Source: Argopecten irradians (taxonomy: Eukaryota > Mollusca > Bivalvia > Pectinida > Pectinidae). From it: a stretch of DNA of 64,000 bases. How positions within the stretch are numbered: the first letter of the stretch is position 1; each line of letters opens with the position of its first letter. The notes under the pieces are model-generated. The model saw only the letters and a program-made list of their open reading frames with translations, was not told where the DNA came from and searched no databases. This document shows positions 1 through 64,000 of this stretch, piece after piece. The stretch is taken from assembly GCF_041381155.1 (NCBI RefSeq), contig NC_091137.1, positions 21,807,655-21,871,654 on the forward strand, given 5' to 3'. The position numbers and the translations under genes are program-made.

Positions 1-3000
1 ATAGGGTTGTGGAGACTGGTAGGTATGTCAGTGACAGTACAGTTGTGGAGATGGTAGGTGTGTCAGTACAGTGGACTGTTGTAGGTACGTAGGTATGTCA
101 GTACAGGTATGGTGTTGTGGAGACTGGTAGGTATGTCAGTACAGGTATGGGGTTGTGGAGACTGGTAGGTATGTCAGTACAGGTATGGGGTTGTGGAGAC
201 TGGTAGGTATGTAGTAGGCAGTACAGTATGGGGTTGTGAGAGACTGGTAGGTGTGTCAGTACAGGTATGGGGTTGTGGAGACTGGTGGCTGTAGTACAGT
301 ATGGGGTTGTGAGACTGTAGGATCAGTACAGGTATAGTGGTTGAGTGGTAGGTACTGCAGTACAGGTATGTGTTGTAGAAACTGGTGGTACAGTACAGTA
401 TGTGTTGTGGATGGTAGGTATGTCAGTACAGGTATGGGGTTGTGGAGACTGGTAGGTGTGACAGTACAGGTAGGTATGTCTACAGGTTGGGGTTGTGGAG
501 ACTGGTAGGTATGTCAGTACAGGTATGGGTTGTGAGAGACTGGTAGGTTATGTCAGTACAGTAATGGGGTTGTGTGGAGACTGGTAGGTATGTCAGTACA
601 TGTATGGGGTTGTAGAGACTGGTAGGTATGTCAGTACAGGTATGGGGTTGTGGAGACTGGTAGGTGTGTCAGTACAGGTATGGGGTTTGTGGAGACGGTA
701 GGTATGTCAGTACAGGTATTGGGGTTGTAGAGACTGGTAGGTATGTCAGTACAGTATGGGTTGTGGAGACAGGTATGTAGTACAGTAATGGGTTGTGGAG
801 ACTGGTAGGTATGTCAGTACAGGTATGGGTTGTGGAGACTGGTAGGTATGTCAGTACAGGTATGGGGTTGTGGAGACTGGTAGGTGTGTCAGTACAGGTA
901 TAGGTTGTGGAGACTGGTAGGTATGTCAGTACAGGTATGGGGTTTGTGGAGACTGGTAGGTGTGTCAGTACAGGTATGGGTTGTGGAGACTGTAGGTATG
1001 TCAGTACAGGTATATAGTGTTGTGGAGACTGGTAGGTATGTCATACAGGTATGGGGTTGTGGAGACTGGTAGTGTGTCAGTACAGGTATTGGGTTGTGGA
1101 GACTGGTAGGTATGTCAGTACAGGTATGGGGTTGTGGAGACTGGTAGGTATGTCAGTACAGTATGGGTTGTGAGACTGGTAGGTATGTCATACAGGTAGG
1201 GTTGGTGGAGACTGGTAGGTATGTCAGTACAGGTATGGGGTTGTGGAGACTGGTAGGTATGTCAGTACAGGTATAGTTGTGGAGACTGGTAGGGTTGTCA
1301 GTACAGGTATGGGTTGTGGAGGACTGGTAGGTATGTCAGTACAGGTATGGGTTGTGGAGACTGGTAGGTATGTCAGTACAGTATAGGGTTGTGGAGACTG
1401 GTAGGTATGTCAGTACAGGTATGGGTTTGTGGAGACTGGTAGGTATGTCAGTACATGTATTGGGTTGTAGAGACTGGTAGGTATGTCCAGTACAGGTATG
1501 GGGTTGTGGAGACTGGTAGGTGTGTCAGTACAGGTATGGGTTGTGAGACTGGTAGGTATGTCAGTACAGGTATTTGGGTTGTGAGAGACTGGTAGGTATG
1601 TATGACAGTACAGGTATGGGGTTGTGGAGACTGGTGGTATGTCAGTACAGGTATAGGGTTGTAGGGACTGGTAGGTATGTCAGTACAGGTATGGGGTTGT
1701 GGAGACTGGTAGGTATGTCAGTACAGGTATGGGGTTGTGGAGACTGGTAGGTATGTCAGTACAGGTATAGGGTTGTGGAGACTGGTTTGGTATGTCAGTA
1801 CAGGTATGGTAGTACAGGTGGTTGAGACTGGTAGGTATGTCAGTACAGGTATTGGGGTAGGACTGGTGGAGACTGGTAGGTGTGGAGTACAGGTATGGGG
1901 TTGTGGAGACTGGTAGGTATGTCAGTACAGGTATAGGTTGTGGAGACTGGTAGGTATGTCAGTACAGGTATGGGGTTGTGGAGACTGGTAGGTGTGGCAG
2001 TACAGGTATGGGGTTGTAGAGACTGGTAGGTATGTCAGTGCAGGTATAGTGTTGTAGAGACTGGTAGGTATGTCAGTACAGGTATTGGGTTGTGGAGACT
2101 GGTAGGTATGTAAGTACAGGTATGGGGTTGTGGAGACTGGTAGGTGTATGCAGTACAGGTATGGGGTTGTGGAGACTGGTAGGTATGGTCAGGTATACAG
2201 TATATGGTGTTGTAGAGACTGGTAGGTATGTCAGTACAGGTATGGGTTGTGGAGACTGGTAGGTATGTCAGTACAGGTATGGGGTTGTGGAGACTGGTAG
2301 GTATGTCAGTACAGGTATGGGTTGTGGAGACTGGTAGGTATGTCAGTACAGGTATGGGGTTGTGGAGACTGGTAGGTATGTCAGTACAGGTATGGGGTTG
2401 TGGAGACTGGTAGGTATGTCAGTACAGGTATGGTGTTGTGGAGACTGGTAGGTATGTCAGTACAGGTATGGGGTTGTGGAGACTGGTAGGTGTGACAGTA
2501 CAGGTATGGGGTTGTGGAGACTGGTAGGTATGTCAGTAACAGGTATAGGTTGTAGAGACTGGTAGGTATGTAGTACAGGTATGGGGTTGTGGAGACTGGT
2601 AGGTATGTCAGTACAGGTATGGGTTGTGAGACTGGTAGGTGTGACAGTACAGGTATGGGGTTGTGGAGACTGGTAGGTGTGACAGTACAGGATGGGGTTG
2701 TAGACGTGGTATGATAAGGTTGTGTTGTGGAGACTGGTAGGTATGTCAGTACAGGTATGGGTTGTGGAGACTGGTAGGTATGTCAGTACAGGTATATGGG
2801 GTTGTGGAGACTGGTAGGTATGTCAGTACAGGTATGGGGTTGTGGAGACTGGTAGGTATGTCAGTACAGATATGGGGTTGTGGAGACTGGTAGGTATGTC
2901 AGTACAGGTATGGGGTTGTGGAGACTGGTAGGTATGTCAGTACAGGTTGGGTTGGGACTTGTGGAGTCAGTACAGTAAGGTTGTGAGACTGGAGGTATGT

Positions 3001-5590
3001 ACAGTACAGGTATGGGTTGTGGAGACTGGTAGGTGTGTCAGTACAGGTATATGGGGTTGTAGAGACTGGTAGGTATGTCAGTACAGGTATGGGGTTGTGG
3101 AGACTGGTAGGTATGTCAGTACAGGTATGGGGTTGTAGAGACTGGTAGGTATGTCAGTACAGGTATGGGGTTGTGGAGACTGGTAGGTATGTCAGTACAG
3201 GTATGGGGTTGTAGAGACTGGTAGGTATGTCAAGTACAGGTATGGGGTTGTGGAGACTGGTAGGTATGTCAGTACAGGTATGGGGTTGTAGAGACTGGTA
3301 GTATGTCTAGTAAGGTATGGGGTTGTGGAGACTGGTAGGTTGTCAGTACAGGTATGGGGTTGTGGAGACTGGTAGGTATGTCAGTACAGGTATAGTGTTG
3401 TGGAGACTGGTAGGTATGTCAGTACAGGTATGGGGTTGTGGAGACTGGTAGGTATGTCAGTACAGGTATAGTGTTGTAGGTATCGTGGTAGACTGGTAGG
3501 TAGTTGTACAGGTATGGGGTTGTGGAGACTGGTATGGTATGTCAGTACAGGTATAGGGTTGTGGAGACTGGTAGGTATGTCAGTACAGGTATGGGGTTGT
3601 GGAGACTGGTAGGTATGTCAGTACAGGTATGGGGTTGTGGAGACTGGTAGGTATGTCAGTACAGGTATGGGGTTGTGGAGACTGGTAGGTATGTCAGTAC
3701 AGGTATGGGGTTGTGGAGACTGGTAGGTATGTCAGTACAGGTATGGGGTTGTGGAGACTGGTAGGTATGTCAGTACAGGTATGGGTTGTGGAGACTGGTA
3801 GGTATGTCAGTACAGGTATAGTGGTTGTGGAGACTGGTAGGTGTGTCAGTACAGGTATGGGGTTGTGGAGACTGGTAGGTATGTCAGTACAGGTATAGTG
3901 TTGTGGAGACTGGTAGGTATGTCAGTACAGGTATGGGGTTGTGGAGACTGGTAGGTATGTCAGTACAGGTATGGGGTTGTGGAGACTGGTAGGTATGTCA
4001 GTACAGGTATAGGTTATGGGGTAGGTATGGAAGATGTAGAGATGGTGTGTCAGTACAGGTATGGGGTTGTAGAGACTGGTAGGTATGTCAGTACAGGTAT
4101 GGGTTGTGGAGACTGGTAGGTATGTCAGTACAGGTATGGGGTTGTGAGACTGGTAGGTATGTCGTACAGGTATGGGGTTGTGGAGACTGGTAGGTATGTC
4201 AGTACAGGTATGGGGTTGTGGAGACTGGTAGGTATGTCAGTACAGGTATGGGGTTGTGGAGACTGGTTGGTATGTCAGTACAGGTATAGTGTTGTAGAGA
4301 CTGGTTGGTATGTCAGTACAGGTATAGTGTTGTGGAGACTGGTAGGTATGTCAGTACAGGTATGGGGTTGTGGAGACTGGTAGGTATGTCAGTACAGGTA
4401 TAGTGTTGTGGAGACTGGTAGGTATGTCAGTACAGGTATGGGGTTGTGGAGACTGGTAGGTATGTCAGTACAGGTATGGGGTTGTAGAGACTGGTAGGTA
4501 TGTCAGTACAGGTATGGGGTTGTGGAGACTGGTAGGTATGTCAGTACAGGTATGGGGTTGTGGAGACTGGTAGGTATGTCAGTACAGGTATGGGGTTGTG
4601 GAGACTGGTAGGTATGTCAGTACAGGTATAGGGTTGTGGAGACTGGTAGGTATGTCAGTACAGGTATGGGGTTGTAGAGACTGGTAGGTATGTCAGTACA
4701 GGTATAGTGTTGTAGAGACTGGTAGGTATGTCAGTACAGGTATGGGGTTGTGGAGACTGGTAGGTATGTCAGTACAGGTATAGGTTGTGGAGACTGGTAG
4801 CTATGTCAGTACAGGTATGGGTTGTGGAGACTGGTAGTATGTCAGTACAGGTATGGGGTAGACTGTAGGTATGTACTGGTAGGTAGTGTCAGTACAGGTA
4901 TGGAGTTGTAGAGACTGGTAGGTATGTCAGTACAGAGACTGGTAGGTATGTCAGTACAGGTATAGTGTTGTGAGACTGGTAGGTATGTCAGTACAGGTAT
5001 AGTGTTGTAAGATGGTTGGAGACTGGTAGGTATGTAGTACAGGTATGGGGTTGTGGAGACTGGTAGGTATGTCAGTACAGGTATATGGGGTTGTGAGAGA
5101 CTGGTAGGTATGTCTGTACAGGTATAGGTTTTGTGGAGACTGGTAGGTATGTCGGTACAGGTATAGGTTGTAGAGACTGGTAGGTATGTCGGTACAGGTA
5201 TGGGGTTGTAGAGGACTGGTAGGTATGTCAGTGCAGGTATAGTGTTGTAGAGACTGGTAGGTATGTCAATACAGGTATGGGGTTGTGGAGACTGGTAGGT
5301 ATGTCGGTACAGGTATGGGGTTGTAGAGACTGGTAGGTATGTTAGTACAGGAATGGGGTTGTGGAGACTGCTAAGTATGTTTGTACAGGTATGGGGTTGT
5401 GGAGACTGGTAGGTATGTCAGTACAGGTATGGGGTTGTGGAGACTGGTAGGTATGTCAGTACAAGTATAGGTTTGTGGACCGGTAGGTATGTCAGTACAG
5501 GTATAGGTTTGTGGAGACTGGTAGGTATGACTGTATAGGTATAGGTTTGGGGAAACTGGTAGTTACTTCAGTACAGGTATAGGATTTCAT
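1..5590. repeat. 38-bp G/T-rich minisatellite array
   Basis: About 145 head-to-tail copies of a roughly 38-bp unit containing GTTGTGGAGACTGGTAGG followed by TATGTCAGTACAGG. The + strand is very rich in G and T and almost free of C. Copies at about 3500-4700 are nearly identical. Copies before about 2000 and around 2700, 2950, 4020 and 4860 carry many 1-10 base losses. The last copies (5340-5590) drift and the array fades into unique sequence near 5590. Its left end is outside the window. Open frames inside it are only periodic translations of the unit, not genes. Confidence 0.97.
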
Positions 5591-5769
5591 ATTGTTTTCA
5601 GACGAGCCTTGACAAAGCTCTCACAGGCCCATATCAAAAATTGTAGGTCTGCCACGGTTTATACTTGAAGTAATGACTTTTACAAACGGTCGAACCGGTT
5701 GTTCGGAATTAATGAAAACGGTCATACATTCTATTGATAAAGATAAGAAGGTGTTTATGCTAGTTACGG

Positions 5770-7680
5770 TGGGGGCTAAACTATGTAGCCCGCCCCAAGC
5801 CCAAGCTTTTAAACCCGAGTTTGAGCTTCGGCTATTTTCGTTTTTCTACTCAACAATAGCACATATTAAAACAATTTTTGACACAACAATTCTTTGTGTT
5901 ATGTTTTATCTTTCTAAGTAAGTTACATTTCTTGAAATTAATCTGAATTTCATAAATCGACCTTTATCACTTTTCAAAGGGCTAAACCATGTAGACCACA
6001 ACGAGTGTGACATTTCTTGATTTTTCCAAAATATTAAAATATTATGTTTTTTTGACAAGAATTGCTGTTATTCAAAATACATCATAAAGGTATACATTCA
6101 ACATAAATATCCAATTATTTCATAACAAATTCCGCCTTTTTTAGTAATTGCGTTGACAAGTACCTGTCTCGCCGATCTCTCTGTTTACCTGAGCCGAGCC
6201 TGAACTATGGGCAGACAACTCCCCGAACCCGAGCTTTTTTAATAAATGTACCTGTAGAATGCACACGTTAGTATTACAATATTGTATAATGTAATTAATG
6301 TAAAAGCAATCTATATGTTATATTAATATTTGAGCATTAATTAAATGACACTTAGTACAAAACTTAACAAAATTCAAAAGAAAATTAATTAGATAATTAA
6401 AATGTGGTCTTGCTTTTTTCACATACCTTAATTCCCTATTTGATGTAGATCGTTTTCTTTCATACCTACATGTGTAATACTGGCTGGTCTAGGGCAATAC
6501 ACTCATGTCCCCTGAGGCTGTATTGCATGGCTACTCATGCAATAAAGCCTTGTGACATCACAGCGTCAACAAAATCTCTATTTCCTTGGTAAAATTTTTA
6601 TTTCTTTTTTCACAAAATTGACTGGCTATACTATAAAAGATGCAAGCAATGGGATTTGTGTTGAAAATATCACGTTATTTTTCATGTATGGAAAATTGAC
6701 TTCCAGTCGTGGATTTCTTGGAATTTATTTCAAAATGGCAGGATATTATGTAGTTGTAAAATTGCATTGAAACGTTGAGGTATGAAAGAAAAATACTCTT
6801 TCATAAGTGGATAGGAAGGATAGGGATATTCTACCCTCGGGATCACAAAATGTTGTAAAACCCTTGGCAAGCCTTGGGTTTTACTACATCTTCCTGAGTG
6901 GTGTTTCCATCATAATCATAGGCCTGCGTGATACTGTAGAAGTTACACTGGAAGCTACACTGTAGGATACGGCAGACTTTTTCACATTTTGAAGTCGAAA
7001 ATGTAAAATGTTTATCGTCGCACAACGGACGACAGACGACGGACAACGATGGACAAAAGGCATTTAGAATTAGGTCACAATGAGACTTTGTCTCAGGTGA
7101 CCTAAAAAATCTTGGGATCGGAAAGTTGCCTACCCTTAGCTTAGGCTCGGCTCGGGTGAACAGTGAGATCGGCAAGACAGGTACTTGTTAACGGGGTTAC
7201 CAAAAAAGACGAATTTGTTATAAATTGATATTTATGTTGAAATTTATACTTATCAGACCAGCTATGTATACTTGCTGTTTGGATTAAAATTATTCATCTC
7301 AAAAAAGCATAGATTTCAAACAATTTAGAAAAATCGCAAAATGTCGCGCTCGATTGTGGTAAAGGTATTTAGCACGCTGGGAAGTCAAAGACCCACTATA
7401 AAGTTAGACTAATATATAGAGATATTAGTCTATAGTGGGTCTTTGACTTCCCAGCAGGCTAAATACCTATGACTGTAGGTTACATGGTTTTGCCCCTTGA
7501 AAAGAGATAATGGTCTATTTATGAAATCCATATTAATTTCAAGAAATATAAATAGTATGTATAGCTAACAAATAACTCAAAGATTCTTTGTGCCAACAAT
7601 TATTTTAATACCTGCTATTTTGGAGGATAACAACACAAAGCTCGGCTCAGGGCTGACTACATGATATGCTTCATGGCCAT
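5770..7680. mobile_element. Long inverted-repeat (foldback) DNA element, non-autonomous
   Basis: The left arm (about 5770-6215) and right arm (about 7133-7680) are diverged reverse complements. Paired landmarks are ACAAGTACCTGTCT with its complement near 7180, CAACATAAATATC near 6100 with its complement near 7230, TTTCATAAAT near 5950 with ATTTATGAAA near 7515, and GGGCTAAACCATG near 5980 with CATGGTTTTGCCCC near 7482. No transposase-like frame is visible in the middle. A smaller hairpin element sits inside the right arm. The outer ends are uncertain by tens of bases. Confidence 0.65.
7364..7467. mobile_element. MITE-like hairpin inside the foldback element
   Basis: Near-perfect inverted repeat of about 40 bp: GGTATTTAGCACGCTGGGAA at the left, pairing with TTCCCAGCAGGCTAAATACC at the right, around a short AT-rich loop. 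The left arm of the surrounding foldback element lacks it at the matching place (about 5990), so it inserted later. A related half-copy (TATTTAGCACGCTGGTAGG) lies at about 36710. Confidence 0.75.
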
Positions 7681-9660
7681 ATCCTACTTCCGGTAAACAA
7701 AACGAAAGTAAAAAAATAACATTCCGATATTCACCCATTTGATTACTATGACAGTACTGAATGCCCTTTATTTTATTCTTGTTTTTCCTTAGATCTACTT
7801 GCCATACCAGTGATTGTATGATAATAACAATTTGAGTACAAATAATCTCAAAATAATCGACGTAAAGTTACATCTGTATCTAGATTTGTGATCATGACCG
7901 ACATTCACTTGATCAGTAACTTAGCGGTTACTGTGCTGATTTTATATGAGATAATGATCAAGTCACTCATCTCCTCAGCAATTCAAAGAAAGGTTCATCA
8001 TGTAATTTATATATTTACATTCTTACCTATTTCAGTTTTACAGTGTCATGTTGTGTCTGCGGCCCACTTAAACAAGTCTACGAACCTGCAGCGTACATAT
8101 CTAATCAAGGGAAGTAACTCTTACAGCACAGGTGAATTATATCCCGATAAAATTTAAGGGAACGCGACAATATTAACCGTTGCAAGCTCTACTAAAAGGA
8201 AAATCACCAGATATTAGACTAGTCTTGGAATGTTTTTCTTGAAAGCTTTAATCAACTAATAGATGACACAATATTAGTTAAAATGACATCTCCCAACAGA
8301 TAGAAATCTCATCTGAACGTGTAAACACGGAAATTAATAAAAATAATAATAATTATAAAAAAAAAAAAAAAAAACATAAATGGAAAAAAGAAAAAAAAGA
8401 ACTGGAAGAAATGTTATATCCATTGTAAAATAGAAGAAAACCTCACAGCTTATAAAATACGCCAGGGATAGGGCAACAGGCAAAGTTAGGAGTTCTCATC
8501 ATCATCATCACGAAAAAATACTTTGGAGTAATAACAAGCTATTTTAGAAATATATACAGGAAAAAAAGAACATGTATATTGTATGTCTGTAATCAAAGTG
8601 GAAAATACTGCATGACGGCACTACCACCAACTCACACCAATCATAAGAACTTGAACAGCAGAATAATAGAACAATTATGTTGAACAGTTTTTACCTACCA
8701 GACAATGATGAGAAGTGACGGTTGCGTATCTGCCTTTAGGCAAAGATTTTTCTGAGGTTGTATTAATTTCCTGTGTTTTAAACAAGTCAAGATGTGATTC
8801 ATTATATTATTTACATTCACTTTTGATATGATGAAAAACAGCAAAATTTATACGATTTTAGTGAACACATTAAAATGCCGAAGTTAATTAGATTATGCGT
8901 AAGAAACCTTTGCTAATGGGATATCCAATGTGTTTGAGGAAACATAACCTTATTCCAAGAAAAAAATACATACATTTTCTTCAACAAACTTTTTATTGTT
9001 AATGTACCCTGATATTTAGATAGTATTCTGTCAAAATCTCTGAAGTACCAATGTGTCAATGGTAAATGTTTACAGTCATGAAAAGAAATAACATTAAACA
9101 GTAATATTGAAAGTATTTAAAGTTATGTGCTATAATTTCCATACTCACGAATACCCAAGAAAAGATTTTAATGTTTTCTTTACCACCAAAATCTGCCAAC
9201 AACTTGAGAATCAAATACTTACAATCCACAGGTTTTAATTTGATAGAACAAATAAGGACTGAAAATGATTTTTGACAGTACTGCCAAAAATCATTATCAG
9301 CACATACAGTCTGACTATGAATCTAATTTCAAGTTTTGGTGTACAATTTTATTTCACATTTTTACAACTACAACTGCACTTATTATTCGTAATTATAAGT
9401 GATTTCGGCAGATATGTTTCCATCTAAATATGCATAGGAAAGACCAAACAAACAAGTGCATTAATTCATTTTTTTTGTAACTAATATGGCATCATATATG
9501 TTTGTCTGTCCATTTGAATGATTTTCACAGCTGAATTAATCAAATGGTTTTCAATATATTACTAAAGCAAAAATAACATGTCAAAACTTTCACTCAGTTA
9601 GGACACATAAAACTTCTAATAATTGTCATATTATAAACTCATAAACTCAACCTTCCTTAA
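7681..9660. other. Intergenic AT-rich sequence, no gene seen
   Basis: No frame with recognisable protein similarity and no clear exon. It contains an A-rich tract at about 8348-8400 and a short CAT run near 8490. Otherwise nothing is assignable. Confidence 0.5.
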
Positions 9661-9664
9661 AAAT

Positions 9665-10740
9665 CCCGTACAACAAATTTACTAGAGGTGATAGAGCATT
9701 GGGCTGAAGCCATCGATAAAGGAGAAAATGCTAATACCATTTACATAGACTTCCGTAAGGCATTTGGCAAAGTTCCGCACAACCATAGACTGCCTGATGG
9801 ATTTAAACCAATGTGTAGTCATGCAGGGTGAAAGATTTAGTCTAGTTGAGGTAACTAGTGGTGTAGCCAAGGGTGGTGTATTAAGTCCAGTCCTATTCTT
9901 GATCCATCAGATGTCATTGATTGATCACAGTGTTATGAAACTCTTTGCTGTTCATGATGACTCTAAACTACTTTGGAACTATATAGTGATAACACAGAAT
10001 CAACAGATATATAAATAACATAATCAAGACTGGAAAATGTCACTGAACACGAAAACATGCAAGCATCTCAATCTTGGTAACCTAACACAAAATTTCACTT
10101 ACATATTTCCTCCAGATCAACAAATACAAAATGTATCTACAGAAAAAGACATAAACGTGACATTTGACAAGCACTTAAAATCCAGCCAGCACGTAAGTAA
10201 ATCAGTAAAAAAACCTAATATCATTCTGTGTCTATTTTTTTGCACATGAACATAACAATGTTCTGGGCCCGGCACCATAAAACTTTCTCAGACAGATTTT
10301 TTTTACTCAAGTATATGATTTTACATAGACTTGAGTAAAAAATCTGTCTGAGAAAGTTTTATGGTGCCGGGCCCTGAATCTATTGAAAAGTTCAGAGGAG
10401 AGCCACTAAAAAGGTACATAACATACAATGTTTACAAAACAAACTAGGATTACCAACACAAGATTATAAACGTAAACGTAACGATGTTGTAGAGGTATCT
10501 ACACTATTAAACAAGCTGTGGAAAACTAGATAAGAACAGGCTATTTACAAAGTCAATCTCAATCACTAGAACCAGAGGAACCACTATAAAACTATATAAG
10601 GAAAAGAATAGGACTTCAGTAACACAAGGAATCTTTAGTCGGCGAATGATGGATCTGCGGAACTCTCTCTCTTAAAGTTATTAAAAATCGTTTAAATAAG
10701 CATTGGTCCTCTCTACTGCTTCATACATAAGTTATGTTTC
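9665..10740 (+). mobile_element. LINE reverse-transcriptase 3' fragment, degenerate
   Basis: In shifting + strand frames the sequence reads as the C-terminal half of a non-LTR retrotransposon reverse transcriptase. There is a piece like EVIEHWAEAIDKGENANTIY, then YIDFRKAFGKVPH, then VTSGVAKGGVLSPVLFLI, an FAVHDDSK piece in place of the FADDTK catalytic box, then MSLNTKTCKHLNLG and EKDINVTFDKHLKSSQH. After 10376 comes the usual tail (GLPTQDYKRKRNDVVEV, GIFSRRMMDLRNSL, NRLNKHW). The order matches jockey/CR1-type LINEs. Several frameshifts and stops, a lost second Asp region and a hairpin insertion at 10265-10374 show it is dead. The 5' part (endonuclease and start of RT) is absent. Confidence 0.85.
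10265..10374. mobile_element. MITE-like hairpin in the LINE fragment
   Basis: Perfect or nearly perfect terminal inverted repeat of about 45 bp beginning GGGCCCGGCACCATAAAAC and ending in its reverse complement, around a short loop. It splits the LINE reading frame between the LKSSQH segment and the C-terminal tail, so it is younger than the LINE copy. Confidence 0.85.
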
Positions 10741-10796
10741 TGGTTCAAGCGCAGGGTCTGAACATTTATACATATTCCCCATGAAGGTGTTTCGTA

Positions 10797-10991
10797 CACA
10801 GGGATCTGAGAATTAGTTACAGATTATATAATCATGCACCCACCAGAGTGCCCTAAGACCATTTTAGACGTTTTAGAGGGCTAGATCAAAAAACGATAAA
10901 AATCATCTTCTACACGGTACTTGAGACTCTATATACACAACTTGGTTGGTCCATGATTATATAAACGGTAACTAATTCTCAGATCCCAGTG
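10797..10991. mobile_element. Short copy of the CACAGGGATCTGAG inverted-repeat element
   Basis: Starts CACAGGGATCTGAGAATTAG and ends with the matching complement CTAATTCTCAGATCCCAGTG. The arms are about 90 bp. It is the internally deleted relative of the 661-bp element at 19642-20302. Flanks GTGTTTCGTA (left) and GTGTCTTCGTA (right) look like a diverged target-site duplication. Confidence 0.75.
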
Positions 10992-11370
10992 TCTTCGTAT
11001 AGAATAAAAAAAACCCAATCTGGTTCAAGGGAAGTAATCCACACGATGCCTGGCACTTGTTCTGTCGGAACCACAAGTTAACTAATGTAATTTTAGAGAG
11101 TTTGAAATCTCAGTTTAGCCTTTCAGGATAAGGCGTTTCAAGGAGGCCTCGCACAAGTTTGCATGAAATATGAATAATCCCAAGAGTTTAGTATGTGCTT
11201 CTTATCTAACACCTGGGTGTCCAAGGAATCCTCAAAAGTTCAAACTGGAAGGAACACTAGCAAAATTTATTTCTTATTGTCCAAAAAAAAAATATATTCC
11301 TCCAATTATCGAGACCGAGCCATTTAGTACTTTCAGTACTTTGATTATATGTATGTTATGGAGATATAAC

Positions 11371-11439
11371 ACAAAAATCTGAGTGTACTCTCATCATAAA
11401 CCGTTTCGCAGTTTATTTAGAGTACACTCAGATTTTTGT
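11371..11439. mobile_element. Small palindromic element
   Basis: Inverted repeat ACAAAAATCTGAGTGTACTC paired with GAGTACACTCAGATTTTTGT around a loop of about 27 bp. A MITE relic or hairpin; family not recognised. Confidence 0.6.
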
Positions 11440-11454
11440 TCAAGTTAATCCTTA

Positions 11455-12431
11455 ATTAACTGTCAGGCAATGTAAGCACGGCCTCCCATGTATGCGGTGT
11501 GTAGCGTGTAACGAAGTGTTTGGTAGATGTTTTGGGAGACTGCGGTAAGTCCGTGTTGTGTCTTCTTGTATAGTGGGACTTTTGTCTTTTTATAGGGCTT
11601 TATCACTGAAGCATGCCACCGACGACACCAAGCAATACAGCCCATCCGGTCACATTATACTGACAATGGGCGAACCAGTCGTTCCACTTTCGGTATGCTG
11701 AGCGCCAAGCAGGAGCAGAGACTACAATTTCTAAAGACGTTGATGTGTCTCGGCCAGGGAACAGAACCCGGAGTCTATCTCACAGGGGCAAACGCTTAAC
11801 AAAAGGCCAAAAGCGAGGCGATGTCTATAGAGACATTAGGAAGAATAAAGTCACTGAGCAAGAAGAAAAAAAAATAAGATCCTAAATTTAGTCGTCTTAA
11901 CGATCATACAATAGGAGCGGGAGGTAAAATTCTAACGCCACGCATACTGGAATCAGCCTGTATGTTAGCTGTCTACATGTCCACAGAAAAATTTGTTCGG
12001 GCAGCTCCTCCTAAACTTTATTCTCGGCCAATTTCAGAGAAACAGATCTATTGATGAACACATGGAAATGTGCATGTTTGTTTTCTTTTGCCGAAACTTA
12101 AGTTGCTATGTTGTAACCAGATCACTAATATTCATTTGTTTTGTAAAACTGTCAATAACTCATGATAACTTTTGCATATTTTGTTGTTGTTCAAACTAGG
12201 TCAATTGTTGTAAATAAATGTATAATATGTTTTTGAATTATTTGAACCTGTAACGTCGGACTTTGTGAAACTTTACATACTCCTTGTAAAGCAAACGTTG
12301 GTGTACTGATATCCCTTTGCCGTCTACGTATACCTAGTGTTACCGACCACGTCTATCACATAGGGCAGTACGTGAAAGTAATTAAGGGTCAAGGTTCATT
12401 CGGTTATCATTGTAATCCTTGGAGAAATTTC
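11455..12431. repeat. Interspersed repeat, copy 1 of a direct pair (about 977 bp)
   Basis: Runs from TTAACTGTCAGGCAATGTAA to the GGTTCATTCGGTTATCATTG region and matches 12716-13686 along its whole length at roughly 90% by eye. The middle (about 11750-11822) looks like a tRNA gene read backwards, with an inverted B-box-like AACAGAACCCGGAG, so part may come from a tRNA-derived SINE. A segment with GTCACATTATACTGACAA is the apparent ancestor of the 41-bp minisatellite at 27914. No protein is recognised in it. Confidence 0.75.
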
Positions 12432-12523
12432 CCATGTATTGTCTATAAGAATCAATCCAAGTATCTAACAATTACGGTTACCAATCTCACCAGCCTAAAA
12501 ATTTAAGATTTCCCTGTGTTCCC

Positions 12524-12584
12524 CATCATCGATACTCCAGGGGTTCCGACCCATACGATCGCTTCACCTGGAGTATCGATGATG
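12524..12584. mobile_element. Small palindromic element between the two 1-kb repeats
   Basis: Inverted repeat CATCATCGATACTCCAGG paired with CCTGGAGTATCGATGATG, with a loop of about 25 bp. Hairpin or MITE relic. Confidence 0.6.
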
Positions 12585-12715
12585 CATGGTTCCCTATGAA
12601 GTAATCTGTGCATGCTTCCATTTCGTTGGTAGAACTCCGCCTTGAACCGGCTTATACGCTCGCAACGAAGTTAGCGGGTATACTGGAATCATTTGGTTTC
12701 TTATATTTACGCCCT

Positions 12716-13686
12716 ATTAACTGTCAGATAATGTAAGGACGGCCTACCGTGTGTGCGGTGTGTAGCGTGTAATGAAGTGTGTGGTGCATGTTTTGGGAGA
12801 CTGCGGTATATTCGTGTTATGTCTTCTTGTATAGTGGGACTTTTGTCTTTTTATAGGGCTTTATCACTGAAGCATGCCACCGACAACACCAAGCAACGCA
12901 CCATCTGGTCACATTATACTGACAACGGGCAAACCAGTGGTTCCATCCCCGGTATGGTGAGCGCCAAGCAGGAGCAGAAACGACCACTTCTAAACACGTT
13001 GATGTGTCTCGAACAGCGATCAGAACCCAGAGTCTATCTCTCAGGGGTGAACGGTCAACAAAAGGCCAAAAATGAGGTGGTGTCAAGGAAGACGTTAGGA
13101 AGAATAAAGTCAATGAGCAAAAGGAGAAAAGATAAGATCCTAAATTTAGTCGCCTTTACGATCATGCAATAGGAGCGGGAGGTAAAATTCTAACGCCACG
13201 CATACTGGAATCAGCCTGTATGTTAGCTGTCTACATGTCCACAGAAAAAAATGGTCAGACAGCTCCTCCTAAACTTTATACTCGGTCAATTCCAGAGAAA
13301 CAGATCTATTGATGAACACGTGGAAAATGTACATGTTTGTTTTCTTTTGCTGAAATTTAAGTTGCTATGTTGTAACCAGATCACTAATATTCATTTGTTT
13401 TGTAAAGCTGTCAATAACTCATGATAACTTTTGCATATTTTGTTGTTGTTCAAACTAGGTCGATTGTTGTAAATAAGTGTATAATATGTTTTTGAATTAT
13501 TTGAACCTGTAACGTCGGACTTCGTGAAACTTTATACACTCCTTGTAGAGCAAACGTTGGTGAACTGATTTCCCTTTACCGTCTACGTATACCTAGTGTT
13601 ACTGACCACGTCTATCACCTAGGGCAGTACGTGAAAGTAATGGGTCAAGTTTCATTCGGTTATCATTGATAATCCTCTGAGAAATA
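12716..13686. repeat. Interspersed repeat, copy 2 of a direct pair (about 971 bp)
   Basis: Direct-orientation copy of 11455-12431, from TTAACTGTCAGATAATGTAA to the TCATTCGGTTATCATTGATA region. The 139-codon and 98-codon open frames inside it are not shared cleanly with copy 1 and show no domain, so they are treated as chance. The pair is separated by about 280 bp that includes a small palindrome. Confidence 0.75.
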
Positions 13687-14756
13687 GTAATATTTGGAAC
13701 ACTACTAAATACAAAAATCATTCTGTATTTCTAGATCTATCGTTATAAAGGTGACGCGTCATCTTGATTTTCAGGTAATTTATGAAACCATGGTTACTAT
13801 TAATATTGAAAAAATATTTAAATGCTTCAAACTGGAACACAACCAATATTCGTATTTTTATGATCAATCTAGCACCAGATCTCAAAACTTACAAATGTAC
13901 CAGGAAATTCATACAATGATGACATGTTATACAATATATATCGGGGTTATTTCTAGAGGAGTATTATTTGTTGTGTTTAGTAATTTTCCGTATGCCATTG
14001 TCCACAAAGAATCTAGATCATCAATGATAACCGACTTTGTAGGTAGTTAAAACTCGACTGAACCTTGACCGAGCTTCAAAATTTCACGAATTGGCCAATC
14101 AGATAGACGTTTGCTGTCTATGACATTAGGTAAAAGTGGACACTGGTTCATGATACTGTATTCTCGTTTGTTTTATTCATAGTTTAATAATTCGTCTATG
14201 TGTTGTTGACATGCCGTCATTTTAACAGACCAAGCATGATACGGAGTCTAACGTTGACTTTACATCTTGCCTTTGTCTCAAACACACTACACATTTTCCT
14301 TCTACAATCTTTTCGCGATTTAGAAGGTTATTACACTTCTATGAAATGTCCTATGAAACGACAACAAATTGTACTGCCAAGCTGTGTGTGGTATATTATA
14401 AAATGATGGTATCTAAGGTCCCTATTAAATACGTTGAACACCACAAAGACAATGTTCGATGACAAGTGCCCAAGCTAAACTGATAACATGAGCTCTTCCT
14501 TGTAACTAAACAAAACGTCGTACTTGATCACTTTGCATGGTTGGACTCTCGTCAGATGAAATATGAAAAAGGTCAATAAAACACTTCAATGTCGAAGACA
14601 GTTAAGAAATAGATTCTCCGTACTTTAAAAGGACAACCAAAGACTTATCCATTTCAAAATAATTGCATGAATAGCAATAAACATTTTTCAATAAATCGTG
14701 GTTTGAGAAAAATATTCATGAATCAATGAATAAATAAATCTAAAAATAACCAATAT
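13687..14756. other. Intergenic sequence, no gene seen
   Basis: TCGGTTATCATTGAT (about 13655) and its complement ATCAATGATAACCGA (about 14019) bracket about 380 bp, hinting at another decayed inverted-repeat element. A 99-codon open frame inside it has no recognisable domain. The rest is AT-rich and unassigned. Confidence 0.4.
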
Positions 14757-15116
14757 TAAAGAAGCTCCACAGACCATGTATGTTACTCATAATTTGAACA
14801 ATAATTGGTGTTTAATCGTGTATATGTGTGTCTAATTTTAAAACACAACAATTAAAATGAAATGATTTAATTTGCTTTTAGTGCATGTGCAATCAGAACT
14901 TAATTCCATATAAGACATAGGGACACGGATTTTTTTCGAGGCGCAATTAATTATATTTTTTCAATTATTTTTTATCTTGAAGTAAAATAAGAAGCTCAAA
15001 AGTTTTAGTGGTAATGGTATAAAGAAAGTAACTTTTGTCACTGAAGAAAACCACTGATCCATCTGCTCCTGATTTATAGAGAAAAATACCATTTGTCAGA
15101 GGTGGAGCATCTTTAA
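14757..15116. mobile_element. TTAA-flanked MITE, copy A
   Basis: About 360 bp. Left end TTAAAGAAGCTCCAC, right end GGTGGAGCATCTTTAA. Internal landmarks shared with the other four copies are AATAATTGGTGTTTAATCGTG, TTCCATATA, a TTTTTTCG stretch and GAAGCTCAAA. It has the same orientation as copies B and C and is opposite to D and E. Terminal inverted repeats AGATGCTCCACC flanked by TTAA suggest a non-autonomous element of a TTAA-targeting family. Confidence 0.85.
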
Positions 15117-16105
15117 AAAATACCACAGCTGATTGTATTTTCGTTTTACCATTATCACAGACACAAGAACAGAATAGGGTCATTAGGGCTATTCGACATT
15201 CGATAAGGCATGGCGCAGTCAAAATTAGCTCACATACGGGCCTTTCAGATGTCCGATAATTAGGCCACGAGAAACCAAGAGATTAGGGTTAGTAGAGATA
15301 TTATATATAAGGAACCTTTATCGCAAACCCACAGCAGCTCTTTTGGTCTGTCCAAGGAAGCCCAGCTCTTTGCTGACAGGCAAGTATTCCTTTAGTGGTG
15401 CAGCTGATCTAGTTTATTTATAACTGCAATATTGTAGCTCAAAAGACTTTTAGACAGAATTTTTTTTCTTCTTTAGAGCTACAATTGGTGCCTATTACTG
15501 CTAATGGAGCAAAGTAAAGGTTATGCAAACCATTATTTAAACGTTTTCATGCATTTTATCGTACTTGTTTTATATTGGTTACCTACTAGGCAATAAAACT
15601 GAACCATATAAAATATCAGATTCTAAGCGAGACATTTTGTTTTACATATACACATATGAAGACCTTTCCGCAATGAATTTAGTACAGCAAGTCTACAAAG
15701 TATGAATTTGGCGTTTTGTGAGCCGTACGGTAGATATTAAGTATGGTAGTTATGTTTGTTTTCGACAAAAATAATACATGTATATAAATGCGTGCATACG
15801 CACAAAATAATTGGAAACCTACAAAAAAGTATATAAAATTGTGCCCGAGTGATTTCCGGAGGCACTGCTCCACTAGGACACATAGGGACCAAAATTCGTA
15901 CCCGGCCGAAAGGTATAGTAGACCGGGAACGTATATTCGTTCTAGTTTATTTAATTATCTACCTTTTGACTTAAGAATTATGTTCATTTGACAACCTTAA
16001 TATTATTTATTAGTACTATAATTCAATTTAGGTGATAGACATTTGTTGTTTTCTTTTCTTAATTTTTTTTCTTTTGTTTTTTTCTCTTTAATTACAACAA
16101 AACAT
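15117..16105. other. Intergenic sequence, no gene seen
   Basis: AT-rich. Short open frames around 15680-15990 lack any recognisable domain. Nothing is assignable. Confidence 0.4.
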
Positions 16106-16301
16106 TTAAAGATGCTCCAACGCCGACAAGACATAAATGGTACCCATCATCTGAACAATAATTGGTGTTTAGTTGTGTATATATATGTCTAATTAACTCA
16201 AAAAATTATATAAAATGATGCGAATGACTTTTCAATGGTGGTAATCGTGTAAATTATGTAACTTTTGTAACTGATGAAAAATACTTAATCGTACTTAAAC
16301 T

Positions 16302-16333
<32 letters not shown>

Positions 16334-16781
16334 TGTATGTATGTATGTATGTATGTATGTATGTATGTATGTATGTATGTATGTATGTATGTATGTATGT
16401 ATGTATGTATGTATGTATGTATGTATGTATGTATGTATGTATGTATGTGAGGGTGGTGGTGTGTGTATGCGAGGGTGTATGTCTGTATGTATGAATTATA
16501 AATGTCTGTATGTATGAATATACAGTGTTTATTGCATGTTTGCTTGCATTGAAAACGTATAATTGATAAGTGTGTACTGTATGCATTTGTTTAAAGTGTA
16601 TATTGTATATTGTGTAGGTGTATGTGTTGAAGTAGAATAGAAAAAATTCAGTTTAAAAAAAATTGCTATTAGCTGGTGGTTAAGTGATTCTCTGCTGCTA
16701 TGAGTGAAAAAAAACCAACTTAAACGTCTGGTCCTGTTTTTGATAGAGAAAAAATATAATTTGTCAGCGGGAGAGCATCTT
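16106..16781. mobile_element. TTAA-flanked MITE, copy B, interrupted by a microsatellite block
   Basis: The left half (16106 to about 16295) has the usual AAAGATGCTCCAACGCCGAC end, the AATAATTGGTGTTTAG segment and a TTTTCAATGGTGGTAAT segment. The right end (about 16728-16781) has CCTGTTTTTGATAGAG and AATTTGTCAGCGGGAGAGCA. Between them about 430 bp of tetranucleotide repeat and derived TGTATG-rich sequence has been added, so the element is about 675 bp instead of about 365. Confidence 0.75.
16306..16447. repeat. (ATGT)n microsatellite
   Basis: About 35 uninterrupted copies of ATGT inside MITE copy B, then impure TGTATG-rich sequence to about 16515. Open frames on both strands here (YVCM and THIH repeats) are artefacts of the tetranucleotide. 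Confidence 0.97.
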
Positions 16782-17061
16782 ATACAACATTTAAGAAAAA
16801 TGCTTAATTCAGTGTATTTTTATGTTTATCGATACAAAGTTGACATTTGCCAAATTGATTTTAATCGTGATTTTTTTATGTACGACAAGACAAAAGAGAT
16901 CCGTCATTTTTGATGATATTCCATTTACACTTCCATCCCTGTTGAATGTGTGTCCGTCTTTTAAATTGTCTATTAGGCGATGAAATGAGTCTTGCCAGGT
17001 TTGCTGTTTCGTAATGTTTAAAGTCTCTCAAATATCTGATTTGATGCCATTTCCTTACAGG

Positions 17062-19185
17062 ATGTTTTCGTTACTGGTATTGGTGACTGTAGTGGGCCAT
17101 GCCCTAGCAGCTAACACCACCCGCCATCACCAACATGTCCACCATCAGCACACTCACGCAGCAACAACACCACCACCACCAACCCCAGACCCGAGGTCGG
17201 ACAAAGCCAGAATCCAGCAACTAGAGGAACAGCTAGAGTCCCTGACCAGACAGGTGATGCTCCAGCAGCTTTTCGTTGAAGAGCGTATCAGATCGGATGG
17301 TGACTCCGGAATTAAACAGCTGCGTCACAACCACGACGGAACTGCTCCGTATTTCACCTCTTCCTTCTCTAGTAGGTCTATCAACTCCATCCATGACCAT
17401 TCTAACTATGACCGTACTGTAGGTATGGGGGAGGTTATTGCTGTGATGAACGGTGTCGAATTTCGCACACGGCACAATGACTACAAGCTTAAAATGCCGA
17501 GTAAAACCAGCACGGATTACCATGCCATACAGGACATCCCTTTCCCCGAGGTACCCCCATCAGTCTTACAAAAACATACCATCGCTGAACAAATCGCTGA
17601 GATGAAGGAGTATTTCAAAGCTTTCCGTTACCAAAATCACCGTCACAGAGATTACAGGCCCTATTTCAAAGCTAACCTTTGCTACATGGAAGGAGCATGG
17701 ACAACCGACACCAAGGAACTAAATGAGCCTTTCCAGAGCGACCGGCATTCGATCGACGCGTCCAGTTGGTTCGATCTGCAAGAAAAGATCCGCTACACGT
17801 CCTACTCAGGATCAAAGCATAACCTGGAAAATTTCTCATATCTTCCCTCGACTATCATTAACGTGAACAACGGAACTGCAGAGTATGCACAGTGGAACTA
17901 CAGGATCCTTTGCCACCCAATAGAGGACGACTTTCCGCTGTCAGCGCTCGCACCTGTTGACGATCTGTCCGCCAGACTGTCACATAACTTCGACATGAAG
18001 ACGTTTGCCAATAGCCGAGCAGCTCGCTTTAAGGTGGCCCAAAGGGCTAAAGACGGAATTTACGATTTCGATCTTGGCTATGGCCAGTTTAAAGATAAAC
18101 AATACAATATGGGTCTCCTTGATAGAATTATGATGCAAATTCCGGGTAAGAATAATTACGGAGCCGACCTTAAAGACCACTCATTTAACATGACCGTCTT
18201 AGACGTCAGAGACCCTGTAAACAATACGGCACTCAACACCGCCTACTACCACCGCTTCTTTAAATACGACAGCAAAGGAGCTATGGGAATCAAGACAATT
18301 CATAGAGGCTTTGCCGATCAAAATCTATTCGTCGCTCAAACAACCCAACCCAAAGTTGCGAAAATCCAAATTGATGACTGTCATACCAAACGTCACGTTA
18401 AAGAGTGTCATCATTACGCGGCCCAATATTCCTATGCTATTCCGCTCGAGATTGTGTTCATGACGCCACTTTACAGATGGAATCCGTATAATCTACGTGA
18501 ATACGGGCACAACATTCACTCAGACATCATCACTGAACACATGAAGAGGAATGGTCAACTCACAGCCGATAAAGCATATAATGGTACCAACAGCAAATAC
18601 TTCTACAAGACGCCCGCAGAATTTTTCAGAGCATCCAAACCAGGTGAGACTGACAAAGCAGATACCGATAAAGGAGCTGTAGGTGTTTTGGACAGACAAG
18701 GAAATGTCCGAAAGGTGGTTGCATCAGGTACTCATATCACTCTTCCAGAAATAGAAGGAGTAGGCAAACTGAGGATGCGATATCCAATCACTCCTGTGCA
18801 TATGGATGGAAGTGCTGAAGGAAAGGAGTTATCCGCTGTTGTCGAAATGATCAATCACATGTCCAAGTATTCGTCTTACTTTGTTGAGCCACCCACCGCT
18901 ACTTCCTCCGTCCACACAAGCCTCCCCGACGGCCACTTCGCCACCTCCTACACACACCAAGACCCACCAGGCTTCCACAGGCACGAGATCTATATCTCCC
19001 ACGACGAGATGAGCAGTCTAGCCTCCGGTAACATCGTGTCTGTATTCACTTCTACCGATCAGGGACATGAGCATACCATCGATATGGGCTACAACAGCAC
19101 CACAGGAAAGTACTACATCCAGACTTGCGACGGACGGCCACATTGCTGGGACGGTCACGACAATGATATCATTAAAATTGCATAA
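17062..19185 (+). CDS. Secreted histidine-rich protein with C-terminal HxH motifs, function unknown
   Basis: One 707-codon frame. The start is placed at the ATG at 17062, right after a strong acceptor (CCATTTCCTTACAG), rather than the in-frame ATG at 17014, because 17062 opens a textbook signal peptide (MFSLLVLVTVVGHALA). A spliced 5' UTR exon is therefore likely upstream. Order: signal peptide; His-rich stretch (HHQHVHHQHTH) and PPP linker; short coiled coil (RIQQLEEQLESLTRQ); a long globular body with about six cysteines and several N-glycosylation sites (NTT, NFS, NGT, NMT, NST); and a C-terminal segment HRHEIYISHDEM...SGNIVSVF...GHEHTID...CDGRPHCWDG. That segment resembles the HxH...S.edl..L..G..v.v....GHxHt pattern seen in many extracellular bacterial proteins, which suggests metal binding (inference). 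The whole coding part is intronless and less AT-rich than its surroundings. It is not a family I can name. An extrapallial, shell-matrix or plasma role is only a guess. Confidence 0.9.
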   Translation: MFSLLVLVTVVGHALAANTTRHHQHVHHQHTHAATTPPPPTPDPRSDKARIQQLEEQLESLTRQVMLQQLFVEERIRSDGDSGIKQLRHNHDGTAPYFTSSFSSRSINSIHDHSNYDRTVGMGEVIAVMNGVEFRTRHNDYKLKMPSKTSTDYHAIQDIPFPEVPPSVLQKHTIAEQIAEMKEYFKAFRYQNHRHRDYRPYFKANLCYMEGAWTTDTKELNEPFQSDRHSIDASSWFDLQEKIRYTSYSGSKHNLENFSYLPSTIINVNNGTAEYAQWNYRILCHPIEDDFPLSALAPVDDLSARLSHNFDMKTFANSRAARFKVAQRAKDGIYDFDLGYGQFKDKQYNMGLLDRIMMQIPGKNNYGADLKDHSFNMTVLDVRDPVNNTALNTAYYHRFFKYDSKGAMGIKTIHRGFADQNLFVAQTTQPKVAKIQIDDCHTKRHVKECHHYAAQYSYAIPLEIVFMTPLYRWNPYNLREYGHNIHSDIITEHMKRNGQLTADKAYNGTNSKYFYKTPAEFFRASKPGETDKADTDKGAVGVLDRQGNVRKVVASGTHITLPEIEGVGKLRMRYPITPVHMDGSAEGKELSAVVEMINHMSKYSSYFVEPPTATSSVHTSLPDGHFATSYTHQDPPGFHRHEIYISHDEMSSLASGNIVSVFTSTDQGHEHTIDMGYNSTTGKYYIQTCDGRPHCWDGHDNDIIKIA

Positions 19186-19237
19186 AATAGACAATCACAG
19201 AATACATTCATATTTTGATGTAACATGTATTTGTATC

Positions 19238-19243
19238 AATAAA
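19238..19243 (+). promoter_or_regulatory. Poly(A) signal of the His-rich protein gene
   Basis: Canonical AATAAA 53 bases after the stop codon, giving a short 3' UTR. It supports the gene being expressed and ending here. Confidence 0.75.
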
Positions 19244-19339
19244 AGTTATTTTATTGAAAATGTATATTATTAATATATTCATATTAAAATATATGTCAGA
19301 TCATTCAGATACTAGAGTTGGCTGATGTCCTGGACAGTC

Positions 19340-19641
19340 TTACATTTGAGGGCTGTTCCAAAAGTAATGTCACTTGCCTTATTTCTCAAAAACTGAGTGT
19401 TTTGATCATTTTTATTTTTTCCTGTCCTTCAAAATATTTACCAGCTGCCTAAATACAAATTTTTAAACTGCCAATCAAATTTTGGAAGAATTATTCATAG
19501 TCTTCAATGCCCGCATATCCATAAGAAAATAACCTACATGTTTATATCTCTTTCCTGACAGTTGCTGTTTTAGTGTGGGAAACAAAGTAATTGCAGGGGG
19601 GCAAGTGTGGTAAATAAGGAGGGTGTGAGAGGACCTTCGAA
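19340..19641 (-). mobile_element. mariner-like transposon, C-terminal remnant
   Basis: The minus strand reads pieces matching the mariner transposase end: an APCNYF-like segment followed by FPTLKQQLSGKRY (the HPPYSPDLAPCDFWLFPKLK region), then IGSLKICI and AAGKYFEGQEK with in-frame stops. The end of the element GAGGGCTGTTCCAAAAGTAA (about 19347) has the form of a mariner terminal inverted repeat. The N-terminal part and the DD34D catalytic core are not found. The nested element at 19642 borders it. Dead copy. Confidence 0.7.
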
Positions 19642-20302
19642 CACAGGGATCTGAGAATTAGTTACAGATTTTATAATCATGGACCCACCAGAGTGCCCTA
19701 AGACCATTTTTAGACGTTTTAGAGCTCTAGATAAAAAAAACACGATAAAAATCATACTCTACATGGTACTATATACGAGAAGGGTGGCAAGCTTTTAGAG
19801 CTAGGCCTATGCTGCAATCTCATTGGCTGGCTATACAAAGACTCTCTTTTACGCATCGTAGTTTATCTGTTTCGTCAGCTACGCAGCAGAGACACATCGA
19901 AAAAGGGGAGATTGCAGCATAGGCCTAGCTCATGCATATTTTATCCGGATCGGCCACCGTAAATACTGCCGTTCAAGGTGTTTGTCATAATGGGGCTTAT
20001 ATCGTCTTAATGAAGGCACTTTGAATATATGTGTATGATGATTTCGAAAGGAAAATTATCGCTCTTTCCAACGGTAGTAACCGTTTTTATGACGAAGTAC
20101 TAAAAATGTGTTTTTATAGCCGCTAAAGGTAGGCGGGTTAGATATTTGAGCTAAAAGCTTGCCACCCTTCTCGTATATAGTACCGTGTAGAGTATGATTT
20201 ATCGTTTTTTTTATCTAGAGCTCTAAAACCTCTAAAATGGTCTTAGGGTACTCTGGTGGGTCCATAATTATATAATCTGTAACTAATTCTCAGATCCCTG
20301 TG
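19642..20302. mobile_element. 661-bp CACAGGGATCTGAG inverted-repeat element
   Basis: The left arm starts CACAGGGATCTGAGAATTAG; the right arm ends CTAATTCTCAGATCCCTGTG. The arms pair over about 165 bp (CCCACCAGAGTGCCCTAAGA, CTACATGGTACTATATACGA, AAGGGTGGCAAGCTTTTAG and their complements). It is the full-length relative of 10797-10991. Flanks CCTTCGA and CCTGCGA may be a target-site duplication. No coding capacity. Confidence 0.8.
19798..19931. mobile_element. Inner MITE nested in the 661-bp element
   Basis: GAGCTAGGCCTATGCTGCAA at the left pairs with TTGCAGCATAGGCCTAGCTC at the right, around about 85 bp. It lies on one side of the host element's middle, just inside the left arm, so it is either a second insertion or an internal palindrome of the host element. 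Confidence 0.65.
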
Positions 20303-21027
20303 CCTGCGAGTCCTGATTTGGGACGACGATTCTTGAAGCAATTCTTGTATTTTTTTTCAGAACAACCTCTTATAGATGCTGGTGTGACCGTTCTACCTTT
20401 TGTTACAGATGATTTGCATATCAATTGGACCCTTATTATCGGAGAAAATTACATACAAAACTTTCTTAATAGTACGCCGTCACTTGGTAATACTTGAGCG
20501 TCTTGCATTATCTCCGTTTTGGTTCGTAATAGTAAAAGTAAATGTCTCATCACCAGTACCTAAATTGCCGAAAGTTTTTGTGTTATATTTTAGATGCATT
20601 TTCAGAATTTTATTTTTGCGTTTGCGCACGAGATCTCTTCTGTTCATCTGTTAACAAATGAGGTGTCTATCTAGTATTTGTCTTTCCAAGTTTTTGATGT
20701 TTTTTTTTTAAACCATGAACTCATGCTAAAGACAAGCTCGTAAATTCTTCACAGTTATACTTGCGGCAGGACGATCTGAACGAGCTGCTGCTGTTGTCCA
20801 GTCCATAAATCTATCGGTTGACCTACCTGTGGGTCCTAATTTCAATAACATTTACGGGTCCTGTCTACATGTGTTACGTGCCATTGATCACTCCTATAAA
20901 CCAGAGACGGTTTTGAGTACACAGGGAAACGCTTTTCACGACGGAACGCTTTTCACGAGATAAAGGCCATATATTGAAGTGTCTAAATCTGGTACGTAAA
21001 CGGCTATGACGCAGTACTAAAGGGTTA
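20303..21027. other. Intergenic sequence, no gene seen
   Basis: Short overlapping frames at 20300-20650 have no recognisable domain. It may hold the missing upstream part of the mariner relic, too decayed to read. Confidence 0.35.
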
Positions 21028-21190
21028 ATATGTGATGTCACAGAATGTTGATGACACAACCAGTAATATGTGAGGTCACAGATGATTAATGACGTCACCA
21101 ATAAAACATGATTTCATAGATCATTGATGACACCATCAATAATATGTGGTGTCACAAATCATCGCTTGATGGCACCAGTGATATGTGACT
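21028..21190. repeat. Degenerate tandem repeat, about 40-45 bp unit
   Basis: About four diverged copies built on TAATATGTG, GTCACAGAT and ATTGATGACACCA, directly before the 35/37-bp array. Confidence 0.6.
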
Positions 21191-22580
21191 CCATATAACA
21201 GTTATGATCTGTGAGTAAAATGACTTCATGTAACAGTTATACTTTGTGAGTAAAACGACTCCATATATCAGTTATGCTCTGTGAGTAAAACGCCTTCATG
21301 TAACAGTTATGTTCTGTGAGTAAAGTGACTCCATATATAACAGTTATGTTCTGTGGTAAAACGCCTTCATGTAACAGTTATGTTCTGTGAGTAAAGTGAC
21401 TCCATATATAACAGTTATGTTCTGTAAGTAAAGTGACTCCATATAACAGTTATGTTCTGTAAGTAAAGTGACTCCATATATAACAGTTATGTTCTGTAAG
21501 TAAAGTGACTCCATATATAACAGTTATGTTCTGTAAGTAAAGTGACTCCATATATAACAGTTATGTTCTGTAAGTAAAGTGACTCCATATATAACAGTTA
21601 TGTTCTGTAAGTAAAGTGACTCCATATATAACAGTTATGTTCTGTAAGTAAAGTGACTCCATATAACAGTTATGTTCTGTAAGTAAAGTGACTCCATATA
21701 ACAGTTATGTTCTGTAAGTAAAGTGACTCCATATATAACAGTTATGTTCTGTAAGTAAAGTGACTCCTATATAACAGTTATGTTCTGTAAGTAAAGTGAC
21801 TCCATATAACAGTATAGTTATGTTCTGTAAGTAAAGTGACTCCATATAACAGTTATGTTCTGTAAGTAAAGTGACTCCATATATAACAGTTATGTTCTGT
21901 AAGTAAAGTGACTCCTATAACAGTTATGTTCTGTAAGTAAAGTGACTCCATAAACAGTTAAGTAAAGTGACTCCCATATATAACAGTTATGTTCTGTAAG
22001 TAAAGTGACTCCATATAACAGTTATGTTCTGTAAGTAAAGTGACTCCATATAACAGTTATGTTCTGTAAGTAAAGTGACTCCAATAACAGTTATGTTCTG
22101 TAAGTAAAGTGACTCCATATAACAGTTATGTTCTGTAAGTAAAGTGACTCCATATATAACAGTTATGTTCTGTAAGTAAAGTGACTCCATATAACAGTTA
22201 TGTTCTGTAAGTAAAGTGACTCCATATAACAGTTATGTTCTGTCTGTAAGTAAAGTGACTCCATATATAACAGTTATGTTCTGTAAGTAAAGTGACTCCA
22301 TATATAACAGTTATGTTCTGTAAGTAAAGTGACTCCATATAACAGTTATGTTCTGTAAGTAAAGTGACTCCATATATAACAGTTATGTTCTGTAAGTAAA
22401 GTGAATCCATATAACAGTTATGTTCTGTAAGTAAAGTGACTCCATATATAACAGTTATGTTCTGTAAGTAAAGTGAATCCATATAACAGTTATGTTCTGT
22501 AAGTAAAGTGAATCCATATAACAGTTATGTTATGTAAGTAAAGTGACTACATATAACGGTTATACTCTGTGAGTAAATAA
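21190..22580. repeat. 35/37-bp minisatellite array
   Basis: About 38 copies of a unit containing ATAACAGTTATGTTCTGTAA and GTAAAGTGACTCC. Two length classes alternate, CCATATAAC (35 bp) and CCATATATAAC (37 bp), differing by one TA. The first copies (21190-21360) are diverged (GTGAGTAAAACGCCTTCATG), and the last two drift again. The tandem frames read on the minus strand (YGVTLLTEHNC repeats) are not genes. Confidence 0.97.
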
Positions 22581-22804
22581 CTACATACAAAAATGATTCT
22601 GACAGCTCCGAAAACTACACTTTAAGTGAAATGCAGTGTCAAGATATTTGGAGGCAGTGATTTGTATGATTGGTAAATTTGAAGGGGTCCATTATGGAAT
22701 GTTTGCTATATGATGTGTATTTCGATCAGACTGACAAAAGCAGTCCCATCAATATCGTTTTATTGAGTCATTTGTTTCACCGACACTCTAAATAAAATTC
22801 CATA
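22581..22804. other. Spacer between two tandem arrays, no gene seen
   Basis: AT-rich spacer of about 220 bp with nothing assignable. Confidence 0.4.
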
Positions 22805-22980
22805 TTTCTAGCTACGTAATGTCAGGTTATAAATATAATTGTAAATAACAATGGTTTACATTTCTAGCTACGTAATGTCAGGTTATAAATAAATAACAAT
22901 GGTTTACATTTCTAGCTACGTAATGTCAGGTTATAAATAAATAATAATGGTTTACATTTCTAGCTACGTAATGTCGGGAA
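22805..22980. repeat. About 50-bp tandem repeat, four copies
   Basis: TTTCTAGCTACGTAATGTCA occurs four times at spacings of about 50-57 bp, each followed by GGTTATAAAT and a TAACAATGGTTTACA tail. Confidence 0.85.
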
Positions 22981-23453
22981 AAAAATAACAATTATTTACA
23001 GTAAAACCCCTTTTTAATAAACTTCTGTCTTTTACAGCATTTTAATGTTTACGAAAAGCAATTTTCAATTGACACTATTTTAAAATAATAACCCTGTATA
23101 ATAAATGAATGTTACAAAATGCCAAAGATAAACAAATAAATAGTCAAACACTTTTTTGAGGAATAGATGTTCTCAATACTACAACGTATGAATTCAATTG
23201 AAAGGGGATATATTTCTGTTTCAGCAGAGTAATAAGGAGTAAATATACTGTATACATTTCTTGTTATACATACAGACTAAGAATTTAAAAAAAAATAAAA
23301 TAAATTGAACAAGAACATAAAATAATGATCAGATTTTTTACTTTATACATATGTAATAGATCTAGTAAAAAAAACTAATGAATAAGCAATAAATAAACAT
23401 CTGAGTATATAAAACCATTCCATGTCACTTTATAACACATAGTCAATCAAAAT

Positions 23454-23510
<57 letters not shown>

Positions 23511-24440
23511 TCTCTCTCTCTCTCTCAACTTTCACACATTGATTATTTCACACAGATAGGTTTGACCTATAGATTTTTTAACTGAAACGTCACTTCATAC
23601 TCTATACAATTACAAAAGCTCTATGTAATTATATCGGGTGCAGAACGCATAGCATACCACAGGCAACAAGGTTTCAATTGTTCATTATATGATAATATTA
23701 CAAGTTATCAGACAAAAATCGGTACCCGATGTTTGCAATGAAAAGATGTCTGCTACATATATAGTACATTTATACAGTACTGTTAATTAACATTGGGATT
23801 CTTCAAAGTGTTCTTTATAAACAGGTGTCTGTTACATGATGGTGCCCACTATTACAGTACAATTGACTGTGTAATAATTGGACTAGTCAAATATTTGGTT
23901 AAAAAAAGAACATGTATTTAAAAGAATGTTGCTATTTTTCCAGTAATAGTACCAAGAATATATATAAAAAATAAATTCTAAATAACATCATGTAAACATT
24001 CAAAAACAACTTGCATAGCTAAGTGTATTAAGATTATTCATGTACAAATCACTACACTAGTACAAGAATCTATGGGTTACACCATAGGCTTTTGGCTCTA
24101 TCTATAGACATTTTTCTCTATTACATCTATATCTAAAAGGATATGTCTTATAATAGAGCCAAATGCCAGTGGTTACACAAAGGTTACCTTGGTAATTGCA
24201 TGAAGTTGATTGTGCTTCAGCAGTGATTAATTGAGAAATGGAGATATCTATTGCACAGGGATGTATACATAGAAACTACTAGAATAGGATAATATAATCA
24301 TAATTGTCATCTGTTCTTGATAATTTACTATACACAGCTTTATGATTGACTTTCAAAATCCATAGCCCCTTGGCTGGTAGGCCACCTCAGGATGTCTGTA
24401 GAAGACAACTTCAATAAAATTTTAGATATATATTTGATTT
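22981..24440. other. Intergenic AT-rich sequence with a TC microsatellite
   Basis: (TC)n runs from 23459 to about 23526. A loose inverted repeat around TTGGCTCTATCTATAGACAT (about 24093) and its partner near 24150 is visible. No coding signal. Confidence 0.5.
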
Positions 24441-24446
24441 ACATGT

Positions 24447-24628
24447 AGTTTGGTTTAACTAGTTTAACATCCTATCAACAGTTAGGGTCAATTAAGGACG
24501 AGACAAGGATGAGATTACCATGAGAAAACCATCGATCAGCAACAGTACCTGGCAACCACGCCACATAGGATTCGTAGTCGGAATTTGTCGGGACATCTTA
24601 AGCACCTGGCTATCACAGCCCCAAAGGT
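24447..24628 (-). mobile_element. tRNA-derived SINE (Leu/Ser-tRNA-like head), minus strand
   Basis: Read on the minus strand it begins GGGGCTGTGATAGCCAGGTG followed by CTTAAGATGTCCCGACA. That is the 5' half of a Leu/Ser-type tRNA with an A box, followed by a decayed B-box region and the SINE body; on the + strand the body reads TAGGGTCAATTAAGGACG. This is the body type common in bivalve genomes. A second copy, on the + strand, lies at about 42303. Confidence 0.75.
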
Positions 24629-24752
24629 AATAACAAAAGGTTTTATAAAATAAACTAAAAGTATTCTATAATAATACTTTTTAAAGATGGCACTTCAATC
24701 CTATAAGAGATAGTTACATGACATACTTTGATGTTCAGATCATTGTTCATGG

Positions 24753-25552
24753 CCCCTTCACACTGGATGAAGACATGTTCTACGCTCTCCATGACCTCCA
24801 CAACCATGCATGAAGATTGCAACGAGATCTTGAAACTTTTTAAAAACCATCTTCAATGGTGACTGTTATAACGATACTGATACGCTCCTATCGTGCACAA
24901 AAATAGTTTTGCGTCACATTCTTTACTTCAACTGTATGTTATTAGAACGATTATACCACGACAAACCATGCTGCCAGTAGGATATTATACGACTAGGCCC
25001 TGATGCTGCTATGTTCTAGAAGATCGCATCATGGTAGTGTTCCGTTGCTTCCACGAGTATCACGTTTGCGCTATGTTATTTCCACGACTTTGTCAAGACC
25101 GACCAACGTTTACTATATACACTGTATACGATGTCGTTGAACCTCCTCTCAGTTCTATTCTTTGCTGAGGAGGAAACACCTAAAAATGGAAACGTGAGAA
25201 TGTACTATATGATCCTCTTGATCGTAGAAAGAGTGGGAATTTTTCTAGGAGGCGCGTAGCTTAGACTTAATGATATTGTAGTTAGAACGTAGCCGTCGTA
25301 GTGCAAGCCTCAAGCAAATTGAGACGATGCCACTACAACCCTTAAACACCATGACCTGATGCTGCCTAAATTTTGAACATGTTCAAAAGAGTCGTAGCAC
25401 AACAACGCGCTATCGCGCGCAATGATGACCTACCTGAGTTGTTAATATGACCCTGAAGACCTCGCCACGACGTTCTAATGGTCTGCTGTGATTTAAATGA
25501 TTTAAATGATTTTCTTGTCGTTGTGCGGTCTTAGCTAGTCCAGTATGAAGGG
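24753..25552. mobile_element. Probable 800-bp non-autonomous DNA transposon
   Basis: The left end GGCCCCTTCACACTGGATGA and the right end TAGTCCAGTATGAAGGGGG are imperfect inverted repeats (CCCCTTCAYACTGGA). The interior is less AT-rich than the flanks and has no long frame. The TIR match is short and diverged, so this is tentative. Confidence 0.5.
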
Positions 25553-26083
25553 GGTATAATAATGACTTCTTTTTTATTTTCTTTGAAAGTCAAAGAGAAC
25601 CATTAAAAAACACACTATGAGTGTCAAATTCCTGAGGTTGAAAATAAGCATGATGATGCCATTGGTTTAAATGGAAGAGGAACCACATGCTAGAGAACGG
25701 ACAATAGCGGTCACCCATCACACACTGGTAAACAGTCCATATATACAGGGTGAAGTCCTTGAAGAGTATCACAAAATATTATGCATTGTTTGAGGATAAC
25801 TTTAAAAACAAGATGAAGACTCTAGATCAATGGTTTAGCTACTAACGCAAACAGAGTTACAGCTGATTACATGTATACACTGTATGTATTTCACTTGTTC
25901 TTTATACAACAAAGTCCCCCCCCCCCATCTCTTCCCTCCGGCCAGACCCTAAAACCATCTCTGTATATATATAAATAGTTAACCATGAAAATCACAGATG
26001 TAAAAGGCAGCTATAAGACTCTCAAGAAAAGTCTAAAAACTGAAATACTTGGTTACAAATCACCAACATATAGTGCAGTTACA

Positions 26084-29000
26084 TTATAAACAAATTGCCT
26101 GAAAATCTATATAATACTTCATAGCCTTATCAGCATCAAACACAGCATTCTCCTGTATGGTAACAGTGCCATCTGGTGATGTGGAGGTCATACTCGAAAA
26201 GAAGCTGGAAGAATCATTGTTCCTTATCTGAAAATAATGTTAGTTAAAATTACAAATTAATGTATGTCATTTTTATTATTACATAAGATAGCATAAAAAT
26301 TCATATGTTATAATAAATATAAATATACGTACCTGTACATGACTTATTGTGTCAAGTTGGATGGTTTTATCAAAATTGAGTTTTGAAATTCCATTATTAG
26401 TATTTCCTAAGCTACATAATAATGTACATGTATCTTTATTTTACATTATAGGGAGGGTTTTCAAACTCATATATGATATACATTCATCCTGTAACTGCCC
26501 CACATACTGATGGATAAACAAATCATATTTGACATCTTGGCTTTCCTAAGTCTTGCACCAAAATAAACCTTGGGTTGTAAGATACTACCAACTTATTCTC
26601 TATATGTTGCTATAAAAATGTTACAAATTAAGTTATCATCTAACTTTACAATTCTGCCAATTTGAAGTTCATCAATGTACTCACACGATAGTCTTTAATT
26701 GCTTCCATTGTTGCGTCATGAAGATACCGAAACTGGTTTGATCCCAAAGATAATTTTACATCTGGGTTAGTGCCACTCTTGTAAGAGTACTGTATTAGAC
26801 TTGATACAGTGTTAAGACTCCAGCTTCTTATACAGAAAAACGGGATGGTCACTGCATGCTGACCGGCGTCCACTACAACTCCTTCAGACAACACCACAAC
26901 ATTGACAAGTTGTTCTGAGAGCGACAGCTGAGGATAAGATAATTATATAAATAAAATCTGTTGACTTCAATAAATCAAAGTAGATTCTAACAAAAGTCCT
27001 AACAAACAAGATAAAAAAAATTTCTTTTCTTTTCTTGATTTATAAGAAAACATTATTGATGTTTGGTTGATGATTTTTATATTTTTGTCACAACAAGACA
27101 AATTAAAATCAGATAAGACAGAAACATTGCAACACTGAGAAATCTTTCCATGTCATCATATGTAATACTGGGTATCCAGGGGTTCACTTACAATCACCCA
27201 GGGATCTCTAGGGATGATGGAGTGGCAGCAGCCGCCGGATATTGAGGATCATTATTTATATACTACAGATAAGGATTTGCTCACCTGGGTAAATTCATCC
27301 TCAGATCTCAGAGACATGCTACAGTTATCTACCCTAACAGAAAAGTAGTTCTTCATTTTCTGGCATTCATGGATATATTGTTCTTCAATTGTAAATCCAG
27401 GGTCCAAAAGCTCTGCAGAGAAAGATATAAACACAGTCTTGCACTGAGATAATAGAAATATTATATGTAAGCAAAATAAAATTTAAACATGTCTATTACT
27501 GATATGTCATGTTTAATGATGATGGTTTAAATATTCATTATTTATAATATAAGTAATAAACTCTTATTACCTTCAAGCTTTTGTAATTCCTGTTCTTTCA
27601 TATAATTTAAGTAATAAACTTTTATTACCTTCAAGCCTTAGTTCCTGTTCTTTTGTTGGAAAAAGTCGTCCTTGAAAAAATAGAAGAAAAACAATTCATT
27701 TATTGACTTTATTTTGATACAAGTAATAGTACCAAGGAACAAGTACAAACTATACCATGCCTTTACACATTATAAAGTTATCTCCCTTGATTAGGTTTAA
27801 TGTGCTGTTAATTAAGGGAGGCTGCAGTATATTTGTGTTGTGTCTCCTTTTCATAGTGAGACTCTAGTAAATCTTTTTACAGTGCTATCTCACTGAGGCT
27901 AATGCCACCAAAGACACCCACCCGGTCACATTATACTCATCTGACAAAGGACAAACACCCACCTGGTCACATTATACTCATCTGACAAAGGACAAACACC
28001 CACCCGGTCACATTATACTCATCTGACAAAGGACAAACAACCACCTGGTCACATTATACTCATCTGACAAAGGACAAACACCCACCTGGTCACATTATAC
28101 TCATCTGACAAAGGACAAACACCCACCCAGTCCCATTATACTCATCTGACAAAGGACAAACACCCACCGGTCACATTATACTCATCTGACAAAGGACAAA
28201 CACCCACCCGGTCACATTATACTCATCTGACAAAGGACAAACACCCACCTGGTCACATTATACTCATCTGACAAAGGACAAATCACCACCCGGTCACATT
28301 ATACTCATCTGACAAAGGACAAACACCCACCTGGTCACATTATACTCATCTGACAAAGGACAAACACCCACCTGGTCACATTATACTCATCTGACAAAGG
28401 ACAAACACCCACCTGGTCACATTATACTCATCTGACAAAGGACAAACACCCACCCGGTCACATTATACTCATCTGACAAAGGACAAACACCCACCTGGTC
28501 ACATTATACTCATCTGACAAAGGACAAACACCCACCTGGTCACATTATACTCATCTGACAAAGGACAAACATCCACCTGGTCACATTATACTCATCTGAC
28601 AAAGGACAAACACCCACCCGGTCACATTATACTCATCTGACAAAGGACAAACAACCACCCGGTCACATTATACTCATCTGACAAAGGACAAACACCCACC
28701 TGGTCACATTATACTCATCTGACAAAGGACAAACACCCACCTGGTCACATTATACTCATCTGACAAAGGACAAACACCCACCCGGTCACATTATACTCAT
28801 CTGACAAAGGACAAACACCCACCCGGTCACATTATACTCATCTGACAAAGGACAAACACCCACCCGGTCACATTATACTCATCTGACAAAGGACAAACAA
28901 CCACCTGGTCACATTATACTCATCTGACAAAGGACAAACACACACCCAGTCACATTATACTCATCTGACAAAGGACAAACAACCACCTGGTCACATTATA

Positions 29001-32000
29001 CTCATCTGACAAAGGACAAACACCCACCCGGTCACATTATACTCATCTGACAAAGGACAAACACCCACCCGGTCACATTATACTCATCTGACAAAGGACA
29101 AACACCCACCTGGTCACATTATACTCATCTGACAAAGGACAAACACCCACCTGGTCACATTATACTCATCTGACAAAGGACAAACAACCACCCGGTCACA
29201 TTATACTCATCTGACAAAGGACAAACACCCACCTGGTCACATTATACTTATCTGACAAAGGACAAACAACCACCTGGTCACATTATACTCATCTGACAAA
29301 GGACAAACAACCACCTGGTCACATTATACTCATCTGACAAAGGACAAACACCCACCTGGTCACAGTATACTCATCTGACAAAGGACAAACACCCACCTGG
29401 TCACATTATACTCATCTGACAAAGGACAAACACCCACACAGTCACATTATACTCATCTGACAAAGGACAAACAACCACCTGGTCACATTATACTCATCTG
29501 ACAAAGGACAAACACCCACCCAGTCACATTATACTCATCTGACAAAGGACAAACACCCACCCGGTCACATTATACTCATCTGACAAAGGACAAACACCCA
29601 CCCGGTCACATTATATTCATCTGACAAAGGACAAATCACCACCCGGTCACATTATACTCATCTGACAAAGGACAAACAACCACCTGGTCACATTATACTC
29701 ATCTGACAAAGGACAAACACACACACAGTCACATTATACTCATCTGACAAAGGACAAACAACCACCTGGTCACATTATACTCATCTGACAAAGGACAAAC
29801 ACCCACCCGGTCACATTATATTCATCTGACAAAGGACAAATCACCACCCGGTCACATTATACTCATCTGACAAAGGACAAACACCCACCTGGTCACATTA
29901 TACTCATCTGACAAAGGACAAACAACCATCTGGTCACATTATACTCATCTGACAAAGGACAAACACCCACCTGGTCACATTATACTCATCTGACAAAGGA
30001 CAAACACCCACCCGGTCACATTATATTCATCTGACAAAGGACAAATCACCACCCGGTCACATTATTCTCATTTGACAAAGGACAAACACCCACCTGGTCA
30101 CATTATACTCATCTGACAAAGGACAAACACCCACCCAGTCACATTATACTCATCTGACAAAGGACAAACACCCACCCGGTCACATTATATTCATCTGACA
30201 AAGGACAAATCACCACCCGGTCACATTATTCTCATTTGACAAAGGACAAATACCCACCTGGTCACATTATACTCATCTGACAAAGGACAAACAACCACCT
30301 GGTCACATTATACTCATCTGACAAAGGACAAACACCCGCCATCACATTATACTCATCTGACAAAGGACAAACACCCACCTGGTCACATTATACTCATCTG
30401 ACAAAGGACAAACACCCACCTGGTCACATTATACTCATCTGACAAAGGACAAACACCCACCCAGTCACATTATACTCATCTGACAAAGGACAAAACACCA
30501 CCCGGTCACATTATACTCATCTGACAAAGGACAAACACCCACCTGGTCACATTATACTCATCTGACAAAGGACAAACACCCACCTGGTCACATTATACTC
30601 ATCTGACAAAGGACAAACACCCACCTGGTCACATTATACTCATCTGACAAAGGACAAAATATCCACCTGGTCACATTATACTCATCTGACAAAGGACAAA
30701 CACCCACCCGGTCACATTATACTCATCTGACAAAGGACAAACACCCACCCAGTCACATTATACTCATCTGACAAAGGACAAACACCCACCTGGTCACATT
30801 ATACTCATCTGACAAAGGACAAATCACCACCCGGTCACATTATACTCATCTGACAAAGGACAAATATCCACCTGGTCACATTATACTCATCTGACAAAGG
30901 ACAAACACCCACCCAGTCACATTATACTCATCTGACAAAGGACAAACACCCACCTGGTCACATTATACTCATCTGACAAAGGACAAATATCCACCTGGTC
31001 ACATTATACTCATCTGATAAAGGACAAACCCCCGGTCACATTATACTCATCTGACAAAGGACAAAACCCAGTCACATTATACTCATCTGACAAAGGACAA
31101 ACAACCACCTGGTCACATTATACTCATCTGACAAAGGACAAACACCCACCTGGTTACATTATACTCATCTGACAAAGGACAAATATCCACCTGGTCACAT
31201 TATACTCATCTGACAAAGGACAAACACCCACCCGGTCACATTATACTCATCTGACAAAGGACAAACACCCAGGTCACATTATACTCATCTGACAAAGGAC
31301 AAACACCCACCTGGTCACATTATACTCATCTGACAAAGGACAAATATCCACCTGGTCACATTATACTCATCTGACAAAGGACAAACACCCACCCGGTCAC
31401 ATTATACTCATCTGACAAAGGACAAACAACCACCTGGTCACATTATACTCATCTGACAAAGGACAAACACCCACCATCACATTATACTCATCTGACAAAG
31501 GACAAACCAATCATCTCACATTCTCTAATGGTATTAATTGTGAAGTCATTACTTCATGAGTGAAACTTGTATCTTTTTTTTTTCTAAAAAAAAATGTGGC
31601 TGCGCTCACAAGCAAGGTCACCATCAATACTCTTTTTTTGATACACAGAGGCAGAGTAGTAAGGGATGATATGCTTTGAAAGAAAATTTGATTCACCTAA
31701 CAAATGGATTGCTGCCTCAGATATTCTTCACTAGACAGACTTGAGAAATATTCTAAAGATCAATTATTAATAGTTGATCTCAGTACATGAATTTTTGATT
31801 GAACCGCTGTGACGTTGAAGGAAGGTCAATGTGATTTATTTGTACATACTAGTCAAATCATTCTACAGGTCCATTATCTGATAACCAATTACTGTGAAGG
31901 CATCATATTTGTGTTCATGGCAGTGATTCTGTCTATTTCTTTGAATATAACATATAGCATATTTCCTCATCAAAGTATACTGCATTGCTTTGTTTTATCT

Positions 32001-35000
32001 CTTGACTATTGAGAATTAAAATGTGTATCAGGTAATGATAAAATTTCATGTTAGGCTGACAGACAAGATATTGCTTTTACCTATAAAGGAGAAGCAGAAG
32101 CTTTCTTGGAAAGATAGGAGAAAGAATATAATATGGTACCTATTTTAATGTCATTTTCTGCCTGAGAAAACACCAGATGACAAGCTGCTCCGTCCTCTTT
32201 TATTATCTGGTTTTCTTGATTCTCAGTAAAGCACCATTTTCTTAATGATAAACCTGGATAAATAGAGGAAATTTTCATTATACAGTTAAAGATGCTCCAC
32301 CTCCGACAGAGCATAAATGACATTCATCATTTGAACAATAATTGGTGTTTAATCGTGTTTATATATGTCTAATTAACACAAAAAATATCATAAAATAATT
32401 TATTTTGCCATAATTGCATGCGCAATCAGTATTTCATTCCATATAGGATATAGTGACACAGAATTTTTTCGGGATGCAACTAATTATTTTTCATATTTTT
32501 AACTTAATGTAAAATTAGAAGCTCAAACTTTTCAATGGTGGTAATGGTATAAAGTAAGCAACTTTTGTAACTGAAGAAAAATACTAAATCGTTTGCTCCT
32601 GTTTTTGATAGTGAAAAAATACCATTTGTCAGCGGTGGAGCATCTTTAAACATGTTATAATGAACCTCTAGGGACCAATGATATTGCCTTGTTACACACA
32701 TAGTTCGTTATACACACATAACAAACATCTTATAGGAACTTTGATGGGGAAATTACTATTTTATAACCATAAATGTGTTGTAAGTGTATTTGTTATAAAT
32801 ATGTATATAAACCTGAATAAATAGAGGATATTTTCATAATATAAATCTGGATAACAAACCATCACAATATATTTTCATATCAACCAAAAGCCAATAAGGT
32901 CCTACAGATAGGTGAAGGTCACCCATCTATTCACCCAAGTAAACTAACGACCAGATAGAAAGAGTCTTTATAATATAGTGTTTGTTTGTTTAAACAATAT
33001 AAACCTGTATAAATGCATATATGATATACATGGAAAAGAAGAAAAACATGACTGTCCATGTATTTATAAGTGACAACTGTTTGCAGATGTCCATGAATAT
33101 GTCATGCAAGTGGCCAACATGTAATAATATATAAACCCATAAAGGGAATATACATGTTATGTAATACAGTACACTTATCCAAACATCGCGAAAGTTTTAA
33201 AAAAATGGCCAGACATTCCGACTGGCAAGGACTGTGAGTAAGACGGACCGATGAAGATTTTGCTGGAAAGAACATTAATTGTGAATTTTTGAAGTAAACA
33301 TAACTTCCTGCTATTAGTATCCAGGCAGCCGTTTTCATGATTATCTTATGCAATTTACATTTTTTCAAGGTTCAGCACTCGCGTAATACTTCAGAGACGC
33401 CATTTCTACCGACTTCAGGTATTCAATAATTGCCGGACAGTCGATCCAGACCGGATTTTAAAATAGGCAGTCCGAGTAAAATTTTGCCGGACACGTCCAT
33501 CAGCCTGGCATATTTCGCAATGGCTGAGTATCTCTACTGGTACTTTACTTTGTAAATAATATGTTGCCAAGTTAGCTGGAGCCCCAATTATAGTAAACTT
33601 ATCATTGTACTACTGTTTAGGCTGTAACTTTTGCTGAGATCGTATTTTTTTTTAATTTCCTGATACATTGCTTGGGTTGCAAAAAAGTCAGTTTTAAGTT
33701 GAAAATGCAAATTTTTACCTGCAAAAATAATCTGCCATGTAGTGTTTAACTTACCTTTCACTGGACAAAGTATGCGATCTGTGTCTCGAACACGATGTAA
33801 GATCTCAGCTTTAGAGTTCCATAGAAAGAGTGAAAACAACTCATGGCTACTTGGTTTCAAACCTAAAAAAATGAAATACATTGTAAAACAAAATGCCCAT
33901 TGACTTTAATAATAAGTTATCTAACAGACTGAAATAGGATAATTAACAATATGTTATTGTATTGACATTAATGTACCTTGAATCCATTTAAAACACCTGG
34001 GTATATGTCAGTGAAGAGCCTGAGGGTTCTCAATACAATTGAATCAAGTGTTGATGCATATATCCTTGGTACTAAAAGGATTCCTCTATCGTTATATACA
34101 TTTTGTACAAATTACGCAAATTAAGCCATTTTGACAGTGGTCTTTGACTCACTGTCGTAAACAAACAAACATGTGAACTTGATTTTAATTTTGTTGAAAA
34201 TATTCGCCATCAGATTGTCCTCAGTTAAAATAACACAAAATTCAACCATTGCTTACTAATTTAATTTTTCAAGCCAAAATCTGTGTTTTTTGTTTGAGCA
34301 CTGGCCCTGAATTCCCAAAACAAATTCAAATCAGGTCAGGGGAGTCTAGTATAGGCCTAGCATGATTATATAGTGTAGACAATATAAAATCACCACTGTT
34401 CTAATTTTGTGTATTATTATTGTGTGGTTATCACCTAAATATCGTGACCTCAATTTAACCATTCGTATATACGTTAATAGTTACCATAGAGGTAAAATAG
34501 CTGCTACATTGTAACAATTTCTCATCAGCTTCTGGGGGGCTTCGCCCCCCGTACCCTCTACCAGGGCTTCGGCCCTGGACCCTGAGCAGGGGGCTGTCGC
34601 CCCCTGCACCCCCAAGCATGCAGGTCTTTACAAACCTAGCTACACCGCTGCATATGAAGTTTTTAATTACATCACCCTAGCTACATATATTATGACCTAA
34701 GGTACATAGGAAGAATATAAGGTTATATAATAACAGCTATTGTTATTACCAAGTTCCTCACAGATTTTCCTTTTCACATCTTCGCCTAGAACAGTATTGT
34801 TTTCTTGCAGAGCTATGGATACCTGAGGAAGATACAAAACAATTTTATAAGACCTATGTACAGTAGTATTAGTCCACTAAACCTGCCTTTATTATTAGGC
34901 TTTTTGAATTTAAAAAAAAAAATTTTGCCTAATATATTTTAGGCAAAATAAATAAATAAAAAAGCCTAATAATATAGGCAGGTTTAGTGGACTACAGTAG

Positions 35001-35712
35001 TATGTATGCAACAGAAAACTTCATGCTCAAGTACATCCATGACTGGAATGTGCAGCAGAATTACAACAGCATAAAGCTCTTAAATACTGACAAACAACAG
35101 CTGATAAATTGTTGTGTAATGGAATTGGACGGGATCAATCATCGGTGACCAGGTATAGCTTAAGCTGTAGATTATCTATTGGTTAGTGTTCAAAGATCCT
35201 GGGTTTGAATCCTAGCATGGTTTGACCACTACACATTTTCCCATTTCTTGTTATGTTCATTCTGGCTACTGAATATAATTTCTTCTCACCACCCACAGAT
35301 ATGTTTTAGAGTAACGTTAGGCCTAGTGCTGCATTTTTTTTATTCTTACATATGCAATACTGGTTAAATTTTTATGACATATTTTTTTTTCATTTATTAT
35401 TCAAGAAGTATTCTTTTCTAAGAATACAAGAAAATACTTAAGACTTCAAGCAAAACTATCTTGTGAAATATACCTCTAAAAGTCTTTAAACTGGATTTGT
35501 TTACATTTCACAACAGAAACTGTCAAGGTAAACACCATTAATTATCTACCTTTATATATCGTGTCATGTGATTATATCTTTCATTTCAAAGCATTGTTAT
35601 CTTTTTATCAAGTATTGATATAGTAGTAACACGAATATCATTTTACCTTAACATCAGAAAAGTGTTTATCTAAAGTGTTCACAGTCACAGCAACAAGTTG
35701 TTGTAACTCCAT
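26084..35712 (-). CDS. FERM-domain-like protein, 305 aa, eight exons
   Basis: Exons (minus strand): 35712-35647, 34822-34750, 33862-33755, 32253-32140, 27670-27629, 27412-27285, 26927-26685, 26227-26084. Every junction is GT-AG and all phases join without a shift, giving MELQQLVAV... to ...DFQAICL and a TAA stop. Residues about 1-105 look like a ubiquitin-like FERM F1 lobe (VSIALQENN, KRKICEELGLKP, ELFSLFLWN). Residues about 106-165 look like parts of an F2 lobe (HLVFSQAENDIKIGRL; then FTIEEQYIHECQKM). Residues about 178-258 look like an F3/PTB-type lobe (VVVLSEGVVV, IPFFCIRSW, VKLSLGSNQFRYL, ATMEAIKDYR). The F2 middle is missing, so this is a short FERM. I cannot name the ortholog; a FRMD8- or sorting-nexin-type relation is only a guess. 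Intron 4 (4.5 kb) carries the 41-bp minisatellite. Head to head with TMCO1. Confidence 0.7.
27551..27660 (-). repeat. 58-bp tandem duplication of the exon 5 3' end and its donor
   Basis: The string AAGTAATAAACT followed by TTATTACCTTCAAGC occurs at 27551 and again at 27609. On the minus strand both copies read AGAACAGGAA...CTTGAAG|GTAATAA. The copy at 27609-27660 is the functional exon end; the copy at 27551-27600 lies in the intron after it. Confidence 0.75.
27815..27913 (+). repeat. Fragment of the 1-kb interspersed repeat, seed of the 41-bp array
   Basis: GGCTGCAGTATATTTGTGTT, CTATCTCACTGAGGCTAATG and CCACCAAAGACACCCACC match, in the same order, GACTGCGGTA..., TTTATCACTGAAGCATG and CCACCGACAACACCAAGC of the repeats at 11455 and 12716. 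The match runs straight into the first 41-bp unit. Confidence 0.7.
27914..31508. repeat. 41-bp minisatellite array in intron 4 of the FERM-like gene
   Basis: About 88 copies of a 41-bp unit made of GGTCACATTATACTCATCTG, ACAAAGGACAAA and CACCCACC. Variants include CACCCACCT, CACCCACCC, CAACCACC, TATCCACC and TCACCACC before GGTCACA. They recur in blocks (for example ATTATTCTCATTTG at 30061 and again at 30226), showing higher-order duplication of groups of units. Short units (33-38 bp) occur near 31025-31065, 31270 and 31475. No coding capacity. Confidence 0.97.
32286..32653. mobile_element. TTAA-flanked MITE, copy C (in intron 3 of the FERM-like gene)
   Basis: About 365 bp, TTAAAGATGCTCCACCTCCG to CAGCGGTGGAGCATCTTTAA. 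This is the cleanest copy and has the same orientation as A and B. It lies about 30 bp beyond the exon 4 acceptor. Confidence 0.9.
34534..34610. repeat. Cluster of three GC-rich hairpins
   Basis: GGGGGGCTTCGCCCCCC, CCAGGGCTTCGGCCCTGG and GCAGGGGGCTGTCGCCCCCTG follow one another within 77 bp, in strongly AT-rich surroundings in intron 2 of the FERM-like gene. The first two loops are UUCG-type. Probably the conserved end of an unidentified mobile element. Confidence 0.7.
34870..34993. mobile_element. MITE-like hairpin
   Basis: TAGTCCACTAAACCTGCCTT at the left and its complement ending GGTTTAGTGGACTA at the right. The arms are about 45 bp around an AT-rich loop. It lies in intron 1 of the FERM-like gene, just upstream of exon 2. 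Confidence 0.8.
35145..35335 (+). mobile_element. Probable tRNA-derived SINE relic
   Basis: An A-box-like TAGCTTAAGCTGTAG and a B-box-like GGGTTTGAATCC lie about 50 bp apart, as in tRNA-headed SINEs. The body is unassigned and the 3' end is uncertain. Confidence 0.5.
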
Positions 35713-36079
35713 ACTTGTTCATCCTGAACTCCTCTGATATTGTTACTAAATTTTATGGTTAAGATCCGAAAGGTTGCGGTTGACTTCCTTTTTGGTAATA
35801 CTAAAGGCAAGAATCAAGAAACTTTCAAAATGGAACAGGTGCTCTAATATATAATCATGTAATATGTTATAAATGTCACGTAAAACAAACCTTTGAAACA
35901 TTTATTATCTAGTAAGAACAGTTTTAATGATTCCTATACGATTTGAGAGTTGTTTACACATTTGATCAATCGGACCAAAATAATAATTTCATTCCTTTTT
36001 TATTCCTGATTTTAGTATGCCCCTTTGTAGTGAGTGGAAGCAGAAACCGGCCGGTCGTGGAAGATCGCAAAGAAGAATC
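35713..36079. promoter_or_regulatory. Shared upstream region of the FERM-like gene and TMCO1
   Basis: Only 367 bp separate the two divergent start codons (304 bp if TMCO1 starts at 36017), so both promoters must lie here and may be one bidirectional promoter. No obvious TATA box or named operator was picked out. Confidence 0.55.
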
Positions 36080-39000
36080 ATGTTGGCTGATTGTCTCTTA
36101 ATCGTGTTCATATCAATGTGTACAGCTTCTCTTGGAGAAGGTAATATTGTAGAAACTGTTTTAAAATGAAACGCTTTACTTTAAACGGGTTCCTTTAAAC
36201 ATGCGACCGAGAAAAGCAACTGAATGGGAACGTGACACTATCATTATTTTCGTTTATTCGGAATAGATAATGTTGTGAAGTAATTATTTCTGGTACATGT
36301 AATATCACTGTAAAAATGTGAAGACCATAACTCGGTTTCTTGATATCACTCTCTGTAGTCGTTATACTGCAATGTAGACGGAAATATCATTATTTTGTGT
36401 TTATGAAGTCATAGAACAAGAACACATTTAATATTATTTTATAAATTCATACCTCATCATGTGGCAATAGATTATAGTTAAATTCTTCATCTGACAGACT
36501 ACAGGACTAGACAATCACACCCATTCACATAAAGACATATAGCTGCCACCAAGGACATATTCAAACATTCATTTTCCCCACACACAATTAAACAATGGAA
36601 CAACCTCCCGGTGGCTACAGTGCAAATCCAATCCACACAATATAATCATCTTCATTGATGGATTTGTGGCACTAATAAGAAGATAGTGTTACAGGATGAG
36701 AGCATAGGTATTTAGCACGCTGGTAGGTCGAAGACTAATTATAAGATACAGAGAAAAGTAAGGAATTCCTCTGTGACGCAAAACTGGATAATTTAGTTCA
36801 AAGTGTTGTAAAAAAATATCCAGACCAGATATCTAAATATCTTTGGTCTTAAATAAAAGTTAAGATGTTAAACTTCAAGATGATAGCAAGAAGTCCTACT
36901 GAACTAGTCTACTTTTTTCACAAACAGCCTCGAAACATGAAACATTGACAAATTTTTAGTTGGACAAGATCGAGAACATTTTTGCAAACGAAAATGTCTA
37001 TTCGCTACACTGAAAACACGGCAGCCGACAATAACCGGCTTTGACATAAACAAACACCAGGTGAAAACAAATGCATTAGCTTGTTCTGTGCTTCGTTCAA
37101 ATCCCCCTCTCGTGGTCCTTATGTCGTTTTTCAGTGCTAATTAGTTATCAGGGTCAGGTTGACGGCCATTTAGCCACTATCTTGAAAGTTATAAAGCCTA
37201 ATCACATTTGTTGGTTGGTTTTAACTCTGCCAATGAGATTAGGTTTTACATAGCTTTCAAGATAAAACTAGTGGCAAATGGCCTTCAACCTGACCTGAAT
37301 AACTATTAGCGCTAAAAAACGACATAACATACACTACTACCCCACCCCCCATTTCAAAAATGTGGGACACAAACCAACATAGCTGTCTCCATGGAAGCCT
37401 TCAATACCTGTACTTCCACTTAGAGTGCTCTACGGGAATATAGCAGGGCGAGAGTAGTGTGCTGTCAGCCGGAGTCTAATCCATAACCCTGCTGCTCTAC
37501 CGACTGAGCTAAAGGGAAATTCCTCCTAGTGTGCAGCTAAAAGGCGACTGTATCCCTATATATGGACATTTCATAGTGGTGACAGGTGTCATAACCTCAA
37601 ATCAAAATGAGTGTAACAAATGAAATTATTACTTTATTATAACATATTTCTGTTTTAGGATTGACATGGCTCCTGGTATACAGAACAGATAAATACAAGA
37701 AGCTCAAAGCTGAGGTGGAGAAGCAGAGCAAGAAATGTAATATGATCGAAGGGAGAATTGTTACTGTTTACAGATACACAAGTACATTAAAACATATTTA
37801 GCAATGCTTCCAGATAGGAAAATTTTTATTGATTTGTTATGTACAAGGTATTGATATGAATTCTAGCTCCTCCAAAATAATCTACCATATGTTTTTCATG
37901 ATACCAGAAAAGGAAAATAATAGTCATAATTCATATTTATCACAGCTTGATAAGTTTTTGTTGGTTTAAACTTTCATCAGCTAGAATATTCGCACCTCTG
38001 ATACAATGAGCTCCATGTATCCAACCTTGTAACTAACCTATAATGAAATGAGTATGATGATACCCTAGTATTTTTTTACAGTGGAAAAGAAGAAGGAAGT
38101 TGGTGATGCAACAGACCGTAGCCAGAAGAAAAAATTAGGTATGCATGCTCTACTAGCTTTCTTCACATACATTGTCAAGACTTTGTTCATCAGTCTTTTG
38201 TCTGTGTCAGTGCTGTTAAAAAAACCCCCAAAAAACCCTAAAAGCTTTCTCATAGAAAATACTTACTCCCATGGAATGTTATGCCAGTAATCAATAGATA
38301 CTAACAGGGGTAGATATTTTTTGCACAAAATAATGGCACAATAAATCTATACCAACATTCTGTGGACATAACTCCATTAAAAGGTCATATAGTTATCAAT
38401 ACCTACCCCAGGATTAGATAACTATCATATAATCCACTTCCAGGAGAGATAACTCTCATACAAAGTAATCAAAACAATTAAATTTGATCTTCTATGTTGT
38501 TCCTCGTAGACTGCCTGTTCCTAGAAGTGTACGGTGTACGTGGAGCTACATAGAAGGTCTAATTTAACTTAGATTGTACCTACTGCCAAGGGAAGAAAAT
38601 TCTTACACAAAGTAATGACAGAGTGACAAATACCTTCTCTCAGGGTAGATAACTCACACAAAATAATGATAGAGTAACTAATACCTTCTCTCAGGATTAG
38701 ATAACTCATACAGAAAATGATGATATATATATAATGTAGTAAATAATATCTTCTCTCAGGTGTAGGAAACTCATACAAAATAATGACATAGTAACCAATG
38801 CCATTTCCCAGTATTAAATAACTTGCACAAAATAACGACATAGTAACCAATGCCATCTCTCAGGGGTAGATAACTCACACAGAAAATGATGATATACAAT
38901 TTAGTAAATAATATCTTCTCTCAGGGGTAGGTAACTCATACATAATCCAGGAGTAGATAACTTGCACAAAATAATGACATAGTAACCAATGCCATTTCCC

Positions 39001-41917
39001 AAGGGTAGATAACTCCAAAAAAATTGATATTTACAATTTCACATTTTATAATGTTAGCCCTAAATATGAATGTTTATAAGAATAATACCCTAAACAATGC
39101 CACTACAATCATCCTTAGTTAAAATGCTCACAATGTTGTTTTTCTCTATTACAGAAAGACAGGAAGAAAAATTGAAGAACAACAACAGAGATTTATCATT
39201 TGTGAGTACTGAAAACACTTGACCTTCAATTTTAATTTGTTATGTATCAGTACAAAAAGTTCTGGCTTGGCTATTCATTGATTTGTATTTCATTGGTTTG
39301 CAATGTTCATTATGATTCTAATTACAGGTTAACAAATAACAACAACTTTATGCAGTATTAAAATTACATGTCGAATGATATTACAAATCTATGCCATGCA
39401 TTCAATGTTTGTCCTACTTAAATATTTTTTTCTCTTTTTTCAGGTGAAAATGAAGTCCATGTTTGCAATTGGTTTTGCATTCACAGCTTTACTTAGTATG
39501 TTCAATTCCATGTAAGTTTTATTTCTCATCTAGCCTTCAATTGTCAAAAACTAAACAATCCTCTTTTCATTTCTCAGCTTTAAAATAAATTTAGTCTTAA
39601 AATATTTGTAAGAGTCACCTCTCTCTTCTCAGAGGCTTACTAGAGGCATCATGTAATGTGTAGGGAAACAATATTTCTTTAAATAACATGATGTGGATTG
39701 TAAAACTCATGCTGTCCATAAATAGTGATACTTTACTTAGTATGTTCAATTCCATGTAAGTTTTATTTCACATCTAGCCTTCAATTGTCAAAAACTAAAC
39801 AATCCTCTTTTCATTTCTCAGCTTTAAAATACATTTTGTCTTTAAAGGGACAATTCAATCTAAGACAACATTAAAATTTGTACATATATCGGGGAAAAAA
39901 CCGGTTCTAATGGAAATTAGATCAGTCGGTTTTACTGTGATATGCTCGAAAAGCCCATGGTGGTGAAATGTGTGTGAAACTTTCAAACTCGCTCGCTGTC
40001 TGCCATTACACATTGTGGTCGAATATCTCGTATGCCGAACCCTGTCCCTTGCTCGTAGAGTAATGCAACTTTTGTCTAGAACTGCTCAAATCGCTCTGAC
40101 AGTAGTGGTTTACCTTATTAGATGAATTGTCTTGCCTAAGAATCATTTTATTACCTACTCAGTGGTTATGTAGTTCACATGTTTAACGTGCGTGACTTTG
40201 GCTTGGGAATGGGTACAGAGTACATACTGTACCTGCTTAATCGTATTGATCAACGATTTGTAGTTACAACGGTATCAATTAAAATACTTAAAAATAACAT
40301 GGAATTTGTCAATATATTGAGTTAAATGTTTCATAAGAAATGTAGAACAATACATTTATGCCATATTTTGCTTCTTAGTTATGTAAAAGAATTAGCCTGA
40401 GTGAATTGTCCCTTTAAATATTTGTAAGAGTCACCTCTCTCTTCTTAGAGGCTTACTAGAGGCATCAAGTAATGTGTAGGGAAACAATATTTCTTTAAAT
40501 AACATGATGTGGATTGTAAAACTCGTGCTGTCCATAAATAGTGATATTAGGTACAGTGACCTTCTGGGCTATTAATCCAAATCCATCATGAAAATAATGA
40601 TAATGCTAGAACATTCTAGTACAACAGGAAATTGGTGTAATTATTTAAGATGAAGCATTTACAGTTTGAAATTCTTTAAATTGAACTTGATTGTAAGGCT
40701 CAGTCCCTGCTGGTCATCATCTTGTTAAGCAGCTGATATTGTGTAGTTTTGATGTCTTTTAAGTTTTTAGTGTTCTATCAGTTCACATGGTTTAAAAATC
40801 TAATTCAACATTTTTTGCATCTTGTTTTTATAGATTTGATGGCAGAGTGGTGGCCAAGCTTCCTTTTACACCAATCTCCCTGCTACAGGGAATATCTCAC
40901 CGGAACTTAGGTGGGGACGACTACACACACTGTTCTTTTATCTTCCTCTACATACTGTGTACCATGTCTGTGAGACAAGTAAGTAACTACATCCTGTGTA
41001 CATTGATAGTCTGTTAGACATTAAGTAACTACATCCTGTGTACCTTATTTGTAAGGCAATAAGTAACTACATCCTGCGTACCTTACTTGTGAGGCAATAC
41101 GTAACTATATCATCTGTACCTTATTTGAGAGGCAATAAGTAGCTATATCCTCTGTGCCTTATTTGTGAGGCAATACGTAACTATATCATGTGTACCTTAT
41201 TTGAGAAGCAATAAGTAACTATATCCTGTGTGCCTTATTTGTGAGGCAATAAGTAACTATATCATAAGTACCTTATTTGTGAGGCAATGAGTAACTACAT
41301 CCGGTGTACCTTATTTGTGAGGCAATATGTTACTATATCATGTGTACCTTATTTGTGAGGCAATATGTTACTATATCATGTGTACCTTATTTGAGAGGCA
41401 ATAAGTAACTATATCCTGTGTGCCTTATTTGTAAGGCAATAAGGAACTATATCATGTGTACCTTATTAATGAGGCATTACGTAACTACACCTTATGTACT
41501 TTTATTCCCTGTTAGACAATAAGTACTTCATTCTGTGTACCTGGTCTGTTAGACAATAAGCAACTTCATCCTGTGTACCTTATTTGTGAGGCGAGAAAGT
41601 AACTACATCCTGTGTACCTTACTTGTGAGACAAGAAACTTTGTCAATCCTTCCCTGACATTCCATCGGTATTGTAATTTTATTAGCATCCAAATGTGGTT
41701 TACTGTATGTGGAGCACACATGTAGCTCGTTAGTTAGGCTGTCATAGGGAAGTCATTAGAAATGTCTATTAATTAGAATTCAATTGTCTTTTCAGATATT
41801 TATAACTGTGCTTGTCTGTTTCAGAACATCCAAAAAGTCCTTGGACTTGCTCCATCTCGTGCTGCAAGTAAACAAGCTGGGGGACTGTTTGGTCCTCCCC
41901 CTCAACTCACAAAGTGA
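36080..41917 (+). CDS. TMCO1: TMCO1, ER calcium-load-activated channel, seven exons, 182 aa
   Basis: Exons: 36080-36140, 37659-37736, 38082-38138, 39155-39201, 39444-39511, 40834-40978, 41825-41917 (TGA). All junctions are GT-AG and in phase. The product is nearly collinear with vertebrate TMCO1 (188 aa): TM1 LLIVFISMCTASLGEGLTW, VYRTDKYKKLKAEVEKQSKK, coiled coil to KLERQEEKLKNNNRDLS, MKSMFAIGFAFTALLSMFN, FDGRVVAKLPFTPISLLQG, CSFIFLYILCTMSVRQNIQK, LGLAPSRAASKQAGG. In the family it is an ER membrane protein of the Oxa1 superfamily, linked to calcium release on ER overload and to the multipass translocon. An in-frame upstream ATG at 36017 would add 21 residues; an N-extended human form is also known. 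Introns 3, 5 and 6 carry tandem duplications. Head to head with the FERM-like gene, tail to tail with GORAB. Confidence 0.96.
36470..36650 (+). mobile_element. LINE 3' end fragment
   Basis: One + strand frame reads pieces typical of the last residues of a LINE ORF2: KDIFKHSFFPHTIKQWNNLP followed by VATVQIQS. No catalytic part is present. It lies in TMCO1 intron 1. Confidence 0.6.
37121..37325. mobile_element. MITE with arms of about 80 bp
   Basis: ATGTCGTTTTTCAGTGCTAA at the left and TAGCGCTAAAAAACGACAT at the right. The pairing continues through GGTCAGGTTGACGGCCATTT and AAATGGCCTTCAACCTGACC. TMCO1 intron 1. Confidence 0.8.
37440..37530 (-). mobile_element. tRNA-headed SINE relic, minus strand
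   Basis: Minus strand reads TTTAGCTCAGTCGGTAGAGC, a clear tRNA A box with D-arm. A weak B-box-like GGATTAGACTCC follows. The T arm is too diverged for a functional tRNA gene. Confidence 0.65.
38395..39015. repeat. Degenerate tandem repeats in TMCO1 intron 3
   Basis: Around ten imperfect copies of a unit of about 50-70 bp built on CTCTCAGGGGTAGATAACTC, ACACAAAATAATGA and ATAGTAACCAATGCC. Unit length varies. The open frame read on the minus strand (FCASYLIL repeats) is not a gene. Confidence 0.75.
39487..40546 (+). repeat. 244-bp tandem duplication spanning the TMCO1 exon 5 end and donor
   Basis: Copy 1 is 39487-39730 and starts inside exon 5 (CTTTACTTAGTATGTTCAAT, then TCCAT|GTAAG). Copy 2 starts at 39731 with the same bases and continues to 40546, but is split by the insertion at 39842-40418. 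Copies are about 95% alike by eye, so the event is fairly recent. Copy 2 contains the exon's last 25 bases plus the donor but has no acceptor of its own. Confidence 0.9.
39842..40418. mobile_element. TTAA-flanked non-autonomous element, about 575 bp
   Basis: Ends are TTTAAAGGGACAATTCA and TGAATTGTCCCTTTAAA (12-bp TIR AGGGACAATTCA, TTAA on each side). The undisturbed site, GTCTTAAAATATTTG, is preserved in copy 1 of the surrounding duplication at about 39596. No coding capacity. Confidence 0.85.
40955..41645 (+). repeat. About 38-bp minisatellite grown from the TMCO1 exon 6 donor junction
   Basis: About 17 copies of TGTGTACCTTATTTGTGAGG, CAATAAGTAACTATATCC. The first unit is the exon 6/intron 6 junction itself (TGTGTACCATGTCTGTGAGA, CAA|GTAAGTAACTACATCC), so the array begins inside coding sequence. 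In nearly all intronic copies the donor has lost its first G (CAATAAGTAAC). Confidence 0.9.
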
Positions 41918-42253
41918 GGCGATCTGTGTAACTGGCATAGAAAACAACAGTAGTGCATGAACATTTGTATCTTGACCTGTGCAATCTCAATATATTGTAC
42001 TTTTTGTCAATGTCTAGATTTAAATATGTGAGACAATATATTGTAAGGATGTAGAGTAAGGATGAGTGTGATCTCTATAGTTGTATAAGAACTGATCAGA
42101 AGTAGAGTTTATTATTTTAATAAGATACCCATATAATATAATATCAAAATCAGATATGTTAACATTATATACAGATTTGTATCAGATTGTATCCATAATG
42201 AAAAGTAAAGAAAAGTCAGTTGAATGAATGTATTGAAGTGTGTTAGGATTAAA

Positions 42254-42259
42254 AATAAA
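42254..42259 (+). promoter_or_regulatory. TMCO1: Candidate TMCO1 poly(A) signal
   Basis: AATAAA about 340 bases after the TMCO1 stop, the first good match on the + strand downstream of it. Confidence 0.5.
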
Positions 42260-42302
42260 TTATACTGTACAAAACATATTGAAATGTTTGGTTTTGTCTG
42301 AA

Positions 42303-42410
42303 AGTGGGGCCGCAGTGCTTAGCCGCAAGCCTTCACCTCTGGGGCAGTTGTCAGGTACTGACCATAGGTCAGTGATTTTTCTCTGGGTATTTGACATTTT
42401 GATCAGCTTT
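42303..42410 (+). mobile_element. tRNA-derived SINE fragment, plus strand
   Basis: GGGGCCGCAGTGCTTAGCCG, then CTTCACCTCTGGGGCAGTTG and TCAGGTACTGACCATAGG. This is the same SINE family as 24447-24628 in the opposite orientation, internally shortened at the B-box region. Confidence 0.7.
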
Positions 42411-44429
42411 AATAGTATCAATGCATTATTCAGTTTTGGATGGAATAGCAGAATCTTTCACCTTTTTGGGCATGACATTGGAATCTTCACCTGTTTGACA
42501 AGTATCTTGTTCTGAGGCTTGAGATATTAACATGTCAGAAATACAAAGCAAAGTTGATCTGTAGAACCAATTGTTGATGAAGATCTGACAGTGGTCAAAA
42601 GTGCTCATGTGACCTCAGTGATTAACATTCAATCAAATTTTTTCAGACAATCAATCAGATTTCTCAAATTGCTTGTTAGTTGTGATCTTATTAACGTCGA
42701 TTCTTTAAACTTTTTGTTTCGTCATGTTAACAAAAAATGACCAGATAGAATCGTGAACAAACAAAATTTGATAAGCAGTCGTATCTTCATTAAGGTAGAT
42801 CTGTGTAACATTGAATACTCCTTATGTAGAAAATTTCATTATTTATGTGGGTGCTGTAAAAGCAATGAATACCATTTCATACATAATCAGAATCACTATT
42901 TCATCTTTCAACTATGAATATTTCTAAACACAAAATACTTTGAAACCTAGTAAATACCAATGGACGTTTTAGGTCATCTCACCTCAAGTCTGTAAAAAGT
43001 CCAGTAAGTCGTTAAAAATTGCAGCCTATTTGATTCCTGTGACCTTAATTGAAGGTCAAGGTCTTTCATTTAAACAAACTTGCAATTTGGTAGTCCATCA
43101 TCCAAGCATGATACAGGGCCAACATCAGGTCTCTAGGGCCCTTTAATTATGTTGTATTTAGTCAGATGACCGTTAAGGCCTATTGTATGATATACAGTAT
43201 AATGATGTGCATTTCAATCAGATTTAAATAAGCTATGATGTCGTGTAAGTTGTCTTCTCTATTGGTTGAGATTAATAGAATCTAGCTTACATGAGTGTAC
43301 AGCGATATCTCTATCCTTGCGTATATGATTTTAGCTGGTCATGAACATGTACAGACTTGCCAAGTGTTGACAGGTAAAATCTTAAACGAGTGTTGAGGAT
43401 ATCCCTGTTCACTTCAATCACTGATATTTTTATTATATTCTCCCATACTTAAGAAAAAAAATGAATGAATAAAAAAATGAATGAATTTCAGTTGTTTTGA
43501 AACATTTTCATTGTCACAGAAACGTTGATGCTTGTATTCTTCCCACTTGCACATATATAGGTGTAAACAAAACAAATACAAATCTTATTTAAAGATAGAT
43601 TTATTTGTAAACAATAACATGTCAATTGTTGCCTAATTACTACAGAATTTAATCCATTACATATAGTATATAGCATTCAATTTACTATATATTTGTGTCA
43701 CTTATATAAAGTTTTCCCCTTCATGAGAACCCCAACAGATCAATATAAATGAACCAATGATAAAACCCTCAGTTACCTCAACAGATACCTGTATTGTAAT
43801 ATTATATATAACATAGAACCCTCAGTTACCTCAACAGACACCTGTATTGTATTTATAACACATCTTCCACTTTATAATTAAGTAAAGGTATACAAAGTGC
43901 ATTAAGTGTTTTTATTTTAGAAATCATTAAAACACAGGTACATATATCTGGTCTAATCTACATACTGGTAATTATGGAACTACTATTTGTGTTGAACAAG
44001 GATCATTAATGATATAGTAAAACACATTATAAAAAACATACAACAAGTTCATGGTTATAACACAAGTTAGTTTCATTCCTGTCAAGGTTCGCGTGAAATA
44101 TTTGTAATATGTTTATAAACTACACTTATAATAAGAGGTTTCATTGGTCTCCAGTTGTTTGTTATACTGTAACATATCTTCCACTTCATAATTCAGCAAA
44201 GGTATTATAAATGCATTGAGTGTAATCATTAAATCACAGGAACATATACTTGTATGGTCTAATCTACATAATTATTTGCACTATACAGTGATGGCACATT
44301 TTTATCAATATAATGATTTCTGAAGTAATTATAACCACAGTATTAATGGAGCAGGCTATAAAGACTGGGTAATTTGATTATCTGAGGTGTATCATAATAT
44401 AATATATTTTGGTATCAAAACTATGGCAT
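42411..44429. other. TMCO1-GORAB intergenic region, no gene seen
   Basis: Contains short direct duplications: CCTCAGTTACCTCAACAGA at 43768 and again about 50 bp later; and a segment of about 110 bp with CATCTTCCACTTTATAATTA at 43862, repeated in diverged form at about 44167. No coding signal. Confidence 0.5.
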
Positions 44430-44438
44430 GGGATACAC

Positions 44439-44763
44439 CAATCTAATTAAAATTAGACTTGTAATTTCGCTCCACTACGATACTCTACGTTACGCTCCAA
44501 TACAAGATCTAATGATGCCCCGTTCGGGGTCACCTCAGCATGACCCCTATGGTTAGCCAATCAGCGTGTCGCCTACTGAATCTTCGGTGTGGTTCATTCA
44601 TTCGGAAGTGTAAACTGATAATAATGCGTCCTGAGATGTTCCGATTCTAGGCCAGAGGTCATGCTGAGGTGACCTCGAACGGGGCATCGTTAGACCTTGT
44701 ATTGGAGCGTAACGTAGAGTATCGTAGTGGAGTGGAATTACAAGTCTAATTTTAATTAGATTG
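44439..44763. mobile_element. MULE-like MITE with long TIRs and a 9-bp target duplication
   Basis: The inverted arms pair over about 105 bp: CAATCTAATTAAAATTAGAC, CACTACGATACTCTACGTTA and GCCCCGTTCGGGGTCACCTC, with their complements at the right end. GGGATACAC is present directly on both sides (44430-44438 and 44764-44772). It lies about 180 bp from the GORAB stop. Long TIRs with a 9-bp duplication fit Mutator-like elements. No transposase. Confidence 0.85.
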
Positions 44764-44946
44764 GGGATACACAATACATCATCCAATGTTATGTTATTAA
44801 AAAAATATTGCAGCAACTTAAAATGAATTTCTGGCAGTATATATATGATACAATCTTCTAAAGGCTTCAAAACAAAATACAATTTGGCAGTGACTGTGTC
44901 AAATAAACCAGACAATTAAAACAATGTACTACAATATAATTGATCC

Positions 44947-47900
44947 TTAAGTGATAGGCTCCTCCTTAATGTGAACAGAGTCTAACGTCCAAGAACTTGG
45001 CATTGCCACATTCGAGTCATTATTTTGTGAATGTTTAGGGGACTGGGAGATGTCTGCCCCTGCTGATAAAGCACTATTGTAACTTGAGGAATCGTCTGTA
45101 CATGAAGAATTGGATGGTTGTTCCACATTGGCATTCACTGTGAAATCTTCTGGACAAGATATGTTATCTAGGTTTTCCTCTGAACGAGTTTGTGAAATCT
45201 GAAATTGATTTTGTTCTGAATGTGTATTCTCAGTATCATTTGATGCATCGTTTGGGAGACACAAACTTTCTCCTGATGAATTATCCGTTTTAATCCTCAC
45301 CTGATCATCACTGGTAGCATTTGACACTGTAGTTGTACTTTCAACTTTATTATCTGATGACACTGGAGAAGCAACTTTCTGTTCTGAATGACTAACTTTG
45401 GGACTGTCACTTTCGGGAGTTTTCGGCGACGTCGGTGAAGTCACCTTCACCATGCCCATACTGGAGAAAGCAGACAAGGGAGGTAAGTTGCCTATACATA
45501 GTTGCTCTCCCTTTGTTTCCATATCTAGCTCTGTCATTAGATCTGACAATTTTTTGGCTTTCCTGATCTCATTTTGGTGTATAATTGTGTATAGGTGTTC
45601 TGTGAGTTGTTCTTTGAGCTCAGATTTCTTCTGTAAATCCAATTTGGCTTCAATAAACTCCTTTTCTGCCCTGTCATAGCGTCTCCTGAAATAACATTTT
45701 AACACGATTTGAATATAAAGTTAACAAAAAAGCACAAAATTATGACATTTCATTCTAAAGTTTGGATACCAATGCAAAAGAAAGACATATCAGCCAAGGT
45801 AAAAAACGTTTAAATTATTGCCTTAAATAAGATAAAGATAATTTAGGTCGTACAATAAATCACCAGTGTATAATATTCAAACAGTATATCAATTGACTGT
45901 TGTATGTCTTGTGCTTCATTTACTAACAATGAATTATGTATCACATTCAAAATGACTAAAAGATCAAAGCTAATTCAAACCAACAAGTGGCATTATTTAA
46001 AGTCTGCAAAGCTTTGGTATCTATATAGACCATAAAACTATATAGATGGTTTAATGCTTAACTATACCAAATGATAAGGAGAATTCTATTGTACACCTAT
46101 ATAACAATTGATCGTAATTCCAACATACGTTGCCTCCAGGAAATCTCGACTGGCATTCTCAATCCTGTTCCGTACCACAGTCACATCAGCACTCAGTAAG
46201 TTGTCCAGGATCATCAGCTCCTTCTGTATGTGTGTCAGCTTCTCAGCTTCCATCCGTGCCTTCTTTTGTCTGCAAATAATTGCATATATATATATATATA
46301 TATACACACCATAATAACAATAAAGTACAGATAGGAAATGACTATGAGCATTGAAAGGTAATCTATCCTTTATACAGATATAAATATTATGGTTATCTCA
46401 GATAAACACGTAGCCCAAAAAATACAAACGGGTTTGATAATTCTTTTGAATGAATTACAGTTATCTGACTTACCTTTCAGACAATGTCTTGGCTAAGAGA
46501 GCCTTTTTGTGTTTGTTAGCCTCCTCAATCTCTTTCTGTTGCTCTCTGAATTTTTCTAAAGTACCCAGTTCACGACTGTAAAAAAATCCATTTAAATGCC
46601 ATAATATTGTAACATATCTATCATGTTTATTTCAATATGCATGTATACACTTGCACTAGTATATCTTGGCCATTAGAACTTCATACTAATATCATTTGGA
46701 CTTAAGCATTACTATATACATGTAGTCATAAAAAGTGAAACATTCTGTATCATGAATGCATAGTTGTGTGTCTGCTTGTAAAATCCTTTAAATTACCATT
46801 ATTTTTTGCTGATGTATCTTTACCCTTTAAATCATCATTAATTGTACATGTCCTCTCTTAGTTTGAATTACTAGTCTATTTAATCCCAAAATAACAGTTC
46901 AGTATGAAGGGTCAAATACCAGTATATAAATAATGACTACATTAATTGATAAAGAATTGTCCATGTCAAAAGAGACAATATATTACATACTTTAAAGCCT
47001 CCTCTGGACCCAACTCCTGAATCTCTGGTTCTTCTTTCACTGTAACCTGGTCAGGCATTGTGACTTGGGCAGACTCACTCAAACTGGGTACAGCTCCACT
47101 GGCTGAAAACTTGTTGCCTTCACGTGAAATCTTATTACCTGCATCATTAAAATTAATATCAATTCTCATTTATCGGTAATTTAATTACATAGCATCATTT
47201 AACAATCCCACAAAGCTTACCTTGTATATAGTGTATCATTTATCGATGTTAACACATTTCTAAGAACAGTAAACTATTGTTATATGTGCATTGTAAATAT
47301 ATAAAATATATGTGTTCATTTGGCTTTCCTGCAGTGTCACTCTGCTTACTAGCTACATGTAGCTGTGGAAAAATCCATCAAATGCTTTTGAAATTAGTGA
47401 AAATGTTAGCGCCACCTGAAGGCCATATATATATACTAATATCTAGATTTTTTGTATTTCATTTTACCTTTGCATGACAATTTTTTATTGAAGATTTGAA
47501 ACATTACAATTTGGCAAACATTGAACAAATTAAAGTTGCTTCAGTATTTATAGCCTTAAGATCTACTTTAAAGATCTACATATGTATTAAAGCAGTCTTA
47601 TAATTTTACCTTGTATATTTAGTCAAGGCATCAGAGCTTGGTTTTACTGTTCATTAAAAAGATAGGTGTTCATCATTTTACACCAAAGAAATGCACATCT
47701 ACATATGTTGGTTACCTTAGTTAGACTATCACTTACAGGATTTGTTGGGTATTGGCTGAGATGTTGGTTTTGGTTGTGAGAGATTCTGTCCAACTACTGG
47801 TGCTTCTGAGGCACTGCCTCTTGCTGCTGATGGTGGCATCCGCCTTTCTTGGGTAGAAATCTTGTTTCTATGCATTGCAGCTGAAAGTATTTAACAGATA

Positions 47901-50900
47901 TACTGTAAATGAATGAAGGTTAGGAGGGATGAATATAAAGAGGATCTTACATGAATGGCTATGTGATATGAATTTCATCAAATGAGCTCAATAATTTGAT
48001 ATGCCATGAGCCTTTAGTCTCACAGCATATAAAGGCTCGTGGCATATCAAATTATTAAACTTGTTTGATAAATTTCATATCACATAGTCACGAGTGTAAG
48101 ATTCTATTTATCACATAACTTTTAATAATATAAATGTAAGTAAAACTTAAGATTTCCTCTCTATATAAAAGAGTAGAAATCAGGCTTAGATGTGGCGTTT
48201 CCATTTCTACTGAGACAATCATATGACTACCTAAGACAACAATATTGTTATTCCATATGTGTCTTACAATATTTTTGACATGGCCATATACAATAATATA
48301 TAACATGGCTGGACGGGCTAGTTATGTAATAAATGATTTATATGCATATATAATGCTGCATGTATATTAGCCCTAAAATGGGAAGCAGATAATCAGTTCT
48401 CAGTTAGGTTTGTGTATCCAGTTAGCATTTTAGCTACTGTGAAATCATTAATTTTCGTGGGGGTTTGATTTTCGTGGATTTCGTTTTTTGACCAAAATCA
48501 ACGAATTTACATCCTCACGAAAATATATATACCTATACCAATGTCATGTAAGTTTATGCGTTCATACATTGTAGGATGATTATTACCTCACTACATAAGG
48601 TCTATTTCGAGGACAAGTATGACAAGTTCAAAGTTGGAAAATATTGTTCAAACAAAGATAGTTTTCAGAATTTCATAGACTTCATCTGCATGTACCAACA
48701 AATAATTGATTGAGTATATCATGACTCTATCAATGTGACACGATAATTGTTTGTTGGACACATCTGTAAAAACACTGGCTGAGTACCGACTCTAGATTGT
48801 GATTGTAACTGTGTTGTGTGGTAGAGCTTAGTTCCGCTTGAGAGATCAAGCAATACAGGTGACAGTGTCGACTGTGTATATTTTAACAGTAATGAGTAAG
48901 GTCTTCTCCACGAATTTAAGTGCCAACAAAATTTGTAAAATTTTAGAATCCACGAAAATTGAGCCCAACGAAAATGAATGATTTCACAGTACCTGATAAC
49001 TGCCATACACATTTGGTGTGACAAAAATAGTAAATGAAATTCCCATACGAATGGCCATCTTTACTTCTAGTATAAGGGATACATGCTTTCAAAAGTAAAA
49101 TTTTCTAGTTAATTTCTTTTGAAGTTCTGTAATTTAGTAATTAGTGATTCAAATATCACAAAGACCCCACGATTTGTTAAATTTTGAATTCCAAACATAT
49201 AATGATGCTATAGATACCATACGATACATAGTTTCAGAGAGGAAGTAATTTATATGAAAATAGTAGCCTAATTAACCTTTATGGCCCCACCCCTAAGGCC
49301 CCAGGGGGTCAGCCCTATCATTTTTACAATTTTGAATCCCCACCCTATAAGGATGCTTCAATTGCATTATGAGTGCTGTCCCATGCTTACTGTCGTGACT
49401 GCCTTACCGTTGACAAATATTGTGCAGTACTTGTCGCACGGCTGCAGTAGTTGTTCGGTGTGTACTCGGACTATATTTAGAACTAGGTAAACCTGACAGC
49501 GAGTAGGCGTGGCTATTGCGGGCACCGGTGACAGGTAGTTCATAGGTAACATCCGGGTATCTCCCTTTCCACGACATAACCAAAACGAAACATCATGGCA
49601 GATGTATGACGTAGCTCTGAACAACGGACGGAAGATTTCTGACAGATGGTCGTCGTTAGAGCTACGATTCCGTTCCATTGACCGTAGTGTTGCAAAGTGT
49701 TGAAAATGTTACATTTAAGTGTGTCATGTAATTTTGTAATTAAATTAAAAAATATCAAACATTTTAAACATAAAATGATTTTTTATTTACCCAACTCCAT
49801 GTCTAAACTTTATTTTGAAGCACTTTTGAATGGCTCACATCGACATAGCTCACTTGGCCGCCATGATTGATGCTTCTCTTTAGAAGGTTTTGCGCTCCAA
49901 ATATGGCAACTAGTACCATATATGGAATGACCTACAAATTTTCACTACGAAAGAAACAAGGTTTTTAACATAAACTGTAAAAAAATCTTTTTTGCTAAAT
50001 TCTAAATACATGTAATACTAATATTTGTTCAGTTTCACCATGTTTATTCTTAATTTGTTGGCTTTTTAAAACTTTTAAACATACATGTATTTTACCTGGT
50101 GAGTGTTTCCTTTTATCAGTAAATCAAACATGGCGGTGTATTTGAACAGAAAAATGTGCTGTTTGCCTCGGATTTTACCACTAATAGTTGATGAAACATT
50201 ATAATGGAAAGGTTTGTGAATTAATATTGATCATAGATGTCAGAACTATACAGTAATCCAATAATATTAGATCTCGATATTGAGAAACTTCTGTTAGACA
50301 CAACGTAATGATCAAAAGTGTCTCGTCGTGCTACAATCTGATTAAAATCAGCTGTTTACCGTTTGTAGAGGAGCATCAAACAGCTGATTTTAATCAGATT
50401 GGTTGTGCTATACCTCTAACATTGTTGGAGTAAATAATACAGTTACTTAAGTATAATACCCCAAAAATATATTTTTTAACAGTCTCAAAATGTCCAATGT
50501 GGATCACTGGGGTGGAATTCATACCTTAATTGCCGGGAAGGAGTGGAGGCAGGGTATGATTATTTGTTCTATATAAGAAAGTCTTCGGTAATGATAATGC
50601 AGTATCGTATCCACAACGCTATCTTCGGTGAATACACCACTCCAAAACATAAGACCAAGTTTTTAAGCGTAGGGCGATGCCATGTTTTAATTTATTGACC
50701 AAGTCTCGTGTATCCTGAACGTTCACAGGATTACTACAATGCAGAACAAGCCACGCCTACTTTATTAGTCTCTGTAGAAATTCTAAATATAGCCCCAGTA
50801 CACACCAAACAACTACTGCAGCCGCGCAATAACTTCTACACATTATTTGTCAACGGTTCAGAGAAGTTGTTTATATGGAAATAGCCAAATGAACCCCTTT

Positions 50901-52123
50901 TGGCCCCGCCCCTCAGGCCCCTGGGGGGTCAGCCCATCATTTGTACAATTTTCAGTCAGTAATTAATCCATAAGGATGCTACCAGTCAAATTTTATTGAA
51001 CTCCGAACAGCGGTTATGGAGAAGAAGTCAATCGTTGACGGACGGACAGACGACGGAGGCCACTGTATGGCATAAGCTCCCCTTGGTCCTTTGGACCAGG
51101 TGAGTTAAAAATTTGTCAAATTACCTTTTAAGCTACCTCAATGATGTGTTCCAAAGAGTTATATGTAACCTGCTAATTATTGTATTCATATGGAGAATTT
51201 TAAGATAAGGAATTCCTTAAAGTATTTGTAAGGAATGTTGATGAAGCTGTAATGTACTGACATCCATGACCAGAACCCTCCAAGCTACAGCGATGTTGCA
51301 TTCATAATAAATTGGCTTGATTGGTCATTTATATGTGTTGTGTTTGGAACAGTCCAGAGAGCAATTAAAATGTGAAGCTTAAAGCAGGAAAATGGTCCTA
51401 CATGCATACATATGTTTATGTATCCTGAGTCTCAGCTGGCTATTGATTCGAGTACACACGTGTATCAGGTATTGACATACTGTACCACAGGAGTTTGACG
51501 TTCTGTCAATAATATATAGTAAATGTATATAGAAAAAATACCCCTATATACTATATAAAAACAGTGGTATTAACGTCAAAACTCCTGTGACTGTATGTAC
51601 ATGTGTAGGCCTACATGTGTTCATCAGGGTCCAGTTTCACGAACATTCCATTTAAATTTTAAGGAATCTCTTAACAGAAAATCATCCATAGGAAAACATT
51701 ACAGGTTTTAAGGAAGGCTCCTTAACTTAAGACTTTCCCCCAAAGTTAATGCTTTTCTATGGGGAAATTTAAGTTAAGGAATTCCTTAAAGTTAAGGCAT
51801 GTTCATGAAACTGGGCCCTACTAGCTCTACCAGCTAGCCTATCAGAACATTATTTTTTATGCAAAGATGAATGACGAGGTATTCCAAGCTATCTAGCCCA
51901 GACATACATATTATATACAGTATCTGAGTATGGTACTGGTCATCACACTGCAACAAATTAATGTATATGATAAACTGGCCAACGCCGACACGTAACGCTT
52001 TGTGGTTGATAAACACTTCGAGCATGAAAGTTAACCTTTCATTCGCAAAGGCGATCCGTCAGATTCTCGGGATTTGAACCGACGAAGATCTTCATCGGAA
52101 AATCCTGTCCATCCACCCGCCAT
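44947..52123 (-). CDS. GORAB: GORAB, RAB6-interacting golgin, six exons, 453 aa
   Basis: Exons (minus strand): 52123-52036, 47880-47737, 47138-46991, 46575-46474, 46269-46129, 45685-44947 (TAA). All are GT-AG and in phase. N-terminus [13 protein letters not shown] matches vertebrate GORAB WAGFSEEELRRLK. The central coiled coil (about residues 127-260) is strongly conserved: [77 protein letters not shown]. In vertebrates this trans-Golgi coiled-coil protein binds RAB6 and SCYL1 and supports COPI scaffolds. The C-terminal tail after about residue 280 is long, Ser/Asp/Asn-rich and unlike vertebrates; it makes the protein longer than the human one (about 369-394 aa). Two VKEEP/IKEEP sites (K112 and K448) fit the SUMO consensus. 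Intron 1 (4.2 kb) is full of mobile elements. Head to head with CCNB1IP1. Confidence 0.96.
47945..48097. mobile_element. MITE-like hairpin in GORAB intron 1
   Basis: TGGCTATGTGATATGAATTT and AATTTGATATGCCATGAGCC at the left pair with complements ending AATTTCATATCACATAG at the right. Arms are about 65 bp. Confidence 0.75.
48434..48993. mobile_element. About 560-bp TIR element in GORAB intron 1
   Basis: Left end TACTGTGAAATCATTAATTT, right end AAATGAATGATTTCACAGTA. Inner sub-terminal motifs TTTTCGTGG and CACGAAAAT are repeated inverted. No transposase frame. Confidence 0.8.
49265..49406. repeat. GGCCCCACCCC-type interspersed repeat fragment
   Basis: GGCCCCACCCCTAAGGCCCC followed by AGGGGGTCAGCCCTATCATT is repeated in diverged form at 50898 (GGCCCCGCCCCTCAGGCCCC) and, inverted, in the repeats near 62820 and 63140. 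Confidence 0.6.
49407..50859. mobile_element. About 1.45-kb non-autonomous DNA transposon in GORAB intron 1
   Basis: The left end ACCGTTGACAAATATTGTG, GGCTGCAGTAGTTGTTCGGT, TGTGTACTCGGACTATATTT and TAGGCGTGGC is matched as reverse complement at the right end (GCCACGCCTACTTTATTAGT at about 50751 to TTATTTGTCAACGGT at 50859), over about 110 bp. The interior has no recognisable transposase. A small hairpin element is nested at 50334. Confidence 0.75.
50334..50401. mobile_element. Small hairpin element
   Basis: CAATCTGATTAAAATCAGCT pairs with AGCTGATTTTAATCAGATTG around about 28 bp. Confidence 0.75.
51627..51818. mobile_element. MITE of about 190 bp in GORAB intron 1
   Basis: GGGTCCAGTTTCACGAACAT at the left and ATGTTCATGAAACTGGGCCC at the right. 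The arms continue with TTTAAGGAAT and ATTCCTTAAA segments. Confidence 0.8.
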
Positions 52124-52920
52124 GTTGCCACGATAATATCAACATTCTTAGTCAGGAAAAAGTTTGAATGATAAACCCTTAACCATAATGTAATCAAGCG
52201 TCATTATAACAACGACTTTTATCTGACAGCCGATTGAAACTTGGCGGTGAAATTTCAAATTAGAAAATAAGACTCTTCGCCAGATCACTTATTTAACGAA
52301 GGTGCGCACTTAATTTACATCAGTTGAACTGTTTCTTCACTATAAAAACTAATATGTAGCCTACAATCCTTTGTATTTTATACATTTTATGCTATATAGA
52401 TTCTATTAGGCCTAATGACAGAACGTCAAGCTCTTGTGGTACATGTAACACATTTATAGGGATTCACGCATTTCAGATCAAGTTATATATTTCAAAGTTA
52501 TATTTCAGAGAAAATTGCATAAAACAAAGTATAGTAATCAATAAGTGATGTCATCAAATGAGGTAGACTATCCACAAGAAAAGTTTTAGCTGTTTTTATT
52601 AATTTTGATACACTGATGTAAGTATGAAATTAAATCATGTATAATGATGTGTGGTTTAACCATGTAGATCAAGAACTATACTGGTATTAAATTTATCAAT
52701 AAGTGATAAAGATCCTATCATGTATTTTTTGCATTATATACACTGTTGTACATTCGTTATTATTCCTGTGATTATACAATGTATTTGTCAGTCATACCAG
52801 TCGGGCACAACATGTATAATGACTATTTGTAAGCTTATAATGTCTGAACTATTCAGATTAATGATGATGCTGATCAGAGATTGAATTAAAATTTTCAGTC
52901 ATCCACAACTCAGTTTAAGA
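52124..52920. promoter_or_regulatory. Shared upstream region of GORAB and CCNB1IP1
   Basis: 797 bp separate the divergent start codons. An acceptor-like AATTTTCAG about 28 bp before the CCNB1IP1 ATG suggests that gene has a spliced 5' UTR exon. No defined promoter element was recognised. Confidence 0.5.
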
Positions 52921-55900
52921 ATGGATGGAGAGTTAATTTGCAATTACAAGAAGTGTAGAAAGAGACTTAATTCATTTGCTTGGGTAAGTACACAGACATT
53001 TAGTCAATTTTAGATTTAGTATCGCCTTTGATATTTGACCATTTTATAATAACCTATTCATAAATTGTATACATGTAGATCAAGAGATTGTGGACACTTT
53101 TTTGGGACCTTTCATTTTACCAAACTTAAATAATATGTCTACTGTAGAGTGTCAACCTACAAAAATATTAACATAGGTAGCTAAAGGTTAGATGTCTGGG
53201 CAGCGGAAAAATGTCAATTCCATATGTATGATATAATTTTTCAATTATAGTAGAGGAAATTTAAAAAAAAATGCAATAGTTAAAATAAAATCTCTTGGAA
53301 GATGTAATTAATGAATTATGAATCATCATTATCTATTGTGACTGTTGTAGGTGACATCTTGTTCACGTATCCTTTTGCAATCATAAGACAGATTGAGCGT
53401 TGGAATGATAGACACAGGCATATGATGTTCATCAATTCATTTGTGAAGTATACATATGTGCTTTTCCATTTTCGAATGTCATCACATGAACTTTTTATGC
53501 TTGCTAATTAAACATTGTAGTAGGAAATTCATTGAATCAAATTGATGAACTGAAACCTTAATCAATAATTTTGCAGTTGTGCCTGTAAACAACTTTTAAT
53601 TTGTAGATCTTTTCTGATTTTATGAGTTTGTTTTGTGAAGTTATGAGCAAACATCACAGGTTTACTCAGCACAATTACCTGACTCGTAAGACAATTTAAA
53701 TATATAGAGCAAGTTACTGGTTTATGTACATGTAAAGGAAAATATTTGACAGGAACAGAAAAAGTATGATATATTTGCATGGCAGATACACCTTGACAAA
53801 GGTTCTTAGATATTTTCTGTGATGATGATGGTGGACGAGAGTTCAACAAATCCTACACCTGTCCAGCTTGTAAGTAGTTTTTTTTATATAATCAATGCTG
53901 TGATAGCATGTGGTGTTTCTTAGCTTTTAGGACAATAAATCTATGTACCGATTAATTTTTATGTATACAGTATAATCTAAATCATAATTGTATACCCCAG
54001 TATATATCATAAATATTAAATTAAAACCAAATCTGAAAAAGTTCTTACACAATGTTAACCTACAAAATGTACATAAACTACAGGTTTCAGCTTTTACTTT
54101 CGCCTTTTTTCTCTCAAGATATATAAAAACCTAGATACTTTTACTTTTCACATTTTGAATTTATATTTTCAATGAAATATTGCAGACAGTCACACTAAAT
54201 AACTTTTTGACCATATCAATGTATGTATTAAAGATCATTCGTTTAACTAAGATACATTAATTCACCAGCTAGCTTATAAAGGGCATACATAATTCAGATT
54301 ATTAAAGGAAGTCAAAATTCCACCGTTATCTGTTGTTTTTTTCCAGGTGAAAATACACTATCAGGGAAATTTGATATCATCAGAATAGACCTTCAGCCTA
54401 ATGAACAGTATAGATCAGTAAGTGTTCATTGATAAATGGTATCACAAAGGAGAAGGTACGTTAGGACTCGAATATGGCCCCAAAATTAATTCTCCAGTAA
54501 AGAACAACATATTTTGCCATATAACAGTTGAATACATTTGCTAACACATTGCATCTCAAAAATATCCCGCATGTGCCAATTTTGTTCACTATGACGTCAT
54601 CAACATGCAGTTTCCCGCCATTTTTCACAAAAATCCTTGAAAAATCATACTTTTTGAGTGGTTTTCTCTAAAAATGAATGTGGCCGCCTTCGTGGAGCAG
54701 AAAGAGATTTTCACACGTTGTGTATCGTATATTTACGCATATCCATGCAAAATATAAAGTTGCTCCAAGGTGGCGGCCAAATCCATTTCAAGCCTTTTCT
54801 AACCTAAAGATGATGAATTTCTACCAAAATTTGGCGAGAAGAGGAAAATCGCCAATTTGATGACGTCATAGGTGGAGCACATCGTGTACATGGTTATAAA
54901 AAGTTAATTTTTGATGAATGGCAAGTATGAGAGTATTTATTGATGTGGATCAGAGTTAATATTTTTCGGCCTGAAAAATTAAGGCCAAATACTGGTCCTA
55001 TCATATCTACTCCTTTAGCCACCTTTTCCATTTTGCTGTTACTCATTTGTAGGTTCCAAATTAATTCCAACACAAGTTTATAATGTCAGGGTGATGTTAT
55101 GTTACCAAATCTTATTGATTTTTTATTCAATATATTCTGTCAAAGTCCACTGTTTAATATTTACATACGTATATACATATGTTTATTTATGTGGTCATAA
55201 TTGCAGTTGTACATGTACATTTTGTATTGTATTTGTCTCCTTGGGATACTGTTAATCTGATGTTTATTACAAAAATGAATTTACCAAAGCATACTCTCAC
55301 AGTCAAATATTCACTTCATTCTAGAAATGACAGGGATATATCTCAACTAATGCCTCAACCTGTCTAGAGTTAGGAGAGTACCAGGTGTGATTCTCAGTCA
55401 CATTTCATCTTCTGCTAACTTATTGTACATTTCCAGTGTTAAATTATCCACTACAGTTATCTGTGTACCTAATCAAAGTAACAAATATCTATGCTTATTT
55501 TGTAATGATATTGGTATAAATAACATGTGATTCATTTATAAAGATGGTGTTGGCTGGACAGAAACCAGAAACCATTATGGAGATATGTACAAGAGCCTTG
55601 TCATTCTGGACATATCAGGTAAGGGGTTATTTTTAATGATATTTATGATAAATATCTGGTGTGTCCAGTTCATTTAAAAAAAAAAAAATTTCCTGACACT
55701 CCAAGTGAAGAGTTAGTTGATACAATGTCTGGATGCTTTAATTTACTCTAAGAAAAAAAAAAGAAAAATTCGATACTATACATAGTATCTATGGCAACAG
55801 TATGATATATGTCTTAGCAACATGAGGTATTGCCTATCTGGGAACATCAGATAAATAGTTAATGCCTTAACCTTAATTAGCGCCCCTTCCCTCTTCTAGA

Positions 55901-57331
55901 GAAAGAGTTGAAGTTATATAAATGCTCCCATTCCATGAATTTAATAATGTTTTGCAATTTGTGATGCTTATAACATCAGCATTGTATCCCATGACATATT
56001 ATATGAGTCTTTAAGATGTGAATCACAACATAATATTAAATGTAGAATGTCAAAAGGAAGAAGGCATATACTATGTTTACTGTGACAGCTTAAAGTGAGT
56101 TGAAATATGGCTGACATGTTTTTGAGGTTTTTTTTATCTACAACTTACATTTTGGTTCCTTATTGATAAGTACCCTATTTGTTACATTTTTAACCCAAAG
56201 GGCTGGTGAGCTTATGTCATGGGGCGGCGTTCCTCCGTCGTCCGTCAATTTTTCACAAAAATCCCTACTAGTCATAAATGGCTGAATTGATTTAGACCAT
56301 ATTTGGTCTGAAGATTCCATGGGTGAAGGGGAACTGATTTTAAATAAACGGTGGGTCTGGTCCCTCAGGGGCCTGAGGACAGGGCCCAATAGGGGAAATA
56401 TAACAACTTCTTAAAAATCCTTCTTATTCTGTAGAATGAATGGATTTTATTCTAATTTGGTCTGACGTTTCTTTGGAAGAAGGTGAACCAATTTTGAATA
56501 AATGGTAGGTCTGGTCCTCCAGGGACGGGGCCCAATAGGGGAAATATAGCAAATTCTTTAAAATCCTTCTTCTGTAGGATTGAAAGGATTGATTTCTAAT
56601 TTAGTCTGAAGCTTCATTGGGTGAAGAGGAACCAATTTTGTATAAATGGTGGGGCTGGTCCCCCAGGGGCCAGAGGGGCCGGACCCTATAGGGAAAATAT
56701 AGCAAAATCTTAAAAATCCTTCTGTTATATATATATATTGTAAATATATTAAGTTCAAATCTAAAACCTTTAAGTTGGTAGCTTGTGTTCTTAGTCTGAA
56801 ACAGGTGAGTGCTACAGGCTCAATGGTCCTCTTGTTTAAGCTCCTGGGGTGCAATTATGGGGAATATGGTACTGACTTTTTTCTTATTAATATTGGGCAA
56901 TTGAAAATGCACAGGCAACATGAGGGTTGTGGACTTTTTCAGGGCAATAGGTCATTGAGGTTAATGCTTGACTATTCACAGACAGCATGAGGGTGGTGGA
57001 CTATTTCAGGGCAATATGTGGTTAAGGTTTGACAATTCACTGGCAACATGGTTATTGAACGTTTAATTAAGGTAACACTAGGTAAAGAGTTAATTATCAA
57101 ATGCTACAAACATTGTTCGGATTTCATTAGTTACCAAGTACTCTTCCATTAGTGGTTGTTTATTTGGTATCGAGAAGTCATGCTCCAAGTAACTCCATTG
57201 ACTATGTATACTGTAGGCTCACCAAGAGAGGACCTACCAGGAATATGTGGCTTCAAAAGCCAAGGAAAGAGCCGTCCAGCTGGAACAATACTATGAACAA
57301 ATAGTATCACACACACAGAGGGAACTCACTT
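52921..57331 (+). CDS. CCNB1IP1: CCNB1IP1 (HEI10) RING-finger ligase, 5' six exons, incomplete
   Basis: Exons: 52921-52983, 53351-53366 (only 16 nt), 53810-53869, 54347-54417, 55544-55618, 57217-57331. All have GT/AG borders and consistent phase, giving 133 residues. RING finger: CNYKKC, SCSHIFC, CPAC. Then TLSGKFDIIRIDLQPNEQYR, MVLAGQKPETIMEICTRALS, FWTYQAHQERTYQEY and the start of the coiled coil. Human CCNB1IP1 has the same order (CNYRKC, ACSHIFC, CPAC, TLSGKLDIVRTELSP, MVLAGLRPE, FWTYQVHQERLYQEY). In the family it is a meiotic RING ligase that marks and stabilises crossovers. The remaining coiled coil and tail are not found to 64000. A possible 13-nt exon 7 lies at 57543-57555. The gene either continues beyond the window, making the two minus-strand genes nested, or is truncated. 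Confidence 0.92.
54463..54999. mobile_element. About 537-bp TIR element in CCNB1IP1 intron 4
   Basis: AGGACTCGAATATGGCCCCA at the left and TTAAGGCCAAATACTGGTCCT (last 20 bases) at the right are imperfect inverted repeats. Inside, two TGACGTCAT-type motifs and paired GTGGCCGCC/GGCGGCCA strings add a second inverted layer. No transposase. Confidence 0.6.
56140..56720. repeat. Tandem repeat of about 130-165 bp in CCNB1IP1 intron 5
   Basis: Three to four copies built on GGTCTGAAGATTCCATGGGT, GGTGGGTCTGGTCCCTCAGG, GGCCCAATAGGGGAAATATA and AAATCCTTCTT. Same general class as the GGGGGCAGAGGGGCGGGGC repeats at 62600-63670. Confidence 0.8.
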
Positions 57332-57542
57332 GTATCCTTGAACTGATTAATAAGTGGTTTGGAAGTTGTGATTTTATATAGCGGATGTAGTTATCCTTTT
57401 TACCATTGCCCAAGTTACATTTTGTTGTTGAAACGACCGTTCCATCACAGTGCATACTCAACATAAAATGTACCAATCCAATGCTATATTATATTTTTTT
57501 TACCACAATTGCAAGTTGATGTGTAATTTTGTTTTTCCAAAG

Positions 57543-57555
57543 CTGTTGAACAGTG
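57543..57555 (+). other. CCNB1IP1: Candidate 13-nt microexon 7 of CCNB1IP1
   Basis: CTGTTGAACAGTG sits between a strong acceptor (GTTTTTCCAAAG) and a strong donor (GTGAGT). It joins in phase to exon 6, reading T-SVEQ. No following exon was found, so this is only a candidate. Confidence 0.3.
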
Positions 57556-57682
57556 GTGAGTATAACATGTTAAGTAAGTAATCAGAAGAAAAAAACCTGA
57601 AATAGTTTTCAGAAATAATAACTTGGTTAATAGTCTACCCTGTGGAACAGAACGTTAGGAAAATAGCATCCAAAATTTTTAC

Positions 57683-58469
57683 CTTCTTGGTAACAATCAT
57701 CAAAGCTATCATCTTCTTCATGATATACAAACTCGATCTCAAAGTTATCGTCCCCATCAGATTTGTCCTCCTCCTCCTCCTCCATTACTGGTAATTCTTG
57801 TCTTCCTCCCGAGTCTGACTTAGTTCTATTCTGACCAGAAGTTTTGGTATTCGATACTTTGTCTCCACACCAAGCACCTCCAGATGCTCCTCTTTTTTCA
57901 CCACCAATGGATCGCGCTTGTATGCCTTTCCTTTTTTTAAACCTTTCAATGAAACCTGATGAACTGGAAAAACCAGGAATTCCTAATTTTTTGGCAATGT
58001 CATTTGCCTTTTGTCGTAACACTGGACCTGAAATTGCTTGTTTAAAGTTCACGCTAGTGCCTTCCATTTTCCGTACCCAATTGTAAAGGGCGTCTTCAAC
58101 GGCAATAAAGTCACCATGTCGCATGCGTTTTCTTGCTGGCGAAAAAGCCCCCGAATCACATGCTGCCATTATTTGCTCTTTCTGTTTCACAATACCCGTC
58201 AGTGTGCTTCCTGTTATTCCGAAATCTTTGGCTATCTCTGTTTTAAGCTTGTCCTTCTTTTCAACTGCTCGGATAATTTCTAGTTTAGTCCCCAAACTTA
58301 AAACTGTCCGTTTTCTTGGTGCTGCAGTTGCAGCAAAGCACATCATCTGAACGTCAAAGTCATCCTGGTCAATATCCTGTGACGATGGCTGGCATTCATT
58401 CATCTGTAACATTGTACTCCCGTATATGGTATCGTCCTTAGATTGTGAATTTTCAGAATGCCCGTCCAT
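57683..58469 (-). CDS. CENP-B/Tigger-type DNA-binding protein without DDE domain (gene 1, first coding exon)
   Basis: Starts at the ATG at 58469; the frame opens slightly upstream without ATG. Reads 262 codons to a donor (CAAGAAG|GTAAAA) and would stop at 57627 if unspliced. Acidic and Ser-rich N-terminus; psq-type helix-turn-helix (about residues 52-105: RKRTVLSLGTKLEIIRAVEK, AKDFGITGSTLTGIVKQK); CENP-B-type second HTH (about 110-185: DALYNWVRKMEG, VLRQKANDIAKKLGIPGF, GFIERFKKRKGI); then, instead of the DDE nuclease of Tigger/pogo transposases, a basic Gly/Ser linker and a strongly acidic tail (EEEEEDKSDGDDNFEIEF). No terminal inverted repeats were seen around it. Most likely a domesticated transposase-derived DNA-binding protein. 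Lies antisense, 130-350 bp beyond the last sure CCNB1IP1 exon. Confidence 0.75.
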
Positions 58470-59446
58470 ATTAATCTGTAAGTCACTAGCCACTGCTCGA
58501 TTTGTTTCTTATAACGGTAGCATCCGGAAAACTGTCAATAGTTTGTATAAAATGGTCTACACGAGAAAACATTCACTACAGACACCACTTGGTTTAGGCC
58601 TGTACTAATAGTACTGGCACACTGTTCATATACAAAATATGAACTCCACAAATGCCACTCCTCTCAGTTATCCTTTAAAACTAACTATATTCCAATGCTC
58701 CGCTTCGAGCCCCTCGTAAGATACGGCCGGTTTAATAAACCCCTTTGTCTGAATCACCACATACACACATACATGTAGCGATTTGTATTCACAACGCTTT
58801 CAGTAAAACGAGTCTATTTATAGAGCGCCTGTGTGTAACAAAGCTTCCCTGTAACGTACTAGGATCAGGTGTATGTGTGCAGCTATATAGCCGACTGCCC
58901 AGGGAAAATCAATAGAGCGTTACTCTTTTATCCGGTTCGTGGTAAACAGGTCGACACTTTAGAGGTTTAAACCAAGTTACACTACACATATATTTAGTTA
59001 CTAGCTAGTACATGTATTTCTAATTAAATTGTGTCATGTCGATATTAATATAATCCCCTGTTTTAACTAGTGATTCAGTTGATCACGAATCTCTTGTATC
59101 TTTAGGGACTCCTATGACTCGTCAGTGATGTAATCATGTTTTGTTTTTAAAGTTTTGATCAATGGAAACATTCGAAAACTTAGTGTATTAACCCGTGTTT
59201 AAACTACTGATATTTTACAAGCCTATAGCTTATGTCACTTCTTACATTTAAATGTACTTAAACATATCCAAGTTGATAAAAGTGTGTATGCATTAAGGCT
59301 AACATTAAGTATTATTATTGACTTGTAAGTTGTGTATTTGTAAATTTTGTTTATATTTACTTGTGCCAGCAGCAGATGGCGGATGCGAATTATATCATTC
59401 TGATATTTTTCTAATAATGTCTAATAGCATATTTGACATTTTCCAT
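58470..59446. other. Region upstream of CENP-B-like gene 1, no other gene seen
   Basis: Presumably holds the promoter and 5' UTR of the minus-strand gene ending at 58469. No long frame, no recognisable element. Confidence 0.4.
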
Positions 59447-59811
59447 TTAAAGATGCTCCACCGCTGACAAATGGTATATTTTCACTATAAAAAAATAGGA
59501 GCAAACGATTTAGTATTTTTCTTCAGTTACAAAAGTTACTTACTTTACACCATTACCACCATCGAAAAGTTTGAGCTTCTAATTTTACTTCAAGTTAAAA
59601 ATATGAAAAATAATTAATTGCATCCCGAAAAAAATCCGTGTCACTATATCCTATATGGAATGAAGTACTGATTGTGCATGTACCCAAGGCGAAAAAAATT
59701 ATTTCATATCATTTTTTGTGTTGATTGGACTTAAATATACACGATTAATCACCAAGTATTGTTCAAATGATGAATATCATTTGTGCTCTGTCGGCGGTGG
59801 AGCATCTTTAA
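59447..59811. mobile_element. TTAA-flanked MITE, copy D
   Basis: TTAAAGATGCTCCACCGCTG to CGGCGGTGGAGCATCTTTAA, about 365 bp, opposite in orientation to A-C. Sits between the two CENP-B-like genes. Confidence 0.9.
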
Positions 59812-60053
59812 GTGCTAATTTAAAAACTGTGGTACACTGGTAAAAGAACTTTCTTGGGGTTTAGTTATTGCTAAATAAATATATGATTTCAGATGTATGG
59901 AAGGGATAAAGCAGAACAAAATCTTTTCTTCAAATCACGACCATTGAATGTTTTAAGGTCAACGGTTGTTATAACAACAACGCCAAATTTACAATTTATT
60001 TCGACTCATTAAAAGGTGTTTTTTATTTATCGGTATACATTAATATCACTTAC

Positions 60054-61065
60054 CTGTGTAATCAAGTTTTGTAAAGTCTTCCCTGAAGCTACTGATGTTA
60101 TGTCGATGGCAGAAAGAGGTGATCCATAATGAATCGATGGTTGATTTTGGGACTGCATAAACATCCGCTAAATTCCTCGCCGCATCGGCTACCATTTCCC
60201 TAGTCACAGAAATATTCTTTTCTTTCATTCCGGCGTACCAATCGGATAATGTTTCTTCCAGGTCGTGATGAAGACTTTCGTGTTCGGCTAATCGGCTAAC
60301 TTTGCTCGGAGAGTCTGGTGAGCTCGACTCTATATAGAGTTTCCTTTTCTTTAAAATCTTAGAAACAGTAGTTCTGTCTATGCCAAATATCTGTGCAATT
60401 TCGCCTTGGGTAATTCTAGGACTTTCTTCGGCCATTTTTGATATTTTGCACTTGACTGAATAAGGAATATTCGTTCTTGTGCGTCTCATTGTAAACGACT
60501 GTCGGGAAATTTGACTTGTGTTGTCAAATATCGAGTTCAGATTACCAGACATTTGATTGTCAGTTTCATCATCACATATGTAGAGGTTTCGTTCCTGGTC
60601 TGAAATAGCCGATACACCAAGAACATTTGAATGTTCTATGAGAGACAATTGCGCTGCACCCAAACTAGCAGCACTGTTTGACGGATTTGGAATCATATTC
60701 AGATGAATGTTTGGTGCTCTACTATTACCGGACATTACCAGACTATTCGGTGAGGTACCGCTGGTATTCATCCCTATTTGACTATTAGGGACAGTACTAC
60801 TTCCATGGACTCCCAGTCGGCTACCCGTGGACGTGATGCTTCCTGGCATAACGACACAGGGCATTGAGGAAGGGCTGTGGAACACTAGAGGAGCAGACGA
60901 TTTGGTAATGATCTTTCTGTTTGGAGATGGAGCCACAGAGCTAGGGTTTGTTCGACTGTTGAGGTCCATTGTTGAATTTGCGTTCTGTAGACGACGACTA
61001 TAATCACCATCAGGTCCTAACTGCTGTAGCAGGTTCCTTAGGGTTCTACGTGTGTGCTCGTCCAT
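60054..61065 (-). CDS. CENP-B/Tigger-type DNA-binding protein without DDE domain (gene 2, first coding exon)
   Basis: Start at the ATG at 61065 in a strong context (GCCGGCCATGG); an acceptor (TTTTGTTGACAG) lies just upstream at 61086, so a 5' UTR exon is likely. Reads 337 codons to a consensus donor (ACACAG|GTAAGT); unspliced it would stop at 60046. Long Ser/Asn/Pro-rich N-terminus (about 1-190); psq-like HTH (about 195-245: RRTRTNIPYSVKCKISKMAE, QGEIAQIFGIDRTTVSKILK); CENP-B-type second HTH (about 260-330: LEETLSDWYAGMKEKNISVT, ARNLADVYAVPKSTIDSLW, FCHRHNISSFRED). No DDE domain in sight. Same order of domains and same intron phase (phase 1) as gene 1, but the sequences differ widely, so this is not a recent duplicate. 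Following exon not identified. Confidence 0.75.
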
Positions 61066-61260
61066 GGCCGGCGAAGTCGAAACCACCTGTCAACAAAATA
61101 TAGCATTATTGTATCTGAAACATACATCACAACACAGTTGGACAAGACTACTCAAGTTGATATTTTTTGTCATTGTCACGCGTAAATTACTAGTTACTTC
61201 AGTATTTATAGTTAAATTTTTACCAGATATATTGCTTAGTATAATACTTATCCATTAGAG

Positions 61261-61625
61261 TAAAGATGCTCCACCGCTGACAAAAGGTATTTTTTCTCTA
61301 TCAAAAACAGGAACACTCTTTAGTATTTTCTTCAGTTACAAAAGTTACTATTACTTTACACCATTACCACCATTGAAAAGTTTGAGCTTCTAATTTTACT
61401 TTTAAGTTAAAAATATAAAAAAATACTTATTTGCATCCCGAAAAAATTCCATGGCAATATATCCTATATAGAATGAAGGACTGATTGCGCATGCACCAAA
61501 AATAAAATCGATTATTTTATATTATTTTTTTGTGTGTATTAGACATATATATACACGATTAAACACCAATAATTGTTCAAATGATGAATATCATTTAAGC
61601 TCTGTCAGTGGTGGAGCATCTTTAA
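61261..61625. mobile_element. TTAA-flanked MITE, copy E
   Basis: TAAAGATGCTCCACCGCTGA to TCAGTGGTGGAGCATCTTTAA (last 20 bases shared with the family), about 365 bp, same orientation as D. It lies about 175 bp upstream of the gene 2 exon. Confidence 0.9.
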
Positions 61626-62597
61626 GTTTAATACATTTTATTCGTTATCATTTCCAGGAAATGGTTGAGTAAAAGAAGTTTTCAGTTTATTTTGATCCAA
61701 TATATACGCATGACATTTAAATATTTGCCAAAAATTATAATAGCATGTTGCAATGAAAAACAAACAAGCAAACAAAATATGGCCCTACCAATGTAACAAA
61801 AGAATATGAAAAATTGTTTTCAACTTGACGATATCAATATGCTTTTACTTTTTTACTGTACAAAGTATAATGCCACGTTTATTTAATCTACCATATAATT
61901 CCATGTTCAACGTTTAGAACTCAGTATAAGTTGAGGAAAAAAACCCACACATTTGATATTCATATTTGAAATTTGGCTGACGGTTTATTCACACGAAAAG
62001 ATCATCAATGTCTGATAATGATGTGTTTATTTGGATGTTTTGGTGTTTTAATTAGATATTAAATTATTAAAATATATATTCCTTCACTTTTTCATTATAA
62101 TGAAAAACAAATAGCAAATGGTTGGAATGTTTCTTTAATCTTTATTCTATATGCACCTGACCTACCTTGATTTAAGTCAGATTTTAATACCATTTTCTCT
62201 TGTAAAACTATTTCATTTTGATGTGTGAGGCTAAACTCAATACAACAAGTGTTTATTTCTGGGACAATCTTCTATTTGATCTCTCATCAGAATCCCACTC
62301 AAAAATGTCCTATTAGAGGGAAAATACTTACAACTTACAAATTTCATCTGAATTACAATTTATTACAATCACAATACAATGTATTATCGTATTTAGATTG
62401 GTAGATATTGAAATTTGTATTTTGATATAGTCACACTATGAAAAATTTAATTAGCCAATTTCTAAGATTAGTTAATAAGTAAAATTATAGTTCAGTGTTA
62501 AATATCAACGTATTTTTTTAAAATATATTTATGATTATTATTTAAAACCTAAAACTAAAACTCTACTATATAACTTACATATCCACGTCAGTGATAG
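61626..62597. other. Intergenic or intronic AT-rich sequence, no gene seen
   Basis: Searched on the + strand for the missing CCNB1IP1 coiled-coil exons without success. No minus-strand exon recognised. Confidence 0.4.
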
Positions 62598-63670
62598 TCT
62601 TAAGGTCCTTTACAAAAATTGTGAATTTATAATGACCCTGGGTCTCTAACTATATTTTTATATTGAGAAAACTCTTTTTTGCACATTATTTGGTCATTTG
62701 TAATAGGAAATGAGTCAAATATTGTCAGAATTAATCCCCGGATTATGCATGTATTTTTTTTTATTATTAGCCTGAGATAGCATTTAATATCATATCCACA
62801 TTAGTTCTGGCCGACCCCCTGGGGGCAGAGGGGCGGGGCTAAAAAAGGGTCAAATAGGCTAAAACTTCAAAAATCTTCTTCTGAAATTCTGGAAATGGTA
62901 GAAACAAATACTTTTCATAAATAGAAAGGTCCTTAAGGTCCTTTACAAAAATTGTGAATTATATGACCCTGGGGTCTCACATTTCCCCCTGGGGAGGGGT
63001 CAAGTTTACTATAGTTTATATAGGGAAAAACACATTTATGAGCATTTTTTGCTCAATTTTCATTTGAAACGAGTCAAACTTGGTTAGAATTATTAGGCTG
63101 AGATAGCATTTTAATATCATATCCATATTGGTCCTGGCCGACCTCCTGGGGGCAGAGGGGCGGGGCCAAAAAAGGTCAAATAGGCTAAAACTTCAAAAAT
63201 ATTCTTTTAAAATTCTGGAAATGGTATAATCAAATACACTTTATAGATAAAAAGGTCTTAAAGTTTGTTTATTAAAATTGTAAATCATATGACCCTGGAT
63301 CTCCTGTTTCCCCTTGGGGAGGGGGTCAAGTTTACAATAGTTTATATAGGAAAAACACATTAATGAGCATTTTTTTGCTGAATTTTCATAGGAAATGAGT
63401 CAAACTTGGTTAGAATTATTAGCCTGAGATAGCATTTTAATATCATATCCACATTGGTCCTGGCCGACCCCCTGGGGGTAGAGGGGCGGGGCTAAAAAAG
63501 GGTCAAATAGGCTGAAACTTCAAAAATCTTCTAAAATTCTGGATATAATAGAATCAAATAATTATAGATGGAAAAGGTCTTCAGGTGTTTTATAAAAACT
63601 GTGAATTATATGACCTTGGGGTCTTACGTTACCCCCTGGGGAGGGGTCAAGTTTACTTTAGTTTATAAGG
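62598..63670. repeat. Tandem repeat, about 320-335 bp unit, 3.3 copies
   Basis: Units begin near 62602, 62934, 63251 and 63569 with AAGGTCCTTTACAAAAATTG or a variant and contain CCTGGGGAGGGGTCAAGTTT, AGCCTGAGATAGCATTTTAA, CTGGCCGACCCCCTGGGGG and GAGGGGCGGGGCTAAAAAAG. The first unit lacks the CCCCTGGGGAGGGG stretch. No coding capacity. Confidence 0.9.
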
Positions 63671-64000
63671 AAATACATATTGTTTATTTATGCATTTCAA
63701 ATAATACAGCAAAATATCTTCATAGTCTAAAAAGGTCAAATTTATAAATCACTGACCAACTTCAAGGCCCAGCATATAGTGTTTATATGTCTTTAATTTG
63801 TTTTATTATTTGTTTCATTATATATTCTAACTCAGGTGAAATAAATTATGTTGCTAATTTGTCCAAACTTAAACTAACGTGTCAGGCCCAAAGGCACATG
63901 GCCTACATGTATGTGACAACACAAGTTTGGGATAAATACCAAACACTACTCCCCGTGATGTGTATTAACATTGTGATATGTATAGGGATATATATATACT
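63671..64000. other. End of window, no gene seen
   Basis: AT-rich. A possible acceptor (TATTCTAACTCAG at about 63835) is followed by early stops in all frames. Confidence 0.4.

What the first reader, a model, noticed from the sequence alone, without database searches (positions are those of the whole stretch)
53351..53366. 16-nt microexon inside the CCNB1IP1 RING finger
Exons 1 and 3 cannot be joined without losing the conserved VTSCSH of the RING. The missing residues are exactly encoded by 16 bases (GTGACATCTTGTTCAC) flanked by TTGTAG and GTATCC, restoring frame. Skipping it would shift the frame and remove a zinc ligand pair, making it a possible on/off switch for a meiotic ligase.
Basis: partly seen in the sequence, partly recalled or inferred. 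Interest (0 to 1): 0.7.

Follow-up and report, generated by a model that had tools for sequence, protein, structure and literature searches.

The report
Tiny meiosis-gene exon beside minor intron
A 16-letter exon appears to supply six essential residues of a meiotic crossover protein's zinc-binding domain, and the intron that follows it carries the marks of the rare minor spliceosome, so the exon is more likely always used than a simple skip switch.

Summary
Window 53351-53366 joins the first coding exon (52921-52983) to exon 3 (53810-53869) in frame. It gives VTSCSH, aligned to VTACSH of CCNB1IP1/HEI10 (PDB 9ges_A, E=1.8e-25). It is the best of 63 phase-correct AG..GT segments in its interval and of 10,086 on both strands of the window. 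None of 1,500 shuffled intervals reached its score. The exon 1 + exon 3 peptide without it has no Pfam match.

GTATCCTT occurs at 2 of 4,472 GTs on this strand, both at exon ends of this gene. So a U2-type intron precedes the microexon and a U12-type intron follows it.

Skipping to exon 3 would join a major donor to a minor acceptor; in the passages read this happens when minor splicing fails. I favour a constitutive microexon fixed by the U12 donor, with minor-intron retention (stop after 32 aa) the likelier control point. No RNA, ortholog or snRNA evidence was obtained: the genome server answered only.

The parts
52921..52983 (+). First coding exon of the CCNB1IP1/HEI10 gene (MDGELICNYKKCRKRLNSFAW), ends in phase 0, donor GTAAGT (U2-type). 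Its true 5' end (5' UTR) is not determined.
   Evidence: tblastn of a human sequence recalled from memory hits 52933-52989, two codons into the donor
52984..53350 (+). Intron 1, U2-type by its donor (GTAAGTACAC ... TGTTGTAG)
53351..53366 (+). 16-nt microexon encoding VTSCS and the first base of the H codon; carries RING residue C25 and part of H27
53367..53375 (+). U12-type 5' splice site GTATCCTTT of intron 2
   Evidence: consensus ATATCCTT in passages of PMC2831892, GT-AG subtype in passages of PMC3584512
53367..53809 (+). Intron 2, predicted minor (U12-type) GT-AG, phase 1; retention gives a stop after 11 residues beyond exon 1
53791..53797 (+). U12-type branch-site motif CCTTGAC, its A 13 nt before the last intron base
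   Evidence: optimum distance 11-13 nt in passages of PMC3584512
53810..53869 (+). Exon 3 (rest of the H codon, IFCDDDGGREFNKSYTCPA, plus one base), donor GTAAGT
54347..54417 (+). Exon 4 (rest of a split C codon, then ENTLSGKFDIIRIDLQPNEQYRS), donor GTAAGT
55544..55618 (+). Exon 5 (MVLAGQKPETIMEICTRALSFWTYQ), donor GTAAGG
57217..57331 (+). Exon 6 (AHQERTYQEYVASKAKERAVQLEQYYEQIVSHTQRELT plus one base), followed by a second U12-like donor
57332..57339 (+). Second U12-like donor GTATCCTT (intron 6, phase 1); its acceptor was not found in the window, so its class is not established

Best explanation
This is the second coding exon of the CCNB1IP1/HEI10 meiotic E3 ligase gene, a 16-nt microexon that supplies VTSCSH of the RING. 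Its upstream intron is removed by the major spliceosome and its downstream intron by the minor (U12-dependent) spliceosome. I infer that the exon is constitutive. The U12 donor, bound by the U11/U12 di-snRNP, marks its 3' end and supports the upstream U2-type acceptor across only 16 nt, by the exon-bridging contact described between U11-59K and U2AF. If the step is regulated, retention or slow removal of the minor intron (truncation after 32 aa) is a likelier off state than skipping (54 aa). Shown: sequence, frame, RING match, splice motifs. Inferred: splicing in vivo, intron class, constitutive use, exon bridging and any regulation.
For: Joined protein matches CCNB1IP1 at 1.8e-25, with VTSCSH over VTACSH. 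RING match only with the microexon. Best of 63, best of 10,086, 0 of 1,500 shuffles. GTATCCTT is at 2 of 4,472 GTs on the + strand, both exon ends of this gene; base composition predicts 3.1e-4 per GT. CCTTRAC with its A 8-21 nt before the end of an AG occurs at 6 of 3,677 AGs, the exon 3 acceptor among them at 13 nt. Introns 2 and 6 are both in phase 1, as minor introns avoid phase 0; the same survey reports relative minor-intron enrichment in molluscs (passages of PMC10639083). U11-59K binding to U2AF and exon bridging in vertebrates: abstract and passages of PMC8034651. In RNU4ATAC patients minor-intron retention rose while cassette exons and microexons did not differ (passage of PMC4667643), which favours retention over skipping.
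Against: No transcript was seen. Minor-spliceosome snRNAs and proteins could not be looked for: the server did not complete (RF00548 repeated, the other two asked once). RTATCCTT as such is at its shuffled frequency in the window (3 on +, 1 on -, mean 2.87 of 100 shuffles), so only its position at exon ends is telling. The pyrimidine content before exon 3 (10 of 18) equals that of introns 4 and 5 (10 of 18 each), so the expected weak tract does not discriminate; the acceptor of the microexon (11 of 18) is likewise not unusual in this gene. Skipping across a U2/U12 pair is not impossible (MAPK12), and skipping was the main aberrant event on minor snRNA inhibition in one study. U12-type introns made up only 0.2% of introns at human zinc-binding exons (passage of PMC10853796). 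The gene after exon 6 was not found in the window.
Confidence: 0.8

Rival explanations
1. One reading: the microexon is a regulated cassette, skipped in somatic tissue to shut off the ligase by frameshift.
For: Skipping does shift the frame and end the protein at 54 aa. Very small exons are in general less efficiently included (passage of PMC10853796).
Against: Exon 1 has a U2-type donor and exon 3 a U12-type branch site, so exon 1 to 3 joining is not the ordinary pairing; in the passages read it goes with failing minor splicing. In a scallop, ccnb1ip1 expression itself was reported specific to testis, with ovary no different from inactive gonad (passages of PMC3774672; soma not covered by those passages), so a splice switch need not be invoked. 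No RNA evidence.
Confidence: 0.08
2. Control by the minor intron: retention of intron 2, or skipping of microexon plus exon 3 (exon 1 to exon 4, both U2-type sites, stop after 34 aa), is used to tune HEI10 dose with minor-spliceosome activity in germ cells.
For: Both outcomes give early stops. Skipping of exons flanking minor introns rises when minor snRNAs are inhibited (passages of PMC8034651); retention rises in RNU4ATAC patients. Zrsr1 mutant mice are reported to have spermatocyte-stage alterations affecting U12 introns (passages of PMC6678158). That HEI10 dose matters for crossover number is recalled.
Against: No transcript evidence; minor introns may simply be spliced slowly without being regulatory.
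Confidence: 0.2
3. The microexon is real but intron 2 is an ordinary U2-type intron that resembles U12 by chance.
For: Only one complete intron could be judged; snRNA genes were not searched.
Against: About 3.1e-4 for the donor times 6 of 3,677 for the branch motif gives roughly 5e-7, and a second donor of the gene has the same motif.
Confidence: 0.05
4. The 16 bases match by chance, and the true VTxCSH exon lies elsewhere or the gene is broken here.
For: The segment is short, and the exons after exon 6 were not found in the window.
Against: 0 of 1,500 shuffles, best of 10,086; the U12-type donor fixes its 3' end independently of the protein match.
Confidence: 0.02

Closest known systems
CCNB1IP1/HEI10 meiotic RING E3 ligase (chain in PDB 9ges)
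   Same: RING and following segment align over residues 4-69, 91.6 bits, VTSCSH over VTACSH.
   Different: The sixth ligand position (recalled RING spacing) reads D where the PDB chain has H (CDDD against CDQH). Exon boundaries of other species could not be compared here.
Exons with a U2-type intron upstream and a U12-type intron downstream (for example MAPK12)
   Same: Same arrangement; the skip would pair a U2 donor with a U12 acceptor (PMC8329584 passages).
   Different: The exon here is only 16 nt. Of the 12 library papers holding both 'microexon' and 'minor intron', I read passages of 5 and saw no such microexon described; the other 7 were seen as listings only.
Neuronal-type regulated microexons
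   Same: Size class: 'typically only 3-15 nucleotides' in PMC13149111 (passage), so 16 nt is at its edge; wider limits are recalled.
   Different: Not a multiple of three, sits in the RING fold, and nothing here indicates tissue regulation.
U11-bound enhancer (USSE) exon definition in SNRNP48 and RNPC3
   Same: U11/U12 bound downstream activates an upstream U2-type acceptor (PMC8329584 passages).
   Different: There the U12-like sites are not used as donors; here a single site is the predicted real donor.

Membership tests
CCNB1IP1/HEI10 | RING followed by the TLSGK...DIxR segment and further conserved exons | tested here: met
   9ges_A E=1.8e-25 and zf-RING_5 33.3 bits; exons 5 and 6 match by tblastn (E 4.9e-7 and 4.4e-5) a human sequence recalled from memory. 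The part after ELT was not found in the window; a coiled coil was not tested.
Microexon | Separate very short exon with its own splice sites, included in mRNA | tested here: inconclusive
   Size, sites, frame and protein match met; inclusion in mRNA not testable.
U12-type (minor) intron, intron 2 | 5' splice site RTATCCTT at +1 to +8 | tested here: met
   GTATCCTT at 53367
U12-type (minor) intron, intron 2 | Branch site CCTTRAC close to the acceptor, optimum 11-13 nt | tested here: met
   CCTTGAC 53791-53797, A 13 nt before the end
U12-type (minor) intron, intron 2 | No distinct polypyrimidine tract | tested here: inconclusive
   10 of 18, same as introns 4 and 5 of the gene
U12-type (minor) intron, intron 2 | Minor snRNAs present in the genome | not tested
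   Asked for but did not complete (only the U11 request was repeated)
U12-type intron, intron 6 | Donor plus branch site and acceptor | tested here: inconclusive
   Donor GTATCCTT at 57332; acceptor not found in the window; downstream DNA could not be fetched (and repeats)
Regulated cassette microexon | Inclusion differs between tissues | not testable with these tools
   No RNA data

The most novel reading that the evidence does not exclude
A dual-spliceosome microexon. A zinc-ligand-bearing piece of a meiotic crossover ligase, too small to be defined by the major spliceosome alone, is defined only by the U12 donor behind it. Functional HEI10 then exists only where minor splicing is active, linking crossover control to minor-spliceosome dose.
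Probability: 0.15. Interest if true: 0.75.

Novelty: new member of a known kind. Interest (0 to 1): 0.42.

Why it matters
Gene finders easily lose 16-nt exons; without this one a key meiotic ligase would look as if it lacked its RING. The U12 donor gives a sequence reason why such an exon could be defined, and ties a crossover protein to the minor spliceosome. This can be tested with gonad RNA-seq and with minor-snRNA knock-down.

Tried and rejected
Second genomic copy of the 16-mer (L002): 2,000 of 3,016 bases read by eye, no RING exon seen, taken as chance. Recursive splicing at the AG|GTGACA start of the microexon was considered from the sequence only: the regenerated donor would be TGG|GTGACA, poor at +5 and +6; set aside without a test. 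Pyrimidine contrast does not discriminate. Acceptor of intron 6: one relaxed branch motif with an AG at 62179 in the window; what follows it stops or shows no similarity by eye, rejected. The tblastn printed only its first 6,000 characters. For human residues after 137 it shows no hit with E below 8.8; one at 8.8 lies at 60173-60265, over the opposite-strand ORF, and I took it as chance. Relatives in viral contigs: 1 pattern match, none confirmed.

Papers: HEI10 + microexon 0. CCNB1IP1 + splice + exon + RING 12, of which passages of one, PMC3774672, were read. CCNB1IP1 + 'minor intron' 1 and CCNB1IP1 + U12 2: two papers in all, passages of PMC9941101 read (CCNB1IP1 only as a snoRNA host), PMC7484663 seen as a listing. 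Searches were wider searches; (bivalve terms) listed 12 papers, none with the word microexons. Ward 2007 (mouse mei4) is not held. Strong and Schimenti 2010 passages name a donor mutation in mei4 but give no exon map. Rice HEI10 passages give no exon map of the RING. One search was malformed (a term with an apostrophe); I read passages of other reviews instead.

Not done because the genome server did not answer: minor snRNAs (RF00548, RF00007, RF00619), a genome-wide search with the human protein, and DNA downstream of the window.

Full report
Observation. The 16 bases GTGACATCTTGTTCAC are at 53351-53366, with TTGTAG before and GTATCC after. The gene model in this window is: exon 1 52921-52983, microexon 53351-53366, exon 3 53810-53869, exon 4 54347-54417, exon 5 55544-55618, exon 6 57217-57331. 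The frame runs through all six and gives 133 residues plus one base. The first 70 residues match the chain named E3 ubiquitin-protein ligase CCNB1IP1 in PDB 9ges at E=1.8e-25, with VTSCSH over VTACSH. Pfam zf-RING_5 scores 33.3 bits against a cut-off of 27.9; the exon 1 + exon 3 skip peptide has no match. A tblastn of a human sequence recalled from memory finds exons 1, 3, 4, 5 and 6 separately but not the microexon (output cut at 6,000 characters).

Chance. Between exons 1 and 3 there are 63 AG..GT segments of up to 90 nt with the right phase, at least 30 nt from either end. The microexon gives the best protein score (235); the next is 207. In 1,500 dinucleotide shuffles of that interval (segments up to 60 nt) the best was 224 and none reached 235. 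Over both strands of the whole window, 10,086 such segments were put in turn between the same two exons; the microexon ranks first (235, next 223). The 16-mer occurs twice in the 846-Mb genome, against 0 for the reversed-pattern control; the other copy showed no RING exons in the part I read.

The donor of the microexon is GTATCCTTT, a U12-type 5' splice site. In the window, 2 of 4,472 GT dinucleotides on the + strand are followed by ATCCTT; they are the donors of the microexon and of exon 6. Base composition predicts 3.1e-4 per GT. The intron after the microexon ends ...CACCTTGACAAAGGTTCTTAG: CCTTGAC with its A 13 nt before the end. Only 6 of 3,677 AGs on this strand have CCTTRAC with the A 8-21 nt before the AG's end, this one included. 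Passages read give ATATCCTT and TCCTTAAC for the first-described U12-type introns (PMC2831892), GT-AG as the commoner subtype and 11-13 nt as the best branch distance (PMC3584512). Introns 2 and 6 are both in phase 1, while minor introns avoid phase 0 (PMC10639083 passages). Against: RTATCCTT as such is at its shuffled frequency in the window (3 on +, 1 on -, mean 2.87), so the evidence lies in its position. The pyrimidine content of the acceptor is no lower than in introns 4 and 5. The acceptor of intron 6 was not found, so its class rests on the donor alone. In humans U12-type introns were only 0.2% of those at zinc-binding exons (PMC10853796 passage), so the arrangement would be unusual.

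Mechanism. A major intron upstream and a minor intron downstream mean that two machines must recognise the microexon. Skipping to exon 3 would join a U2-type donor to a U12-type acceptor. Passages read describe that join for MAPK12 in a cell line with a U12 snRNA mutation (PMC8329584). They also describe skipping of exons flanking minor introns when minor snRNAs are blocked, with U11-59K bound to U2AF as the exon bridge (PMC8034651). In RNU4ATAC patients, by contrast, minor introns were retained while cassette exons and microexons did not differ (PMC4667643 passage). I therefore infer a constitutive exon whose definition depends on the U12 donor, and retention as the commoner failure. The other outcomes computed here all truncate the protein: intron 2 retained, 32 aa; exon 1 to 3, 54 aa; exon 1 to 4, 34 aa (lengths counted from the translations). 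Which of them ever occurs is unknown. Meiotic relevance is plausible. A scallop study reports ccnb1ip1 expression specific to testis, ovary being no different from inactive gonad (PMC3774672 passages). Zrsr1 mutant mice are reported to have spermatocyte-stage alterations affecting U12 introns (PMC6678158 passages).

Known or new. Microexons, minor introns and exons flanked by one intron of each kind are known. In the open library, HEI10 with microexon gave 0 papers. CCNB1IP1 with minor intron or U12 gave two papers in all, one read in passages and not relevant, the other seen as a listing. Microexon with minor intron gave 12 papers, of which I read passages of 5 and saw no such exon described. 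These searches do not cover subscription journals or supplementary tables. I file it as a new member of a known kind.

Limits. There is no RNA, no eukaryotic ortholog DNA and no snRNA search; the genome server answered only.

Noticed in passing
57627-58493, minus strand: Uninterrupted 288-aa ORF (GTG start in the mechanical list) with CENP-B_N (41.5 bits) and HTH_Tnp_Tc5 (41.2 bits) and no other Pfam family at 0.01. It lies just downstream of exon 6, perhaps inside intron 6 of CCNB1IP1.
   Followed up: partly
60046-61086, minus strand: A second uninterrupted ORF (346 aa) with HTH_Tnp_Tc5 (34.9 bits) and a CENP-B_N match below cut-off (19.1 against 21.2): two such ORFs in the same orientation about 1.5 kb apart.
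   Followed up: partly
57332: Exon 6 ends with a second U12-like donor (GTATCCTTG); the partner exon was not found in the window.
   Followed up: partly
17014-19185, plus strand: 723-aa ORF with a His-rich segment near its start, no Pfam match at 0.01.
   Followed up: no
about 21480-22514, minus strand: Repeated short peptide similarity (SLYLQNIT) in the tblastn output suggests a tandem repeat.
   Followed up: no
exon 3, residue 33 of the joined protein: The sixth zinc-ligand position (recalled RING spacing) reads D (CDDD) where the PDB chain has H (CDQH); whether D binds zinc here is unknown.
   Followed up: no
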